Part shown: in pieces, positions 1 to 61,823 of the stretch
Numbering within the stretch: position 1 is the first letter of the stretch
How the letters are laid out: each line of letters opens with the position of its first letter
Source of the DNA: Phycisphaerales bacterium
Lineage (GTDB): Bacteria; Planctomycetota; Phycisphaerae; Phycisphaerales; SM1A02
Assembly: GCA_022447205.1 (NCBI GenBank)
Contig: JAKVBQ010000014.1
Location: 14,555-76,377, forward strand
Direction of reading: 5' to 3'
Length of the DNA: 61,823 bases
The notes under the pieces: model-generated
The model's database searches: none
Told to the model about the DNA's origin: nothing
Seen by the model: the letters and a program-made list of their open reading frames with translations, nothing else
Program-made: the position numbers and the translations under genes

Positions 1-71
1 GTATCTTGATGTAGGCCGGTGGAAGGGGCGTGGGGCCTTCTCGTGAAGTCTTGTCATGGTCGGAGCCGGGC

Positions 72-1148
72 TCAGCCGGTGGTGGCCATCTCGGCCTTCC
101 ACTCGGCGATCTTCGCCTCGAACTCGGCCTTCATGTCACCGTCCTCGATCATGCCGACGGCCTTTTCCTCGGTCTTGATCGCGGCTTCGAAGTCACCCAT
201 CTCGGCCTGAACGGTCGCCAGGGTGTCGAGAACGCTGGCATCCTCGCCGTTGGAGGCCTTGACGCCGAGGTTGGCGGCCTTGAGTGCGAGGTCCAGGTTC
301 GGTTCCATGATCCGGGGATCGGTCGCCATCGACCAGGCCAGGGCGTTCATCATCTGCGCGTCATCACCGTGCTGGTTGATGATCTCGGTCGCGATCCGGT
401 TGGCGGCCTCGGGCATGTTCGCCATCGCTGCCATCACCGTGAACTGCTGCATCTGGATCTGGGGGACCATCGATGCCGGGGCCTGTTCCTTGAGACCGTC
501 CATGATGCTCATGAGCTCGTCCCAGTTCTGGGCCTGGAAGGCGGTCATCATCTTCTGCTGGGCCTGCTGCATCAGGAGGTCGAACGCCTGCTCCTTGGCG
601 AACTCCGCCTTGGTGGCCTCGAGGTCGTAGGTGCCGTCGACGATCTGGGCGAGGGGCTCGTCCATCGACATCGGGTGACCGATCCACTCGACCAGGCCGG
701 TCTTGCCGACGATGAACGCGGTGGGGATGCCACCCTGGCCGGCGGCCTTCATGTAGTTGGTGCTGGTCTTCCGGTTGTCATCGATGGCGATGACGTATTC
801 CGTCTTCTGCGGCCAGTCACCGCTGCCGATGAAGTTGTTGACCTTGTCCTCGGTCTCGTCGGAGATGCCGATGATCGTGACACCCTTGTCCTTGTACTCC
901 TTCTGGAGCTTGGTGAGGTGGGGCATGCTGGTCTTGCACGGGCCGCACCAGGTCGCCCAGAACTCGACGACGTAGACCTTGTCGTTCGCGAACTTGCCGT
1001 CGAAGGTGCCCTTGACGACCTTGACCGCGGTCGCGGGAGCCTTGTCACCCAGGGTCAGGGTCGGGCCTGCGGGGGCGGGTGCGCCTTCCTGGGCGGCGGC
1101 GACGGAGCAGAGTGCGGCAACGGCCGCCGTGGTCAGGAATCGAAGCAT
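72..1148 (-). CDS. TlpA-like thioredoxin-fold protein with helical C-terminal repeat domain
   Basis: 358 aa. Residues 1-20 form a signal peptide ending in AAAQ, so the protein should be exported. A thioredoxin/AhpC-TSA-type domain follows, with the redox motif WCGPC at residues 67-71 in the setting FWATWCGPCK, typical of TlpA/ResA thiol-disulfide oxidoreductases. After about residue 200 comes a long Met/Ala/Glu-rich helical region that looks like degenerate TPR repeats, which plain TlpA proteins lack. The start is the ATG preceded by an excellent AAGGAGGAT ribosome binding site. A longer upstream reading exists but has no such site. Likely role (inference): reducing or scanning disulfides in the periplasm, with the helical tail binding a partner. 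The gene is divergent from the FolD-family gene. Confidence 0.88.
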   Translation of the reverse strand: MLRFLTTAAVAALCSVAAAQEGAPAPAGPTLTLGDKAPATAVKVVKGTFDGKFANDKVYVVEFWATWCGPCKTSMPHLTKLQKEYKDKGVTIIGISDETEDKVNNFIGSGDWPQKTEYVIAIDDNRKTSTNYMKAAGQGGIPTAFIVGKTGLVEWIGHPMSMDEPLAQIVDGTYDLEATKAEFAKEQAFDLLMQQAQQKMMTAFQAQNWDELMSIMDGLKEQAPASMVPQIQMQQFTVMAAMANMPEAANRIATEIINQHGDDAQMMNALAWSMATDPRIMEPNLDLALKAANLGVKASNGEDASVLDTLATVQAEMGDFEAAIKTEEKAVGMIEDGDMKAEFEAKIAEWKAEMATTG

Positions 1149-1257
1149 GGGATCCTCCTTGGGGATGGTCGTGAAGATGGCCCTCCATCGTACCCCCAAA
1201 GGGGCGGGATGATGACGAATCCACACCATGCCCCCTCAAGGCGGCTATCCTGCCCGC

Positions 1258-2121
1258 ATGGAGACCAGAACGGTGACTCAGGCTCAGCTCATCGACGGCA
1301 AGGCACTTGGACAGGCGGTCCGGGACTCGATCGCGAAACGGGTGGCTGAGGCGGCACGTCCGGTCCGACTGGACGCGGTCCTGGTCGGCAGTGATCGCTC
1401 CGCCGAGCTCTACGCCCGCAACCAGGAATCGACCTGTGCCGACGTCGGGATCAAGTACGTCCTGCACCGGATTCCCGACGGTGCCGGCTACGACGAGATC
1501 GCGGGACGGGTGCTCCTGCTCAACACCGACGAGGACGTCACCGGACTGATGCTGCACCTGCCGCTTCCCGACGGCGTCGACACCGAACGCATCCAGTCAC
1601 TGATCGCTCCGGAGAAGGACATCGAAGGCGTCAATCCCGCGAACATCGGCAACGTGGTCTACGGGCGACGAAGTCTCGTTCCCTGCACCGCACTTGCCGC
1701 GGTCGAACTCATCGAGTCGACCGGCATCCAACTCAAGGGTGCGCGGTGCGTCGTGATCGGTGCGAGCAACATCGTCGGCAAGCCGGTCGCGGTTCTCCTC
1801 ATGCGCGCCGAGTCGACCGTCGTCTCGACGAACAAGTTCACCCCGGATCTCGCCGCGGCGACGCGGGAGGCCGACGTGATCGTCTCGGCAGCGGGGGTCC
1901 CCGGCCTGGTCACCCCGGCCATGGTCAAGCCCGGTGCGGTGGTGGTCGACGTCGGGATCAACCGGATCGTCGGAGACGACGGCAAGCGGCGCACCGTCGG
2001 CGACGTCGACTTCGACGGCGTCCGCGAGGTCGCCGGCTGGCTGACCCCGGTGCCCGGTGGTGTCGGTCCGATGACCGTCGCGATGCTGCTGAGGAATGCC
2101 GTCGATGCCGCCCTCGCCTGA
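1258..2121 (+). CDS. folD: FolD-family methylene-tetrahydrofolate dehydrogenase, possibly monofunctional
   Basis: 287 aa, the usual FolD length. It has the family's substrate-region motif (LPLPDGVD, then EKDIEGVNP), the dinucleotide loop GASNIVGKP (168-176) and the C-terminal PVPGGVGPMT. FolD oxidises 5,10-methylene-THF to methenyl-THF and then hydrolyses it to 10-formyl-THF. Several key positions are altered. The catalytic lysine of the YxxxK motif is glutamine (Y52-ARN-Q56, codon CAG). The second Asp of KDxDG is Glu123. The Arg of GRSxxVG, which contacts the NADP 2'-phosphate in characterised enzymes, is Ala169. In studied homologues the lysine is needed for cyclohydrolase activity, so this copy may only be a dehydrogenase, possibly NAD-dependent (inference). 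The start ATG is chosen because family homology begins there. Confidence 0.9.
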   Translation: METRTVTQAQLIDGKALGQAVRDSIAKRVAEAARPVRLDAVLVGSDRSAELYARNQESTCADVGIKYVLHRIPDGAGYDEIAGRVLLLNTDEDVTGLMLHLPLPDGVDTERIQSLIAPEKDIEGVNPANIGNVVYGRRSLVPCTALAAVELIESTGIQLKGARCVVIGASNIVGKPVAVLLMRAESTVVSTNKFTPDLAAATREADVIVSAAGVPGLVTPAMVKPGAVVVDVGINRIVGDDGKRRTVGDVDFDGVREVAGWLTPVPGGVGPMTVAMLLRNAVDAALA

Positions 2122-2129
2122 GGGCGGCA
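2106..2129 (+). terminator. Hairpin over the folD stop codon
   Basis: TGCCGCCCTC (2106-2115) pairs perfectly with GAGGGCGGCA (2120-2129) around a 4-nt loop. The stem spans the folD stop and lies between the convergent folD and purC genes. There is no U-run, so termination is inferred from position only. Confidence 0.4.
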
Positions 2130-2152
2130 CCTGACGGCCTCGATCAAGATGA

Positions 2153-3091
2153 TCAGCTGCCGAGGCGGTTCGCCGCCTCGTGGTACTTCGCGATCGTCTG
2201 GCTGACGATCTCCGCTGGAATGGACGGTCCGGGCGGGGTCTTGTCCCAGTCGCCACGGTCGCACATCTCCTGCAGCCAGTTTCGGAAGATCTGCTTGTTG
2301 AAGTTGTCCTGCTCACGGCCGGGCTCGTAGTCCTCGGCGGGCCAGTAGCGACTCGAATCGGGCGTGAGGACCTCGTCGATGAGCATGAGCTCGTCGGTCG
2401 GGTTCCCGTCCGCGTCGAGCGCGAAGCCGAACTCGAACTTGGTGTCCGCGAGGATCATGCCTCGTTCCGCCGCGTACGCACGACCGAACTCGAAGATCTG
2501 GAGCGAGAGGTCGCGCAGGCGCGTCATGACCTCGGTGCCGGCGATCTCGCAGGCACGTTCGAAGTCGATGTTCTCGTCGTGACCTTCGGTGGCCTTGGTG
2601 GCCGGGGTGAAGATCGGTTCCGGGAGCTTCGATGAGTTCTGGAGTCCTTCCGGAAGTTCGACACCGCAGACCGAGCCGGTCGCCTGGTAGTCCTTCCAGC
2701 CACTGCCGGAGAGGTACCCGCGCACGACGCATTCGATCGGCACGACTTCCGCGGCGCGGCAGAGCATCATGCGACCCTCGAGTGAGGCGCGTTCGTCCTC
2801 GTCGAGTCCCGGCACGTCCGCGGGATCGGTCGAGAGCAGGTGGTCCTGGATGATGCCGGCGGTTCGAATGCGATCGAACCAGGCGAGGCTGATCTCGGTG
2901 AGGAGCCTGCCCTTTCCGGGGAACGGTGTCGGCATGACCACGTCGAAGGCACTCATGCGGTCCGAGGCGACGATCAGGACGGGATCGGTGCGTCCCTCCA
3001 TGGGGACCCGGTAGATGTCGCGGACCTTGCCTTCGCGGCGGTCAGGAAGGTTGAAATCGGTTCTGTAGACGGCTTCTAGGGTGTTGTTCAT
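2153..3091 (-). CDS. purC: Phosphoribosylaminoimidazole-succinocarboxamide (SAICAR) synthase
   Basis: 312 aa. It ligates aspartate to CAIR using ATP to give SAICAR in de novo purine synthesis, in the cytoplasm. Hallmarks are the N-terminal GKVRDIY nucleotide-binding segment, then ASDRMSAFD, the PFPGKG loop, and VVRGYLSGSGW in the middle. The C-terminal half has LADTKFEFGF and LIDEVLTPDSSR. At about 310 aa it resembles the longer, yeast-type form rather than the roughly 240-aa enterobacterial form. The start MNNTLEAVY matches the usual family N-terminus. A longer reading adds about 18 residues without a ribosome binding site. It converges on folD and diverges from the GH10-like gene. Confidence 0.95.
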   Translation of the reverse strand: MNNTLEAVYRTDFNLPDRREGKVRDIYRVPMEGRTDPVLIVASDRMSAFDVVMPTPFPGKGRLLTEISLAWFDRIRTAGIIQDHLLSTDPADVPGLDEDERASLEGRMMLCRAAEVVPIECVVRGYLSGSGWKDYQATGSVCGVELPEGLQNSSKLPEPIFTPATKATEGHDENIDFERACEIAGTEVMTRLRDLSLQIFEFGRAYAAERGMILADTKFEFGFALDADGNPTDELMLIDEVLTPDSSRYWPAEDYEPGREQDNFNKQIFRNWLQEMCDRGDWDKTPPGPSIPAEIVSQTIAKYHEAANRLGS

Positions 3092-3182
3092 GGGGGACAG
3101 TCTAAACGTGATTCGCTCGCGTTGCCCAGCCGTCAGGCGATACACTGGTCATGAACAGATCCTCCCTGGGAGCCGGTCGGCC

Positions 3183-4760
3183 ATGGGCTCGGATATCTTC
3201 CATTTCGATCTCGAACCATCCGATGTCGATCGGGTGCGGGTGGAGCATGCGTACATGATCGCCCGCCGGGGGTGGCCGATCGAGGCCGACATCGGTCTGG
3301 ATGACTCCGGGCGCAGGATCGTCTGCCGGATCGACGAGCCGGGGGGGCTGGCGAACTCCGCGGCCCTCGTCCTCCAGGTCGAGCTTCCGGGGATCGGGAA
3401 CCTCAAGCTCCGGACCACCCTCCTGCCACCCAGGGCGGAGCCGTACGACCTCATGCTCGAACTGGCGCGAGAGCGGATGCGGCATTTCCTCCACAAGTGC
3501 GAGGACTGGCAGATGTTCGCCCCGGGGATCGCCATCGAGGCGTTCGCCCGTTTCGAGCAGGGACGGGCGAGACTTGCCGAAGCGGTGCTCGCGCCGGATC
3601 GTGCCAGTGAGGTCGCCCTGGCTCGGGAGGCGGTCGTCGCCGCGGTCCAGGCCGGGGAGATGCTGGCACGGAACTACGCAGACGGTCTGCTGCATGCCCG
3701 ATACGGGGCCAGCGCCGCATCCGAGACCGCGCTTGGGTTCCGGGTCGACCCGAGGGTGCCGCCGCCCGCCGAGGACCTTCCGGAATTCAGGGAGTTCGGG
3801 GTGGTGATGATCGAGACCCCCTGGAACGTGGTGCAGCCCGAACAGGGACGCTTCGAGTTCGAGTGCATCGATCTCTGGATCGACTGGGCACGTCGACATC
3901 AGCGTCCGGTCCTGCTCGGCCCGCTTGTCGACCTGCGTCCGGAAGCGATTCCGGAGTGGGCGCGCAGCGCACGTGATGACTACTCGTCCTTCTGCCGGTT
4001 GATCTGGGAGCACCAGGAGCAGGTCGTCGCCAGGTACGCGGAGCACGTCGCGATCTGGTGCGTCGCCTCGGGGGTGCACGTCAATCGTTTCGCCCCGCTG
4101 ACCCACGAGCAGATGATCGACCTCACCAGGCGCAGCGCGGTCCTCGTCCGCCAGGCCCGCCGGAGCGCCAAGGTGCTCGTCGAGCTGGTGCAGCCCTTCG
4201 ACGACCAGGTCGGGCAGTTCCGGGATTCCGTTCGAGGCTACGAGTACGCCGTGCGCGCCCTCGACGAGGGCGTGCACATCGACTGCTTCGGGCTCTGCTT
4301 CGAGTGCGGCCTGAATCGAAACGGCTCGGAAGCGAGGGATCTCCTGTCCTTCAGTGATGCGATCGACGGGATGGGACGGCTCGATCGTCCGATGATGATC
4401 ACCGGTTTCTGCGCGCCGGCCGGAAGTGACGAACCGGAAGCCGGTTCATGGATCGAGCCCTGGACCCCGGAACGCCAGGCGAACTGGGCGTCCACCATGT
4501 TCGGGATCATCCTCGGGAAGATGACTCATCGGGGCGATACGGCGCGAGGAGCCCGGGTCGGTGTCGTCGAGAGCGTGCTCTGGAGTCGGTTCCAGGAGTC
4601 GGAAGGCGAACCGCCCCTCGGACTTCTTGATGCCACCGGCGCACCACGTCGCGTGCTCGCCCAGCTGGCGGCGGTGCGTCGGGTCATTCGCCGTCCGATC
4701 GGAAGGTCGGCCGGCCGGCAGTCGCCGCTCGCCAACCACTCGGAAGGTGCGCGCAAGTGA
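3183..4760 (+). CDS. GH10-like TIM-barrel protein lacking catalytic glutamates
   Basis: 525 aa with no signal peptide. The N-terminal ~190 residues are unrecognised, possibly a carbohydrate-binding-like domain followed by helices. From about residue 200 the sequence follows a glycoside hydrolase family 10 barrel: ETPWNVVQPEQGRFEF, PVLLGPLVDLRPEAIPEW, VVARYAEHVAIW, and a tail WTPERQANWASTMFGIIL. Where GH10 enzymes have WDVVNE with the acid/base Glu, this protein has WCVASG (292-297). Where they have a TE nucleophile, it has TG (Gly408). Both catalytic carboxylates therefore appear to be lost, and a binding or regulatory role is more likely than hydrolysis (inference). Its stop overlaps the GTG of the HhH gene by 4 nt, so translation with that gene and mfd is probably coupled. 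Confidence 0.75.
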   Translation: MGSDIFHFDLEPSDVDRVRVEHAYMIARRGWPIEADIGLDDSGRRIVCRIDEPGGLANSAALVLQVELPGIGNLKLRTTLLPPRAEPYDLMLELARERMRHFLHKCEDWQMFAPGIAIEAFARFEQGRARLAEAVLAPDRASEVALAREAVVAAVQAGEMLARNYADGLLHARYGASAASETALGFRVDPRVPPPAEDLPEFREFGVVMIETPWNVVQPEQGRFEFECIDLWIDWARRHQRPVLLGPLVDLRPEAIPEWARSARDDYSSFCRLIWEHQEQVVARYAEHVAIWCVASGVHVNRFAPLTHEQMIDLTRRSAVLVRQARRSAKVLVELVQPFDDQVGQFRDSVRGYEYAVRALDEGVHIDCFGLCFECGLNRNGSEARDLLSFSDAIDGMGRLDRPMMITGFCAPAGSDEPEAGSWIEPWTPERQANWASTMFGIILGKMTHRGDTARGARVGVVESVLWSRFQESEGEPPLGLLDATGAPRRVLAQLAAVRRVIRRPIGRSAGRQSPLANHSEGARK

Positions 4761-5116
4761 GTGCAGCGGACCGGATCCCGAAGGAACCTCGCACGATCCG
4801 TTTCGCATGGCTGCCCCTCCTGCTCGGGAGCGGTGCGGTCCTGATGGGTGGTCACGATCGGATTCCCTGGCCGGAAGAGAACGGGAGCCCCCTGGTCGAT
4901 CGATCTCATGATGCCGCCTCCATCGATGTCCTCGATGCCCTGCCCGCCGAGCTCGAGCTCCTCCCCGGGATCGGTCCCGGGCTTGCTCGCACGATGTATC
5001 GCGGGATTCGCACCGACCGGCTGCAGTCGCTCGAGGAACTCGAGCGGATTCCCGGGATCGGACCGGTCCGTGCCGAGGCGATTCGCCGATCGGTCATGCG
5101 GGAGAGCGCTGATTGA
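4757..5116 (+). CDS. Membrane-anchored helix-hairpin-helix (ComEA-like) protein
   Basis: 119 aa starting at a GTG that overlaps the previous stop (GTGA). There is one likely membrane segment near residues 18-32 (WLPLLLGSGAVLMGG), then a linker, then a C-terminal tandem HhH unit (LELLPGIGPGLA and LERIPGIGPVRAEAI). This HhH pair is the DNA-binding fold of ComEA and related proteins and contacts the duplex backbone without sequence specificity. The gene overlaps the TTG start of mfd by 4 nt (TTGA), making a tightly coupled trio. Whether it serves DNA uptake, DNA tethering or repair cannot be read from the sequence. Confidence 0.8.
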   Translation: MSAADRIPKEPRTIRFAWLPLLLGSGAVLMGGHDRIPWPEENGSPLVDRSHDAASIDVLDALPAELELLPGIGPGLARTMYRGIRTDRLQSLEELERIPGIGPVRAEAIRRSVMRESAD

Positions 5117-8100
5117 GCCACGCCATGGGATTCGACAAGGAGACAGCGCTCGGCATTCTCGACTCGATCGGTGGTGATCCGATCCTGACGCCGTTGCTTG
5201 GTCGCCTGGAGGCCGGAGGTGCTTCCTCCGCACGCGGGGCGGCCGGTTCCAGCACGGTGCTGCTGGCCGGTGCGCTTGCCCGTCGACTCGAACGCCCGGT
5301 CCTGCTGGCACTCGCGCACATCGATGATGCCGACGAGGCCGTCGACGAACTCCGGGGGTTCGGAATCGAAGCCGGCATCTTCCCCGCACTCGAGGTCCTG
5401 CCCGGGGAGTCGGCGGTGAGCCTGGAGCTCCTCTCCGGTCGGCTCTCCCTGGTTCGTGCCATCCTCGAAGGGCGCACCCCGTCGGTCATCGTCGCACCGA
5501 TCTCCGCCCTGATGCAGGGCATCCCATCCGGGGATCGACTGGAGACGATCCTCCGACGGATCCGAACCGGTGACCGGCTCGATGTCGCGGCCTTCACCGA
5601 ATGGCTTGCCGCGGGGGGCTACGAACGCAGCGACACCGTCGAGCATCCCGGTGAATTCGCGGTGCGGGGCGGCATCATCGACGTGCATCCTCCGGGCGGG
5701 GGTGTTCCGTTCCGCCTCGATCTCTTCGGCGACGAGGTCGAGCGGATCTTCGAGATCGACCTCGTCAGCCAGGCGTCCGATCGACTGATCGAGGAGGTCG
5801 AGCTGGTGGGGGCGCCCCTCGACTCCCTCCAGACCGACGAGGCCACCGTGCAGATCGCGGACATCCTGCCTCAGGGAAGCATCGCCGTGCTCGGTGAAGT
5901 CGCGGAGCTGACCGAACAGGCACGCGGCTACTGGGAGCGGGTCGGTGATGCGCGCGGCGTCTTCCCTCCGCCGGCGGTCTTCAAGGCGCTGGGTGAGCGC
6001 GCGCATGCCGTATTGGACGTGAACCAGTTCTCGCCCGGGGTGATGCCGGAACGCGCGACGGTCCTGCCGCTCGGCACTCTTCCCGGTTTCGACGAGGAGG
6101 CACCGCAGGCGTTCCGGGAGGTCCAGGAACTCACCGAACGATTCCGCACCCTCGTCCTCTGCGAGAACGACGGGGAGTCCACCCGGACCGCGCAGTTGCT
6201 GGCGGACCAGGAGGCGGATGACTCGGTGGAGATCCATGTCGCCCACCTTCATCGGGGGTTCCTCTGGGAAGGTGCCGATCCGATCGCCCTGGTCCCGCAG
6301 CACGAACTGCTCCATCGATACGCCACCCGACGCCGGGTGGTCCGTGTCCGAGGTGGTCGCGAGCGCGAGGTGTTCGTCCGGTTCGGGCCAGGTGACTACG
6401 TGGTTCACCGGGATCACGGGATCGCCAGGTTCCTCGGACTGCGTTCGATGGGCCGAAAGGATGGCGGCGGGGAGGAGGAGTTCCTCACGCTCGAATTCGC
6501 CGGAGGCACGAAGGTCCACGTGCCCGCGTCGAAGATCGACCTCGTCCAGAAGTACATCGGAGCTGGCGGTGCGAAACCCAGGCTTTCGACGATGGGAGGT
6601 CGCCGTTGGAAGCACCAGAAGGAACAGGTCAAGGAGGCGGTTCGCGATCTTGCCTCGGAGATGCTCCGGGTCCAGGCCGCGCGTGAAGCGACGCCCGGGA
6701 TCCGCTACCCCGCCGACACGCCCTGGCAGCGGGAGTTCGAGGCGGAGTTCCCCTACGAGGAGACCGAGGACCAGCTTGCCGCGATCGAGTCCGCGAAGCG
6801 TGACATGTCCGGGCCTCGACCCATGGACCGACTGGTCTGCGGCGACGTCGGTTTCGGCAAGACGGAAGTCGCCATCCGGGCCGCTTTCAAGGCGGTCGAA
6901 TTCGGCAAGCAGGTCGCGGTCCTGGTGCCGACCACCGTCCTGGCCGAGCAGCACGAACGGACCTTCGCCGCTCGCTTCCGCGCCTATCCCTTCCGGATCG
7001 AATCCCTGTCCCGGTTCAAGACCCTCAAGGAGGCCCGCGAGATCCTCGAGGACGTCGCGACCGGTCAGGTCGACGTCGTCATCGGCACCCACCGGATCCT
7101 CTCCAAGGACGTCAACTTCAAGGATCTCGGCCTCGTCGTGATCGACGAGGAGCAGCGCTTCGGCGTCGAACACAAGCAGCGGCTCCTGCGTTTTCGCTCG
7201 ACCTCCGACGTGCTCACGCTGAGTGCGACACCGATTCCCCGAACTCTCCACATGGCGATGCTCGGCCTGCGCGACATCAGTTCGCTCACCACCGCGCCAC
7301 TCGATCGACGGGCGATCGTCACCGAAGTCACGCCGTACAACGAACAGCGCATCAAGCAGGCGATCGCTCGCGAGCTGGCTCGCGAGGGGCAGGTGTACTT
7401 CGTCCACAACCGGGTGGGGGACATCGCGAACGTCGCGGCCAGGATCCGAAAACTCGCACCGGGTGCGCGTGTCGACCACGGGCACGGGCAGATGTCTTCG
7501 CGCGAACTCGAGCAGGTGATGCTTCGCTTCACCCGACGAGAGACGGACATCCTCGTCTGCACCACGATCATCGAGAGTGGCATCGACATCCCCACCGCGA
7601 ACACGATGTTCATCAACAACGCCCAGAACTTCGGGCTCTCAGACCTGCACCAGCTGCGAGGCCGCGTGGGTCGCCACAAGCACCGCGCCTACTGCTACAT
7701 GCTGCTGCCGCCCGACAAGTCGGTCAACGAGGACGGCATGAAGCGCCTGAAGGCGATCGAGGACTTCTCGATGCTCGGCGCGGGCTTCAAGATCGCGATG
7801 CGGGACCTCGAGATCCGTGGGGCGGGCAACCTCCTCGGCGCGGAGCAGTCGGGGCACATCGCGACCGTCGGGTACGAGATGTACTGCCAGCTCCTGGAGC
7901 AGGAAGTCGCCCAGTTGCGCGACGAGGTCCAGCTCTCGGGGACCGACACCACCGTGGAGATCGGGCTGGTCGGTTCGATCCCCCGTGGTTGGATTCCTTC
8001 CGACACCCGTCGCATGGAGGCCTATCGTCGGATCGGGCAGGCGGACTCCCTCGAGAATCTCGAGCGCACCTCCGCCGATCTCGCCAGTGCGTACGGTGAG

Positions 8101-8400
8101 CCGCCCACCCAGGTGCAGCTCCTGGTCGATCTTGCCGAACTCCGACTCGGCGCCGCACTCATGGGGATCCGGTCGATCCTGGTTCGAGAGGAGGACGTGG
8201 TCTTCCGCACGCTGGCGCCTCGACTCTTCGAACAGGCGATGGATGGTGTGCAGGGGACGGTGCGTCTGGTCGGCGGCCGGGACAAGTCCGGCCTGAGCGA
8301 GATCTACTTCCGCCCGCCCCGGAAGTACCTCGAGCCGGAGACGCTCCTGGCCGTCCTGCGGAAACGGCTGGTCACCCCGGCCGTCGAGGTCAGCGGCTAG
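5113..8400 (+). CDS. mfd: Transcription-repair coupling factor Mfd
   Basis: 1095 aa, slightly shorter than the roughly 1150 of E. coli. Mfd removes stalled RNA polymerase and recruits UvrA to the lesion. An N-terminal UvrB-like region is followed by the RNA-polymerase-interacting CarD-like domain from about residue 424 (FGPGDYVVHRDHGIARF). The RecG-like motor follows, with Walker A CGDVGFGKTE at about 576, the DEEQRFG box at about 677, and motifs LSATPIPRTL, TTIIESGIDIPT and QLRGRVGR. The C-terminal ~150 residues form the UvrA-masking domain. The TTG start overlaps the previous stop; an ATG four codons downstream is the alternative. Translational coupling to an HhH protein and a GH10-like protein is unusual. 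Confidence 0.97.
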   Translation: MSHAMGFDKETALGILDSIGGDPILTPLLGRLEAGGASSARGAAGSSTVLLAGALARRLERPVLLALAHIDDADEAVDELRGFGIEAGIFPALEVLPGESAVSLELLSGRLSLVRAILEGRTPSVIVAPISALMQGIPSGDRLETILRRIRTGDRLDVAAFTEWLAAGGYERSDTVEHPGEFAVRGGIIDVHPPGGGVPFRLDLFGDEVERIFEIDLVSQASDRLIEEVELVGAPLDSLQTDEATVQIADILPQGSIAVLGEVAELTEQARGYWERVGDARGVFPPPAVFKALGERAHAVLDVNQFSPGVMPERATVLPLGTLPGFDEEAPQAFREVQELTERFRTLVLCENDGESTRTAQLLADQEADDSVEIHVAHLHRGFLWEGADPIALVPQHELLHRYATRRRVVRVRGGREREVFVRFGPGDYVVHRDHGIARFLGLRSMGRKDGGGEEEFLTLEFAGGTKVHVPASKIDLVQKYIGAGGAKPRLSTMGGRRWKHQKEQVKEAVRDLASEMLRVQAAREATPGIRYPADTPWQREFEAEFPYEETEDQLAAIESAKRDMSGPRPMDRLVCGDVGFGKTEVAIRAAFKAVEFGKQVAVLVPTTVLAEQHERTFAARFRAYPFRIESLSRFKTLKEAREILEDVATGQVDVVIGTHRILSKDVNFKDLGLVVIDEEQRFGVEHKQRLLRFRSTSDVLTLSATPIPRTLHMAMLGLRDISSLTTAPLDRRAIVTEVTPYNEQRIKQAIARELAREGQVYFVHNRVGDIANVAARIRKLAPGARVDHGHGQMSSRELEQVMLRFTRRETDILVCTTIIESGIDIPTANTMFINNAQNFGLSDLHQLRGRVGRHKHRAYCYMLLPPDKSVNEDGMKRLKAIEDFSMLGAGFKIAMRDLEIRGAGNLLGAEQSGHIATVGYEMYCQLLEQEVAQLRDEVQLSGTDTTVEIGLVGSIPRGWIPSDTRRMEAYRRIGQADSLENLERTSADLASAYGEPPTQVQLLVDLAELRLGAALMGIRSILVREEDVVFRTLAPRLFEQAMDGVQGTVRLVGGRDKSGLSEIYFRPPRKYLEPETLLAVLRKRLVTPAVEVSG

Positions 8401-8463
8401 ACTTCCTTCGGTGTTCGTATCACCGGGTCTGGTGAACGGGACCACCCTTCAGGGAGTTCGGGC

Positions 8464-9174
8464 ATGGCACTCTCCAAGCGCTGCCTTCTGGAATTCATCG
8501 GTACGTTCTTCCTCATGCTCGTCATCGCGATGGCGGCAGTGGGCGGGATGGCGGGGGAGCTTGCGCCGCTTGCCGTCGCCGGGATCCTGGTCGCGATGAT
8601 CTCAATGGCCGGTCCCTTCACCGGGGCCCACTTCAACCCCGTGGTCACCATGGGCTTCCTGCTGAGGGGCGGCTTCCCACCTCGTGATGCCGGTCCCTAC
8701 GTCATCGTCCAGTTGCTGGGGGCGTTCCTCGCGGTTCTGGTCCAGTCGATGCTGCTCGAGTCACCGGGCGCGCAGGAGGCGGCGACCGCGGTGTTGCCGC
8801 CCGATGAGGGCGGTGGCTTCTTCACCACCTGGACGCAGATCGCGGTCGCCGAATGCCTCTTCACCTTCGCGCTGGTGCTCGTCATCCTCAGCGTGGCCGG
8901 CGCACCCGGCCGGGCGGGGCGGGATCCTTCCGGTCTGGCCGTCGGGATGATGGTGATGGCGGGGATGTTCGCCGTCGGCCCCGTTTCAAGTGCCGTCTTC
9001 AACCCAGCGGTCCTCCTGGGCCTGCTGGCGATGGGAGCTGTCGGCCTGCCGAAGGCGGCCGTGATCCTGATCGCGAACATCGCGGGCGGTCTGCTCGCCA
9101 CGTTCGTCTTTCGGATGTCCAGAGCGCCTGGTGATCAGGCCTTGTCGTCGTCGACGAACTCGTGGCGCAGGTAG
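8464..9174 (+). CDS. MIP-family channel (divergent aquaporin)
   Basis: 236 aa with six predicted membrane helices and the two half-helix loops of the aquaporin/glycerol-facilitator fold. The first loop reads GAHFNPVVT, with NPV (58-60) instead of NPA. The second reads SAVFNPAVLLG, with NPA (180-182) followed by Val183 instead of the usual Arg. That Arg forms the aromatic/arginine selectivity filter that excludes protons and cations in characterised aquaporins. The pore may therefore pass something other than water or glycerol (inference). Its last 40 nt overlap the convergent TSCPD gene. Confidence 0.87.
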   Translation: MALSKRCLLEFIGTFFLMLVIAMAAVGGMAGELAPLAVAGILVAMISMAGPFTGAHFNPVVTMGFLLRGGFPPRDAGPYVIVQLLGAFLAVLVQSMLLESPGAQEAATAVLPPDEGGGFFTTWTQIAVAECLFTFALVLVILSVAGAPGRAGRDPSGLAVGMMVMAGMFAVGPVSSAVFNPAVLLGLLAMGAVGLPKAAVILIANIAGGLLATFVFRMSRAPGDQALSSSTNSWRR

Positions 9175-9512
9175 CGTGCCACGTAGTCGAGGATCGAGGA
9201 GACTTCCGGAATCGCCGGATTCCTGGTGGGGCCCATCGGCTCGAAGCGCATGCCCTCGAACCGGTTCGTCGCCTCGTGGAGCTCGAGACCGTGCTGGAGC
9301 GAGAGGCTGAACGCTCGGCAGAAACCCTGGATCAGGCCCGAGAGGGTCGAGCCTTCCTTGGACATCTTGATGAAGATCTCACCCGGGCTGCCATCCTCGA
9401 AGAGACCCACCGTCAAGTAGCCTTCATGGCCGTTGATCCAGAACTTGTGGGTCACCGACTTGCGGGTGCACGGAAGGGAGGAACGTGTCAGGGTCGCTGT
9501 GGCGGTCGTCAT
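9135..9512 (-). CDS. Stand-alone TSCPD domain (C-terminal module of class II ribonucleotide reductase)
   Basis: 125 aa. It matches the C-terminal domain of adenosylcobalamin-dependent ribonucleotide reductases: SVTHKFWINGHEGYLTVGLF, then GEIFIKMSKEGSTLSGLI, LSLQHGLEL, a RFEPMG-type stretch and NPAIPEVSSILDY. The catalytic barrel and the vitamin-B12 portion are absent. In some bacteria NrdJ is split and this module is encoded separately, so it could complement a reductase encoded elsewhere, or be a nucleotide-binding regulator. The ATG start is preferred because AGGAG lies upstream. A longer TTG reading would contain that ribosome binding site. It overlaps the aquaporin 3' end tail to tail. 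Confidence 0.8.
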   Translation of the reverse strand: MTTATATLTRSSLPCTRKSVTHKFWINGHEGYLTVGLFEDGSPGEIFIKMSKEGSTLSGLIQGFCRAFSLSLQHGLELHEATNRFEGMRFEPMGPTRNPAIPEVSSILDYVARYLRHEFVDDDKA

Positions 9513-9669
9513 CGTGATGGAACTCTCCTGCAACCGAATGGGCCTGGCACTTCGAGCTGAAGTGGCGTCTGAGAGACATCATCGGCCATCCCGGTCGTTC
9601 GAGCGTACAAATCCGCCCGGAGTGTTGATCCGTTGTGGATGCCCTCCTGGGGCCTCCAGTGGGCATGAC

Positions 9670-9697
9670 AGCCCCGACCTCTGGAGAGGTCGGGGCT
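9670..9697 (-). terminator. Perfect hairpin downstream of rplI
   Basis: AGCCCCGACCTCT (9670-9682) pairs over 13 bp with AGAGGTCGGGGCT (9685-9697), leaving a minimal loop. It lies just past the rplI stop on the minus strand. There is no clear U-run, so Rho-independent termination is probable but not certain. The rest of 9513-9740 shows no gene. Confidence 0.6.
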
Positions 9698-9740
9698 GGT
9701 TGTCGTCAGGTCTGGCCTTCTGCAGGCGCCTGGGTTTGAT

Positions 9741-10334
9741 TCAGGCGTCTTCTGCTGCGGGCTCGGGGGCTTCCTCGGCGGGTTCTTCCGCCGCAGGGGC
9801 CTTCTTCTTGGGCTTTTCGATGAGTTCGCCCTCGTCGTCGAATTCCATCTCGTCGTCCAGCTCCTCGAGGGTCCGGTCGGGGAGGACTTCGATCCCGATC
9901 TCCGCTCGGAGGTCCTTCTCGAACTGGATCACCACGCTGTAGCTGCCGACGTGGCGGATGGGCTGGTTCAGCCGGACCGCGCGCTCGTCGACCATCATCT
10001 CGCCTTCCTGCAGGGCATCGGAGATGTCACGCTGGGTGACGCTTCCGTAGAGGACGCCCTGGTCGTTGCAGGATCGAGTGAGCTTGAGCGCGATGTTCTC
10101 CAGCTTGCCGATGGTCTCGACTCGCTGTGCGCGGAGTGCTTCGAGTTCCGCCTTGGCGGTCTTGCGCAGCTCCTTGAGGGCTTCGATCTTCTCCTCGGTG
10201 GGGAGTTCCGCGATGCCCAGCGGGAGCAGGTAGTTGCGGGCATAGCCCGGCTTGACCGAGACGACATCACCGACGATGCCCAGGTGCTCGATCGTCTCGT
10301 TCAGGAGCAGTTCGATGTTCTTCTTTCTGGCCAC
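9741..10334 (-). CDS. rplI: 50S ribosomal protein L9
   Basis: 197 aa against about 150 in E. coli. The N-terminal rRNA-binding domain is typical (IELLLNETIEHLGIVGDVV, PGYARNYLLPLG), followed by the long connecting helix and a C-terminal domain with NDQGVLYGSVT. The last ~50 residues form an acidic Lys/Ala/Glu-rich tail (KKKAPAAEEPAEEAPEPA), similar in character to those on S6 and L25 in this window. AAGGA lies about 9 nt before the ATG. It is the last gene of the rplY-pth-rpsF-ssb-rplI series. Confidence 0.96.
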   Translation of the reverse strand: MARKKNIELLLNETIEHLGIVGDVVSVKPGYARNYLLPLGIAELPTEEKIEALKELRKTAKAELEALRAQRVETIGKLENIALKLTRSCNDQGVLYGSVTQRDISDALQEGEMMVDERAVRLNQPIRHVGSYSVVIQFEKDLRAEIGIEVLPDRTLEELDDEMEFDDEGELIEKPKKKAPAAEEPAEEAPEPAAEDA

Positions 10335-10470
10335 GGGTCGCTGTCCTTTCCAGTGTGGATCAAGTTAGGAGTCGTCCGACCTCGGACGCCCCAGCGATGG
10401 CAGGTCGAGCATTGTCGCGTGAATCCGGCTGGGATTCAAGTGGCAGCTCCAACGGAGCCCCCCGTCACGA

Positions 10471-10500
10471 CACCAGGCACGACGATCGTCGTGCCTGGTG
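10471..10500. repeat. Perfect 30-nt palindrome between ssb and rplI
   Basis: CACCAGGCACGACGA is followed directly by its exact reverse complement TCGTCGTGCCTGGTG. On the minus strand it lies 48 nt past the ssb stop and 136 nt before rplI. As RNA it would make a long stem with a tight turn. No U-run follows on either strand. It may be a terminator/processing hairpin or a protein-binding site. It sits where rpsR is usually encoded. No coding sequence is seen in the rest of 10335-10547. Confidence 0.75.
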
Positions 10501-10547
10501 GACGTTCAGTGCGGTTCTTCGGCCCTCAGGGCGGGATTGGGGCCGGT

Positions 10548-10976
10548 TCAGAAGGGGATCGGGTCCTCTTCGACCGGGGGGTTGCCGCCGCCGCCAGCCT
10601 GGGCGTAGTTGCCCTGCCCGCCGCCGCCACCGCCGCCACCTTCGCCGCGGCCGCCGAGGAACTGGAAGTTCTCGACCACCACGCGGAGCTTGGAGCGGTT
10701 GTTCCCGTCCTTGTCCTGCCACTGGTCGAGCTTCAGTCGCCCTTCGATCATCACCGGGCGTCCCTTGGCCAGGTACTGGGACATGACTTCCGCCTGCCGC
10801 CCCCACGCCTCGCAGTCGACGAACGTGGTTTCTTCACGCTTCTCGCCGTCCTTCGTGGTGTAGTTGCGGTTGACGGCCAGTCCGATCGAGGCAACGGCCT
10901 GATTGGACGGGGTGTGCTTGAGCTCCGGATCCCTGGTGAGGTTGCCGATCAGGAGGACCTTGTTGAAATTCGCCAT
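10548..10976 (-). CDS. ssb: Single-stranded DNA-binding protein
   Basis: 142 aa. An N-terminal OB fold (VLLIGNLTRDPELKHT, FVDCEAWGRQAE, YLAKGRPVMIEGRL) is followed by a Gly-rich flexible linker and the conserved acidic tip EEDPIPF that recruits repair and replication proteins. It binds single-stranded DNA during replication, recombination and repair. The ribosome binding site is strong (AAGGAAGGAG). Position after rpsF is the usual bacterial arrangement, but the gene normally between ssb and rplI (rpsR) is absent. The 159-nt leader between rpsF and ssb is highly structured. Confidence 0.97.
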   Translation of the reverse strand: MANFNKVLLIGNLTRDPELKHTPSNQAVASIGLAVNRNYTTKDGEKREETTFVDCEAWGRQAEVMSQYLAKGRPVMIEGRLKLDQWQDKDGNNRSKLRVVVENFQFLGGRGEGGGGGGGGQGNYAQAGGGGNPPVEEDPIPF

Positions 10977-11024
10977 AGGAGGACTCCTTCCTTCCGTTCA
11001 GTCTGAGTCTACACCAGCAGACAG

Positions 11025-11128
11025 CCCCGGTCCGCGGATCTGACAAACGACCCTTGAAGCTGTGGATGACCTGTCGCTGGTACCCAGCGAAACAGGAGCC
11101 CACAGGCCGTTCTTCGATCGGACCGGGG
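11025..11128 (-). promoter_or_regulatory. Structured rpsF-ssb spacer (nested inverted repeats)
   Basis: An outer pair CCCCGGTCCG (11025-11034) and CGGACCGGGG (11119-11128) encloses an inner hairpin: CGCTGG (11075-11080)/CCAGCG (11084-11089), extended by CCTGT (11070-11074)/ACAGG (11092-11096) with a 2-nt bulge. In the minus-strand transcript this would fold between the rpsF stop and the ssb ribosome binding site, as an attenuator, processing site or autoregulatory element. Function is inferred from structure alone. Confidence 0.45.
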
Positions 11129-11135
11129 ACCGGTC

Positions 11136-11669
11136 TCAGTCGGCCTCGGTCGTTTCGGGAGCGGTTTCCGGCGCTTCCGCGGCTTCCTCGGCGGCTTCCG
11201 GAGCAGCCTCCGCGGCCGGCTCAGGAGCAGCTTCGACCTTGGCGGGGGCACTTGCTTCGACGCGTTCGATGACCGCGCGAGGCGTGTCGGAGTCCTCGGG
11301 GACCTCCCGCATCTTGATCTCATCCGCGATCTGGGCTCGACCTTCCGCGCTTTCGATCAGCTCGGCGGGCACGTGGTCCGCTCGGGTGACCAGCGCCCGG
11401 AGGAGCTGCTCGGAGAGGTTGCAGTCGCGTTCGAGGCCGGCGAGCTTGTCGTGGGCCGCCTTGAAGTAGGCGAGGAAGTAGACACCGCGCTTGTTGCCCT
11501 TGATGTCGTAGGCGAGCCTGCGCTCGTCCCACTTGGACATGGCGATCACTTCCGCGCCGGCTCGATCAAGGAGCGAGTTGACGTGGTCGACGGCAGCCTG
11601 CATGTCGGAGATCACTGCCTGGGGGAAGAGGAAAAGGCCTTCATAGGTACTGGTTGGCGTATCAGTCAT
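11136..11669 (-). CDS. rpsF: 30S ribosomal protein S6
   Basis: 177 aa from the chosen ATG. The S6 core is clear: STYEGLFLF, then an AVDHVNSLL helix, KWDERRLAYDIKGNKRGVYF, LAYFKA and NLSEQLLRALV. After about residue 120 it has an extended Ala/Glu-rich tail (EAAPEAAEEAAEAPETAPE). An ATG seven codons upstream overlaps the pth stop (TGAATG) and may be used instead for coupling. S6 normally pairs with S18 on the platform of the small subunit, but no S18 gene is found in this cluster. Confidence 0.94.
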   Translation of the reverse strand: MTDTPTSTYEGLFLFPQAVISDMQAAVDHVNSLLDRAGAEVIAMSKWDERRLAYDIKGNKRGVYFLAYFKAAHDKLAGLERDCNLSEQLLRALVTRADHVPAELIESAEGRAQIADEIKMREVPEDSDTPRAVIERVEASAPAKVEAAPEPAAEAAPEAAEEAAEAPETAPETTEAD

Positions 11670-11690
11670 TTCGTTTCCAGTCGTTTTCAT

Positions 11691-12314
11691 TCAACGCACT
11701 TGCGTGCTCTTGGAGTCCGTATCGTTCGCTTCATCCGGCGTGTTGCGTCGGTTGAAGCGGTTCATGGCTTTCGAGATTCCGTGCTCGACCCAGCAGGCTG
11801 CGGCCGAAGTCGCATCCTCGAGACCGGGCTCGAGGGCTTCCTGTTGTTCTGGTGTGAATCTGCCGAGCACGTAGTCCTTCTGGGGTATGCGTCCGGGGGG
11901 ATCGATGCCGATCCGACATCGAGCCCATGACGAGCTGCCGAGTCTGGTCGAGATGTCGCCCAGGCCGTTGTGGCCGCCTCCGCCTCCATCGCCGCGAAGG
12001 CGAATCAGGCCGCAGGGCAGGGCGATGTCGTCGACGATCACCAGCAGGTCGGTGGACGGGTCGAGCTTGTAGAAGCGAATCGCCTCCGCAATGCTCTGTC
12101 CTGATCGATTCATGTAGAGCGTCGGCTTCAGAAGCAGCACCTTCTCGCCCGCGATCACCGACTCCACGAGGAGACCGGAGAACTTCGCACGAGGGACGGC
12201 CGTCGCGGGGTCGGCGAAACGACGGGCCAGCCGGTCCACGACCGCGAACCCGACATTGTGTCGCGTGCGGTCGTATTCCGGTCCCGGGTTGCCGAGTCCT
12301 GCTACGAGCTTCAT
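11691..12314 (-). CDS. pth: Peptidyl-tRNA hydrolase
   Basis: 207 aa. It cleaves the ester bond of prematurely released peptidyl-tRNA. All catalytic and binding signatures are visible: GLGNPG with the key Asn, RHNVGF with the catalytic His, LLLKPTLYMNRSG, VIVDDIALP and GGGGGHNGL. The C-terminal ~25 residues (RFNRRNTPDEANDTDSKS) are a polar extension. The start at MKLVAGLG is the normal family N-terminus; an ATG three codons upstream is possible. Position between rplY and rpsF suggests a translation operon. Confidence 0.96.
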   Translation of the reverse strand: MKLVAGLGNPGPEYDRTRHNVGFAVVDRLARRFADPATAVPRAKFSGLLVESVIAGEKVLLLKPTLYMNRSGQSIAEAIRFYKLDPSTDLLVIVDDIALPCGLIRLRGDGGGGGHNGLGDISTRLGSSSWARCRIGIDPPGRIPQKDYVLGRFTPEQQEALEPGLEDATSAAACWVEHGISKAMNRFNRRNTPDEANDTDSKSTQVR

Positions 12315-12338
12315 GGCAGTCAACGCTCCAGTTCACGA

Positions 12339-12977
12339 TCAGTCTTCTGATGCCGGTTCTTCGGATGCTGCGGCTTCTGCTGCAGGATCCGCATCTTCCG
12401 CGCCTTCGACCGGCTCGTCCGGTTCCTCGGCCTTGATGAAGATGTGACACATCGTGGTGTTCGGGCCGGCGACGGCGGTGACACCTTCCGGAAGCGTCAC
12501 TTCACCGATGGTGAGTGATTCCTCCATGCCATCCATGTCGACCACGATCTCCTCGGGGATGTCGCGGACCTTGCAGCTGATCTCGAGTTCCGAGATGTCC
12601 TGGGTGAGGACCGCGCCGGCCTGCTTGAGGCTGGCGGGGGTGCCCTTGTAGACGACCCTGATGTTCACGGTCACGACCTCGTCGAGGTCGACCTTGGCGA
12701 GGTCCATGTGGATGACGTTGTCACCGAGCCAACCGAACTGGAGATCCTTGATCAGGCAGGTCTCCTTGCCCATGCCCTCGATGTCGAGTTCGACGACGTG
12801 GGCACCCTCGGTGAGGTATCGGATGATCTCGATCTCGTCGACGGAGATGGAGACGGGGTTCGATCCGTGTCCGTACAGGACTGCGGGCAGCTTGCCGGCA
12901 GAACGCAGTCTGCGTGAATACCGTGAACCGGTTCGTTCACGGAGTTCCGCAGTGATGGTGGGGGTTTCCTTGCTCAT
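12339..12977 (-). CDS. rplY: 50S ribosomal protein L25, TL5/Ctc type
   Basis: 212 aa, the long two-domain form. The N-terminal 5S-rRNA-binding domain (ELRERTGSRYSRRLRSAGKL, PAVLYGHG) is followed by the C-terminal beta domain (GDNVIHMDLAKVDLDE, EISCKVRDIPEEIVVD) and an acidic Ala/Glu-rich tail. It stabilises 5S rRNA in the large subunit; the two-domain form is also called general stress protein Ctc. rplY followed by pth is a common bacterial pairing, and the gap here is only 24 nt. Confidence 0.96.
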   Translation of the reverse strand: MSKETPTITAELRERTGSRYSRRLRSAGKLPAVLYGHGSNPVSISVDEIEIIRYLTEGAHVVELDIEGMGKETCLIKDLQFGWLGDNVIHMDLAKVDLDEVVTVNIRVVYKGTPASLKQAGAVLTQDISELEISCKVRDIPEEIVVDMDGMEESLTIGEVTLPEGVTAVAGPNTTMCHIFIKAEEPDEPVEGAEDADPAAEAAASEEPASED

Positions 12978-13029
12978 TGTTTCGATTCCTCAAACGGTTC
13001 CTGTTGATTCGGGTTCAGTCGGTCTTGAT

Positions 13030-13052
13030 GCGACCCTGTCCTGCCGGGTCGC
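13030..13052 (-). terminator. Hairpin downstream of prs
   Basis: GCGACCC (13030-13036) pairs with GGGTCGC (13046-13052) around a 9-nt loop, just past the prs stop on the minus strand and before rplY. There is no U-run. It may be a partial terminator or a processing stem. Confidence 0.35.
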
Positions 13053-13058
13053 GTTCGG

Positions 13059-14042
13059 TCAACGTTTCGTGCCCACTCCGGTCCTGAACATCGCGGAGAT
13101 GGACTGATCGTGGTGGATCCTGTGGATCGCCTCGCCCAGGAGTCGAGCCACGGAGAGTTCGACCAGCTTGTCGCTGATCTTGCTCCGGTCGCCCTGGGGG
13201 ACGATGGTGTCGGTGACCACGAGGCGGCTCAGGGGGCTCTCCGCGATGCGGTCGATCGCCATGCCGACGAAGACGCCGTGCGTGGCACATGCCATGACGT
13301 CCGTGGCGCCGCGTTCCATGACCAGCTTCGCGGCCTCGCAGATGGTGCCCGCGGTGGAGATCAGGTCGTCGAACATGAGGACCGTGCAGCCCTCGACGTC
13401 GCCGATCAGGTTCTTCAGGGTCACGTCGTCGGCACTGCGTCGACGCTTGTCGATGATCGCGAGGTCGCATCCGAGCAGGTCCGCGTACATGTTCGCGACC
13501 TTGACGTTGCCGACGTCCGGTGAGACCACGGCGAGCGGTCCGAACTCGTCCTTGTGCTCGAGGACGTACTCCGCGATCACCGGTGCCGCCGAAAGGTGGT
13601 CCACCGGGATGTCGAAGAAGCCCTGGATCTGGGCGGCGTGCAGGTCCAGGGACAGCACCCGGGTCGCGCCGGCAGCGGTGATCAGGTTCGCCACCAGCTT
13701 GGCGGTGATCGGCACCCGACCTTCGTCCTTGCGATCCTGCCTGGCGTAGCCGAAGTAGGGGATGACCGCGGTGATCCGACGTGCCGAGGCTCGCCGGAGG
13801 CAGTCGATCCAGATCAGCAGCTCCATCAGGTTCTCGTTCACCGGCCCGCAGGTCGACTGCACGATGTAGCAGTCCCTGCCCCGGACGTCCTCGTCGAGCT
13901 TGACGATGATCTCCCCGTCCGGGAAGCGGACTGCGCCGCCTGCACCAAGGGGGAGGTCGAGATGCTCGCACATCGACTCCGCGATGTCCTTGCCCGCCGT
14001 TCCGGCGAAGATCTTCAGGTGCTCACGATCAGTAGCTGTCAT
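13059..14042 (-). CDS. prs: Ribose-phosphate pyrophosphokinase
   Basis: 327 aa. It makes PRPP from ribose 5-phosphate and ATP for purine, pyrimidine, His, Trp and NAD synthesis. The N-terminus has KIFAGTAGKDIAE and FPDGEIIVKL. The flexible-loop region shows PYFGYARQDRKD. Later come LDLHAAQIQGFF, VVSPDVGNVKVA and the PRPP-binding loop MFDDLISTAGTI. That last loop is normally VDDMIDTGGT, so the usual acidic Asp after DDxI is Ser and one Gly is Ala, a mild divergence. The ATG overlaps the stop of the GlmU-like gene by 4 nt, the common glmU-prs order. Confidence 0.94.
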   Translation of the reverse strand: MTATDREHLKIFAGTAGKDIAESMCEHLDLPLGAGGAVRFPDGEIIVKLDEDVRGRDCYIVQSTCGPVNENLMELLIWIDCLRRASARRITAVIPYFGYARQDRKDEGRVPITAKLVANLITAAGATRVLSLDLHAAQIQGFFDIPVDHLSAAPVIAEYVLEHKDEFGPLAVVSPDVGNVKVANMYADLLGCDLAIIDKRRRSADDVTLKNLIGDVEGCTVLMFDDLISTAGTICEAAKLVMERGATDVMACATHGVFVGMAIDRIAESPLSRLVVTDTIVPQGDRSKISDKLVELSVARLLGEAIHRIHHDQSISAMFRTGVGTKR

Positions 14043-14857
14043 CCTGACCCTTTCACGTGATTGATGTTGTGTCTCGATCCCAGGATCGACTCGACCTCGT
14101 CCAGCTGCTCCGGCGTGTTGATGCTCAGGACGTCCTCCGCCGGGACCGCATCGAGGACCTCGACTCGAAGACCGTCCTGCTGCATCAGTTCGAAGACCTC
14201 GGTGATGTAGTACTCACCGTTGGCATTGTCGTTGCCGAGTCTCCCGAGGCGATCGAACAGCGCGTCGGCCCGGAAGATGTAGTAGCTCGGGTTCACTTCC
14301 CGGATCCGGAGCTGCTCCGGCGTCGCGTCCTTCTGCTCCACGATCCGGTCGAAGGAACCGTCCTCCGCTCGCTGGATGCGTCCGTATCCGGTCGCGTCAT
14401 CGAGGATCGCCGTGGCCAGGGTGGCTGCCGCGCCGGACTCGACGTGACGGCGGCGGAGCTCGGCAAGCGTCTCCGGGCGGATCAGGGGGCCGTCTCCGCA
14501 GAGCACCAGCACGTCGGTGCATGCACGAGTCGCATCGTCCTGGAAGGCTCCGCGTGCCATGTCGATCGCGTGTCCGGTTCCCAGTTGCTCCTCCTGGACG
14601 GCGAACCTCAGCCAGTCGGGTCGAGGTTCGAACGATGCCTCGACGAGTTCACGGCCGAATCCGACGACCAGCACGATGGGGTCGCATTCGATACCCGGTG
14701 CATGGGTCGCATCGACCACCCAGTGAACGAGGGGACGACCGCATGCCTCGTGCATGACCTTCGGCAGCTCCGAATTCATGCGCGTACCCTTGCCGGCGGC
14801 AAGGATCACGGCAGCGAGTGCTCGCTCTTCGGGTTGTCGGTTCACGTCTTCAGGCAT
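14039..14857 (-). CDS. GlmU-type nucleotidyltransferase without acetyltransferase domain
   Basis: 272 aa. The Rossmann-like sugar-nucleotide transferase domain is clear: AAVILAAGKGTRMNSELPKV, then QEEQLGTGHA, VLCGDGPLIRP, GYGRIQR, IVEQKDATPEQ, EVNPSYYIF and NGEYYITEVF. This is the GlcNAc-1-phosphate uridyltransferase half of GlmU. The C-terminal left-handed beta-helix that acetylates glucosamine-1-phosphate is missing; full GlmU is about 455 aa. The acetylation step would need another enzyme. Overlap with prs by 4 nt places both in one unit supplying nucleotide sugars and PRPP. Confidence 0.88.
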   Translation of the reverse strand: MPEDVNRQPEERALAAVILAAGKGTRMNSELPKVMHEACGRPLVHWVVDATHAPGIECDPIVLVVGFGRELVEASFEPRPDWLRFAVQEEQLGTGHAIDMARGAFQDDATRACTDVLVLCGDGPLIRPETLAELRRRHVESGAAATLATAILDDATGYGRIQRAEDGSFDRIVEQKDATPEQLRIREVNPSYYIFRADALFDRLGRLGNDNANGEYYITEVFELMQQDGLRVEVLDAVPAEDVLSINTPEQLDEVESILGSRHNINHVKGSG

Positions 14858-14902
14858 CGTCTCGCGTCGTTTCGTCCATGTGTCCAGCCCCGTGGGGGTG
14901 AA

Positions 14903-14973
14903 CTGGCCCGCCTAGATTTGAACTAGGACCGGCTGTACCAAAAACAGCTGTGCTACCATTACACTACGGGCCA
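14903..14973 (-). tRNA. tRNA-Gln (anticodon TTG)
   Basis: On the minus strand the 7-bp acceptor stem TGGCCCG/CGGGCCA starts with U1, as usual for tRNA-Gln. The D-arm is GTGTAATGGTAGCAC. The anticodon stem GCTGT/ACAGC holds loop TTTTGGT, giving anticodon TTG. The T-arm is CCTAG-TTCAAAT-CTAGG. Discriminator is G73. The 3' CCA is not encoded and must be added after transcription. Confidence 0.96.
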
Positions 14974-15292
14974 TTCCGGGATGAAGCGACATGCGCGATG
15001 TGGTCCGAGAAGGATACCGCGCATGGCACCTCACAGAGGTCCAAGCACATCGAATTGTCGTTCGTGAAGCACTCGCTCCGACGAACCGCGTGCATGCGGT
15101 CCGTCACTCACCGGCAAGCCGGTTGTACGAGCGGATCCGCGGCACTCCCCACAGGCTGCAGCGCGCGTCAGCCGCTGATGGCGCGCTCCATGCGGCGCCC
15201 GGTCATACCGGTCACCGACGGCCCTTCATCGAGGAACGGAGCAGGCTAGCGTATTCGAGGGGGCGGGGCAAGGATCAAGGCCGGGAGGGCCC
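14974..15292. other. 319-nt region without a recognised gene
   Basis: Between tRNA-Gln and the dacB 3' end. Open frames crossing it are antisense to dacB or lack family resemblance. It should hold the tRNA-Gln promoter on the minus strand, but I see no convincing -35/-10 pair. Nothing else stands out. Confidence 0.5.
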
Positions 15293-16810
15293 TCAGTTGC
15301 TTCCGATCGCGGTTCTGGCCGGCGCGAGCCGGTCGGCCAGGAGCCCCACGATGCGATCCTGGAGCCTCTTGGCCCCGGTCGTCCCGAACTTCGGGTCGAG
15401 CTGGTTGCAGAGGACGCTGAAGGCGAGGCATTCCCCGCTCTCGGAGCGGACCACGCCGCTCAGGCAGCTGACACCATTGATGTGTCCGGTCTTGCAGTCG
15501 ACCCGTATGCCATCCGGCAGGTCACGGCATCGTCTGCTGACCGAGCCCGTGCTCCCCGCGACCGCGAGGCTCTCGAAGAAGGTCGGTCCGAGTTCATCGT
15601 CCTGGTGGAAGGATGCGAGCCAGGCCGTGATCAGTTCCGCGGTGACCTTGTTGTTCCGGCTGAGCCCGGAACCGTCGGCCTGTTGGAACGCCTGTGCGAA
15701 GGCTGCGCCGATCCGGTCACGAACCACCATGCGCACCGCCCGGGTTCCGTTCTCCCATGAGCCGGGTTCGTTCTCGACGTCATGTCCGATCAGCTTGCAC
15801 AGGGCTTCCGCGTAGAGGTTGTGGCTGTTGGTGTTGCAGCGTTCGAGAAGCACGGAGATCGGCGTCGAGAGCGTCGGCTTGATCAGTCGGCCCGAGGGCG
15901 CGAGGTCCTCGCTGGTGGCAAGACGCACCGTGCCGACGGAGATCCCGGCCTGGGCGAGGCGGTTCCTCATGAGTTCGACCACCGTTGCCGGCATGTCGGT
16001 CAGGGTGACCTCGGCCGCGATCGGCTCACCGATGTTGCCGTAGATCCGGAGCTGGTTGCTGCCGGCGGGTCGGCTGATGCCGATCTTCGTGGCATCCTTC
16101 TTGCCCTGCCTGTTCGTCGCATCGATGCTCGGGGTGAGCCATGGCACGCGCGGTTCCGTTCGCTGGAGGACCGGCCTGCTGCCGGTTCCCGGCCGCATGT
16201 GCACCGTCAGCACGTTGAGGTGCAGGTTGATTCCGGCGACCTCCGCGCAGTACCACTTGTCGAGCTGGTCGACCGGCCAGTCCGGATGGAAGAAGACCCG
16301 ATCGAAGATCCGGTCGTCGACGATCATCTCGTCGAGTTCGGTCACGCCCTCCATCAGGACGGTGTCGACCATCAGGTCGACCAGAAGATCGACATCGAGC
16401 GATTCCTGGGTGTTGCCTTCGGTCACCCATGTCGTGTTCTCGAGGATGACCGGGTCACCCAGTGCGGGGTCTCCTCCGCCCACGAGCCAGAGCGTGTCAT
16501 CGTCGAGACGCATCTCGGTCCTGGTGAAGAAGTCCGTTCCCAGTCGGTGCAGTGCAGCGCCGCTCGTGAAGAGCTTCATGTTGCTTGCCGGGATCATCGG
16601 TCGGTCGTCTCGTATCTCCACCAGTTCGGAGCCGTCCTCTGCATTCCGGATGCTCACCGAGATGATCGACTTCCCGCTGCCGGAGCTGCCGATGGCTGCG
16701 CGGATCTCACGCTCGAGATCCGCGCTGGCGGTCGACGCGAACGCGAGCGCGACCAGGGAGAGGAGGACGGTCTTGTGCGAACTGCTTCTGGGCACTGGTC
16801 GATCCTTCAT
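15293..16810 (-). CDS. dacB: D-alanyl-D-alanine carboxypeptidase/endopeptidase (PBP4, family S13)
   Basis: 505 aa with a signal peptide (VLLSLVALAFASTASA). The three penicillin-binding motifs are present: PASNMK with the acyl-enzyme Ser, SHN in CNTNSHNLYAEAL, and KTG in CKTGHINGVS. The long insert between the first two motifs and the LWLVGGGDPAL stretch are typical of class C PBPs of the DacB type. It trims pentapeptides or cuts crosslinks in the periplasm, so the organism probably makes peptidoglycan. The start MKDRPVPRS places the signal peptide correctly; an ATG 12 codons earlier is possible. Confidence 0.95.
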   Translation of the reverse strand: MKDRPVPRSSSHKTVLLSLVALAFASTASADLEREIRAAIGSSGSGKSIISVSIRNAEDGSELVEIRDDRPMIPASNMKLFTSGAALHRLGTDFFTRTEMRLDDDTLWLVGGGDPALGDPVILENTTWVTEGNTQESLDVDLLVDLMVDTVLMEGVTELDEMIVDDRIFDRVFFHPDWPVDQLDKWYCAEVAGINLHLNVLTVHMRPGTGSRPVLQRTEPRVPWLTPSIDATNRQGKKDATKIGISRPAGSNQLRIYGNIGEPIAAEVTLTDMPATVVELMRNRLAQAGISVGTVRLATSEDLAPSGRLIKPTLSTPISVLLERCNTNSHNLYAEALCKLIGHDVENEPGSWENGTRAVRMVVRDRIGAAFAQAFQQADGSGLSRNNKVTAELITAWLASFHQDDELGPTFFESLAVAGSTGSVSRRCRDLPDGIRVDCKTGHINGVSCLSGVVRSESGECLAFSVLCNQLDPKFGTTGAKRLQDRIVGLLADRLAPARTAIGSN

Positions 16811-16883
16811 GGTGTGGCGGGGAAAGCGGGGGGCCTCGAGCGACAATCATTCATCGGTCGCTCTCGTTCATGGTCTTGACGGG

Positions 16884-18314
16884 TCAGGCGAGGTTGTCCC
16901 CGTTCTGCGGGGTCGAACGCCAGTCGGGCCGTCTCAGGGCGTGAATCACGAACGGGAGGATGGTGAACACGATGAATCCCGTCGCGATCAGGGTGACGTA
17001 GGCGGTTCGCTGATCATCGGCGACCTGATCGGTCGGCATGAAACCGAAGACCAGGGCCATCATGCCCGCGGCGGACCCCATGATCGTGAGGGCCCAGATC
17101 CCGAAGTTCCCGAAGGGCACGCGGTAGCGTCTGGGGACATCGGCATGGCTGTACCGGAGCCTGACCGCTGCGGCGAACATCAGCATGTACATGACGATGT
17201 AGAGCATGGTCGGGACCACGTTCATCAACCAGAACGCCACCTGGACGTCGTCGAAGAACAGGTAGATCATCGACATGCCGGTGACGATGCATGCCTGGAG
17301 CAGCAGAATCCGCTGGTGCGTGGAATACCTGTTCTCCTTCTGCCAGAACCTGGGCAGGGCACCATCGCGACCCGCGATGAGCAGTCCGCGAGTGGGGGCG
17401 GGGACCCAGTTGTTCACTTCGCCCAGCATGCCCAGTGCGATGATCAGTCCGACCACGCCCACCAGTCCTCCGGCACCGACCTCCGTGAGCAGCACGGTGA
17501 TCGTCTGCATGATGCCCGCATCCAGGTCGATCGACTCGTTCGGGATGACGATCGCGATGGCAAGGGCGATGAGGGTGACCAGCACCAGGGCGATCATCGC
17601 CGAGGTGATGATCGCGATCGGATAGTTCTTCCTCGGATTCCGAGCGGAGGCGGCATTCGACGCCGAGGCCTCGATGCCCGCGAAGGTCAGGAAGGCGCCC
17701 ACGACGAAGGACAGCTTCTGGGTCTCACCGAGGTCCGGGACGAACGATTTCCATTCGAAGGCGATGTTCGACTCGCCGCCTCGTCCGACATGCCACATCG
17801 CGAGCCCGAAGATGAAGAGGATCGGGATGATCCGGCCGAAGATCGTGCAGATCTCCGCCACCAGGCCGCTGGTCTTCATCCCGAAGAGGTTGGTGATCGT
17901 GATCGACCAGAAGAGGGCGTTGATCGACAGGAAGATGAACCACCGGTTGTCCTTCAGTTCCGGGTCGAATCCGTACGTCGCGGCCACCACCATCACCGTG
18001 AGGATCGAGGGGAACCAGATGACGTTCTCGATCCACTGCTGCCAGACCGCAACGAAGCCGAGGCGTTCTCCGAATGCCGTCTTCACCCAGACGTAGACCC
18101 CGCCGTCCTCCGGCCAGCCGGTGGCGAGCTCGGCGGAGATCAGGGCGGACGGCAGCAGGAAGACCAGCGCGACCATGAGGTAGATGAAGATCAGGGAGAA
18201 GCCGTACTCCGCCATCGAAGGCGCACCATGGATGCTGGTGATGATCCCGGTGGTGATCATCACCAGGGCGAACACGGAGAGGGTCTTCCGTGGGGTGCTT
18301 CCGGCGGCTTGCAT
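16884..18314 (-). CDS. APC-superfamily amino acid permease, GadC-like
   Basis: 476 aa with about 12 membrane helices. The N-terminal region has VMITTGIITSIHG and ELATGWPEDGGVYVWVKTAF, followed by WQQWIENVIWFP. The middle has a FAGIEASASNAASARNPRKN segment and the cytoplasmic loop PTRGLLIAGRDGALP. These are hallmarks of the glutamate:GABA antiporter/GadC branch, which exchanges amino acids across the inner membrane. The exact substrate cannot be read from the sequence, and no glutamate decarboxylase lies nearby. GGAG is 9 nt before the ATG. dacB follows and the GT4 gene lies just upstream on the same strand. Confidence 0.9.
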   Translation of the reverse strand: MQAAGSTPRKTLSVFALVMITTGIITSIHGAPSMAEYGFSLIFIYLMVALVFLLPSALISAELATGWPEDGGVYVWVKTAFGERLGFVAVWQQWIENVIWFPSILTVMVVAATYGFDPELKDNRWFIFLSINALFWSITITNLFGMKTSGLVAEICTIFGRIIPILFIFGLAMWHVGRGGESNIAFEWKSFVPDLGETQKLSFVVGAFLTFAGIEASASNAASARNPRKNYPIAIITSAMIALVLVTLIALAIAIVIPNESIDLDAGIMQTITVLLTEVGAGGLVGVVGLIIALGMLGEVNNWVPAPTRGLLIAGRDGALPRFWQKENRYSTHQRILLLQACIVTGMSMIYLFFDDVQVAFWLMNVVPTMLYIVMYMLMFAAAVRLRYSHADVPRRYRVPFGNFGIWALTIMGSAAGMMALVFGFMPTDQVADDQRTAYVTLIATGFIVFTILPFVIHALRRPDWRSTPQNGDNLA

Positions 18315-18422
18315 GCGTGCGAATCTCCTCGTGCCATCGCCCGGCGTGGACTGTGCAAGCGTACCGGACCGGTGGCAGAGGTGGGCGGCGGCGAGGAAAT
18401 CGAACTGGAGCCGGCCGTCGGT

Positions 18423-19601
18423 TCAACCGCGCGACAAAGCCCCGAGGGAGCCTCGCGAGGAGTCCTTCGAGTCGGATCGGCAGGCCAGCAGCGGTTCCAC
18501 AAGTTCCGCGAAGCGTCGGCCCCATGCCGCCCATGAGAGCCGCTCCTCCCACGCTCGTCGGGCCCCCTGGCAGAGGGCGTGGGCAAGGGCATCATCGTCG
18601 GCGATCCGGAGGATCGCCGATACGAAGGACGCGATATCGGGATCCGAGGGGAGCAGAAGCCCGTTTTCTCCGTCTCGGATGATCGTCGGCATGCCTTCCA
18701 CCCGGGTGCAGATCACCGGCACGCCCCTGGCGCAGGCTTCGACCAGAACATGGCCGTAGCACTCGGAGCGTGCGGGATGGACGAGGCAGGTCGATTCCTG
18801 CAACACGGTCTCGAAGAGCTCGCGGTCCTTGTCTTCGTGGAGCGCAAGGGTGCCGAGTTCCCTCAGTTGGGGGATTTTCAGCCGCCGGGGGATCCTGCAA
18901 CCGATCGTGGTCAGTCGGATCGGCCGCCCCTGGTCGGCGATGTGCTCCGTGGCGGCAAGCGCCCGATCGAGGCCCTTGCGCAACCAGGCCTGTCCGATGA
19001 ACACGAGTTCGATCCTCTCCCCCTGGCGGGGCGGTCGACGATCCGGCGACGGCAGGTCGTCCTCCCCGGCGCCACCCCACTCGACGACCCGGGCGCGATC
19101 CGGCGGGAGTCCGCAGTCGCGGACCGCGGATTCGGCGGCCCACTCCGATGGGTAGATGCCGAGATCGATGCGGCGGCAGGTCTGGTTGTCGAGCTCGCAT
19201 CGGTTCCGCAGCTGCCTCCGGTTCGGGCGGGGGTAGCCGGATCCCGGAGCGGCATGGAGTTGCATGGTCGAGTCGGAGATGTGCACCACCGGGAGGCCGT
19301 CGGGCAGTTCGAGCCGTGGAATGATGGCGGAGGCGTAGAGCCCGACGATGAGATCGAGGTCGCCGGCCGAACACCGCTGGCTGACTTCGGCGGCATATCT
19401 GACTTCGAGGGCGCTGTTCCTGGGCTGCGAGGAGAAGCGTCGGTTGAGGACCGTCCCGATCCGTCCGAGGCGGGCGGTCGCCGCGGTCTCGGGCACGACA
19501 TGCTCGACCGTCGCGAACTTCGACATCGCCTCGAAGAGATAGGAGGCGGTGCGCTGCGGCCTCCGCTTCACGTTGTGGGTTGTGACGAAGCCTATCTTCA
19601 A
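18423..19601 (-). CDS. Glycosyltransferase family 4 (group 1)
   Basis: 392 aa with a GT-B fold. The N-terminus MKIGFVTTHNVKRRPQ is the acceptor domain. The donor domain contains FIGQAWLRKGLDRAL and the E-x7-E signature within SECYGHVLVEACARGVPVI, where the glutamates contact the nucleotide sugar. The following VEGMPTIIRDGENGLLL is typical of GT4. It is a retaining transferase, probably working on envelope polysaccharide or lipid-linked sugar at the cytoplasmic face. The acceptor is unknown and no polysaccharide cluster surrounds it. Confidence 0.92.
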   Translation of the reverse strand: MKIGFVTTHNVKRRPQRTASYLFEAMSKFATVEHVVPETAATARLGRIGTVLNRRFSSQPRNSALEVRYAAEVSQRCSAGDLDLIVGLYASAIIPRLELPDGLPVVHISDSTMQLHAAPGSGYPRPNRRQLRNRCELDNQTCRRIDLGIYPSEWAAESAVRDCGLPPDRARVVEWGGAGEDDLPSPDRRPPRQGERIELVFIGQAWLRKGLDRALAATEHIADQGRPIRLTTIGCRIPRRLKIPQLRELGTLALHEDKDRELFETVLQESTCLVHPARSECYGHVLVEACARGVPVICTRVEGMPTIIRDGENGLLLPSDPDIASFVSAILRIADDDALAHALCQGARRAWEERLSWAAWGRRFAELVEPLLACRSDSKDSSRGSLGALSRG

Positions 19602-19727
19602 GCCGGCGTGGGTCCTTCCTCCCTGGCCCCCGGATGAGCGACGAACTTCAACGGCTCATTGAAACGGGCAGGGAAGGTACATCTGATTCTGTGTCGAGGA
19701 AGTGTTGAAAGCAAGGATCCGATCGGT

Positions 19728-19769
19728 GAAAAAGCACCGCCGGCCGGGATGGCTGTCCCGGCCGGCGGT
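19728..19769 (-). terminator. Rho-independent terminator of rpsB-tsf
   Basis: ACCGCCGGCCGGGA (19736-19749) pairs perfectly over 14 bp with TCCCGGCCGGCGGT (19756-19769) around a 6-nt loop. Read on the minus strand the stem is followed by GCTTTTTC, giving the U-run. It lies 36 nt past the tsf stop. No gene is seen in the rest of 19602-19805. Confidence 0.92.
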
Positions 19770-19805
19770 CGATCTCTTTCACGACATTCGAGGGGCTTCG
19801 TCCGA

Positions 19806-20633
19806 TTAACTGTCGGAGTCCGAGCCCACGCGCATCCTGATGAAGTGGACCACGTTCACGCCGTCCGGGACGATCTGGCCGACCGTCTCCTTTTCGGCTT
19901 TCACGTACTTCTGGCCGAGCAGGGTGTTCTCCTCGAAGAACTTGCGCATCTTGCCTTCCGCGATGTTCTTCGCGATGTTCTCAGGCTTGCCCATGTCCAT
20001 CGCTTCCTTGGTCGACTCGTTCCGCTTGGCCTCGACGATCTCGGAGTCGAGTCCGTGCTCGTCGACGGCGAGCGGGGTGGGGACGTGGGCGGCGACGTGC
20101 TGGGAGATGCCGGTCGCGATGTCCTCGGGCATGTCGCCCTCGAAGTGGACCAGCACCCCGAGCTTGCCATCGTGGTGGACGTAGCGGCCGAAGGAGCTTC
20201 CCTTGATCGCGGTGCCCTGGGCGAAGGAGATGTTCTCGCCGGTGGTGATGCGGACCTCGTCGAGCTTCTCGCGCATGCTGTCGGTGAACTCGATCGCGGT
20301 GGGTCCGCCGTCGGCGGCCTGGGCGATCGCCTCGCTGGCGAGTTCGTTGCACATGGCGACGAAGGTCTCGTTGCGTGCGGTGAAGTCGGTCTCGGCGCGG
20401 ATCTCGATGATCGCGGCACCGGCGTCGCTGCACTGGATGGCGATGCATCCTTCGCCTGCGGCGCGATCGGTCCGTTCGTCCATCTTGCCCTTGAGCTTGG
20501 CGCGAAGAGCGGCCTCTGCCTCACCCATGTCGCCGCCGGCCTCGACCAGTGCCTTCTTGCAGTCCATCATGCCCAGGCCGGTCTTCTGCCTGAGGGCCAT
20601 TACGTCCTTGGCGCTCACGTTTGCGGTAGCCAT
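19806..20633 (-). CDS. tsf: Elongation factor Ts
   Basis: 275 aa. It is the nucleotide-exchange factor for EF-Tu. The N-terminal UBA-like domain (VMALRQKTGLGMMDCKKALV) is followed by the core signature AETDFTARNE with the conserved TDF that inserts into EF-Tu. The C-terminal half contains GKPENIAKNIAEGKM and LLGQKYVK, the usual end of the family. It lies 71 nt after rpsB on the same strand, the standard rpsB-tsf operon, and ends at a strong terminator. Confidence 0.97.
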   Translation of the reverse strand: MATANVSAKDVMALRQKTGLGMMDCKKALVEAGGDMGEAEAALRAKLKGKMDERTDRAAGEGCIAIQCSDAGAAIIEIRAETDFTARNETFVAMCNELASEAIAQAADGGPTAIEFTDSMREKLDEVRITTGENISFAQGTAIKGSSFGRYVHHDGKLGVLVHFEGDMPEDIATGISQHVAAHVPTPLAVDEHGLDSEIVEAKRNESTKEAMDMGKPENIAKNIAEGKMRKFFEENTLLGQKYVKAEKETVGQIVPDGVNVVHFIRMRVGSDSDS

Positions 20634-20704
20634 CGTGTCAGTATCCCATCAATGAGTGCGAAACCGGGATCTCGTGATTCCGGTGTTGTGTCGAATGAAG
20701 TGAA

Positions 20705-21541
20705 TCAGCTCTCGGTGCCTGCGGAGACTTCCTGGTCGGTCGCTTCCGCGGCTTCGCCGGAATCGGAGTTGTCGTCCGCGCGGAACTTCGCACGGCTCGA
20801 TCGACGTCGGGGAGCGGAATCGCCACCTTCGGCCGCGCCTTCTTCGGAGTCCTTCTGGGGGCGCAGGGTCCTGCCATCGACCACGGCGGCGCAGAGCTCG
20901 CGCACCACGACGTCGATCGAACGCATCGAGTCGTCGTTGCCCGGGATCGGGATGTCGGCGAAGTCGGGGTCACCGTCGGTGTCGATGAGGCAGATGGTCG
21001 GGATGCCGAGGTTGCGGGCCTCACGGAGGGCGTTCACCTCGCGGTTCACGTCGACCGCCACGACCGCACCGGGGAGCTTGCTCATGTTCCGGATGCCGTT
21101 GAGGTTGCGGTGGATCTTCCGCATCTCGCGCATCAGCTGCGATTCCATCTTCTTGGAATAGGTCTTGATCTCGCCGCTCTCGACGAGGCCCTCGAGTTCG
21201 ATCAGTCGCTTGAGGCGTTCACGGATCGTCCTGAAGTTGGTCAGCGTGCCACCGAGCCAGCGCTCCGTCACGTAGGGGAGCTTGACGTCGATGCAGTTCT
21301 CCTCGATCGCGCTCCGGGCCTGTCGCTTGGTGCCGACGAAGACGACGTCCTTGCCTTCGGCAGAGACGCGGGTGACGAATTTCTTCGCCAGGAGCAGTCC
21401 CTTGATGGTTTCCTTGATGTCGATGATGTGGATTCCACCCCGCATGCTGTGGATGTAGGGGGACATCTTCGGGTTCCAGTTGCTTCGGCGCTGGCCGAAG
21501 TGGATGCCTGCCTCGATGAGTTCCTTGACAAGGGATGCCAT
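20705..21541 (-). CDS. rpsB: 30S ribosomal protein S2
   Basis: 278 aa. The S2 signatures are GIHFGQRRSNWNPKMSPYIH, FVGTKRQARSAIEE, YVTERWLGGTLTNF and AVVAVDVNREVNALREA with GIPTICLIDTDGDPD. The usual length is about 240, and the extra ~40 residues are a charged tail (PRRRSSRAKFRADD, ending EATDQEVSAG). The start MASLVKELIEAGIH is the family N-terminus; a longer upstream reading has no support. A long, structured leader precedes it. It is cotranscribed with tsf. Confidence 0.97.
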   Translation of the reverse strand: MASLVKELIEAGIHFGQRRSNWNPKMSPYIHSMRGGIHIIDIKETIKGLLLAKKFVTRVSAEGKDVVFVGTKRQARSAIEENCIDVKLPYVTERWLGGTLTNFRTIRERLKRLIELEGLVESGEIKTYSKKMESQLMREMRKIHRNLNGIRNMSKLPGAVVAVDVNREVNALREARNLGIPTICLIDTDGDPDFADIPIPGNDDSMRSIDVVVRELCAAVVDGRTLRPQKDSEEGAAEGGDSAPRRRSSRAKFRADDNSDSGEAAEATDQEVSAGTES

Positions 21542-21725
21542 GATCTGGTCCGTCCTCGTTGGTTGCTGCAGCGACACCGGTGTCGCACGAACGGAACCCC
21601 GCAGGGCGTGCGTCACCACAAAGGGCGCTTCTCCGCATCGGGCTCGCGTCAACCCGGCCTGCTCGTCATCGTGACGAGTCCGGTCGGCCGTGCAGGCTCA
21701 CCCGCGTGGGTTCGAGAGGAACATC

Positions 21726-21769
21726 CTCCCGAATCTGGGAGGCGGGAACTTCCGTTGGGCTCCCGCCTT
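21726..21769 (-). promoter_or_regulatory. Overlapping hairpins in the rpsB leader
   Basis: Stem A pairs AGGCGGGA (21741-21748) with TCCCGCCT (21762-21769). Stem B pairs CCTCCC (21726-21731) with GGGAGG (21738-21743). The stems share 3 nt (21741-21743), so full formation of one limits the other. They lie 185-228 nt upstream of rpsB on its strand. Many bacteria use an S2-binding leader RNA to autoregulate rpsB; a similar role here is inference. Confidence 0.4.
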
Positions 21770-21803
21770 CGCGCTGGGTCGGGCGACCGCAGGCGAACGG
21801 ACA

Positions 21804-21833
21804 AAGATACCCGATAGGACCGCAGGGCCACAA
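21804..21833 (-). promoter_or_regulatory. Candidate rpsB promoter
   Basis: On the minus strand TTGTGG (21833-21828) is separated by 18 nt from TATCTT (21809-21804). This is a moderate match to a sigma-70 promoter, about 260 nt upstream of rpsB. No gene is seen elsewhere in 21542-21939, which also holds the start region of the divergent phosphohexomutase gene. Confidence 0.35.
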
Positions 21834-21939
21834 CCGCTGACCGGTCTTGGGCGAGGATTCTTCCATTCAGGGCCTGCAAACCCCGGTAGGATGCCGCCAT
21901 CGGGACCCGTAACCTGTTCCTCGACCCTGGAGATCCTCG

Positions 21940-23355
21940 ATGCTTGGGAAGGTGTTCAAAGCCTACGACGTGCGAGCCATCGTGCCGAAGCCGCTCAATA
22001 CGCGGTTGGCCTGGCAGATCGGCCACGGTGCCGCTCGATACCTCGTGGAAAGCGCCCAGGAGGCTGGTTTCGACGATCCGATGATGCGACACCTCGCCGT
22101 CGGCCGTGATCCGAGACCGACATCCCCCGAGCTTGGCGAGGCCCTCATGGCGGGGATCCGGGCCGCTGGCGTCTCGGTTATCGACCTCGGGGTCTGCGAC
22201 ACCCCGATGATCTACTTCGCCGTCAATCACCTGGCCTGCGCCGGGGGGATCCAGGTGACCGCGAGCCACAATCCGGTCGAGTACAACGGCTTCAAGTTCT
22301 GCGGGATCGGCGCGAGGCCGGTTGGTTCCGGAAGCGGACTGGAAACAATCAGGGAGCTGGCCGCCCTGGCGGATCCGGACCGCGCCCAGGGGACCGACGA
22401 GGGTCGGTACGAGACTCGTGATCTCTGGGACGCCTATGCCCGTCGGCTGCATGGACTCCTTGCCGAAGAGGCTCCGGAGGGGCTCGCCGCCACCCGGGGC
22501 CGGCCACTCAAGGTGGTCGTCGACGCCTCCAACGGCTCCGCCGGCATCATGTGCCCCAGGCTCTTCGACGGACTCGAGGGGCTGGAGATCGTGCCGATCA
22601 ACTTCACCTGCGGGGACGGACACTACGAACATGAACCGAACCCCCTGGTCGAGGAGAACCTCGACCAGCTTCGCGCGGCGGTCAGGGACAACCAGGCGGA
22701 TCTCGGTGTCTGCTTCGATGGTGATGCCGATCGTTGCGTGGTCGTCGACGAGGCCGGTCGGACGGTGGGGGGTGATCTCCTGACCGCGTGGCTGGTCGAA
22801 CCGATCCTCGAACGCTCTCCCGGGACCGCAGTGATCTTCGACCTCCGTTCGAGCCGGATCGTCCCTGAAAGAATCACATCACTCGGCGGGAAGCCCGTCC
22901 CGAGTCGGGTCGGTCACGTCTTCATGAAGGCGGCCCTTGCCGAGCACGAGGCGGCGTTCGGTGGCGAACTCTCCGGTCACTTCTACTACCGCGACATGTT
23001 TGGGGCGGACAGCGGGTCTCGGGCCTTCGTCTCGGTCCTCGGAGCCCTCGCCAGGTCGGATGCACCGATGTCCGAACAGGTCGGTCGGCTCCGGGTCTAC
23101 GCCCAGTCCGGCGAGGTGAACTTCAAGAACGAGGACATCGAGGGCACGCTGGCTTCCCTGCGCGACGTCTATTCGGATGCGGAGTTCGGCGAGATGGACG
23201 GCCTGAGCATCGACACCGGTGGCTGGTGGGCGAACATCCGTGCCAGCAACACCGAGCCGCTGCTTCGCCTGAACGTCGAGGCCGCCGACCAGGCTGCCGT
23301 CGACGCCGCGCTCGAGGAGCTCGGCGCCCGACTCGGCACCCGGGTCGCGCACTGA
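21940..23355 (+). CDS. Phosphomannomutase/phosphoglucomutase
   Basis: 471 aa, alpha-D-phosphohexomutase superfamily. It interconverts hexose 1- and 6-phosphates, feeding nucleotide-sugar synthesis. The four signatures are present: phosphoserine loop TASHNPVEYNG, metal-binding DGDADR in CFDGDADRCVVV, sugar-binding GGELSGHFYY and C-terminal phosphate-binding RASNTEPLLRLN. The N-terminal FKAYDVRAIVP is the usual FGTDGVR-like segment in ManB/AlgC-type enzymes. GGAG precedes the ATG by about 8 nt. Substrate preference between mannose and glucose cannot be decided by eye. Confidence 0.94.
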   Translation: MLGKVFKAYDVRAIVPKPLNTRLAWQIGHGAARYLVESAQEAGFDDPMMRHLAVGRDPRPTSPELGEALMAGIRAAGVSVIDLGVCDTPMIYFAVNHLACAGGIQVTASHNPVEYNGFKFCGIGARPVGSGSGLETIRELAALADPDRAQGTDEGRYETRDLWDAYARRLHGLLAEEAPEGLAATRGRPLKVVVDASNGSAGIMCPRLFDGLEGLEIVPINFTCGDGHYEHEPNPLVEENLDQLRAAVRDNQADLGVCFDGDADRCVVVDEAGRTVGGDLLTAWLVEPILERSPGTAVIFDLRSSRIVPERITSLGGKPVPSRVGHVFMKAALAEHEAAFGGELSGHFYYRDMFGADSGSRAFVSVLGALARSDAPMSEQVGRLRVYAQSGEVNFKNEDIEGTLASLRDVYSDAEFGEMDGLSIDTGGWWANIRASNTEPLLRLNVEAADQAAVDAALEELGARLGTRVAH

Positions 23356-23419
23356 GGTCTGACCGAATTCTGCGTCGACAGTCTGCCGGCTCGTCTTCCG
23401 GTCGGTGCTGTTCACCGGC

Positions 23420-23448
23420 TTGACAACGCAGCCGAGCTTCATTGAAAT
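23420..23448 (+). promoter_or_regulatory. Candidate sigma-70 promoter for the TauE/SafE gene
   Basis: A perfect -35 TTGACA (23420-23425) is followed after 17 nt by TGAAAT (23443-23448), 4 of 6 matches to TATAAT. It lies 61 nt upstream of the start codon. Confidence 0.5.
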
Positions 23449-23508
23449 CCCGACCGGCACGCACTCCCTCGGTTCAGACTCCCGGCACTGATCGGACAGC
23501 ACCCGCAC

Positions 23509-24300
23509 ATGTCAATCCTCACCGCCGTCGCCGATCCTTCCTTCATCCCCGCCGAGCAGCTCACGATGTTCATCGTGCTGGCCGTGGTCGCCTTCGTGAC
23601 CGCCGCCTTCTCCGCGATCGTCGGCATGGGTGGGGGGATCATCCTGCTCGGCAGCATGCTGATCTTCCTGGATCCGATCGTGGCGATTCCGATTCACGGT
23701 GCGATCCAGATGGTCTCGAACGCCACGCGTGCCACCGTTCAGCGCAAGCACCTGGCGTGGTCGCTGATCTGGCGATACGCGATCCTGCTGCTGCCCTTCG
23801 GTCTGGTCGCGATGCAGGTGGTGGTGCACATACCGGGCGTCTATCTGAAGGCGTTCATCGGGGTCTTCGTCCTGCTGGCGACCTGGCGACCGAAGTGGCT
23901 CCTGATCGGCACGCATCCGGAAGCGATCAACGCGAACCGCCGGTTCATCCTCCTCGGCGGCGTGGTCGGGTTCCTCAACATCCTGGTCGGTGCGGTCGGT
24001 CCCTTCATCGCGCCGTTCTTCCTGAACATGAATTTCTCCCGGCAGACGATCGTCGGCACCAAGGCCGCCTGCCAGACCTGCGGTCACATCGTGAAGATCC
24101 TGCTCTACGGCCTGGCGGGGTTCGCCTTCCTCACCTGGATCCCGCTCTTCGCGATCATGGTTCCGATGGTCATTCTCGGCACCAAGGTGGGCAGTCGGTT
24201 CCTCGACAAGGTCGACGACACGCTCTTCGTCCGGCTCTTCCGCACCGTGCTGACCGCGGTCGCCGGCTGGTTGATCCTCGCCGCGTTCATCGGCGGCTGA
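23509..24300 (+). CDS. Sulfite exporter TauE/SafE family permease
   Basis: 263 aa with about eight hydrophobic helices in two halves. The first half has the typical glycine-rich SAIVGMGGGIILLGSM. The second half repeats it as GGVVGFLNILVGAVGPFIAP, the internal duplication seen in TauE/SafE/YfcA proteins. Members export sulfite, sulfoacetate or other organosulfur anions. The substrate here is unknown and no sulfur genes are next to it. The N-terminal ~15 residues are polar before the first helix. It converges on thiG. Confidence 0.88.
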   Translation: MSILTAVADPSFIPAEQLTMFIVLAVVAFVTAAFSAIVGMGGGIILLGSMLIFLDPIVAIPIHGAIQMVSNATRATVQRKHLAWSLIWRYAILLLPFGLVAMQVVVHIPGVYLKAFIGVFVLLATWRPKWLLIGTHPEAINANRRFILLGGVVGFLNILVGAVGPFIAPFFLNMNFSRQTIVGTKAACQTCGHIVKILLYGLAGFAFLTWIPLFAIMVPMVILGTKVGSRFLDKVDDTLFVRLFRTVLTAVAGWLILAAFIGG

Positions 24301-24351
24301 GCCTGCACCCCCGAGGCGGGTCGGATCGAACCGATCGATCGGGACCGGTGT

Positions 24352-25215
24352 TCACTCTCCGGGAATCGTCGAGATCACGCCCTCGAAGGGACTGCTCGCG
24401 CTGGCGTAGCGCCGCATCGGGATGCGGCCGCTGCGCGCGCCGTGGTAGCCGGACTCGAGCGCGAGGCGCATCGCATGGGCCATCCGCACCGGGTCCTTCG
24501 CATGCGCGATCCCGGTGTTCAGGAGCACCCCGTCCGCACCGAGTTCCATCGCCATCGTGACGTCGCTCGGGGTGCCGACCCCGGCATCGACGATGACTGG
24601 ATAGTTCGGATCACCTCCCTGAGCGGGGTCCTTCAGGAGTTCCAGCAGGAGTGCGATCGCGTGCGGATTGTTGATCCCGCGACCGGAGCCGATCGGGCTG
24701 CCCGCGGGCATCACGCTCGCCGCGCCCGCATCACGCAGCGCGACCGCGAGGCGCGGATCGTCGGAGGCGTAGCAGAGGACATGGAATCCGTCGGCGACCA
24801 GTTCCCGGCATGCTTCGAGGGTGCCGACCGGATCCGGCAGGAGGGTCGTCTTGTCACCGAGGACCTCGAGCTTCACCCAGTCGCGCCCGGGATTGCCGAG
24901 CTGGTCGAGGAGTTCGCGACCGAGTCGAGAGACCCGAACCGCGTCCTCCGCGGTGAAGCAGCCGGCGGTGTTCGGGAGGATCGTGATCCGATCGGTGTCG
25001 AGGAAGTCCAGGAGCGAGCGTCCTTCGGCGTCGACGAGTCGCTCCCGCCTGACCGCCACCGTCACGCAGTCCGCGCCACTGGCGTCGATCGCCCGCTGCA
25101 TCACTTCGTGGTCCTGGTACTTGCCGGTCCCGACCACCAGCCTGCTCTGCAGGTGCCGCCCGGCGATCGCGAGCGGGGTGATGTCGGTCGTTTCGATGGT
25201 GTTCGCCTCGCTCAT
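24352..25215 (-). CDS. thiG: Thiazole synthase
   Basis: 287 aa. It builds the thiazole phosphate of thiamine from deoxyxylulose 5-phosphate, dehydroglycine and ThiS thiocarboxylate. The (beta/alpha)8 barrel is recognisable: [47 protein letters not shown] with the Schiff-base Lys, [29 protein letters not shown] and [15 protein letters not shown]. About 30 residues longer than typical (~255), mainly at the termini. thiS lies 18 nt upstream. The dehydroglycine-forming enzyme (ThiO or ThiH) is not in the window. Confidence 0.96.
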
Positions 25216-25233
25216 GGCGCAGGCTCCTCTCGT

Positions 25234-25434
25234 TCAGCCGCCACCGACGAGCGTGACGATCTCGATCTCGTCCCCCTCGTCGAGGGAGGTTCGTGCATGT
25301 TCGGCCCTGGGGACCACCGCCCGGTTCACTTCGACCGCGCATGGTGCGCCACCGGATGCCAGCGACGCCACGAGATCGGCGACCGTGGAGTCCGCCTCGA
25401 TGGTGTGGGATTCGCCGTTCACGATGACCTGCAT
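25234..25434 (-). CDS. thiS: Sulfur carrier protein ThiS
   Basis: 66 aa, beta-grasp fold. It begins MQVIVNGESHTIEADSTVAD and ends VTLVGGG, with the terminal Gly-Gly that is adenylated and converted to a thiocarboxylate for thiazole formation. AVEVNRAVVPR is the usual central motif. It forms a two-gene thiS-thiG unit. Confidence 0.95.
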   Translation of the reverse strand: MQVIVNGESHTIEADSTVADLVASLASGGAPCAVEVNRAVVPRAEHARTSLDEGDEIEIVTLVGGG

Positions 25435-25505
25435 CCCCGTATTCTAGGGACCTGACGTTGATGAGCCAGTTCCAGCGCGTATCCTTGTGATCCATGGTGG
25501 AGAAC

Positions 25506-26291
25506 ATGAAGACAACACCCCGCCGAACCCCCGCCGCGCTCCTCCTGCTGGGTGGGATCCTGTTCGCTGGAGGATGCTCGGATCCGACCTACGACACCTC
25601 CACCCCGCAGGCCGCGATCGACTCGATGCAGGCGATGCTCGAGGACGAGCGTCCGGACCTCCTGCCGGATCTCCTGTACGTGGAGCCGCGGCCGATCACC
25701 TTCGATGACGGCGTCACCGAGGCCAGTGCGATCGAGGACGTCCGGGCCAAGCTCTCCGACATGCTCGCCCAGCTCTGGCGGGTCGCCCGCAGGTTGCAGT
25801 CGGAGTTCCCCGACGAGGTCGTCGAGGAGGGCGAGCGCACCATGGTGAGCTTCACCGACGACGCGTTCGGCGACTGGTTCGGCGCGGTGCTCGCGGATCC
25901 CTTCGCGGTCCTCCAGGAACAACGCGACCGCATCGTGGTCGAGGACATGTACGACGGGACCGCCGCGGTCCTGATCGACGACGATCCCGCCTTCGGCGGT
26001 TTCGTGTCGATGATCGAGACCCCCGACGGCTGGCGGATCTCCCTGCCCGTCCAGTACGCGCAGAGCAGCGAGTTCTGGCCGCAGACCCGGTATGAATGGT
26101 CGGTGATCGCCTCGATGCTGCTCGGCATCGAGAACTCGCTCTCCGATTTCGAGAGCGAACTGAATCGAGGCGGCTTCCGGAGTCTCGCCCATGCCAGCGA
26201 ACGTGCCGGGCGACTGCTCGGCGAGTCGGTCATCGTCCAGTCGGTGATCTACGGCATGATGAAGCGTGGCGACGAAGAAGACACGGGATGA
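25506..26291 (+). CDS. Lipoprotein of unknown function
   Basis: 261 aa. Signal peptide with lipobox: the hydrophobic run LLLLGGILFAGGC puts the lipidated Cys at residue 24. The remainder is acidic and mostly helical, with no motif I recognise: AAIDSMQAMLEDERPDLLPDLL, a coiled stretch around LWRVARRLQSEF, and a C-terminal half rich in Glu/Arg helices. An ATG four codons upstream is an alternative start. The next gene, a phosphatase/cytochrome-like fusion, begins inside its stop codon (ATGA), so the two are probably translated together and may act together in the periplasm. Confidence 0.75.
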   Translation: MKTTPRRTPAALLLLGGILFAGGCSDPTYDTSTPQAAIDSMQAMLEDERPDLLPDLLYVEPRPITFDDGVTEASAIEDVRAKLSDMLAQLWRVARRLQSEFPDEVVEEGERTMVSFTDDAFGDWFGAVLADPFAVLQEQRDRIVVEDMYDGTAAVLIDDDPAFGGFVSMIETPDGWRISLPVQYAQSSEFWPQTRYEWSVIASMLLGIENSLSDFESELNRGGFRSLAHASERAGRLLGESVIVQSVIYGMMKRGDEEDTG

Positions 26292-27148
26292 TCCGTCTTG
26301 CCTGCCTGATCCTGGTCTTCATGTCGACCGCCGATGTTCCGGACGGGGTGGAACTGAAACCGGTTCCCGTGCCCGGGATCGAGCGGGTCATGCGCGTGGA
26401 TGACAGTTTGCTGGTGGGGTCGGCACCGGATCCGAACGCCTACCGTGCACTTCGGGAACTCGGGGTCCGGGTCGTCCTGAGCGTCGACGGCATGCCACCC
26501 GATCTCGAAATCATCCGATCTCTGGGCCTTCGGTCCGTCCATCTCCCTATCGAGGACGGCGGCATCGAGCCGGAGCGTATCCGCTCCCTGGTCCGCCTCC
26601 TGGGTGAACGACCCGGCTTGATCTACGTCCATTGTCACCATGGTCGCCACCGCGCTCCCGCGGTCGCCGCGATCCTCTGGATGCTTCGGACCGGAGCAGC
26701 TCCCGAATCGGCGCGGCGGATCCTCGAGCAGGCGGGCACCTCGCCCACCTACCCGGGGCTCTGGGACGCGGTGCGGACGCATGTCGCTCCCGTCGGGACG
26801 TGTGCGGACGCGCCCCTGCCCGCCCGGGTCGAGGTGGCTGGTGTCGCGGCCTCGATGGTCGCGATCGACCGACTGCGGGACCGGCTCGATGACTGGGCTG
26901 AACGAAGCGCCGGGGCCTCCGGCGCGGAAGCGGTCCTCCTCCTCGAACACCTCCGGGAGATGAAGCGGCTCGATCCCGGGGGGCATGCGGAGCAGGCCGG
27001 ATGGGCCGTCGATCTCCGGGCATCGATCACTGCTGCGGAAGCGCTTGCCGCGGCGACGGGGACTGGTGGATCGCCCCAGCCTCGTCAGGAACTCCTGGAC
27101 CGACTGGATGCTTCCTGCATCGGGTGCCATGCCCGCCATCGGGACTGA
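26288..27148 (+). CDS. CX5R (dual-specificity-like) phosphatase fused to a cytochrome-c'-like CxxCH domain
   Basis: 286 aa. The start ATG overlaps the lipoprotein stop. A short hydrophobic N-terminus (LACLILVFMSTA) suggests export. Residues 30-165 resemble a small cysteine phosphatase of the DSP/PTP fold: GSAPDPNAYRALRELGVRVV, a VSVDGMPPD loop, VHLPIEDGG, and the P-loop VHCHHGRHRAP with Cys116 and Arg122 (CX5R). Residues 180-286 are a run of amphipathic helices ending in CIGCH (277-281), a covalent heme-attachment motif placed at the C-terminus as in four-helix cytochromes c'. Such a fusion is unfamiliar to me. A thiol phosphatase plus heme suggests redox control or a changed chemistry (inference). 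Confidence 0.72.
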   Translation: MIRLACLILVFMSTADVPDGVELKPVPVPGIERVMRVDDSLLVGSAPDPNAYRALRELGVRVVLSVDGMPPDLEIIRSLGLRSVHLPIEDGGIEPERIRSLVRLLGERPGLIYVHCHHGRHRAPAVAAILWMLRTGAAPESARRILEQAGTSPTYPGLWDAVRTHVAPVGTCADAPLPARVEVAGVAASMVAIDRLRDRLDDWAERSAGASGAEAVLLLEHLREMKRLDPGGHAEQAGWAVDLRASITAAEALAAATGTGGSPQPRQELLDRLDASCIGCHARHRD

Positions 27149-27278
27149 GCCCGGTTCGACCCGGTTGAAAATTGTTTCCCGGATTCGCCGCACCGCATCG
27201 CCGATGGGGCGTACGGAAGGATGTCGCCTCCCCTTGCTTCCGGGGAAGGGGGCGCGGCGGAAAGTGGAGGATTCAATC

Positions 27279-27722
27279 ATGTTGCAAGTCACTCGAAACC
27301 AGCCTGCCCTTGCCCCGATGAGGGCCATGTTCAACAACCTTGCCGACGGTCTTGCGGGACCGTCCGCGACCCGAAGCCTGCCCCTGGACATCCTCGAGCG
27401 GGATGATCACTACGCGATCGTGGCTTCCGTACCGGGACTCACCCGTGACCAGGTCAGCGTCGAACTCGAGAAGGGGGTCCTTTCGATCTCCGCCAACGCG
27501 GTGACCGACGTGAAGGACGATGCAGGCGAGGCATGCGGCACCGACGGCGACTGCTGCTGCCGCATTCGACAGGAACGATTCACCGGTGCCAGCAATCGAC
27601 GGGTTCGGCTCCCGGTCGACATCGACGAGCAGTCCGTGGAGGCCTGCCTCGAGAACGGCCTGCTGACCGTCACCCTCCCCAAGCCGGAGGCAAGCGGACC
27701 CATGAGGATCGCGATCACCTGA
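27279..27722 (+). CDS. Hsp20/alpha-crystallin small heat-shock protein with Cys-rich insert
   Basis: 147 aa. The start ATG has GGAGG 8 nt upstream. The alpha-crystallin domain runs from about residue 33 (SLPLDILERDDHYAIVASVPGL) to 135 (ENGLLTVTLPKP, the usual GVLTV-like strand). Between strands lies an insert with four cysteines (C86 and C92-C94: GEACGTDGDCCC), and a fifth Cys is at 123. Cysteines are rare in Hsp20s, so the insert could bind metal or sense redox state (inference). The C-terminal RIAIT replaces the usual IxI motif. A bidirectional terminator follows. Confidence 0.9.
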   Translation: MLQVTRNQPALAPMRAMFNNLADGLAGPSATRSLPLDILERDDHYAIVASVPGLTRDQVSVELEKGVLSISANAVTDVKDDAGEACGTDGDCCCRIRQERFTGASNRRVRLPVDIDEQSVEACLENGLLTVTLPKPEASGPMRIAIT

Positions 27723-27760
27723 CGGTGGTCGCAGGGCGGAGTGTGGAACAGGGAAAACGA

Positions 27761-27792
27761 ACCGCGTGCCGGAAGGCACGCGGTCTTTTTCT
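27761..27792. terminator. Bidirectional Rho-independent terminator between hsp20 and usp
   Basis: ACCGCGTGCC (27761-27770) pairs with GGCACGCGGT (27775-27784) around a GGAA tetraloop, followed by CTTTTTCT on the plus strand. The left flank GAAAACGA gives TCGTTTTC on the minus strand. It can therefore end both the hsp20 (+) and universal stress protein (-) transcripts. Confidence 0.92.
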
Positions 27793-27810
27793 TGTCGGCA
27801 TCGGTTTCGC

Positions 27811-28635
27811 TCAGTGGAGCATGAACAGGGCGATGCCGGTGTTCTCGACCAGTTCACGGGCGGTGTCGCCGATCACCATGCGACTGAGCCAGTTGCGTCC
27901 GGTCGACCCGGCGACGATCAGGTCCGCACCCCAGGCCTCTCCTTCGGCAAGGAGCGCCGTGCCGGGATCCCCTTCGATGCGCACCCGTTCGACGGCGGTC
28001 ACGCCATGGGCGCGGATGTAGTCCTCCGCCTGTTCGAGATCCTGGTCGGAGCATTCGTCACCGCAGGTCACGATCCGGACCGCGACTTCCGGAGTGGCGT
28101 GGTTCATCGTCCAGTGCTTGAGTGCCTTGGCACTCTCCGCCGAACCGTTGAATGCGACGAGCACCCGCTTCATGTGGGTGACCTTGGAGTCGACCGCGAT
28201 CAACGGGCGCACGCCATGGTTGATCAGTCGGACCACCACTTCCGGGTCGTGTTCCACCGCACCGTAGTTGAAGATCTCCCGGACCCCGATCACTCCGACG
28301 TCCTGGAAGCGCCAGGCTTCCCGCAGCACCTCGACGCTGTCGCCTTCGAGGACCTCCACGGTGTGGGTGATCCCACGTGCCTGACAGGCCTCCTCGAAAC
28401 GATGCGTCGCCTCGAGTGCCCCGGTGCGAGCGATGCCCAGACGCTGTTCCCGTGCGTCCTGGCTCGCGCCACCACCTCCCACCGGGACGGCTTCCCCGGG
28501 ATCGACCAGGGATTCATCGACCACCGCGCATCCGGTGAGGGTCGCGCCGTGGCGCTCCGCGAGGTCGAGCGAGGTCTGGACGACGGAGTCCATGAACCGA
28601 CTGCCACCGAGAACGACGAGGATGCGCTTGATCAT
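27811..28635 (-). CDS. Tandem UspA-domain universal stress protein
   Basis: 274 aa with two Usp domains in tandem. The first starts IKRILVVLGGSRFMDSVVQT. The second starts MKRVLVAFNGSAESAKALKH and carries the ATP-binding loop GSTGRNWLSRMVIGDTA, which fits G-x2-G-x9-G-x-(S/T). The first domain lacks that loop. Such proteins bind ATP and modulate survival under stress. The start MIKRILVV is preferred over a GTG five codons earlier. It shares a terminator with hsp20 and lies 39 nt downstream of the antiporter gene, perhaps one transcript. Confidence 0.92.
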   Translation of the reverse strand: MIKRILVVLGGSRFMDSVVQTSLDLAERHGATLTGCAVVDESLVDPGEAVPVGGGGASQDAREQRLGIARTGALEATHRFEEACQARGITHTVEVLEGDSVEVLREAWRFQDVGVIGVREIFNYGAVEHDPEVVVRLINHGVRPLIAVDSKVTHMKRVLVAFNGSAESAKALKHWTMNHATPEVAVRIVTCGDECSDQDLEQAEDYIRAHGVTAVERVRIEGDPGTALLAEGEAWGADLIVAGSTGRNWLSRMVIGDTARELVENTGIALFMLH

Positions 28636-28674
28636 GAGTGGGTCCTTCACGCGGGGCGCGGATGGAATCGGGAA

Positions 28675-30282
28675 TCAATAGATGCTCTGGATGACGATGC
28701 CGACGATGACGAACAGCGGGATCAGGATCAGGCCGCTGTAGAACATGTAGCCGAAGAAGCTCGGCATCCTGACGCCTTCCTGCTCGGCGATCGCCTTGAC
28801 CATGAAGTTCGGGCCGTTGCCGATGTAGGTGTTCGCGCCCATGAAGACGGCACCGAGACTGATCGCGATCAGCAGTTTCGCGCTGATCTCCCCTCCGCCG
28901 GTGAGGGCGACCATCTCTACCCCCGCCTCCGGTGGCAGGGAGCTGGCGGTCTCGAAGAACACGAGATAGGTCGGTGCGTTGTCGAGGAAGCTCGAGAGGA
29001 TCCCGGTCGCCCAGAAGTACTGCCAGGTCTCGCTCAGGCCGAGTTCCGCGCCGTTCAGCTTGAGCACCTCGAGCGGGACCTGCATGGTGATGAAGATCCC
29101 CACGAAGATGACCGCGACCTCGATGATCGCGAAGTAGTCGAACCGGTTCGCCTCGCGCACGCCGCCCGGCGTGATCAGCAGGCTCAGGCCGGCGAGCCCG
29201 AGCATGATCAGCTCGCGCATGAAGAGGAAGGGGTGGACATCGGTCGTTCCGGGGATCGGCTTGCTCGGGTCCAGGAGGGCGACGCAGAAGACCACGCCCG
29301 CGAGGAGCACGAAGTTGACCAGTCCGGTCACCCGGAGCGGCTTGCGGATCGCCTCGTCCCTCGCGAGGTCCTTCACGTCCTCCTTCCGGTACACGATGGT
29401 GTCCCAGATGAAGTAGATCACGAGGAGCACGATCGACATCGCCAGCCACTCGAAGAAGAGGGTGAACGTCCAGAGGAAGGGGACGCCCTTCAGGTAGCCG
29501 AGGAAGAGCGGGGGGTCTCCGATCGGGAGCAGGGTGCCGCCGACGTTGCTCACCAGGAAGATGAAGAAGACCACGGTGTGCACCCGGTGCTTGCGTTCCG
29601 CGTTGGTCTGCAGCAGGGGCCTGATCAGGAGCATGCTCGCACCGGTGGTTCCGATGAAGCTCGCGATCGCGGTCCCGATCAGGATGAAGGTGGTGTTCGT
29701 GAGGGGGGTCGCCTTCAGGTCGCCGCTCACGTTGATGCCGCCGCTGATCACGTAGAGCGAGAAGAGCAGCATGATGAACGGGACGTATTCACCCGGTATC
29801 GCGTGCTCGATGGCGAGGATCGCGCTGGCCGGCCCGACGAACCACGCGTAGTAGGCGAGGGTCAGCATCGACAGGATCAACGCGATCAGCAGCTTGTGAC
29901 GATTCACGTGCCACCAGTGGTGGGTGGGACCGAGCAACGGGAGGATCGCGATCGAGAGGAGCATCAGGACGAAGGGCACCGTGCCGAGCTGCCACGCGGG
30001 TGGTGGCGCCTTCGCCTCGACCGTGGATGCGAGGGCATCCTCCTCGGATGCTTCCGGGGCCTGCTCGACATCGACCAAGGCCGCGGTCTCGTCGGCGGCG
30101 TCGTCGTGATCATGCTCCCCGTGGTGTCCGCCGGCGAAGAGGCCGATGATGGCGAGGATCGCGACGATGACGCACCCGACGGTGTTGATCGCGCGGACCC
30201 TTCCGCCCTGGCTGGTGGGCGTGGGGGTCGGATCGGTCGGGTCGGACCGAGGGGTGTCGTTCGGTTGTGCTGCGTCGGTCAT
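28675..30282 (-). CDS. NhaD/ArsB-like ion-transporter superfamily antiporter
   Basis: 535 aa with about 12-14 membrane helices. The N-terminal ~45 residues are hydrophilic (Pro/Thr/Asp). After the first helix comes a His/Asp-rich loop GGHHGEHDHDDAADE that could bind cations. The transporter domain contains SNVGGTLLPIGDPPLFLGYL and a second half with SSFLDNAPTYLVFFETA and GAVFMGANTYIGNGPNFMVK. These paired motifs are typical of the IT superfamily branch that includes NhaD Na+/H+ antiporters. The transported ion is inferred. The start ATG has AAGGG just upstream; earlier in-frame starts lack support. Confidence 0.88.
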   Translation of the reverse strand: MTDAAQPNDTPRSDPTDPTPTPTSQGGRVRAINTVGCVIVAILAIIGLFAGGHHGEHDHDDAADETAALVDVEQAPEASEEDALASTVEAKAPPPAWQLGTVPFVLMLLSIAILPLLGPTHHWWHVNRHKLLIALILSMLTLAYYAWFVGPASAILAIEHAIPGEYVPFIMLLFSLYVISGGINVSGDLKATPLTNTTFILIGTAIASFIGTTGASMLLIRPLLQTNAERKHRVHTVVFFIFLVSNVGGTLLPIGDPPLFLGYLKGVPFLWTFTLFFEWLAMSIVLLVIYFIWDTIVYRKEDVKDLARDEAIRKPLRVTGLVNFVLLAGVVFCVALLDPSKPIPGTTDVHPFLFMRELIMLGLAGLSLLITPGGVREANRFDYFAIIEVAVIFVGIFITMQVPLEVLKLNGAELGLSETWQYFWATGILSSFLDNAPTYLVFFETASSLPPEAGVEMVALTGGGEISAKLLIAISLGAVFMGANTYIGNGPNFMVKAIAEQEGVRMPSFFGYMFYSGLILIPLFVIVGIVIQSIY

Positions 30283-30400
30283 GTGCCCTTCCAGGGGAGG
30301 CGTTCTGGGACCGCCGGGGGTCCTGAAGTGTGGCACTCTACCCGTTCCGGTTTGAGACGGTGCGCCGGTTCGCCTACCGTTTGACTGATTGAGAGCCTTC

Positions 30401-32353
30401 ATGAACACCCTGATGCGCGTCATTCTTCTCGTGACCCTGACCGGTTTCGCCCGTTCGGCGGCCGCCCGACCCGCGGAGGATGCCCTCGGTGCGTTCACTT
30501 CGCAGACGAACGTCCTGCCCGGAACGACCCGAGCCTGCTTCCTCGAGGATCGGGATGTCGCACTCCTGCTGCGCCCCGGTCGTGACATCCGCATGATCTC
30601 GCTTTCCGATCCCGGCGACTCGGTCGTCGTTGCGGAAGGTGACTTCACCGCGATCACCGCACTCGAGGACGGCACCTGGCTGGCATTCGACGCGGAGTCC
30701 GGATCCATCGTGCAACGAGACCTGCCTTCGGGCTCGGTCTCGGGCAGCCTCGATCTCCGGCGGTCGGAACCGCTGAAGGAGGGTGTCGATCCATTCGTCG
30801 ATGTTGTCGCGCTCGAGCCGCACCCCGACGGCATCCTGGTCGTGGAACGCTCCGCGCACCGCGTTCGCGTGATCGGTTGGGACGGGACCGAACATCTGCG
30901 CCTTGGTGGGAAGGGGTCCGCCGAGGGTGCGTTCAGCTTTCCCGCCGATGCGGCCGTCGACGCCACCGGTGGCATCTGCGTCGTGGACCGGGACAACCAT
31001 CGCGTCCAGCGCTTCGCACCGGACGGCGCCTTCGTGCAGTCCTGGGGCGGGCGTGGCGCCTTCCCCGGCCTGCTCTCCGCGCCGAGCTCGATCGACATCG
31101 AAGGCGGACTGATCTACGTCGCCGAGGAGTTGAATCATCGGGTCTCCGTCTTCGAACCGACCGGTCGCTTCCTCTACCAGTGGGGCATGCACCCGCTCGT
31201 GCCCCGCAAGGGCGAGGGCGCGATCCACTATCCGATGTCGATCGACGTCGCCCCGGATGGCAGCGAGGCGCTCGTCGCGGAGCCGTTCGAGCGACGGGTC
31301 CAGCGCTTCTCGGTCTTCCCCGGCGGGGTCGAGGAGGCACGCAGCCAGCCGATGCCGAGCAAGCAATCGATCCTGAGCCACTTCGGTCCCTTCCTGGCCG
31401 CGGATGACGACCTGCTTGCGATGTGGGAACCGGAGAGCGGCGCGATCACCGTGTTCGACATGAGCGACGAGACCGGCATCAACATCACCGTGTTCTCCAA
31501 TCATGGTTCGGGCTGGGACGACATGGGACGACTCGGTGCGGTGCACATCGACGGTGCACCACAGGAATGCATCGTCTCCGACGTCGTGAACGATCGACTG
31601 ATGCGGTGGCGACTCAGGCGCGATCGTGACGGGGTCCGCAAGTACGACCCCTTCATGGCACGACTGGCGACGGCGGTCGACCTCGATCGCACCCGGCGGC
31701 GTCTCGAGACACTGGAACCGGATCGCGACTGGGCGGTGCCTCGGATCGAGGCGCTGGCCAGGGCCCGTTCCGAGGGTGCGCCGCTGCTCGCTGCGGACGT
31801 CGCCAACGGGGTGGTCATCGCGCTCGACGATCGACTCGATCCGATCGCGGTCGCGACCGACTGCACGGATCCCGTCGCGATGATCGGTGACACCGACCGG
31901 GTGCTGCTGGTCGAAGCCGATGGCGCGATCCTCGCGATCGAGGAGGCCGGCGTGAGGACGCTCCGCTCCGGGAGTGATGACCCGATCGCGGAACCGATCG
32001 GCGGTGCCACGCTGGTCAGGGATGCCACCGGTTCCGGGACGGTCTTCCTCAGCCTGCCCGAGTCTGATCGCATCGTCGGATTCGACATCGACGGGCCGGA
32101 GCCGGGAGAGCAGCCCGATGCCGAATGGGGTGGTGTCGGTGATGCCGACGGACGCTTTCATGCGCCTTCGGGGCTGGGCGTGATCCGCGGGAATCGGATC
32201 GTGGTCGTCGACCAGGGCAACCATCGTGCACAGATCTTCACGCCGGAGGGGGGGTGGTTGTCGACATTCAGTCTTTCAAGCGGGTACACGACGCCTCGAC
32301 GCAGGGCCGCCGAGGATCCCGAGACCGGCAGGGACCTGGACGACGATCAATGA
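30401..32353 (+). CDS. Secreted NHL-repeat beta-propeller protein
   Basis: 650 aa. Signal peptide (LMRVILLVTLTGFARSAAA), then a region rich in beta strands with recognisable NHL repeats: GAFSFPADAAVDATGGICVV, then DRDNHRVQRFAPDGAFVQSWG, IYVAEELNHRVSVFEPTGRF, and a last one near the C-terminus (IVVVDQGNHRAQIFTPEGGW). A six-bladed propeller for ligand or protein binding outside the cytoplasm is expected. The start ATG has GAGAG upstream. It is the first gene of a three-gene unit with 4-nt overlaps into a YtkA-like lipoprotein and a di-heme peroxidase. Confidence 0.88.
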   Translation: MNTLMRVILLVTLTGFARSAAARPAEDALGAFTSQTNVLPGTTRACFLEDRDVALLLRPGRDIRMISLSDPGDSVVVAEGDFTAITALEDGTWLAFDAESGSIVQRDLPSGSVSGSLDLRRSEPLKEGVDPFVDVVALEPHPDGILVVERSAHRVRVIGWDGTEHLRLGGKGSAEGAFSFPADAAVDATGGICVVDRDNHRVQRFAPDGAFVQSWGGRGAFPGLLSAPSSIDIEGGLIYVAEELNHRVSVFEPTGRFLYQWGMHPLVPRKGEGAIHYPMSIDVAPDGSEALVAEPFERRVQRFSVFPGGVEEARSQPMPSKQSILSHFGPFLAADDDLLAMWEPESGAITVFDMSDETGINITVFSNHGSGWDDMGRLGAVHIDGAPQECIVSDVVNDRLMRWRLRRDRDGVRKYDPFMARLATAVDLDRTRRRLETLEPDRDWAVPRIEALARARSEGAPLLAADVANGVVIALDDRLDPIAVATDCTDPVAMIGDTDRVLLVEADGAILAIEEAGVRTLRSGSDDPIAEPIGGATLVRDATGSGTVFLSLPESDRIVGFDIDGPEPGEQPDAEWGGVGDADGRFHAPSGLGVIRGNRIVVVDQGNHRAQIFTPEGGWLSTFSLSSGYTTPRRRAAEDPETGRDLDDDQ

Positions 32354-32856
32354 AGCGAAACCGCCACCATCTGCTCACCGCCTTCCTCGTGCCGGGCTTC
32401 ATGCTTCTCGACGGATGCGATCGCTCGCCCGATGCCGGTGCGCCTCGGGTCGCCGACGCCGAACTCGAGAAGGATCCGGTGGGGGGCGAGGAGCCGGAAG
32501 CACCGGCAGCCATCGAGTGGCGCGCCGCATCCAGCGCGGATGGCAGTCACTACGTTCGCTGGCGTCCCCTGGTCGAACCCATCCCGATGGCCGACCCCTT
32601 CGACGTCGAGGTGGAACTCTTCACCGACGACTCGATGGCCGAACGATTCGATTGCGAATCGATCATCGTCGATGCGGGCATGCCGCACCACGGACATGGC
32701 ATGAACGTCAGGCCGGAACTCGAACGTCGGGCGGACGGCAGCTGGATCGCTCGCGGGATGCTCATGCACATGCCCGGTCGCTGGCAGGTCTACGTCGACG
32801 TGGTCGAGGACGGCAGGCTCGAACGGACCCAGTGGTCGTTGTGGTTGTCAGGATGA
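32350..32856 (+). CDS. YtkA/FixH-like lipoprotein with His/Met-rich motif
   Basis: 168 aa. The ATG overlaps the NHL stop (ATGA). Signal peptide with lipobox ending LLDGC (Cys23), then an acidic linker. The C-terminal ~110 residues form an immunoglobulin-like YtkA/FixH domain: DPFDVEVELFTDD, a strongly metal-ligand-like DAGMPHHGHGMN, and MLMHMPGRWQVYVDVVEDG. The cluster of His and Met suggests copper or other metal binding in the periplasm (inference). Related domains occur in copper handling and cytochrome oxidase assembly. It overlaps the next gene by 4 nt. Confidence 0.82.
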   Translation: MKRNRHHLLTAFLVPGFMLLDGCDRSPDAGAPRVADAELEKDPVGGEEPEAPAAIEWRAASSADGSHYVRWRPLVEPIPMADPFDVEVELFTDDSMAERFDCESIIVDAGMPHHGHGMNVRPELERRADGSWIARGMLMHMPGRWQVYVDVVEDGRLERTQWSLWLSG

Positions 32857-34157
32857 TCCGGCAGCTCGCAGCGCCTGCCTTGCTGGCCTTCGCCGTGGGA
32901 TGCGGCGAGCCGCCCGAGTCGAAACCGTCTCCCGAGGCGCGGGCCGAGCTCCTCGAGGAGCTCGGGTTCTCCCCGGGTCAGTGGCGACGCGTCCTGAGCA
33001 TGGCGGAAGTGCCGGACCTGCCGCCGGACCCGACGAACCGCCTGGCCGACGACACCATGGCAGCGGAATTCGGGCACCACCTCTTCTTCGATCCTCGACT
33101 CTCCGGCAACGGCCGGGTGTCCTGTGCGACATGCCATGACCCCGCCCTCGACTTCACCGATGGTCGGCGGGTCTCGATCGGCGTGTCGGAGAACATCCGC
33201 AACGCACCGACCGTCCTGAACACCGCGTACCACCGCTGGCTGACCTGGGACGGTCGGGCGGACTCGCTGTGGGCCCAGGCCCTCGAACCACTGGAGAACG
33301 ACGTCGAGATGGGTGGTGATCGCGTCGCGATCCTGCGGACCGTCGCCGCGGATCCGGAGCTGAGTGCGCGTTACGAGTCGCTCTTCGGTCCGCTGCCCGA
33401 GCTGGCATCCGATCGAGTTCCCGAACATGCCAGGCCTCGACGTGATGGCGGGCGTGACGAGTGGTCGGATGCCTGGGAGACGATCGATCCGGACTTGCAG
33501 GCCCGGATCACGAGTGCCTTCGTCAATCTCGGCAAGGCGATGGGGGCCTACCAGCGCAGACTGGTGTCCGCCGATGCGCCGTTCGACCGGTTCGTCGCGG
33601 CAGTGGAGCGGGGCGAACGACCAGGCGAGGCGTTTCCGGCGGAAGCCGTGCGGGGGCTCGATCTCTTCTCCGGTGACGCGGGGTGCTGGGAATGCCATGC
33701 CGGACCGATGCTCACCACCGGGGCGTTCCACGACATCGGAATCCCTCCGGTGGCAGGGGGGATGCCCACCGACGCGGGGCGTTTCACCGGCGCGGACATC
33801 GTCAAGGCGGATCCGTTCAACGCCACCGGGTCCCATAGTGATGATCGCGAAGGGGTGCGGGCCAGGCTGGTGCGATCGCTGGTGAATTCGCCGGACAACT
33901 GGGGGCGTTTCCGCACGCCCTCCCTCCGGGAGGTGTCCCGGACCGCTCCCTACATGCATGAAGGGCGATTCGGCTCCCTGGCCGATGTGGTCCGGTTCTA
34001 TTCGACCCTCGAGGGTGCGGTGCAGCTGGACCATCATCAGGAGACGGTGCTCAGCCCGCTCGATCTCACGGAGCAGGATCAGGCGGCCCTGGTGCGCTTC
34101 CTTCAAACACTTGATGGGCGCCCTCTCGAGCCTCGATTCGCCGCACCTCCCTCCTGA
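32853..34157 (+). CDS. Di-heme cytochrome c peroxidase/MauG family protein
   Basis: 434 aa. The ATG overlaps the previous stop. N-terminal export signal with a possible lipobox at Cys17 (AFAVGC; not ideal). Two heme-binding motifs, CATCH (91-95) and CWECH (278-282), match the two-domain bacterial CCP/MauG fold. Other family marks are LFFDPRLSGNGRVSCATCH, an APTVLNTAYHRWLTWDGRAD stretch, and FRTPSLREVSRTAPYMHEGR. It may reduce peroxide or, like MauG/MbnH, oxidise residues in a partner protein; the NHL and YtkA-like partners encoded next to it are candidate substrates or donors (inference). Confidence 0.92.
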   Translation: MIRQLAAPALLAFAVGCGEPPESKPSPEARAELLEELGFSPGQWRRVLSMAEVPDLPPDPTNRLADDTMAAEFGHHLFFDPRLSGNGRVSCATCHDPALDFTDGRRVSIGVSENIRNAPTVLNTAYHRWLTWDGRADSLWAQALEPLENDVEMGGDRVAILRTVAADPELSARYESLFGPLPELASDRVPEHARPRRDGGRDEWSDAWETIDPDLQARITSAFVNLGKAMGAYQRRLVSADAPFDRFVAAVERGERPGEAFPAEAVRGLDLFSGDAGCWECHAGPMLTTGAFHDIGIPPVAGGMPTDAGRFTGADIVKADPFNATGSHSDDREGVRARLVRSLVNSPDNWGRFRTPSLREVSRTAPYMHEGRFGSLADVVRFYSTLEGAVQLDHHQETVLSPLDLTEQDQAALVRFLQTLDGRPLEPRFAAPPS

Positions 34158-34203
34158 GAGCCTCTGGGGGGGCAAAAACGACCGTCAATGCTTTGAACGA
34201 ACC

Positions 34204-34246
34204 TTCACATTGTTGGATCGAGATCTATACTTGATCCGTATAGATC
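34204..34246 (+). promoter_or_regulatory. Strong promoter with overlapping 9-bp inverted repeat
   Basis: The -35 TTCACA (34204-34209) and -10 TATACT (34226-34231) are 16 nt apart, each 5/6 matches to consensus. An inverted repeat GATCTATAC (34222-34230)/GTATAGATC (34238-34246) with a 7-nt centre overlaps the -10 and the likely start point, a good position for a repressor operator. It lies 117 nt upstream of the first choice-of-anchor-B gene, so it is probably that gene's promoter. The rest of 34158-34362 holds no gene. Confidence 0.65.
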
Positions 34247-34362
34247 GCTGATTCACCCATCACCAATACCCCCACACCCCACCAGAGATGACAATCCGCC
34301 TTGCCGGGGCTGAGCAAGCCCGCCAGAGCGATTCGGATGACAACGCCAGAACGGAGCTTCAC

Positions 34363-36612
34363 ATGCGTTCAACCGCATACCTCGGTCACGCCTCGATCGC
34401 CCTCGGCCTGCTGGCCGGTTCCCTCGCCCTTGCCCATGAGGATGATCCCAAGGCATTCGAGAAGCGAACCCCGAACCTGAACCCCAGCTGGCGTCTCGAC
34501 GTCGACGGTCCCAATGACGGACTTGCCGGGGCAGGCTCCGGCATCACGCTCGCAGCCAACATCACGATGCCCGAGATCGACTCCGGCCAGGATGGCAACG
34601 ACTGCTGGGGCTACACCAGCCCGAGTGGCCGTGAGTACGCGATCATGGGAACGACCGGCGGCACCTCCTTCATCGAGGTGACCAACCCCGGCAACCCGCA
34701 GATCATCCAGTACATCGACGGGCCGAACAGTCTCTGGCGTGACGTCAAGACCTACGGCAGCTACGCCTACATCGTGACCGAGGGCGGCGGCGGCATCCAG
34801 GTCGTCGCGATGAACAACATCGACAACGGATCGGTCTCGCTGGTCAACACGATCACCACCGGTGGAGGCGCGGCCACCCACAACGTCGCGATCGACCCGG
34901 TCCGTGGTCTCCTCGCCCGTTGTGGTGGAGGCTCCAGCGGTCTTCGCATCTACGATCTCTTCGTCAACCCGACCAACCCTCCGTTCGTCGGCGAGTGGAG
35001 TGACGAGTACGTCCACGATGCGCAGATCCACACCATGAGCACCGGACCGTACGCGGGTCGGACCATCGCGTTCTGCTGCGGTGGACTCAACGGCGGGAGC
35101 ACCAACACCGGTCTCGACATCGTCGACATCAGTTCGCCCTCCAACCCGGTTCGCCTGGGCGGGATGCAGTATCCCGGCGGTGCCTACTGCCACCAGGGCT
35201 GGCTTTCCGATGACGAGCAGTACTTCTACATCAACGACGAGCTCTACTCCGGAACCTCCTCGACGTTCATCGTCCGGGTCTCGGATCTCACGAACCCCGT
35301 GTACGTGACGCGCTGGACCAACAACAACGCGGCGATCTGCCACAACCTCTACGTCCAGGGTGACCTGATCTACTGCGCGAACTATCGCAGTGGTCTCCGC
35401 ATCCTCGATCGCTCCAACCCCCAGGCGCTCACGGAGGTCGGTTTCTACGACACCTACCCCGCGAACGACGGCCAGTCCTTCAACGGACTCTGGAGCTGCT
35501 ACCCGTACTTCCCCAGTGGAACCGTGATCGGCAGCGACATCGAGAGCGGGCTCTTCGTCTGGTCGACCGATCTCTCCTACGTCAACTTCGAAGTCACCCA
35601 GCTTGACGACCCGATGGCTTCCGCCGGCGGGACCGTCGGCGTGCAGCTCGAGGCGAACGACACCACCCTGGATCCGTCCACGGCGGTCGCGGTCTTCAAC
35701 GACGGCAGCGGCACCCAGCAGATCTCGCTCGACACGTCGGACGGCGTCAACTACACCGGCACCCTCCCTGCGCTGGAGTGCCCCGGCACCCTGACCATCC
35801 GATTCGCGGTCTTCGACACCGAAGGCGAGCTCTACGAGAGCGAGGTCTCGACCGTCGGCATCTCGGACGGCTCCGATGTGATCGCGGATGACGACTTCAA
35901 CAACAGTGCGGGCTGGACCGCCGAGACCACCGCCTCCGTCGGTGGCTGGGAACGTGCGATTCCATCCGACGACACCATCTCCGTCGATCAGTGCAGCGCT
36001 CCCGGCACCGACGCGGACGGCAGCGGCTACTGCTGGGTCACGGGCAACGGCGTCTCCACGTTCGGCTGCGAGTTCGACATCGATGGCGGTGCGACCGTCC
36101 TCACCTCCGCGGTCTACGAGGTCACCGACATCAATGCGGTCGCCTCCTTCTCGTGGTGGTACGACAACACCAGCGCCAACAACACCGAGTACGACGACGA
36201 CTTCATCATCGAGGTCTCCTCGAATTCCGGCGCCTCCTGGACCACCCATGCGGTCATCTCCAATGGCAACAGCGCCGGAACCGGCTGGACCCGCGAGTCC
36301 TTCCCGGTCTCCGACTACGCCAGCGTCGGCGATGGCCTGCGACTTCGTTTCACCGCATCGGACAACGATCCCGGTTCGGTGGTCGAGGCCGGCATCGATG
36401 CCTTCCGCATCGAGACGATCCTCTGCGATGACGGCGGCATTCCGGGCGATATCGACGGCGACGGCCAGGTCGACGGTTCCGATCTCTCGATCTGCCTCGG
36501 CTTCTGGGGTCCCTGCGCCGGCGAGAACTGCCCGGCCGACCTCAACGGCGATGGTCTCGTGGATGGCACCGATCTCTCGACCATTCTCGGTTACTGGACG
36601 ACCGATCCCTGA
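34363..36612 (+). CDS. Secreted choice-of-anchor-B protein with C-terminal dockerin-like repeats, copy 1
   Basis: 749 aa. Signal peptide (ASIALGLLAGSLALA). Residues ~60-420 form the choice-of-anchor-B/LVIVD propeller: NDCWGYTSPSGREYAIMGTT, then SFIEVTNPGNPQIIQYIDGP, a YVHDAQIHTMSTGPY stretch, CCGGLNGGSTNTGLDIVDIS, YCHQGWLSDDEQYF and PYFPSGTVIGSDI. A middle beta-rich domain (about 510-690) resembles a jelly-roll adhesion module. The C-terminus has two EF-hand-like loops (DIDGDGQVDGSDLSICLG and DLNGDGLVDGTDLSTILG), the Phycisphaerae-type sorting/dockerin tail. Likely an envelope or extracellular protein that binds calcium. GGAG precedes the ATG. A paralogue follows. Confidence 0.92.
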   Translation: MRSTAYLGHASIALGLLAGSLALAHEDDPKAFEKRTPNLNPSWRLDVDGPNDGLAGAGSGITLAANITMPEIDSGQDGNDCWGYTSPSGREYAIMGTTGGTSFIEVTNPGNPQIIQYIDGPNSLWRDVKTYGSYAYIVTEGGGGIQVVAMNNIDNGSVSLVNTITTGGGAATHNVAIDPVRGLLARCGGGSSGLRIYDLFVNPTNPPFVGEWSDEYVHDAQIHTMSTGPYAGRTIAFCCGGLNGGSTNTGLDIVDISSPSNPVRLGGMQYPGGAYCHQGWLSDDEQYFYINDELYSGTSSTFIVRVSDLTNPVYVTRWTNNNAAICHNLYVQGDLIYCANYRSGLRILDRSNPQALTEVGFYDTYPANDGQSFNGLWSCYPYFPSGTVIGSDIESGLFVWSTDLSYVNFEVTQLDDPMASAGGTVGVQLEANDTTLDPSTAVAVFNDGSGTQQISLDTSDGVNYTGTLPALECPGTLTIRFAVFDTEGELYESEVSTVGISDGSDVIADDDFNNSAGWTAETTASVGGWERAIPSDDTISVDQCSAPGTDADGSGYCWVTGNGVSTFGCEFDIDGGATVLTSAVYEVTDINAVASFSWWYDNTSANNTEYDDDFIIEVSSNSGASWTTHAVISNGNSAGTGWTRESFPVSDYASVGDGLRLRFTASDNDPGSVVEAGIDAFRIETILCDDGGIPGDIDGDGQVDGSDLSICLGFWGPCAGENCPADLNGDGLVDGTDLSTILGYWTTDP

Positions 36613-36660
36613 CGGACAAGCGCATCATGGCGTCATTCTTCAGGAATACCTGAGACTCGT

Positions 36661-36700
36661 TCATCCCGGGCACGACGTGTGCCCGGGATGATTCCTTTGT
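36661..36700 (+). terminator. Terminator-like hairpin between the two anchor-B genes
   Basis: TCATCCCGGGCAC (36661-36673) pairs perfectly over 13 bp with GTGCCCGGGATGA (36679-36691) around a 5-nt loop, followed by TTCCTTTGTT. It lies 48 nt past the first gene and 27 nt before the second, so the second copy may be expressed at a lower level by read-through or have its own start. Confidence 0.8.
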
Positions 36701-36718
36701 TGCAACCAAGGGCGGCAC

Positions 36719-38974
36719 ATGACCAGTTCGATCAGATCCTGCATACCCGGCGGCCTCGTCACCTCGATGGGACTCGTCCTGCTCTCGACGTCGCTCACCG
36801 CGATCGCTCACGAGAACGATCCGAAGGCGGATGACATGGCTCCTCGTTACGAGGGAGCCGGCTGGCGTGAGAGCCAGGGCGGCCTGGCCGGCGACTACGA
36901 CAGCAGCAACATGACCCTCCGGAGCTGGATCACCATCTCCGAGATGGACAACGGCAGCGGTTCCGGCAACGACTGCTGGGGATACGTCTCGCCCAGCGGA
37001 CGTGAGTACGCGATCATGGGGCTCTCCAGCGGGACCTCCTTCGTCGAGATCACCGATCCCGGCAGTCCGGAGGTGATCGCTTACATCGACGGTCCCAACA
37101 GCACCTGGCGGGACATCAAGACCTACGGCACGCATGCCTATGCGGTGAGCGAAGGTGGTGGTGGCATCCAGGTGATGGATCTCGCCTCGATCGACGACGG
37201 GACAGTGACGCTCGTCAACAGCGTGACGACCGGCGGCAACGGTCAGACCCACAACGTCGTCCTCAACGAGGAGTCCGGATTCATCTACCGCGTGGGCGGC
37301 GGCTCGAACTACGGGCTCCGCATCTACGACCTGAACCAGGATCCGGTCGATCCTCCCTACGTCGGCGAGCTGTTCGACTTCTACGTGCACGATGCACAGG
37401 TGGTCAGCTACACCGAAGGGCCGTATGCCGGCCTCGAGGTGGCGTTCTGCTGTGCCGGCCTGAACAGCGGGAGCACCGAGACCGGTCTCTACATCGTCAA
37501 CGTCACCGACAAGGCGAATCCCGTCCTGATGCGCAAGCTCGAGTATCCCAACGGTGCCTACAGTCACCAGGGTTGGCTCACCCCGGACAGGCAGTACTTC
37601 CTGCTCGGCGACGAACTGAACGCGAGCAGCACGGAGTTCTCCACCCTGCACGTCATCAACGTGGCGAATCCCTACCAGCCCGCCTACGTGCTCGACTGGA
37701 AGAACGCCAGCACCGCGATCACCCACAACCTCTACACCACGGACACCTTCGGCTTCATCGCCAACTACACCAGCGGCATCCGGGTCTTCGACCTGCGTGA
37801 TCCGCTGTCCATGCGCGAGGTCGGCTACTTCGACACCTTCCCCGGCGGGGACGGCCCGTCCTTCGACGGTCTCTGGAGCTGCTACCCGTACTTCCCCAGT
37901 GGAACCGTGATCGGCAGCGACATCCAGCGTGGTCTCTTCGTCTGGACTCCGGAGCTTGCCGACATCCAGTTCCGTCTCCCCGAAGGCACCCCGAGGACGA
38001 TCAGCTCGTTCGGTGGGGTGATCGAGGTCGAGCTGGACCTGCTGGCGACGACGCTCGATGCCGACAGCGTCCTGCTTCAGTTCGATGACGGTTCCGGCAT
38101 CCAGGAGGTTCCGGCGACCCAGACCGGACCGACCAGCTACCGGGCCGTGCTCCCGGAACTCAACTGTCCGTCCGACCTGTCCTTCAGGTTCTTCGCCTCC
38201 AACGATGAGGGCGAGACCTTCAACAGCGAAGTGTTCGAGACGCTGGTCGCGGATGACTTCCCGACGATCCTCAGTTCGGACTTCGAATCCAATGACGAAG
38301 GCTGGACGATCGAGGGTGATGCGGTCGCCGCCTTCGAGGGACGCTGGATGCGTGGCTATCCGATCTCCGGGGTCGGCACGCCATCCTCCGACTACGACCA
38401 GTCCGGCCGATGCTACGTGACCGGGAACGGTGCAGGCACCTGCTGCGACGTCGATGAGCTGACGATCCTCGTCTCGCCGAGGCTCGATGCCTCCGGAGGC
38501 GACGCCTTCGTCTCCTACGCCCGGTGGTTCTCGAACGGCGAAGGTCCCTGGCCCGGGCAGGACGTGCTCGAGGTCGAGATCTCCGATGATGACGGTGCCT
38601 CCTGGTCCCTGCTCGAGGTCGTCGGTCCCGAGGGTGACGAGGTCGGTGGCGGATGGTTCGTGAGGATGTTCCGGGTCGACGAGTTCGTGTCACCGACCGA
38701 CGCGGTCCGCATCCGATTCATCGCGAACGATCCCACCACTGATTCGATCGTCGAGGCGGCCATCGACCGGGTCGCCGTCGAGGTCGTGGTCTGCAACGAC
38801 GACGTCCCCGGTGATCTCGATGGTGACGGCACCGTCGGGGGAAGCGACCTCTCGATCATGCTCGGTTACTGGGGGCCCTGTGCCGCCACCGGCGACTGTT
38901 TCGCGGATCTCGACAACGACGACGTGGTCGGTGGAGCCGACCTCGCACTGCTGCTCGGACTCTGGTCCGATTGA
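36719..38974 (+). CDS. Secreted choice-of-anchor-B protein with C-terminal dockerin-like repeats, copy 2
   Basis: 751 aa and a clear paralogue of the preceding gene. Signal peptide (MGLVLLSTSLTAIA). The same propeller motifs occur: NDCWGYVSPSGREYAIMGLS, YVHDAQVVSYTEGPY, CCAGLNSGSTETGLYIVNVT, YSHQGWLTPDRQYF and PYFPSGTVIGSDI. The middle beta-rich domain is more diverged. The C-terminal pair is DLDGDGTVGGSDLSIMLG and DLDNDDVVGGADLALLLG, where the second loop has lost some Ca2+-ligand spacing. Both copies keep the HExDP motif just after the signal peptide. Tandem duplication followed by divergence is the simplest history. Confidence 0.92.
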   Translation: MTSSIRSCIPGGLVTSMGLVLLSTSLTAIAHENDPKADDMAPRYEGAGWRESQGGLAGDYDSSNMTLRSWITISEMDNGSGSGNDCWGYVSPSGREYAIMGLSSGTSFVEITDPGSPEVIAYIDGPNSTWRDIKTYGTHAYAVSEGGGGIQVMDLASIDDGTVTLVNSVTTGGNGQTHNVVLNEESGFIYRVGGGSNYGLRIYDLNQDPVDPPYVGELFDFYVHDAQVVSYTEGPYAGLEVAFCCAGLNSGSTETGLYIVNVTDKANPVLMRKLEYPNGAYSHQGWLTPDRQYFLLGDELNASSTEFSTLHVINVANPYQPAYVLDWKNASTAITHNLYTTDTFGFIANYTSGIRVFDLRDPLSMREVGYFDTFPGGDGPSFDGLWSCYPYFPSGTVIGSDIQRGLFVWTPELADIQFRLPEGTPRTISSFGGVIEVELDLLATTLDADSVLLQFDDGSGIQEVPATQTGPTSYRAVLPELNCPSDLSFRFFASNDEGETFNSEVFETLVADDFPTILSSDFESNDEGWTIEGDAVAAFEGRWMRGYPISGVGTPSSDYDQSGRCYVTGNGAGTCCDVDELTILVSPRLDASGGDAFVSYARWFSNGEGPWPGQDVLEVEISDDDGASWSLLEVVGPEGDEVGGGWFVRMFRVDEFVSPTDAVRIRFIANDPTTDSIVEAAIDRVAVEVVVCNDDVPGDLDGDGTVGGSDLSIMLGYWGPCAATGDCFADLDNDDVVGGADLALLLGLWSD

Positions 38975-39134
38975 ACCCACCCAACGTCCTGGCCACCGGG
39001 TGCCCGGCTCTCGTTCGAGAGCGGCGATCATGCCGCCGGATCGGTGCCTGGGAGGGTCTCGAGCAGGGGGGATTGACAGTACCGCGTGTGCCTCAAGGGC
39101 GACCATCCTGTCTGGGATTGCGGCTGCCTCCGGG

Positions 39135-39272
39135 GTGAAGCTCCTTCCCGACGGTACAATCGTGACGACCACGTCCGGTCACTGGGATGCCGGTGAATCG
39201 CCGTATATCCTGAGCGTCCGGTTCACGCTCGATGAACTCGACCGACTTGCCCAGCTGGAGTCCGCGCCCTGA
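39135..39272 (+). CDS. Candidate 45-aa protein coupled to the FGE-like gene
   Basis: A GTG-started frame (KLLPDGTIVTTTSGHWDAG then ESPYILSVRFTLDELDRLAQ) with codon use like its neighbours. Its TGA overlaps the ATG of the next gene (TGATG), which favours translational coupling. No ribosome binding site is obvious and no family is recognised. It could also be the end of a longer decayed gene: the frame stays open upstream but loses coding character. The preceding 38975-39134 shows no gene, only a short stem GCTCTCG/CGAGAGC (39007-39022) and an isolated TTGACA (39073-39078) without a good -10. Confidence 0.4.
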   Translation: MKLLPDGTIVTTTSGHWDAGESPYILSVRFTLDELDRLAQLESAP

Positions 39273-40184
39273 TGTCTCGCCCCCCGATGACCCTTCTCCT
39301 CGCAACGGCCTTCCTCGCACTCTCCTGCGAATGCGATCCGGCCCGAACGACAGCCGGTACCGATCCGGTCCTGTTCTCCTCGATCGCTCCGGGTGCCGTC
39401 CGAGGCATCGACGACCAGGAGGACCTGCCCCGTGAACCCGTTGCCGGCGGGACCTGGGTCCAGGACGTGCCGGGAACCGCGACCTCCCTGACGATGTGCC
39501 CCGTGCCCGACGGCAAGGGCGGCACGATGTGGGTGATGAAGCACGAACTCACCTGGAACCTCTTCGACATCTTCATCTTCCGCCTGGACGAGAAGAAGGG
39601 CAACGGTTCCCCGGCTTCGGATGCCGTCACCCGACCGACCAAGCCCTACATCGCCGTCGACCGCGGCTTCGGCCACGACGGCTATCCCGCCATCTCGATG
39701 TCGTACAAGGGAGCGGTCCAGTTCGCGGAATGGATCCGCGCCAAGACCGGCCGGAACTTCCGGATCCCGACCGTCGAGGAGTGGCGTGCCATCGCCGCCT
39801 CGGCGGGCATCCCGGCGGATGCGATCGACGACCATGGCTGGCATCGAGGCAACGCCGAGGAGACCACCCACCCGGTGGGCGAGAAGAAGGCCGACTCCCT
39901 CGGGCTGCATGATCTCTACGGGAACGTCGCGGAGTGGTGCACCACCACCGACGAGGACGGCAAGCCGATGGGCGTGGTCATGGGGGGTGGTTTCGAGAGT
40001 GAGCCCGAGGGGCTCAACGGGACCGAGACCGTGGAACGGACCCTGATGTGGAATGACAGTGATCCCCAGTTCCCCAAGAGCGTCTGGTGGCTTGCTGATG
40101 CCGCGTTCGTGGGGATCCGCCTCGTCTGCACCGAGCAGACGCAGGACCAGCAGGGGGACGACGAATCGACCAAGGAGAAGACCA

Positions 40185-40198
<14 letters not shown>
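39272..40198 (+). CDS. FGE/SUMF-domain lipoprotein
   Basis: 308 aa. Lipobox LALSC puts the lipidated Cys at residue 19. The C-terminal two thirds is a formylglycine-generating-enzyme (C-type-lectin-like) fold: WNLFDIFIFRL, FRIPTVEEWRAIAASAGIP, DLYGNVAEWC, MGGGFESEP and FVGIRLVC. True sulfatase-activating enzymes have two active-site cysteines near the C-terminus; here that pair is not evident, so it may be a structural or binding member rather than a sulfatase maturase (inference). The next gene starts within its last codons, with AAGGAG inside this coding region. Confidence 0.85.
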
Positions 40199-41498
<1,300 letters not shown>

Positions 41499-41537
41499 CA
41501 GGTGAATCACCCGACCGGGTGACCGGACTGGACCGTC

Positions 41538-42347
41538 ATGAACGCCGCCGATCACGACGCGAACAAGCAGATCGACGATTTCGCCGTCTGCTACACCACG
41601 TTCAACAGCATGCGCACCCTGGAGCGTTCGCTCGTCGGTGCGCTCGCACTGTCGAGACACATCTACGTCGTCGACTCCGGCTCCACGGACGGGACGATCG
41701 AGTTCTGTCGCAGCCACGGGATCGAACCCGTCCATCGAGACTGGACCAACACCGTCGAGCAGAAGCGGTTCATCATGTCCTTCGCCGCCGAACACGAATG
41801 GACCCTGCTGCTCGATTCCGACGAATCCCTCGAGGACGACCTTGCCGATTCGATCCGGGCGTCGATCGACGGGGCCGGTGCCGATGTCTCCGGTTTCGAT
41901 CTCAATCGCGTCACCTGGCTGCACGGAAAGCCGCTTCGGCACACGTTCCAGCCTGAATGGCGGCTCAGGCTGGTGCGCACCCGCGTTGCCGAGGTGCAGG
42001 GGGACCATGCCGGTGGGCACGATCGTTTCGAGGTCCGCAGCGGTCGCATCGAGCGCCTGCGCGGCACGCTCCGGCATGACTCCTGGGTCGATGCTCGTGA
42101 CATGCTCGAGCGAGGCGTGCGGTACGGCGTTCGTTCCGGTCGTTCAGCGGAGAAGGGTGGTCGGATGATCAACCTGCTCGTGAATCCCGCGGCAGGCTTC
42201 CTCAAGCAGCTCGTCCTGCGCCGGGGCTTCCTCGATGGCTGGCGAGGTTGGGTCGCCGCCGGTGGTGTCGCCGCGCAAGCGCTGGCGAAGCACATCGTCA
42301 TCATGGAGCGTCGTCGACTCGAGCGGGAAGCATCCCGATCGTCGTGA
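41538..42347 (+). CDS. Glycosyltransferase family 2, WaaE/KdtX-like
   Basis: 269 aa, GT-A fold. The N-terminal half contains FAVCYTTFNSMRTLERSL, VVDSGSTDGTIEF and the metal-binding DSDE in LLLDSDESLEDD, with EQKRFIMSFA between, as in the WaaE/KdtX group that adds sugars to the LPS core. The C-terminal half (RHDSWVDARDMLERGVRY, then a hydrophobic helix region) likely contacts the membrane. An inverting transferase for envelope glycans is expected. A short stem TCACCC/GGGTGA (41507-41522) precedes it. Its 3' end overlaps apbE tail to tail by 47 nt. Confidence 0.9.
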   Translation: MNAADHDANKQIDDFAVCYTTFNSMRTLERSLVGALALSRHIYVVDSGSTDGTIEFCRSHGIEPVHRDWTNTVEQKRFIMSFAAEHEWTLLLDSDESLEDDLADSIRASIDGAGADVSGFDLNRVTWLHGKPLRHTFQPEWRLRLVRTRVAEVQGDHAGGHDRFEVRSGRIERLRGTLRHDSWVDARDMLERGVRYGVRSGRSAEKGGRMINLLVNPAAGFLKQLVLRRGFLDGWRGWVAAGGVAAQALAKHIVIMERRRLEREASRSS

Positions 42348-43293
42348 CGATGCGGTGTCCCGCCTGTCCGGTGGTCACGATCGCCGCGGCATCGGGGTAG
42401 TGTCGTTCCATGACCGTCCGGAGTCCTTCCGCGCCGAGGACGCAACCCGCAGTGGCGAGCGCGTCACTGGTCTCTCCGCGGGCGGCGATCACCGTGACCT
42501 GGACCGGATCGACCAGCCCGAGTCCGGTCGCCGGGTCGAGCACGTGGCTGTAGCGGGTGCCGTCGATCTCGATGAACTGGTGTCGGTCCCCGCTGGTCGA
42601 GACCGAGCGATCCTTCAGGAGGAGCGTTCGTCCCGTCTGTTCATGCCCGGGGGGCAGGATCTCGACCCGCCAGCCTGAGCTGCCGGGTGGTGGGCTGCCG
42701 GCACGGATCTCCCCGTCGAGATCCAGGAGGTGGCGAGGGAAGCCCCGCTTCTCGAGGAGCCTTGCGGCTTCGTCCAGTGCGAAGCCCTTGGCAAAGCCGC
42801 CAAGGTCGACCTGGACGCCCGGGCGAGCGACTCGAACGGCCTTCCCCTCGAATTCGATCGCATCGAAGTCGACCAGTGCGCGAGCTGCATCGATGCGATC
42901 ACTGCTCGGAAGCGTTCCCGTGGTCCGGGTCTCTCGCCAGAGCGTCACGAGCGGGCCGAGGGTGGGGTCGAACCCGCCTCCCGTCGCACCAGCATGATGC
43001 ACCGCCTGTCGGAGTGCCTGACGCAGTTCGTGGCTGGTTCGTCGCCATTCCGGGGCCGCTGCGACCAGCAGGTTGAGTTCCGACTCCGGGTTCCAGTCGC
43101 TGAGGACGCGTTCCAGTTCATGGAGTCGGTCATAGGTCGCGCGTGCCGCCCGTCTCGCCGATGCCTCGTCCTCCGCGTAGAGGACCAGACGTGCCGGCGA
43201 TGCCATCACCAGTTCCACGTATTCATGTTTCTGGAGTCGAGGCGAACAACCGGCCAGAACCGTCACGATCAGCAGGACCGAGAGCCGGTTCAT
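42301..43293 (-). CDS. apbE: FAD:protein FMN transferase (ApbE), lipoprotein
   Basis: 330 aa. Lipobox TVLAGC (Cys16). ApbE attaches FMN to Thr/Ser of exported flavoproteins such as NqrB/C and RnfG. Family marks are a WNPESELNLL stretch, TGGGFDPTLGPLVTLWR, VDLGGFAKGFALDEAARLL, LLDLDGEIRAGS and the SHVLDPATGLGL metal/FAD region with SDALATAG. Its ATG overlaps the P-type ATPase stop by 4 nt, an unusual pairing. No Nqr or Rnf subunits are in the window. Confidence 0.94.
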   Translation of the reverse strand: MNRLSVLLIVTVLAGCSPRLQKHEYVELVMASPARLVLYAEDEASARRAARATYDRLHELERVLSDWNPESELNLLVAAAPEWRRTSHELRQALRQAVHHAGATGGGFDPTLGPLVTLWRETRTTGTLPSSDRIDAARALVDFDAIEFEGKAVRVARPGVQVDLGGFAKGFALDEAARLLEKRGFPRHLLDLDGEIRAGSPPPGSSGWRVEILPPGHEQTGRTLLLKDRSVSTSGDRHQFIEIDGTRYSHVLDPATGLGLVDPVQVTVIAARGETSDALATAGCVLGAEGLRTVMERHYPDAAAIVTTGQAGHRIVTTIGMLPARVDDAP

Positions 43294-45245
43294 GTTCCCG
43301 GTTCCCGATAGCCGAGCAGCCTCAGCGCATTCAGGACCACGACCAGGGTCGATCCCTCGTGGAAGACCACCGCGATCCAGATCGGTGCATAGCCAAGCGC
43401 CGCGACCGGAACCAGCCAGGCGATCACGAAGAGCGAGATGAAGACGTTCTGCATGATGGTTCGGCGGACACGTCGACTGAGCCCGATCGCATACGTCAGT
43501 CTCGAGAGGTCGTCCGCCATCAGGGCGACGTCCGCCGTCTCGAGGGCGACATCCGTGCCACCGGCCCCCATGGCGATGCCGACATCGGCCTCCGCCAGGG
43601 CGGGGGCGTCGTTGACGCCGTCCCCGACCATGCCGACCCGGAGTTGCTCGTCCCGGAGCCCCTTGATCACGTTGATCTTGTCTTCGGGCATCAGGCCGGA
43701 CTCGATGCGGTCGGCACCCACCGCCTCGCCGACCCGCCGTGCCACCGCTTCGTTGTCGCCGGTGAGCATCAGCACCTGACCGATTCCGATTCCGTGGAGG
43801 CGGTCGATGACCTGCTTCGAACCGGGACGAGGGTCGTCCGCCAGGGCGATCACGCCGAGCACCGCCTTCTCGCGAACAACGACCATCACCGTCCGCGCCT
43901 CTTCCTCGAGCCGTTCGGCCTGCCGGACCGCTTCGTCCCGGTCGGTCCACTGTCGGGCTTCGTCGGAGTGCAGGAGTCTGGATCCGCCGATCACGACTTC
44001 TCTGCCATCGACCCGTGCGCTCAATCCGATGCCGGGGAGGTCCTTGACGTCCGTGGCGATCGGCAGCTCGAGTCGGCGTGCCTGGCACGCACGCGAGATC
44101 GATCGGGCGATCGGGTGGGTGGACTGGTGTTCGACCGCACCGATCAGGCGGAGCAGGTCCTCTTCGTCGCTCTCGTCGAAGCGGATGATGTCCGTGAGTT
44201 CCGGCCTGCCGGCGGTGATCGTTCCGGTCTTGTCCATCGCGAGGACATCGAGTGCACCGAGGTTCTCGAGGTGCATGCCGCCCTTGATCAGGACACCGTT
44301 TCGAGCGGCCTGCGCGATCCCGGCGAGGATCGCGGAAGGCGTCGAGATCGCGAGGGCGCAGGGAGACGCGCCGACCAGCACCGTCATCCCCCGCAGGAAC
44401 GCCTCCTTCCAGGTCAACATGCCCAGGAGCGGGGGGAGCAGGATCAACAGGAGCGTGCCAATCAGGATCACCGGCACGTAGATGCGGGTGAACTTGCGGG
44501 CAAGGCGCTGGCTCCGACCCTGACGGGATCGACTCTCCTCGACCAGCTTGATCATCCGGGACATGGTGCTTTCGGTCGCCAGTCGGTCGACCCGGACCAC
44601 CAGTGCACCGGAACCGTTCAGGCTTCCCGCGAAGATCCTCTCGCCCGGTTCCGCCTCGATCGGGACGCTCTCCCCGGTGATCGCCGCCTGGTCGACCGTC
44701 GAGGTGCCTTCCTCGATGACCCCGTCCACGGGGATCCTGGATGCCGGCCTGACCCGGACCCGGTCGCCTGGCTTGATGACGTCGATCGACACGGTTCGTT
44801 CGCCATCCGGATCGATCCGGACCGCATTCGTCGGGGTGATCGAGCCGAGCGAACGGATCGCGTTCCTGGCCCGCCCCATCGCATGGTGTTCGAGTGCATG
44901 TCCCAGCGAGAAGAGGAAGAAGAGCAGTGCGCCTTCCGGGTAGAGCCCGATCGCGGCCGCGCCGAGTCCCGCGACGAGCATCAGGAAGTCGATGTCCAGT
45001 CGGAGTTTCATCAGCGCACGGAACGACGAGTCGACGACTTCGAACGCACCCGTCGCATAGGACCCGGCATAGAGGGTCAGGGTCAGCCAGCGCACTGGCG
45101 AACCGCTCACGTCCAGGAGCCACCCCGCCAGCAGGAAGATGCCGGAGAGTGCCGGGAACACCAGGTGATGGTGTCGACGGAGGAAGGAAGCGCCTGCTTC
45201 ATCACATCCGTGGGCTGAGTGGTCGTCGTCGGCGTGCTGGTGCAT
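43290..45245 (-). CDS. P1B-4 type heavy-metal transporting ATPase (CoaT/CtpD-like)
   Basis: 651 aa. His-rich N-terminus (MHQHADDDHSAHG) but no CxxC metal-binding domain. The actuator domain has TGES (190-193). The transmembrane metal site is SPC (294-296) rather than CPC. The phosphorylation motif is DKTGT (338-342), then a THPIA histidine, TGDNEAVA and GDGVNDAPAL. Near the end is HEGSTLVVVLNALRLL. SPC plus HEGxT defines subgroup P1B-4, which exports Co2+, Fe2+, Ni2+ or Zn2+ depending on the member. It is the first gene of a unit with apbE and is divergent from pqiA. Confidence 0.93.
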   Translation of the reverse strand: MHQHADDDHSAHGCDEAGASFLRRHHHLVFPALSGIFLLAGWLLDVSGSPVRWLTLTLYAGSYATGAFEVVDSSFRALMKLRLDIDFLMLVAGLGAAAIGLYPEGALLFFLFSLGHALEHHAMGRARNAIRSLGSITPTNAVRIDPDGERTVSIDVIKPGDRVRVRPASRIPVDGVIEEGTSTVDQAAITGESVPIEAEPGERIFAGSLNGSGALVVRVDRLATESTMSRMIKLVEESRSRQGRSQRLARKFTRIYVPVILIGTLLLILLPPLLGMLTWKEAFLRGMTVLVGASPCALAISTPSAILAGIAQAARNGVLIKGGMHLENLGALDVLAMDKTGTITAGRPELTDIIRFDESDEEDLLRLIGAVEHQSTHPIARSISRACQARRLELPIATDVKDLPGIGLSARVDGREVVIGGSRLLHSDEARQWTDRDEAVRQAERLEEEARTVMVVVREKAVLGVIALADDPRPGSKQVIDRLHGIGIGQVLMLTGDNEAVARRVGEAVGADRIESGLMPEDKINVIKGLRDEQLRVGMVGDGVNDAPALAEADVGIAMGAGGTDVALETADVALMADDLSRLTYAIGLSRRVRRTIMQNVFISLFVIAWLVPVAALGYAPIWIAVVFHEGSTLVVVLNALRLLGYREPGT

Positions 45246-45350
45246 AAATCCTGCCTGTGGGCCTTGATCAGGGGATTCTATCCGCTCGGGCGATTTGGAG
45301 CGGAACAGTCTGGATCAGCGACGGTTCGATCGCCGATACGATGACCAGTC

Positions 45351-46418
45351 ATGGAGCGCCTCCAGGTAGAAGAGCTCGAACCGAATCGGCTGATGAGCCT
45401 CGCTGGTCTCAAGGGCTGGCTGATTCCCGTCGGCCTGATTCTCGTGCTCGTCTCCAACGTCATCGCCCTGATGCTGCCCTTCCTCGACATCGACGTCGTC
45501 CTGAAGGGGCACAGTGAGTACAAGCTTCCTGAATCCGTGAAGCTGATGTGGGAGATGAAGCTCTACTGGGTCTCGATCCTGATCGTCGTCTTCTCGATCG
45601 TCTTTCCCCTCGCAAAGACGATCGCCCTGATCGTCACCTGGTTCCTGAAGGTCCCTCCGCTCCTGCGCAGGCGTTTCATCCTCTTGCTCGAGAGCCTCGG
45701 GAAGTGGTCGATGCTGGACATCTTCGTGGTGATCCTGCTGATGGTCCTCTCGAACAACCAGATCTTCCTCTCGACCAAGCCGCGGGCAGGACTGATCTTC
45801 TTCATCTTCGCGATCATCGGGAACATGGTCATGAGCCGGATCATGGAGGTGGTCGACGGCCGTCTCTATCCGAAGGTCGAACAGGAGGAGACCGAGGAGA
45901 AGGACTTCATCCCACTCGGTTCGACCGGCGGGATCGGCTGGGCGATGCCGCTGCTTCTCATCGTTTCGTTCGTCTCGATCATCGTCGCCGTCGACGTGCC
46001 CTTCCTGAAGATCAACGACATCCTGCTCCGATCCCATTCGTACAGCGTGGTCGAGGCGACCGGTGCGCTCTGGACCGAGTCACGCTACGTCCTTGCCGCG
46101 TTCCTGATCTTCTTCGTGGGCGTGATGCCCCTCATCCGGATCCTCTACATCGGATGGATCTGGTTCAATCGGGGGTCCGGCACCCTGCACGAGAGGCGTT
46201 TCGACCAGGTCAGGGTCATGGGCGAGTGGTCGATGATGAGCGTGTTCCTGCTCGCTCTCGTCATGATCCTCACCGAAGGCGGAGAGCTCGTCCGCACCCA
46301 GCTCAAGAACGGGCTCTGGGCGATCCTTGCCTCGACCATGGTCTGCGTCATCTCGCTCTGGATCGCACGATTCCTCCTGCGCAGGGCGATACTCGCTGCC
46401 AGAAAACAAGCCTCATGA
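45351..46418 (+). CDS. Paraquat-inducible protein A (PqiA) family membrane protein
   Basis: 355 aa with two related halves of about four helices each. Each half contains a PqiA-type segment: LGKWSMLDIFVVILLM and MGEWSMMSVFLLALVM. The cysteine motifs seen in E. coli PqiA are absent. PqiA proteins partner MCE-type lipid transporters (PqiB) in moving lipids across the periplasm, but no MCE gene is adjacent. Its TGA overlaps the ATG of an unknown membrane protein. Confidence 0.85.
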   Translation: MERLQVEELEPNRLMSLAGLKGWLIPVGLILVLVSNVIALMLPFLDIDVVLKGHSEYKLPESVKLMWEMKLYWVSILIVVFSIVFPLAKTIALIVTWFLKVPPLLRRRFILLLESLGKWSMLDIFVVILLMVLSNNQIFLSTKPRAGLIFFIFAIIGNMVMSRIMEVVDGRLYPKVEQEETEEKDFIPLGSTGGIGWAMPLLLIVSFVSIIVAVDVPFLKINDILLRSHSYSVVEATGALWTESRYVLAAFLIFFVGVMPLIRILYIGWIWFNRGSGTLHERRFDQVRVMGEWSMMSVFLLALVMILTEGGELVRTQLKNGLWAILASTMVCVISLWIARFLLRRAILAARKQAS

Positions 46419-47629
46419 GGGATTCCAACGCCTCGCCGGGGCGTTTCCTGAAGGATCTCGTCGCGTCGGTCGTCGTGGTCGGTCTTGCGTGTGTCGGTGT
46501 CTGGTTCCTCTTCGGCGTCACGAACGGTCTGCCGGAGATGAACTTCTACTACCAGGCGGACGTTCCCCGGATCCACGACAATCTCGTGAACTTCAAATCC
46601 ATTTACTTCCGCATGAGCATCCATCCGCTCTTCGGTTGGGTGTGCATCGCCTACAGCATGGGTTCGAACCTCCTCGACCTCGCTGATGCGGAGGCGGTTC
46701 GACTGTACGCGATGGTCGTCGTCTCCCTCACGCTGCTCCTGTTCATGATCCTGGGGCGGCAGCTCGGTCTCGGGACGTATGGAGCCGTCGCCGTGACCCT
46801 GCTCTATGCGGCCTCCGGTGGGGTCCTGAACTGGGCGATCCTCCCGGAAACGCACCTGCTTGGTGCGTGCAGCATCATGGCGGCTCTGGTTCTGCGCAAT
46901 CTCCTGATGCGGAGATGGCCGACCATGACCGGAAGCAACCGAGTCATTCGGGACGGGGTGCTGCTTGCGATCGCAGCCTCCATGGTCGTCACCAACGCGA
47001 TCGTCGTTCTCTTCGCGTCCTGGAACGCGCGATTCCTTCGCAAGCGGGCGGTCGGTTCCCTGGTCCGACTTGAATGGATGCGTTTCCCGAGACACCTGCT
47101 CGTCGTCGCGGTCGGCGTGCTCGTCCTGCAGGTCGTCCAGATGGGGTCCTTCTTCATCATCTCCAACAACACCATGGGCCGCCTGTTCAACATCCGGGGC
47201 GAACTCGCGTTCGTCGTGACCGAACAGAGTGCCGGATTCTTCGATTGCCTCCTTGCACTGGGGGTGCTCGCGCCGTCACTCGAAGGCAACGGCATGGTCG
47301 CCATCCTCTGCGGCCTGGTCGTCTTCGTGATCGTGTATGCGATGCTCCGGGAGGCGAGGCCCGCGACGGTGCCGCTGCTTCTGTTCGCCTTCTTCGGGGT
47401 CGCGCTCCACGTGTTCTACGGTCGAGGGGACTCGTTCCTGTATTCGGCGAACTACACCTGGGCGGCGATGATGCTGGTCGGGCTTTTCCTGGCCGGTCGT
47501 ACGGGACGATTCTTCGTGCCCGTCTGCCTGCTCCTGGCCTGCGGGCTCGGGTACGCGAATGCCGTCACCTACATCGACTCGATGGACCAACTGGTTGAAG
47601 CCGGCCACATCTGGATGCCCTTCGACTGA
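46415..47629 (+). CDS. Polytopic membrane protein of unknown function
   Basis: 404 aa with about ten membrane helices. The first periplasmic loop contains GLPEMNFYYQADVPRIHDN and MSIHPLFGW, with an Asp- and His-containing arrangement that recalls the first loop of GT-C (ArnT/PMT-like) glycosyltransferases. I cannot assign it to a family with confidence. It is translationally coupled to pqiA (ATGA), so it may act in the same envelope lipid process. Confidence 0.8.
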   Translation: MRDSNASPGRFLKDLVASVVVVGLACVGVWFLFGVTNGLPEMNFYYQADVPRIHDNLVNFKSIYFRMSIHPLFGWVCIAYSMGSNLLDLADAEAVRLYAMVVVSLTLLLFMILGRQLGLGTYGAVAVTLLYAASGGVLNWAILPETHLLGACSIMAALVLRNLLMRRWPTMTGSNRVIRDGVLLAIAASMVVTNAIVVLFASWNARFLRKRAVGSLVRLEWMRFPRHLLVVAVGVLVLQVVQMGSFFIISNNTMGRLFNIRGELAFVVTEQSAGFFDCLLALGVLAPSLEGNGMVAILCGLVVFVIVYAMLREARPATVPLLLFAFFGVALHVFYGRGDSFLYSANYTWAAMMLVGLFLAGRTGRFFVPVCLLLACGLGYANAVTYIDSMDQLVEAGHIWMPFD

Positions 47630-47649
47630 TTCAGGGAGACGTCTTCCGA

Positions 47650-48789
47650 TCAGTTCCAGGTGTCCGGGCGGGGGGTCTCGTGACCACCCGCGGCGACCGG
47701 CACCACCGTCGCACGCCGTTCCCCGTCCTCGAGGAGGATCGCGTGCCGGGCCAGGTTCACGGTCGGACACACGTGTTTCGGAACCAGCGCGAGCACCGTT
47801 CCGCGCTCCGGCAGTGCTCCTTCATGCACGCGGACGGGGAGGTGCTCTTCGCTGGGATGCAGCGGTGTCATGCCCGGTTCGCCGAGGATCACGCAGCACG
47901 GATCACCGGCATCCGCGGAGATCGACTTGTGTCCTGCCGCAAGGGTGAAGACGTCTGGTGCGGGATGACTCACCACGTGGGCAAGAACCACGGCCGCGGG
48001 CTCGAGGCCCAGTCGGTCCACTTCCTCCATCTCTGCCGAGAGCGCATCGTGCAGGACGACCGTGCCCGGCGAGACGGTGTGTCGCATCGTGCCCACCAGG
48101 CGGGCGTGGCTCAGGGCATGGAGGAAGGTGGTGGTGCCACTGGTGATGAGTTCGTCCGCACCGCCCAGGCTCGCATCCAGTTCGAGGAGTTCGTCGTAGG
48201 CGGCATGGGCGCGTTCCCTGCGGTCGCCTTCCCTGCCGTCCCTGATGTGCCCGTCATAGAAGTGAACACCCCGCCAGCGATCCCCGCAGGCAAGGGCGAC
48301 CAGGGCGATCGCGTCGGGATCCTCGAGCGACATGCCGGTCCGAGTCATTCCCGGGTCGACGTCCACGAACCCGCCGATGCCGTCCGGAAGCGCCGCCACC
48401 GCCTCGGTCGTCTCGACCAGGGTGGAGAGTCGCGAGGACGGGTGCGCCTTCTGCAGTTCGGCGAGTCGACGAAGTCCCGTCGGCGTGGGGTGGTGCGCAA
48501 GCAGGATGTCGACATCGGGGGCGAGTTCGAGCAGGACCGCCATCTCCCGCGTGGTGGAACACTTGAACCTGTCGACACCCGCATCCAGGAGCATGCGCCA
48601 GATCTCGGGGATCTTCGTGGTCTTGAGGTGGGGCCTCCAGCACGCCGGGTCACCGATCGCATCGAGGATCCGATCCACGTTGCGTCGGACGGTGGGGAGG
48701 TGGATCGTGAGTGCCGGCGTGACCAGTTCGTCGGCCGGTGTCGTTTCCGTCATGAAGACATCGGGGGAGATGTCCTTGAACGGCGTCAT
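47650..48789 (-). CDS. Fold-type III PLP enzyme (D-threonine aldolase/D-serine dehydratase-like)
   Basis: 379 aa. N-terminal alanine-racemase-like barrel with the PLP lysine in WRPHLKTTKIPEI, then FKCSTTREM and a GFVDVDPGMTRTGM loop. The C-terminal beta domain holds the metal site HVCPTVNL, in which His and Cys bind Zn2+ in the D-serine dehydratase/D-threonine aldolase group. It likely acts on a D-beta-hydroxy amino acid. The ATG overlaps the msrBA stop by 4 nt. The start at MTPFKDISPD is chosen for that coupling; longer readings exist. Confidence 0.88.
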   Translation of the reverse strand: MTPFKDISPDVFMTETTPADELVTPALTIHLPTVRRNVDRILDAIGDPACWRPHLKTTKIPEIWRMLLDAGVDRFKCSTTREMAVLLELAPDVDILLAHHPTPTGLRRLAELQKAHPSSRLSTLVETTEAVAALPDGIGGFVDVDPGMTRTGMSLEDPDAIALVALACGDRWRGVHFYDGHIRDGREGDRRERAHAAYDELLELDASLGGADELITSGTTTFLHALSHARLVGTMRHTVSPGTVVLHDALSAEMEEVDRLGLEPAAVVLAHVVSHPAPDVFTLAAGHKSISADAGDPCCVILGEPGMTPLHPSEEHLPVRVHEGALPERGTVLALVPKHVCPTVNLARHAILLEDGERRATVVPVAAGGHETPRPDTWN

Positions 48790-49904
48790 TTCGCCTCGTT
48801 CTTCAGGTTGATCCGTTCCGTGAACTCCTCGATCGCCGGTCCGATGCCCGGGTGGCACGCTCTTCCGGTCCTGACGACGTAGTCCTGGTGGTAGTCCTCG
48901 GCACCGTGGAAGGGCTCCGCGGCCTCGATCTCGGTGACGATGGTGCGTCCCTTGAACTCGCTGTCTGCCGCCAGTTCCTCGACGATCTTCCTGGCGAGCT
49001 CGCCCTGTTCCTTCGAGGTCGTGTAGATCCCGCTCCGGTACTGGGTGCCGATGTCCGGTCCCTGGCGGTTGAGCGTGGTCGGGTCATGGATCCTGAAGAA
49101 GAAGCGGACCAGGGTCTCGTAGTCCACGACCTCGGGGTCGAAGAGCACCTTGACCGATTCCGCGTGACCGGTGGTTCCGGTGCAGACCTGCTTGTAGTCG
49201 GGGGACTCGGTGTCTCCGTTCTGGTAGCCGCTGCTGGCGGACAGGACACCGGGGAGCTTGCTGAACGCATACTCGATCCCCCAGAAGCAACCGCCCGCGA
49301 AGTACGCCGTCGCCGATTCGGCAGGTCTCGATTCCGGGGGAAGCTCGCTGCCCTCCTCGTGGAAGGTCAGTGATTCCGAGTTCAGGCAGAAGCGGAGCCC
49401 GGTCGGTTCCGGACCGTCCTCGAAGACATGCCCGAGGTGCGCATCGCACCTGGCGCAGAGGATCTCGATCCTGGACATGCCCAGCGAATCGTCGCGCTTG
49501 CCGACGACGTGCTCCCTGTCGAAGGGGAAGGTGAAGCTCGGCCATCCGGTCCCGGAGGTGAACTTGTCCTCGCTCTTGAACAGCGGGAGTCCGCAGACGA
49601 CGCAGGCGTAGAGGCCGTCCTTCTTGTTGTCCAGGAGCGTGCCGCAGAACGCAGCCTCGGTGCCGGCAGCCTGGGTGATGCGCTTCTGTTCCGGGGTCAG
49701 CTTCGCGACGAGCTTCGCCTTCTCCTCGGGGCTGGGGGGGGTCAGTTCGTAGCCGCTGTCCGAAAGGCGTGGCTCGGACCGGTCCTCTTGTTCCTGCTGG
49801 TTCATCTTGAACGCTCTCGTCTGGTGTTCCGAGGGACACGCCCCGGCAAGCATGCAGCATGCCAGCAGCGTCGATGTCACGACCTTGATGTGATGTGGAG
49901 ACAC
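48786..49904 (-). CDS. Lipoprotein methionine sulfoxide reductase, MsrB-MsrA fusion
   Basis: 372 aa from a GTG start with a strong AAGGAG site. Signal peptide with lipobox LAGAC (Cys23), so it is anchored outside the cytoplasm. MsrB comes first, with the zinc pairs CVVC and CARC, GTGWPSF and the catalytic Cys in LRFCLNS (reduces Met-R-sulfoxide). MsrA follows with GGCFWGIEY (reduces Met-S-sulfoxide) and EAAEPFHGAEDYHQDY. The B-then-A order matches Neisseria PilB. An inner ATG after the signal would give a cytoplasmic form. A weak TATAGA-type -10 lies in 49905-50062, where no gene is seen. Confidence 0.93.
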   Translation of the reverse strand: MSPHHIKVVTSTLLACCMLAGACPSEHQTRAFKMNQQEQEDRSEPRLSDSGYELTPPSPEEKAKLVAKLTPEQKRITQAAGTEAAFCGTLLDNKKDGLYACVVCGLPLFKSEDKFTSGTGWPSFTFPFDREHVVGKRDDSLGMSRIEILCARCDAHLGHVFEDGPEPTGLRFCLNSESLTFHEEGSELPPESRPAESATAYFAGGCFWGIEYAFSKLPGVLSASSGYQNGDTESPDYKQVCTGTTGHAESVKVLFDPEVVDYETLVRFFFRIHDPTTLNRQGPDIGTQYRSGIYTTSKEQGELARKIVEELAADSEFKGRTIVTEIEAAEPFHGAEDYHQDYVVRTGRACHPGIGPAIEEFTERINLKNEAK

Positions 49905-50062
49905 GTGTGGTCCACTCCTTCCTGGGCGTGCCCGGGGGCATGTCCAGTCTATACCGGCCAGGCTGTCTTCTGGTTCACTTCGTGCCACATACGGACCGAC
50001 AGGGGGCGGCCGGCGGGATCCGGTGGGGGTGTTTCGTGGGGGCTCGACGGTTCCTGGACGGC

Positions 50063-50869
50063 TCAGTCGCGCCTTCGCTCGATCTCCGCCCAGGCGTTGT
50101 GCCCGTGGATCGACTCGAAGTTCTCGCTGTTGATCCTGAAGAAGGTGATCCGTTCGTCCTTCTCGAGTTCGATCGCCAGGTCGCGGATGATGTCCTCGAC
50201 GAACTTGGGGTTCTCGTACGCCGCTTCGGTGACGAACTTCTCGTCGGGTCGCTTCAGCACCGAGAAGACCTCGCAGGACGCTGCTTCTTCGAGCTTTCGC
50301 CCCAGTTCGGCGATGCCGATCGGTTCCGAGGTCTCGATGCGGGCGGTCAGTTCACAGCGCTGGTTGTGCGCGCCGTAGGCGGAGATCTCCTTCGAGCACG
50401 GGCAGAGGCTCGTCGCCGGGGCGCGAACCGTCAGGAAGCGACGGATCGTGTCGCCGGGTCCGGCTTCGATGCCGAGCGACACCTGGTACTCGATCAGGCC
50501 GACCTCGCCGGTGACCGGTGCGGGCTTCGAGATGAACCACGGGAAGGACATGTCGACCTGTGCGACCTCCGCTTCAAGCGAGGTGCGCAGGTCGGCGACG
50601 AGCCCGTCGAGTCGTCCCGGTCCCAGGGTCTCCTGGTGCTCCGAGAGGATCTGGATGAATCGGCTCATGTGGGTGCCCTTGACGTCCCCGGGGAGCGAGA
50701 CCGTCATGCAGAAGGTCGCGGTCACGTTCTGGGCGGTCCCATCGATGTCGGTGACCAGGACCGGGTGCCTGACGTGGCTCACGCCGACGCGGTCGATGGC
50801 GACTTCGCGTGAGTCCTCGAGGCTCTGGATGTCGGGCAGGTCCCTGCTGTCGGGCATGAGTGTGCTCAT
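50063..50869 (-). CDS. folE2: GTP cyclohydrolase FolE2 (type IB)
   Basis: 268 aa. It converts GTP to dihydroneopterin triphosphate, the first step of folate synthesis, and in many bacteria replaces zinc-dependent FolE when zinc is scarce. Signatures are SLPGDVKGTHMSRF, SLCPCSKEISAYGAHNQR with the catalytic Cys pair, and HGHNAWAE at the end. The start MSTLMPDSRD is followed by an alternative ATG at residue 5. Divergent from the ybaK-like gene. Confidence 0.95.
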   Translation of the reverse strand: MSTLMPDSRDLPDIQSLEDSREVAIDRVGVSHVRHPVLVTDIDGTAQNVTATFCMTVSLPGDVKGTHMSRFIQILSEHQETLGPGRLDGLVADLRTSLEAEVAQVDMSFPWFISKPAPVTGEVGLIEYQVSLGIEAGPGDTIRRFLTVRAPATSLCPCSKEISAYGAHNQRCELTARIETSEPIGIAELGRKLEEAASCEVFSVLKRPDEKFVTEAAYENPKFVEDIIRDLAIELEKDERITFFRINSENFESIHGHNAWAEIERRRD

Positions 50870-51049
50870 GATTCTCGTCGTCTCGTTGCGGCGTCGGGGT
50901 GGATCCGGAGCGTGCGATCCGGCTCGACATCGTACACCAGCGAGGGTGGCGGGGCCGGTTTTCTTTCCCGAGCCGGGGTGAATTCAGCCTTGCCGGCGTG
51001 GGATCTGCTGGTGGCCTCCGGTCTCCATGGCTCCCGATACCATCGGGGC

Positions 51050-51544
51050 ATGGCGGAAGAACACCCCCGGTCCATCGTGACGAGGCGGATCCTCGATCGA
51101 CTCGAAGGAGCCGGCGTGGAGCACCGACACCTCGTTCACGAACCGACACCGACTTCCGAGGAGAGTGCGCGGGTTCGTGGCGAGCCGATCGAGATCGGCG
51201 GGAAGGCACTCGTCTTCAAGGCGGGGGATCGCTTCCTCCTCTTCGTGGTGTCCGCTGCCCGGCGGGTCGATTCGAAGCGGCTGCGCAAGGCGGTGGGTGC
51301 TCGCGGCATCCGGTTCGCTTCCCGGGATGAACTGCATGAACTCACGGGGCTGGTCCCCGGCAGCGTGCCGCCGTTCGGACGTCCGATCCTTGACCTGGAT
51401 CTCGTCGTCGACGAGTCGGTCCTCGCCAACGACCGGATCGCCTTCAACGCGGGGTCACTCACCGAGTCGGTGATCATGTCGACCCGCGACTGGCTGGAGA
51501 TCGCCGCACCCGACCTGGTGGTCGATGTCGCGGAAGCGTCCTAG
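51050..51544 (+). CDS. YbaK/ProX-family aminoacyl-tRNA deacylase
   Basis: 164 aa. It hydrolyses mischarged tRNAs (Cys-tRNA-Pro or Ala-tRNA-Pro depending on the member). The fold is indicated by IEIGGKALVFKAGDRFLLFV with the conserved Lys, ASRDELHELTGLVPGSVPPF and a C-terminal VLANDRIAFNAGSLTESVIM. The start at MAEEHPRS is supported by a plausible ATG just past the divergent spacer; longer readings are not. Specificity cannot be assigned. It stops 11 nt before tRNA-Leu on the opposite strand. Confidence 0.88.
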   Translation: MAEEHPRSIVTRRILDRLEGAGVEHRHLVHEPTPTSEESARVRGEPIEIGGKALVFKAGDRFLLFVVSAARRVDSKRLRKAVGARGIRFASRDELHELTGLVPGSVPPFGRPILDLDLVVDESVLANDRIAFNAGSLTESVIMSTRDWLEIAAPDLVVDVAEAS

Positions 51545-51554
51545 GAGCAGGGAA

Positions 51555-51638
51555 TGGACCCGGTGGGACTCGAACCCACATGTCCCGAAGGACCGCGGAT
51601 TTTAAGTCCGCTGCGTCTGCCAATTCCGCCACAGGTCC
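51555..51638 (-). tRNA. tRNA-Leu (anticodon TAA)
   Basis: On the minus strand the acceptor GGACCTG pairs with CGGGTCC (one T-G pair). The D-arm holds GGCGGAATTGGCAGACGC. The anticodon stem GCGGA/TCCGC has loop CTTAAAA, giving TAA. A long variable arm GGTCC-TTC-GGGAC-type, as expected for a class II tRNA, is followed by the T-arm GTGGG-TTCGAGT-CCCAC. Discriminator A73. No CCA is encoded. Confidence 0.96.
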
Positions 51639-51722
51639 GTGCCAGACTGTACTCCATCGCCGTGGGCCGATGCGAGACTTCGGGAGGCCGTTCATCCGGG
51701 TTCAGGCGGGCCCCGGGCGTCG

Positions 51723-52748
51723 TCAGTCCTTCTTCTCGTGGTGTCCGCCGAAACCGAACCGCATCGCGCTGAGGACCTTGTCCCCGAAGTCCGCGTTGCC
51801 GCGCGAGGAGAATCGTTCGAAGAGCGCCGAGGTCAGCACGTGGGCCGGGGTTCCGACATCGATGGCCGCCAGGCAGGTCCATCGTCCCTCGCCCGAATCG
51901 CTGACCCGGCCCTCGTAGTTCGAGAGGTCCTTGTTGTCGGCGAGTGCCTGGGCGGTGAGGTCGAGCAGCCACGAGCCGATCACGCTGCCGCGCCGCCACA
52001 TCTCGGTGATCGCGCTCAGGTCGAGGTCGTACATGTACTCCTCGGGATTCCGGAGGGGGGTGGTCTCCGCATCGACCTCCCGTTCGGTGGTGCCGATGTT
52101 GGCGTGCTTCAGGATGTTGAGCCCCTCCGCATACGCGGCCATCACGCCGTACTCGATGCCGTTGTGGACCATCTTCACGAAGTGCCCCGCACCGCTCGGT
52201 CCGCAATGGAGGTAGCCCATCTCCGCGGTCACCGCGTCACCGCTCGCGTTCTCCGCGTACTTCGGCGTGCGTGGTGCGGCGTCGACGCCCGGAGCGAGCG
52301 ACTTGAAGATCGGATTCAGCCGATGCACGGCGACGTCGTCGCCACCGATCATGTGGCAGTACCCACGCTCCAGGCCCCAGACGCCGCCGGAGACGCCGAC
52401 GTCGAGGTAGTGGATGTCCTTCGCCTTCAGGGCCTTCGAGCGGCGGAGATCATCCTTGTAGTAGGAGTTGCCGCCGTCGATCAGCGTGTCGTCGGCGGCG
52501 AGGTGGGGTTCGACCTGGGCGATGATCGTGTCCACGAGCCCTGCGGGAACCATGAGCCACACGTTCCGCGGCCCGTCGAGCTTGTTGCAGAGATCCTCGA
52601 TGCTCGAGGCTCCGATCGCGCCCTCGCCCGCGAGTTCCTTGACGGCATCCTCGTTCACGTCGAAGACCACGCATTCGTGTCCGTCACGCATCAAGCGTCG
52701 GACCATGTTGGCGCCCATTCTTCCGAGACCGATCATTCCGAGCTGCAT
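51723..52748 (-). CDS. gnd: 6-phosphogluconate dehydrogenase (decarboxylating), short form
   Basis: 341 aa, the short GndA/YqeC form rather than the ~470-aa enzyme. It oxidatively decarboxylates 6-phosphogluconate to ribulose 5-phosphate in the pentose phosphate pathway. N-terminal Rossmann fold MQLGMIGLGRMGANMVRRL, then LIDGGNSYYKDD, DVGVSGGVWGLERGYCHMIG and GPSGAGHFVKMVHNGIEYG with the catalytic Lys. The short form often prefers NAD. A GGAAG site lies just before the ATG. It runs toward tRNA-Leu on the same strand, with coaB upstream. Confidence 0.95.
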   Translation of the reverse strand: MQLGMIGLGRMGANMVRRLMRDGHECVVFDVNEDAVKELAGEGAIGASSIEDLCNKLDGPRNVWLMVPAGLVDTIIAQVEPHLAADDTLIDGGNSYYKDDLRRSKALKAKDIHYLDVGVSGGVWGLERGYCHMIGGDDVAVHRLNPIFKSLAPGVDAAPRTPKYAENASGDAVTAEMGYLHCGPSGAGHFVKMVHNGIEYGVMAAYAEGLNILKHANIGTTEREVDAETTPLRNPEEYMYDLDLSAITEMWRRGSVIGSWLLDLTAQALADNKDLSNYEGRVSDSGEGRWTCLAAIDVGTPAHVLTSALFERFSSRGNADFGDKVLSAMRFGFGGHHEKKD

Positions 52749-52833
52749 GGTGTGCTTCCTCGCTGGAGCCGCATGGATCCCCGGACATCCGGGTCCGGGG
52801 GGGCTGACTATACCACCCGACGATCCATGTTCA

Positions 52834-53577
52834 TCACTTCGCCGGCCCGCTCTCCACGGCACGGCAGAGCTCGAGGCACTGCTCGATCAGCCAGGCTGCG
52901 AAGGCCGTCTTGGTCATGGGAGCACTCGACGGCAGGGCCAGCCTCCGGTCACCCTCGTCCTCCTTCACGAGGACCACCGGTGCGATCGTCTCCGCGTCCA
53001 GGGTGTCGATGGGGTTGCCCACGATCGCCTGGAGGCGCTTGGACTCGAGCTTGCTTCGGGTCCGCTCGAGGAGGCGTTCCTTCGGTTCAAGCGCCCATCC
53101 GACCCGGATCTGGTCGGGGCGACTGACTTCGGCCAGGCCCTTGAGGAGATCCGGGGTCGCTTCGAGGTCCAGGGTCAGCCCATCCCTGGTCCGCTGGTGC
53201 TTGCCCTCCGGGAGTGGGTGCCTGGGGCGGTAGTCGGCAACCGCTGCGGTCATGAGCAGGAGATCATGATCCGGCCAGGCCCGGCTGAGGAGCGCCTCCA
53301 GGTCCGAGGTGGTCTGGAACCGCTCGACCTCGAGCAGCGAATGCTCAATCGGCTCGAGGGGGGTCGGCCCGAGCAGGAGCGTCGTTTTTGCGCCATGCAT
53401 CGTCGCCGCACCCGCCAACTGCAGGCCGAGGCGCCCCGATGAACGATTGGCGAGATACCGGACCCCGTCCAATGGCTCATGGGTCGGGCCTGCAGTGATC
53501 AGTATTCGAGGCGTACGCTCGTTTTCATCGCTGATCGACTGATTTGATGAGGGCATATCCGGACTCTCACTGCCCAT
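52834..53577 (-). CDS. coaB: Phosphopantothenate-cysteine ligase, CoaB domain only
   Basis: 247 aa. It condenses 4'-phosphopantothenate with cysteine in CoA synthesis. Motifs: LITAGPTHEPLDGVRYLANR, SSGRLGLQLAGAA, TAAVADYRPRHPLPEGKHQR and AIVGNPIDTL. In most bacteria CoaB is fused behind the decarboxylase CoaC; here only the CoaB half is present, so CoaC must be encoded elsewhere. The N-terminal ~28 residues are polar and the exact start is uncertain (ATGs at 53577 and 53556). Confidence 0.9.
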   Translation of the reverse strand: MGSESPDMPSSNQSISDENERTPRILITAGPTHEPLDGVRYLANRSSGRLGLQLAGAATMHGAKTTLLLGPTPLEPIEHSLLEVERFQTTSDLEALLSRAWPDHDLLLMTAAVADYRPRHPLPEGKHQRTRDGLTLDLEATPDLLKGLAEVSRPDQIRVGWALEPKERLLERTRSKLESKRLQAIVGNPIDTLDAETIAPVVLVKEDEGDRRLALPSSAPMTKTAFAAWLIEQCLELCRAVESGPAK

Positions 53578-53652
53578 GCGGTTGCCTCCGGCTCTGGTGC
53601 CCTTCATACTACGTGGCTTCAGGCTGCCTCGTGCAGCGTGTGGCCTCAGGTC

Positions 53653-55437
53653 ATGACGGAGATCCAGGTGGCTCGAAAATCCCGCAAGAAACTCGATGAG
53701 ATCCTCCTTGAGCGAGCCGTCGTGTCCTCGGAGCACGTGGCCGGGGCCCAGGAGGTCGCCAAGGCCACTGGCAAGACCCTCGGCGAGGTGCTGATCGAGC
53801 AGGGCCATGCCAATGAGCTCCAGATCGCCGAATCGATCGCCGACCAGTACGGGATCGACTTCATCGACCTCTCCACCTCGGACGGTTCCGGACGGATCAA
53901 CGTCGACCTCGTCGACGGCGACATCATCCGCAAGCACCTGGTGCTGCCCCTGGACGAGTCCAATGGTCGGATTCGGCTCCTGGTTCATGACCCCGCGAAC
54001 CTCAGCATGATCGACACCCTCAGCTTCCGGCTGGGCAAGGACATCGATCTGGCCGTCGGTTCCCGTGATCAGATCAAGGGCTTCATCGATGACCTCGGTG
54101 GTGGCATGACCCGCAGCTCGCAGGTCAAGGACGTCACGATCGACAAATCCGACGACCGGTCGATCGACAAGGAGCAGTCGATCGACTCGATCGACGTGTC
54201 GATCGACGTCGGTCCCGAAGGCGAGGAGTCCAAGCTGGTCGCCCTCGCCCAGAAGATCATCGTCGAGGCGGTTCGCGAGCGTGCGTCCGACATCCACGTC
54301 GAGCCGATGGAGGACCGCATCAGGCTCCGCCACCGCATCGACGGCGTCTGCCACATCCGGCACAACTTCTCGAAGCGACTGCAGCCCGCGCTGCTCGCCC
54401 GCCTGAAGCTGATGGCCGGCGTGAACATCGCTGAACGCCGCATTCCGCAGGACGGCCGCATCAAGATGCCGATCGCCGAGAAATCAGGCGAGGAGCCGGT
54501 GGACATCGACTTCCGTGTCAGTTTCTGCCCCGCCTACCACGGCGAGAGCGTCGTGCTTCGTGTGCTGCGTCCCGATGCGGTCCGCATCGGTCTCGTGAAC
54601 CTCGGTTTCGAGCCCGACAACCTCGAGGTCTTCAACAGGATCATCAACCGGCCCAACGGCATCTTCCTCGTGACCGGCCCGACGGGTAGCGGCAAGACCA
54701 CCACGCTCTATTCCGCGCTGGACGTCCTGAACACCCCCAACCGGAAGATCATCACCGCGGAGGATCCGGTCGAATACAACTTCTCCGGGATCAACCAGGT
54801 TCAGGTCCGGGAGTCGATCGGCCTGACCTTCCCGGCGATCCTCCGATCGATGCTTCGTCAGGCCCCGAACGTCATCCTCATCGGTGAGATTCGTGACCGC
54901 GAGGTCGCCGACATCGCGATCCAGGCCGCACTCACCGGTCACCTGGTCTTCTCGACCCTGCACACCAATGATGCGCCCTCCGCGATCACCCGTCTGATCG
55001 ACATCGGTGTGAAGCCCTTCCTCGTCGCCAGTTCCATCCAGGCGATCATGGCCCAGAGGCTCATCCGCCTGAACTGCAAGAAGTGTTCGGCGCCCGATCC
55101 CGATCCCGATTCCAAGCTGCTGAATTTGGTGAACATCTCCCCCGAGGAGGTCGCCGCCGGGAACATTTCCAAGGGCGCGGGCTGCAGCAACTGCTCCGGG
55201 ACCGGCTACCGCGGTCGAAAGGCGATCTTCGAGCTCCTTCGCATGACCACCGAGGTTCGCGAGCTGGCCTTCGAACGCGCCTCGATCGCGAAGATTCGAG
55301 AAGCCGGCATCCGCGCCGGAATGCGCAGCCTCCTCGAGGACGGCAAGATCAAGATCCTTCGCGGCGACACCACCCCTGATGAAATAGCCCGATTCGCCCA
55401 GATCGAGGGCTTCAACCCCAATGAGATCGGCAGCTGA
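53653..55437 (+). CDS. pilB: Type IV pilus/type II secretion assembly ATPase PilB/GspE, copy 1
   Basis: 594 aa. N-terminal GspE-N/MshEN domain (KKLDEILLERAVVSS, then TGKTLGEVLIEQGHANELQ), then an unusual Ser-Ile-Asp-rich linker (KSDDRSIDKEQSIDSIDVSI). The motor domain has SDIHVEP, then Walker A GPTGSGKTT near residue 342, the Asp box ITAEDPVEYN, Walker B NVILIGEIRD and the His box LTGHLVFSTLHTND. Zinc-binding pairs CKKC and CSNC follow. It powers pilin polymerisation at the inner membrane. First gene of the pilus locus, 51 nt before pilT. Confidence 0.95.
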   Translation: MTEIQVARKSRKKLDEILLERAVVSSEHVAGAQEVAKATGKTLGEVLIEQGHANELQIAESIADQYGIDFIDLSTSDGSGRINVDLVDGDIIRKHLVLPLDESNGRIRLLVHDPANLSMIDTLSFRLGKDIDLAVGSRDQIKGFIDDLGGGMTRSSQVKDVTIDKSDDRSIDKEQSIDSIDVSIDVGPEGEESKLVALAQKIIVEAVRERASDIHVEPMEDRIRLRHRIDGVCHIRHNFSKRLQPALLARLKLMAGVNIAERRIPQDGRIKMPIAEKSGEEPVDIDFRVSFCPAYHGESVVLRVLRPDAVRIGLVNLGFEPDNLEVFNRIINRPNGIFLVTGPTGSGKTTTLYSALDVLNTPNRKIITAEDPVEYNFSGINQVQVRESIGLTFPAILRSMLRQAPNVILIGEIRDREVADIAIQAALTGHLVFSTLHTNDAPSAITRLIDIGVKPFLVASSIQAIMAQRLIRLNCKKCSAPDPDPDSKLLNLVNISPEEVAAGNISKGAGCSNCSGTGYRGRKAIFELLRMTTEVRELAFERASIAKIREAGIRAGMRSLLEDGKIKILRGDTTPDEIARFAQIEGFNPNEIGS

Positions 55438-55488
55438 GGCTCGACGGAGAGCCTTCCTGCATGACGTGAAAGTAGAGCGAGCACACCG

Positions 55489-56610
55489 ATGTCAACGATG
55501 CAGATCGACCGACTTCTCGAGACCGTGGTTCGCGAGGACGCATCCGACCTCCACCTCACCACCGGACGACCTCCGACGGTTCGTCTCAACGGACGTCTGA
55601 AGTCCCTTGCCACGAAGGTCCTCGACAATGACGACATGACGGCGCTCATGAAGTCGGTGACTCCCGAGAAGAACCAGCAGGAACTCCAGGAGGTCGGCGC
55701 GACCGACTTCGGTTTCGCCTTCGGTGACAAGGCCCGTTTCCGTGTGGCGATCTTCAAGCAGCGCGGTGACATCGCCATGGTGCTTCGACTGATTCCGAAC
55801 AAGCTGCTCACCTTCGAGCAGATCGGTCTCCCGGAGGTCTGTCGCGAGCTCATTCGGCGCCCTCGTGGGCTGTTCATCGTCACCGGGCCCACGGGTTCGG
55901 GCAAGACCACCTCGCTGGCGACGATGATCGATCACATCAACATGAACCACGACCACCACATCATCACGGTCGAGGATCCGATCGAGTACTACCACTACCA
56001 CAAGAAGTCCGTGATCAACCAGCGTGAGCTCGGGGTCGACGTGCCCTCGTTCTCCGAGGCGATTCGTCGTTCCCTGCGTGCCGACCCCGACGTGATTCTC
56101 GTCGGCGAAATGCGTGACCTCGAGACGATCGAGTCCGCGATCCGGGCCGCGGAAACCGGCCACCTGGTCTTCGCGACCCTGCACACCACCGGCGCGGCCG
56201 GCACGATCAACCGAATCATCGATGCCTTCCCGGTGGACCAGCAGGAGCAGATCCGTGTCCAGCTCTCCACCAGTCTCCTCGCAGTGCTCAGCCAGGTGCT
56301 CCTGGCCAGGATCGACCGACCCGGTCGCGTGGCCTGCTACGAGTTCCTGGTGGTCACTCCGGCGATCTCGAACCTCATTCGTGAGGCCAAGACCTTCCGA
56401 ATCGACTCCGCGATCCAGACCGGGAAGAAGTTCGGCATGCAGTTGCTGGACGACCACCTCTGGTCGCTCTTCTCCCGCGGCATGATTGGTGCCGAGGAGA
56501 TGATCGACAAATGCCGGGACCCAACGGGGCTGACCCAGAAGGTCCACCGCATGGGCGGTTCCGTCGGCCGTGTCGAGCTGGATGAATCAGAAGGCGCTGC
56601 TGAAGAGTGA
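55489..56610 (+). CDS. pilT: Type IV pilus retraction ATPase PilT
   Basis: 373 aa. N-terminal PAS-like domain (LLETVVREDASDLHLTTGRP), Walker A TGPTGSGKTTSLAT near residue 133, Asp box VEDPIEYYHYHKKS, Walker B VILVGEMRDLETI, His box TGHLVFATLHTTGA and the AIRAAE region. It disassembles the pilus to drive twitching or DNA uptake. PilT presence argues for a true retractile pilus rather than a pure type II secretion system. The C-terminal AIRAGK-like tail is replaced by an acidic extension. An ATG three codons later is an alternative start. Confidence 0.95.
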   Translation: MSTMQIDRLLETVVREDASDLHLTTGRPPTVRLNGRLKSLATKVLDNDDMTALMKSVTPEKNQQELQEVGATDFGFAFGDKARFRVAIFKQRGDIAMVLRLIPNKLLTFEQIGLPEVCRELIRRPRGLFIVTGPTGSGKTTSLATMIDHINMNHDHHIITVEDPIEYYHYHKKSVINQRELGVDVPSFSEAIRRSLRADPDVILVGEMRDLETIESAIRAAETGHLVFATLHTTGAAGTINRIIDAFPVDQQEQIRVQLSTSLLAVLSQVLLARIDRPGRVACYEFLVVTPAISNLIREAKTFRIDSAIQTGKKFGMQLLDDHLWSLFSRGMIGAEEMIDKCRDPTGLTQKVHRMGGSVGRVELDESEGAAEE

Positions 56611-57108
56611 TCCCTGCCTGAAACCGGTTTGTTCCGGGCCCGGGGTTCAAGCCAGCCTTCCTGATGGGGAAGGGGCTGTCTCAGAGGCTGTTTTGGGGGT
56701 CGCCTGGCGGCCTGAAGCTGGTTGCTCAGGGCATCACGCCTCCGAGAGGCCAGCTTCTCATGGCTCCAAAGTGCGCATGAATCCAGATGTCGTATTCGAA
56801 TACCGGTCCTCCAAGGCCGATTCTTTTGCATTGAACTGGGTTGAATTCACCGATTGAGTGCACACAGGCCTGATCGGAATCCGTATTGAACTGCACAGAA
56901 AGCATGGAAGTCCAGATGTCGCAACCAAACTCCCAAGCACATCGCCTTGCGCACCGGCGTAGCACCCCTGATCATGGTGGTGCCGAGGCGACATCACTGT
57001 GGTTGGCCTCTCGAGCGCCTGCTCATGCACCTGACCGCCTTGGTGTGCATGCGGCTCGGGGGGGCCTGGATTCCAGCCCAGTCTTCAGAGATCGGATGAC
57101 CCACCACG
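56611..57108. other. 498-nt spacer between pilT and the second pilB, lower GC
   Basis: No supported gene. It holds an imperfect hairpin after pilT (CAGCC and TTCC paired with GGAA and GGCTG, about 56651-56675), an 8-bp stem GAAGCTGG (56714-56721)/CCAGCTTC (56750-56757), a 12-nt palindrome GTATTCGAATAC (56792-56803), and TCCAGATGTCG repeated near 56782 and 56910. It looks less GC-rich than the flanks. It may contain a promoter, a small RNA, or gene remnants. Confidence 0.5.
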
Positions 57109-58827
57109 ATGGCCAAGCTTGATCCCAAGGCATTCAAGGGTGAGCGACTCGGTCGGATTCTGCGCCGACTGGGCAAGTGCTCCCGCGAACAGGTCTACGA
57201 GGCCCTGCACATCCAGAAGGAGCGCAAGGAGCGACTCGGCGTCCTGCTGGTCGAACTGGGCCACTGCACCGAGCTCGAGATCACCGAGGCCCTCGCTCTC
57301 CAGCGTGGGTTCAGGATGGTGAATCTCGAGGGCCGCTCCCTCGACCAGGCCGCGATCGACTCGATTCCCCCGGAAACCGCTCGTGCCTACCAGGTGGTCC
57401 CGCTCAAGTTCGACGGCGAGAGTCGGCGGATCCTCATCGCGATGAAGTCCCCGGACAACTTCCGCGCGGTCGACGACCTCTCCCAGCTGATGAACTTCAA
57501 GGTCCAGGCCGTGGTGGCCCCGGAGGAACAGGTCGACGCACTCCTCAAGGAGCACTACTCGACCTCCACCGACTTCGGTCGCATCCTCGCGGAGACCGAC
57601 GATTCCTCCGCACTCTCCGCACTCGCCTCGCGTGGCGAGTCGATCGACCTCGGGGTGATCGCCGAGGCCGCCGCGGACAACAAGGTGATCGACCTCCTGA
57701 ACCTCATCCTCCAGATCGGGGTCCAGAACCAGGCGTCGGACATCCACTTCGAGCCGTTCGAGGCCGAACTCCGCATCCGCCAGCGCATCGATGGCGTGCT
57801 CTACGAACTGCAGTCACCGTCCAAGCATCTCGCGATGGCGCTCATCAGTCGTATCAAGGTCATGGCGAATCTCGACATCGCGGAACGCCGTCTCCCGCAG
57901 GACGGCCGCATCGAGCTGGGCGGGCGTGACCTTCGTGTCTCGATCCTGCCCACCATGTTCGGCGAGTCGGCGGTGCTTCGTATCCTCGACCGCGAGGTGG
58001 TCAGCCTCGAGCTGGACAACGTCGGGCTGCGCCCCGACGATCGCGAGCAGGTCGACTCGATCATCGCCAAGCCCAACGGCATCGTGATCGTCACCGGGCC
58101 GACCGGCAGCGGCAAGACCACCACGCTCTACGCCGCGCTCAGTGACCTGAACGACGACGAGACCAAGATCCTCACCGCCGAGAACCCGGTCGAATACGAC
58201 ATCGACGGGCTGGTCCAGTGCCAGGTGAATCCGGACCAGAACCTCACCTTCGCGTCACTGCTCCGTTCCTTCCTGCGTCAGGACCCCGACGTGATCCTGG
58301 TCGGTGAGATTCGTGACCTCGAGACCGCCCAGATCGCGATCCAGGCGTCGCTCACCGGTCACCTCGTCTTCTCCACGCTGCACACCAACGATGCACCGAG
58401 CTCCATCCTGCGTCTCACCGACCTCGGGATCGAGAGCTTCCTCCTCACCGCGACGGTCGAGGCGATCATCGCCCAGCGCCTGGTGCGACGCATCTGCTCC
58501 TTCTGCAAGGAGGAGTTCGCGCCTTCGGTCGACCAGCTGATGGAACTGGAGCTCAAGCCCGCCGACGTCGAGGGTCGTTCCTTCTTCCGCGGCCGCGGCT
58601 GCGAGAAGTGCCACGGCGGCTACAAGAGTCGAATGGCGATCTTCGAGATCATGACCCTCGATGAAGAGATCCGCGACATGATCGTCACCCAGGCCTCGAC
58701 GAGCGTGCTTCGCTCGGAATGCCGCCGACGCGGCATGCGAACGCTCCGCGAGAGCGGGATGCTCGCGCTCTACGAGGGCCAGACCACGATCGACGAGATC
58801 GTCCGCGAGACGATCATGGACGAATGA
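57109..58827 (+). CDS. Type IV pilus/type II secretion assembly ATPase PilB/GspE, copy 2
   Basis: 572 aa. N-terminal GspE-N domain (GERLGRILRRLGKCSREQVY, then LGVLLVELGHCTELEI), then the motor: QASDIHFEP, Walker A GPTGSGKTTTLY near residue 329, Walker B DVILVGEIRDLETAQ, His box LTGHLVFSTLHTND and zinc pairs CSFC and CEKC. The Asp box reads LTAENPVEYD (near residue 359), with Asn in place of the Asp of EDPVE, a change in a catalytically important segment. It is only distantly similar to copy 1. Coupled by ATGA overlap to the small His-rich gene and then pilC. Confidence 0.94.
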   Translation: MAKLDPKAFKGERLGRILRRLGKCSREQVYEALHIQKERKERLGVLLVELGHCTELEITEALALQRGFRMVNLEGRSLDQAAIDSIPPETARAYQVVPLKFDGESRRILIAMKSPDNFRAVDDLSQLMNFKVQAVVAPEEQVDALLKEHYSTSTDFGRILAETDDSSALSALASRGESIDLGVIAEAAADNKVIDLLNLILQIGVQNQASDIHFEPFEAELRIRQRIDGVLYELQSPSKHLAMALISRIKVMANLDIAERRLPQDGRIELGGRDLRVSILPTMFGESAVLRILDREVVSLELDNVGLRPDDREQVDSIIAKPNGIVIVTGPTGSGKTTTLYAALSDLNDDETKILTAENPVEYDIDGLVQCQVNPDQNLTFASLLRSFLRQDPDVILVGEIRDLETAQIAIQASLTGHLVFSTLHTNDAPSSILRLTDLGIESFLLTATVEAIIAQRLVRRICSFCKEEFAPSVDQLMELELKPADVEGRSFFRGRGCEKCHGGYKSRMAIFEIMTLDEEIRDMIVTQASTSVLRSECRRRGMRTLRESGMLALYEGQTTIDEIVRETIMDE

Positions 58828-58973
58828 CCAGTCCGGACGGACCAGACGATGAACACCATGACGAACACATCTGGACGAGCAACGACGGCGACACGCATCG
58901 CCGGCACTGTTGCCACGAACACGCGGCTGCGACCCGCGTGGATTCGAGCGCGCCGAAGGGCGCAGGAAGCTGA
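58824..58973 (+). CDS. 49-aa His/Asp-rich small protein inside the pilus operon
   Basis: The ATG overlaps the stop of the preceding ATPase gene (ATGA) and the stop lies 3 nt before the pilC start. The protein contains seven His, two adjacent Cys and many acidic residues (DGPDDEHHDEHIW, then THRRHCCHEH). It has no signal peptide or membrane helix. The composition suggests metal binding (inference). Codon use matches its neighbours. No family is recognised. It is too short to be certain, but position and overlap argue that it is translated. Confidence 0.6.
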   Translation: MTSPDGPDDEHHDEHIWTSNDGDTHRRHCCHEHAAATRVDSSAPKGAGS

Positions 58974-58976
58974 CTG

Positions 58977-60263
58977 ATGCCCATCTATCAGTACAAGGCG
59001 GTCGATGCGACCGGCAAGGAACTCGCCTCCACCGTCGAGGCGAACACCGAACAGGAAGCGGGCAAGAAGATCCGCGACCAGGGTCTCTTCCCCATGCAGG
59101 GCTCGATCCGCGAGAAGAAGGGGAAGGGGTCCAAGGGTGCGGACCCGACCAAGGCCAAGAAGAAGGGCAAGGGCATCACGCTCGACATCCCGATCGGTCG
59201 CGTCAACCTCAAGAAGCTGACGCTCTTCACCCGTCAGCTCTCGACCCTTCAGGACGCCGGCCTGCCGCTCCTTCGTTCCCTCCAGATCCTCGAGTCCCAG
59301 CAGAAGGGGGGTCGCTTCAAGCGGATCCTCAAGGGCGTGACCGAGGAGGTCGAGGCCGGAACGACGCTGTCGGACTCGATGGCCAAGCATCCGCGCGCCT
59401 TCGACCGTCTCTACTGCAAGATGGTTGCGGCAGGCGAGATCGGTGGTGTCCTCGACATCATCCTCCAACGCCTCGCCGACTTCATGGAGAAGGGTCAGCG
59501 CCTGCGACGTCGCATCAAGGGCGCGATGATCTACCCGGCGGTGGTCATCACCATCGCGGTCCTCATCGTGACCGGCATCATGTACTTCGTGATTCCGAAG
59601 TTCCAGGAGATCTTCAACGACTTCGACGTGAAGCTCCCGGAACTGACCCTCTTCCTCATCGACGCCAGTCGCTGGGTGGCCGGCCAGAATCAGGGACAGA
59701 ACGTGCCCGGCGCGGTGTGGGTGGTGTTCTCGCCCTTCATCATATTCGGCTTGTACAAGTTGATACGCATACCCCGGGCGGGCAGGGCCGCCACCGACTG
59801 GATCTTCCTGAAGATACCGGTCATCGGAAACCTGATGAAGAAGACCTCGGTGGCCCGGTTCACCAGGACGCTCGGCACGCTGATCGCCGCCGGTGTCCCG
59901 ATCCTCGAGGCGATCACGATCACCAAGGACACCTCGGGCAACTGGGTGTTCGAACGCGCCCTCGGCCGCGTCCACGACTCGATCCGCGAGGGCGAGACGT
60001 TCGCCGACCCGCTGCGCGAGGCCAAGGTCTGCGACCTGATCGTGGTGAACATGATCGAGGTCGGCGAGGAGACCGGTGACCTCGACGTGATGCTCATGAA
60101 GATCGCGGACAACTACGACGAGGAGGTCGACGTCGCGGTCCAGTCGCTGCTGAGCCTCCTCGAGCCCGCGATGGTCGTGGTGCTGGGAACGATCGTCGGA
60201 ACGATCGTGCTCGCACTCTTCCTTCCGCTGGTCTCGATGATCGAGAGCGTTTCCGGAAACTGA
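58977..60263 (+). CDS. pilC: Type IV pilus/type II secretion platform protein PilC/GspF
   Basis: 428 aa. N-terminal PIYQYKAVDATGKELASTVE, a Lys/Gly-rich cytoplasmic linker, then two T2SSF repeats: LFTRQLSTLQDAGLPLLRSL and FTRTLGTLIAAGVPILEAI. Three membrane helices are visible: around residue 190, after the WVVFSPFII stretch, and at the end (VVLGTIVGTIVLALFLPLV). It anchors the assembly ATPase to the growing pilus. GGAAG lies 8 nt before the ATG, overlapping the small His-rich gene. Confidence 0.95.
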   Translation: MPIYQYKAVDATGKELASTVEANTEQEAGKKIRDQGLFPMQGSIREKKGKGSKGADPTKAKKKGKGITLDIPIGRVNLKKLTLFTRQLSTLQDAGLPLLRSLQILESQQKGGRFKRILKGVTEEVEAGTTLSDSMAKHPRAFDRLYCKMVAAGEIGGVLDIILQRLADFMEKGQRLRRRIKGAMIYPAVVITIAVLIVTGIMYFVIPKFQEIFNDFDVKLPELTLFLIDASRWVAGQNQGQNVPGAVWVVFSPFIIFGLYKLIRIPRAGRAATDWIFLKIPVIGNLMKKTSVARFTRTLGTLIAAGVPILEAITITKDTSGNWVFERALGRVHDSIREGETFADPLREAKVCDLIVVNMIEVGEETGDLDVMLMKIADNYDEEVDVAVQSLLSLLEPAMVVVLGTIVGTIVLALFLPLVSMIESVSGN

Positions 60264-60295
60264 CGTCGTCCACGCAACCGTCAAGGACACCAAGC

Positions 60296-61402
60296 ATGGT
60301 TCGAACCCACCAGTTCACATCCCGTCGCGCCTTCACGATCACCGAGATGCTCGTGACGGTCGGCGTGATCGTGGTTCTCGCGGGGATCCTGGTCATCTCC
60401 CTCTCCGCCGCGGCACGTTCCGCGCAGCGCGGGAAGACCGACTTCCTGATGCAGACCCTCAAGTCCGGCATCGGTCAGTTCGAGGCCGATCACGGCTACC
60501 TGCCACCGGTGCTCGGGTATCGATTCAACAACCCGAGCTCGAACAACGGACGTGACCTGCTGGCCCTGCCGGAGTCGTCGGCGGATGTTGGATTCAACGC
60601 AGCGGCACGCCAGTACAACGGCTGGTACTCGATGACCTCGTTGCCCGAGTTCCTGCTCGGCTACGGGGATCGTGTGGCGGATGGCTACGGCTACATCAAC
60701 GAGGGTGCCGGATTCCTGCCACCCGACGACAGCCTGCCCGGCCATCGGGAGCATCCCGGACTGGGTATCAGGAGCCCGGGTCCCGACGGGTTCTGGAACG
60801 CGACGTTGAACCCGAAGCCGGGCTTCGAGGGGAACGACTTTCGGTACGCCTTCGATGCGCGCAACCCCGGAAACCTCGGGGGTGTCGCTCAGAACGCGAT
60901 CCAGGTGAAGGGCAAGATCTACGGACCCTACATCGACCTCAAGGATGATTCGGTCATCGGCGAGCTGGTGGGGCTCCAGAACGACAACTCCAACGCCACC
61001 GTGGATCGTCAGGTCTACGAGCAGGTCCTGACCCCCGGGAGCGACGGCTACGGATTCGGGAACAACCCCAAGGTCTTCCTCGATTACTGGGGCAGTCCGA
61101 TCCGCTACTACCGGAAGCCGCCACAGAACATTTCCAATCCCAGCCTCGATCGGCTGGATCTGACCCTCGGTGACATCATCGTCCTGCGTCCGTTCTCGAT
61201 CTTCGAGCAAGGGGAGGCGGGACAGCTGCCTGAATCCGGGTTCGAGGATGCGGTAGGTGATACCACGGTCAGTCGTGAACTCCTTTCCGCCGAATTCGCG
61301 CTCTTCTCGCCCGGTCCAGATCGTCGCAGCTACGACGACGTCCGGGTGACCAACGACGACGACCAGTACAACCAGGACAACATCGTGAGGGTCGGACCAT
61401 GA
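60296..61402 (+). CDS. Large prepilin-like protein (type IV N-methylation domain)
   Basis: 368 aa. Prepilin leader with cleavage expected between Ala12 and Phe13 (SRRAFTITEMLVTVGV), Glu17 at +5, and a hydrophobic helix to about residue 40. The usual -1 Gly is Ala. The globular part is large (about 330 aa) and rich in Asn/Gly/Asp/Pro, with no known domain. This resembles minor pseudopilins, which are generally larger than major pilins. Its TGA overlaps the ATG of the next prepilin. Confidence 0.88.
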   Translation: MVRTHQFTSRRAFTITEMLVTVGVIVVLAGILVISLSAAARSAQRGKTDFLMQTLKSGIGQFEADHGYLPPVLGYRFNNPSSNNGRDLLALPESSADVGFNAAARQYNGWYSMTSLPEFLLGYGDRVADGYGYINEGAGFLPPDDSLPGHREHPGLGIRSPGPDGFWNATLNPKPGFEGNDFRYAFDARNPGNLGGVAQNAIQVKGKIYGPYIDLKDDSVIGELVGLQNDNSNATVDRQVYEQVLTPGSDGYGFGNNPKVFLDYWGSPIRYYRKPPQNISNPSLDRLDLTLGDIIVLRPFSIFEQGEAGQLPESGFEDAVGDTTVSRELLSAEFALFSPGPDRRSYDDVRVTNDDDQYNQDNIVRVGP

Positions 61403-61823
61403 GACACGGACCGGACATGAGATCGAAGCGTTCCCGTCGGGTGGCACGAGCCCGGGGCTTCACGCTCCTCGAACTGGTGATCGTGGTCGGGGTGATCATC
61501 GTGCTGATGAGTCTGGTGCTCGGCGTCGGCTCGATCGTCGTCGCGCAGTCTGAGAACCGTCAGCTCAACGCGGTCATGACGATCGTCGACTCCGCGATCG
61601 CGGAGTTCGAGGCGCAGACCGGTCGTCCGATCGTGTTTGAGGGGGGGTTCTCCAGCAGTCGCTACGACCACATTGGGCACTCCGTCGTGAGGGACTTGTA
61701 CAACAATGAACCCCCGCCCGACTTCGGTGTCTACTACGACGTTCCGTACTTTCCCTACCGCGATGATCGCTTTACGCTCGGGCTCGATGATGGCGGCTTC
61801 GGCTGGGCGGAAATCGAGGTCTG
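61399..61823 (+). CDS. Prepilin-like protein, cut by the window end
   Basis: At least 141 residues, running off the right edge. Leader and cleavage site are canonical (ARARGFTLLELVIVVGV, cleavage Gly20/Phe21, Glu25 at +5), with a hydrophobic helix to about residue 45. After that: SENRQLNAVMTIVDSAIAEFEAQTG, the usual pseudopilin helix, and a Tyr/Pro/Asp-rich globular start. The ATG overlaps the preceding stop; an ATG six codons later is possible. The 3' end is not in the window. Confidence 0.88.
   Translation, partial: MRHGPDMRSKRSRRVARARGFTLLELVIVVGVIIVLMSLVLGVGSIVVAQSENRQLNAVMTIVDSAIAEFEAQTGRPIVFEGGFSSSRYDHIGHSVVRDLYNNEPPPDFGVYYDVPYFPYRDDRFTLGLDDGGFGWAEIEV

Follow-up and report, generated by a model that had tools for sequence, protein, structure and literature searches.

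A gene in the window (the whole stretch of DNA analysed here, 61,823 nucleotides from a Phycisphaerales bacterium) codes for a protein in which a DSP/PTP fold is fused to a class II cytochrome c-like heme domain, and this fusion is real and conserved in relatives. The gene lies at 26288..27148 on the + strand (286 aa plus the stop; homologues are known). A sequence-only reading of this DNA had described a 286-aa frame with Cys116...Arg122 and a C-terminal CIGCH, and the frame does contain H115-C116-H-H-G-R-H-R122 and C277-I-G-C-H281 where that reading had placed them. Its proposal of a CX5R phosphatase fold joined to a cytochrome c′-like (class II) heme bundle is supported by the predictions for both domains. 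By itself the window protein is ambiguous, and it is its homologues that settle its identity.

The computation supports both domains, their regular linkage, the conservation of their motifs, and the presence of System II genes in the genome. A serious candidate for the function, if somewhat short of probable, is a periplasmic phosphatase-fold enzyme whose activity a covalent His/Met heme would control in response to redox state or to NO/CO. Slightly more tentatively, the homologues may form an undescribed heme c phosphatase family of Planctomycetota and Verrucomicrobiota, in which a His/Met heme would switch the PTP Cys, or, more boldly, a family of PTP-fold, heme-wired redox enzymes.

Conservation of the Pairing of the Two Domains

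Matches to the window protein occur in 48 of 101 genomes at E ≤ 0.001 (its own genome included), and a contig search gave 80 loci: 61 in Planctomycetota, 15 in Verrucomicrobiota, one in Candidatus Hydrogenedentota, and three unassigned. Homologues from named strains include L095 of Rhodopirellula rubra and L036 of Limnoglobus roseus. Among 110 homologous loci (30 from the genome search and the 80 from the contig search), a CxxCH near the C terminus is found in 107. The remaining three (L076, L109, and L110) hit the end of the contig before the motif, so that CxxCH is present in 107/107 uncut loci. The contig loci were found via short exact patterns, and since IYVHCHHG and DASCIGCH were among them, the test was repeated with the phosphatase half only.

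With this half, 222 of 392 Planctomycetota genomes match at E ≤ 1e-6. Among the matches listed, 141 loci were examined (30 given directly and 111 fetched), leaving out G006:C17, whose heme half matches the heme-domain profile. CxxCH is present in 124 of these, three run into a contig end first, and 14 are without the motif, which makes 124 of the 138 uncut loci. A different P-loop is carried by 13 of the 14 loci without CxxCH: in 11 (L249–L259) it reads HCxxGxDRT, and L245 (HCHAGRHRA) and L246 (HCKNGKHRS) are single-domain proteins with related P-loops and no heme motif. The close homologues keep the CxxCH that had been read in the window protein, with the sole exception of L248, which has the family P-loop HCHHGKHRG and lacks CxxCH. 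Chance occurrence of CxxCH is ruled out by its conservation in the two sets of uncut loci. Behind L248 comes a lipoprotein-like ORF on the same strand, truncated where the contig stops; the fusion may exist here in split form. In L247, the P-loop His is replaced by Thr (TCETGRDRA) with CxxCHxxxR intact, possibly an indication of altered catalysis.

In a phosphatase-domain tree of 86 rows (a thinned set and a quick tree, with several long branches including that of the window protein), the heme label needs a single change (SH-aLRT 92), and none of 500 shuffles gives a number as low. L245 and L246 branch close to the base of the fused proteins, where support for the tree is weak. The heme domain was also searched for with its own profile, which matches 30 of 61 related genomes at E ≤ 1e-4; its 31 matches fall on known fusion places in 29 cases. 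Of the other matches, the one in G003 is in a frame that is cut by the contig end and yet shows the end of a phosphatase domain; the one in G004 covers 62 aa where a contig begins, and is interpreted as the remainder of the fusion that is cut in that genome. A heme domain acting as a mobile module was not seen in the 61 genomes at this threshold, as it matches only this fusion. The pairing being kept in nearly all members of the clade, and the heme domain being found elsewhere in none of the 61 genomes, the link between the two domains is probably functional.

The conserved residues were taken from an alignment of 76 sequences, that is, 75 of the 80 contig loci and the window protein (L038, for which no start was chosen, and the cut loci L076, L085, L109, and L110 were left out). 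One further alignment consists of every second row of it (38/76), and an enlarged alignment has 233 sequences, with at least three genes present twice (G085, G025, and G089) and later rows picked for having CxxCH, which is why it offers no independent count of CxxCH. Invariant in the 76 rows are G44, P47, V66, D67, P87, I112-Y113-V114-H115-C116-H117-H118-G119, R122, G157, L158, M190, C277, C280, H281, and R285, the last five being the only invariant residues of the heme half. The unbroken stretch 112–119 is partly due to the use of IYVHCHHG as a search pattern; among the 233 sequences, Ile stands at position 112 in 125 and His at position 117 in 192.

The Phosphatase-Fold Domain and Its Active Site

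The DSP/PTP-fold domain spans residues 26–178 (26363..26821, +), as assigned from profile and fold matches. Its P-loop, HCHHGRHR (residues 115–122; 26630..26653, +), identified from the sequence and the alignments, is followed by Ala-Pro, and C116 and R122 are kept in 233/233 sequences of the enlarged alignment. The window protein matches the Pfam family Tc-R-P marginally (27.8 bits for a cut-off of 27), and 75 of the 76 aligned members match it at E ≤ 1. In structure searches, the whole AlphaFold2 model matches TpbA and DUSP23. TpbA (PA3885), a periplasmic DSP of Pseudomonas aeruginosa, is the best profile and Foldseek match to the fusion protein: the whole alignment matches it at 7.6e-12, and the DSP half has a Foldseek E of 4.5e-7 and a VIA Z of 16.9 (rmsd 3.4, 155 aligned). 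In contrast with the fusion, TpbA has no heme domain; its P-loop reads HCKHGNNR, and the Arg is followed by Thr, which is Ala in the window protein.

The general-acid loop (residues 85–93; 26540..26566, +) reads HLPIEDGGI in the window protein and HLPIGYDGI in the family consensus. Asp105, named as the general acid of TpbA in a passage of PMC4409338, aligns to position 91. This position is Asp in 142 of the 233 fusion-family members, whereas in the other 91 the Asp is absent; the window protein has D90-G91, with Gly at the aligned column and an Asp one residue off. Several positions are better kept than 91, namely Tyr90 (232/233), His85 (231), and Asp67 (231). At position 90, Asp replaces Tyr in the window protein alone among the 233 sequences. 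The residue that follows Arg122 is Gly in 162, Ser in 63, and Ala in 8 of the 233 sequences, the window protein having Ala. A Ser or Thr at this place is usual in DSP/PTP enzymes, if not universal.

The protein may have phosphatase activity. Since the general acid is absent from many members, and so is the Ser/Thr of the P-loop, the active site fits a chemistry that is slow or modified, and this putative enzyme may be no ordinary phosphatase. Asp67, Tyr90, and a YxGL motif occur as well in the heme-less L245 and L246. Hence they do not reflect the heme, and judging by these sequences they are probably older than it.

The Heme Domain and the Ligation of the Heme

The class II cytochrome c-like four-helix domain occupies residues 178–286 (26819..27145, +), according to profiles and fold matches. 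Its heme c attachment motif, CIGCH, recognised by conservation, provides Cys277, Cys280, and His281 (27116..27130, +), and is extended to CxxCHxxxR by Arg285 (27140..27142, +), which is present in 226 of the 228 sequences that reach it. The four-helix bundle that the sequence-only reading had called for beside CxxCH is predicted by AlphaFold2: in the model of the whole protein (pLDDT 90.2, pTM 0.85), the DSP core is followed by helices at 185–205, 212–228, 237–257, and 266–284. The C-terminal 109 residues modelled alone give a pLDDT of 85.4 and a pTM of 0.80.

The window protein scores 13.5 bits with PF01322, below the cut-off of 26.5, and 72 of the 76 aligned members match this family at E ≤ 1 (best 2.9e-9). 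Profile matches include cytochromes b562/c′ at about 3e-5 with the whole alignment; searched by itself, the heme half matches cytochromes c′ from 1.2e-6. No stand-alone PF01322 protein turned up in the window's genome, a result that carries no weight, as 0 of 14 controls were detected. In the VIA comparison of the heme domain, NaxLS comes first (6r6o_A, Z 13.8, rmsd 1.9, 99 aligned), and the list includes cytochromes c′ (Z about 12–13.4, rmsd 3.3–3.5, 106–107 aligned) and cb562 (Z about 12). A tie with cb562 and some cytochromes c′ is also reached by 9grx_6, an unrelated chain (Z 12.1), and helical bundles can reach such values of Z by a common arrangement. With Foldseek, the heme domain alone gives nothing at E ≤ 0.001, and three cytochromes c′ lead at E 0.03–0.05 (best 0.031). 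It is VIA Z, profile, and motif taken together that carry the match to class II cytochromes.

By the rule of CxxCH, His281 is the predicted proximal ligand of a heme that may be covalently bound. The predicted distal ligand is Met190 (26855..26857, +), which is Met in 231/231 sequences that reach it and, by the VIA ranges, is in register with the distal positions of b562 and NaxLS. In the VIA ranges for b562, residue 7 of the domain model pairs with residue 1 and residue 108 with residue 106, which puts Met190 (model residue 13) on residue 7 and His281 (model residue 104) on residue 102. Residues 7 and 102 are the Met and His ligands of b562. In the NaxLS ranges, residue 6 pairs with residue 25, which puts Met190 on residue 32, the site of C32 mutants in PDB titles. 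These ranges give end points only, so that the register of Met190 assumes no gap inside helix A; HMMER, by contrast, aligns residue 193 instead of 190 with Met7 of b562. Residue 193 is variable (Ile in 106, Leu in 42, Val in 34, and Met in 23 of 233).

Because an invariant Met190 falls at the distal position in b562 and in NaxLS, the sequences favour six-coordinate ligation by His and Met, as in c556 and b562, over five-coordinate ligation as in cytochrome c′. Of the cytochrome c′ layout claimed by the sequence-only reading, the four-helix bundle and the C-terminal CxxCH are upheld, and the open heme site of that family becomes less likely here. Gas could still bind to a His/Met heme, as there are sensors in which Met gives way to NO or CO.

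Export and Proposed Working of the Fusion

The suggestion that the protein is exported fits its N terminus, where a hydrophobic stretch (residues 1–16; 26288..26335, +) is a probable export signal, as judged from the sequence and its homologues. A hydrophobic stretch (mean KD ≥ 2.0 in the first 32 residues) is found in 94 of 109 homologues, including the window protein, versus 44 of 1090 internal control 32-mers, with the export count biased upward because start codons were scripted with a preference for hydrophobic N termini. A lipobox-like motif is present in 39 of the 109 homologues (window protein included). Homologues of CcsA and ResB, of the System II cytochrome c maturation, lie near each other on one contig of the window's genome.

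A working of the fusion can be proposed as follows. An exported PTP/DSP-fold enzyme, periplasmic or lipid-anchored, would hold one covalent heme c in its class II cytochrome domain, with His281 as the proximal and probably Met190 as the distal ligand. The heme would sense the periplasmic redox state, or would bind NO or CO through the displacement of Met190. The bundle and the linker (residues 177–180, covarying with 70–77) would then move, and the activity or the redox state of Cys116 would change. In the covariation analysis (Neff 196 for 249 columns), the only credible pairs are the linker pairs 77–179, 73–180, and 70–180, and those involving column 177 may reflect phylogeny. An interface between heme and active site was sought in these data and set aside, the credible between-domain pairs being confined to the linker. 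The two domains may nonetheless be coupled, with redox state or NO/CO as the signal.

Three other workings were weighed against this one. We regard it as unlikely that the protein is a PTP-fold oxidoreductase, in which the P-loop Cys would bind an oxyanion or a thiol (sulfur or phosphorus) and the heme would carry electrons, making it a redox enzyme and no phosphatase. The conservation of Cys, Arg, and His while the general acid and the P-loop Ser/Thr vary is consistent with such an enzyme, as are weak matches to the sulfur-transferase PTP-fold families TIGR01244 (E 0.048) and Blh (E 0.14) and the match of 55 of the 76 members to BLH_phosphatase at E ≤ 1. Six-coordinate His/Met hemes are, besides, mostly electron carriers. 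However, the best matches of the protein are phosphatases, there is no recurrent adjoining sulfur or respiratory gene (COX4_pro occurs in 2 of 54 upstream neighbours), and the single-domain L245 and L246 have similar P-loops without heme.

The heme might also be a relay that sets the redox state of the catalytic Cys (thiol versus sulfenic or sulfenamide) in an oxidising periplasm, with no sensing involved. The PTP Cys is oxidation-prone, and the covalent tether and the high pTM of the whole model, which suggests a fixed arrangement, would be expected of such a relay. As the canonical single-domain relatives (L249–L259) and TpbA manage without heme, we find this account improbable. Slightly more improbable is a pseudophosphatase or scaffold, whose P-loop would bind, or be slowly phosphorylated, as in PRL, and whose heme bundle would be structural or serve in docking. 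This would account for the Gly or Ala after Arg122 in 170/233 sequences (RAP in the window protein), for the frequent absence of the general-acid Asp (91/233), and for L247, whose heme motif is intact although its P-loop His is Thr. PRL proteins, which are slow in turnover, also have RAP. It fits poorly with Cys and Arg being kept in 233/233 sequences, and a merely structural role presumably would not need an invariant distal Met. The phosphatase-fold enzyme controlled by its heme is the favoured reading.

Gene Neighbourhood

The fusion gene starts within the stop of an upstream lipoprotein gene (25494..26291, +), in an ATGA overlap; the sequence-only reading had called the two translationally coupled. 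The same reading had proposed the lipoprotein as a possible partner of the fusion, which did not hold among genomes, and the lipoprotein is probably no functional partner. It has no NCBIfam match and no credible Pfam match. A homologue is found in 20 of 41 genomes and adjoins the fusion in just three, namely the window's genome (G000), G001, and G013. In G009, the two genes lie on one contig about 256 kb apart, and G002 has the lipoprotein homologue and no detected fusion. A two-gene periplasmic signalling module with this lipoprotein, for which the ATGA overlap and the adjacency in G001 and G013 speak, is in view of this distribution ruled out as a general arrangement and very improbable altogether, the more so as few neighbours of the homologues are on the same strand within 100 bases.

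Such neighbours number 17/66 upstream and 14/63 downstream with longest-ORF gene calls, and the fusion gene is often alone. No Pfam family recurs beyond 3/54 upstream or 3/53 downstream neighbours, a count that omits 12 of the 66 upstream and 10 of the 63 downstream neighbours, mostly short ones. A conserved gene partner was rejected: the largest neighbour cluster covers 10 of 110 loci, and its representative is on the opposite strand and probably not a gene. Downstream of the fusion gene in the window, a frame at 27280–27722 resembles a small heat-shock (Hsp20) protein, as judged by eye only.

An association with NO reduction was searched for through COX1-family frames of 759–864 aa, which may be quinol NO reductases (qNOR). 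There is no positive link: among the matches listed and counted by hand, of the 29 genomes that have a long frame, 11 have a fusion match, versus 37 of the 72 others, and two of those 11 matches are weak and partial. This count gives no support to a tie between the fusion and NO reduction.

Comparison with Known Systems

Several known proteins resemble one half of the fusion. The closest fold to the heme domain is NaxLS (Kusta0087/Kusta0088), a heterodimeric cytochrome c of an anammox planctomycete. Its subunits stand alone and its distal ligand is Cys, where the fusion has Met190; C32M/C101M mutants of NaxLS are named in a PDB title. Cytochromes c′ (PF01322) have in common with the heme domain the four-helix bundle and the C-terminal CxxCHxxxR, but they differ by an open five-coordinate heme, against which the invariant Met190 of the fusion argues, and by the lack of a phosphatase fusion. 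The class II cytochromes of the b562/c556 type, on whose b562 positions 7 and 102 Met190 and His281 fall, are also stand-alone proteins. The natural heme of b562 is not covalent, and the b562 chains matched in the PDB are largely engineered cb562 variants with CxxCH.

Two systems bear on the signal. NaxLS, the nearest heme fold, is called NO-binding in a passage of PMC11897245, which keeps NO alive as a signal for the fusion. A class of NO-binding sensors with c-type heme, sCache_heme (DUF3365/Tll0287), is described in an excerpt of PMC12889525. Like the fusion, these have an extracytoplasmic c-type heme domain within signalling proteins, but the domain has the Cache fold and occurs with histidine kinases, chemoreceptors, and cyclic-di-GMP enzymes, and the excerpt mentions no PTP fusion (PMC12889525).

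The sequence-only reading knew of no described system of this form, and none came to light in the literature either: among open-licence PMC papers, no description was found of a phosphatase joined to a heme domain or of a heme-containing, heme-regulated, or heme-dependent phosphatase. The main text of the Planctopirus essential-gene paper contains neither "phosphatase" nor "cytochrome". Heme-based sensors control kinases, cyclases, and transcription factors. In the fusion, the pairing of a heme domain with a phosphatase fold may give the cell a means of adjusting a phosphatase to redox state or to a gas, and it raises the testable question of whether heme redox or gas binding gates a PTP active site outside the cytoplasm.
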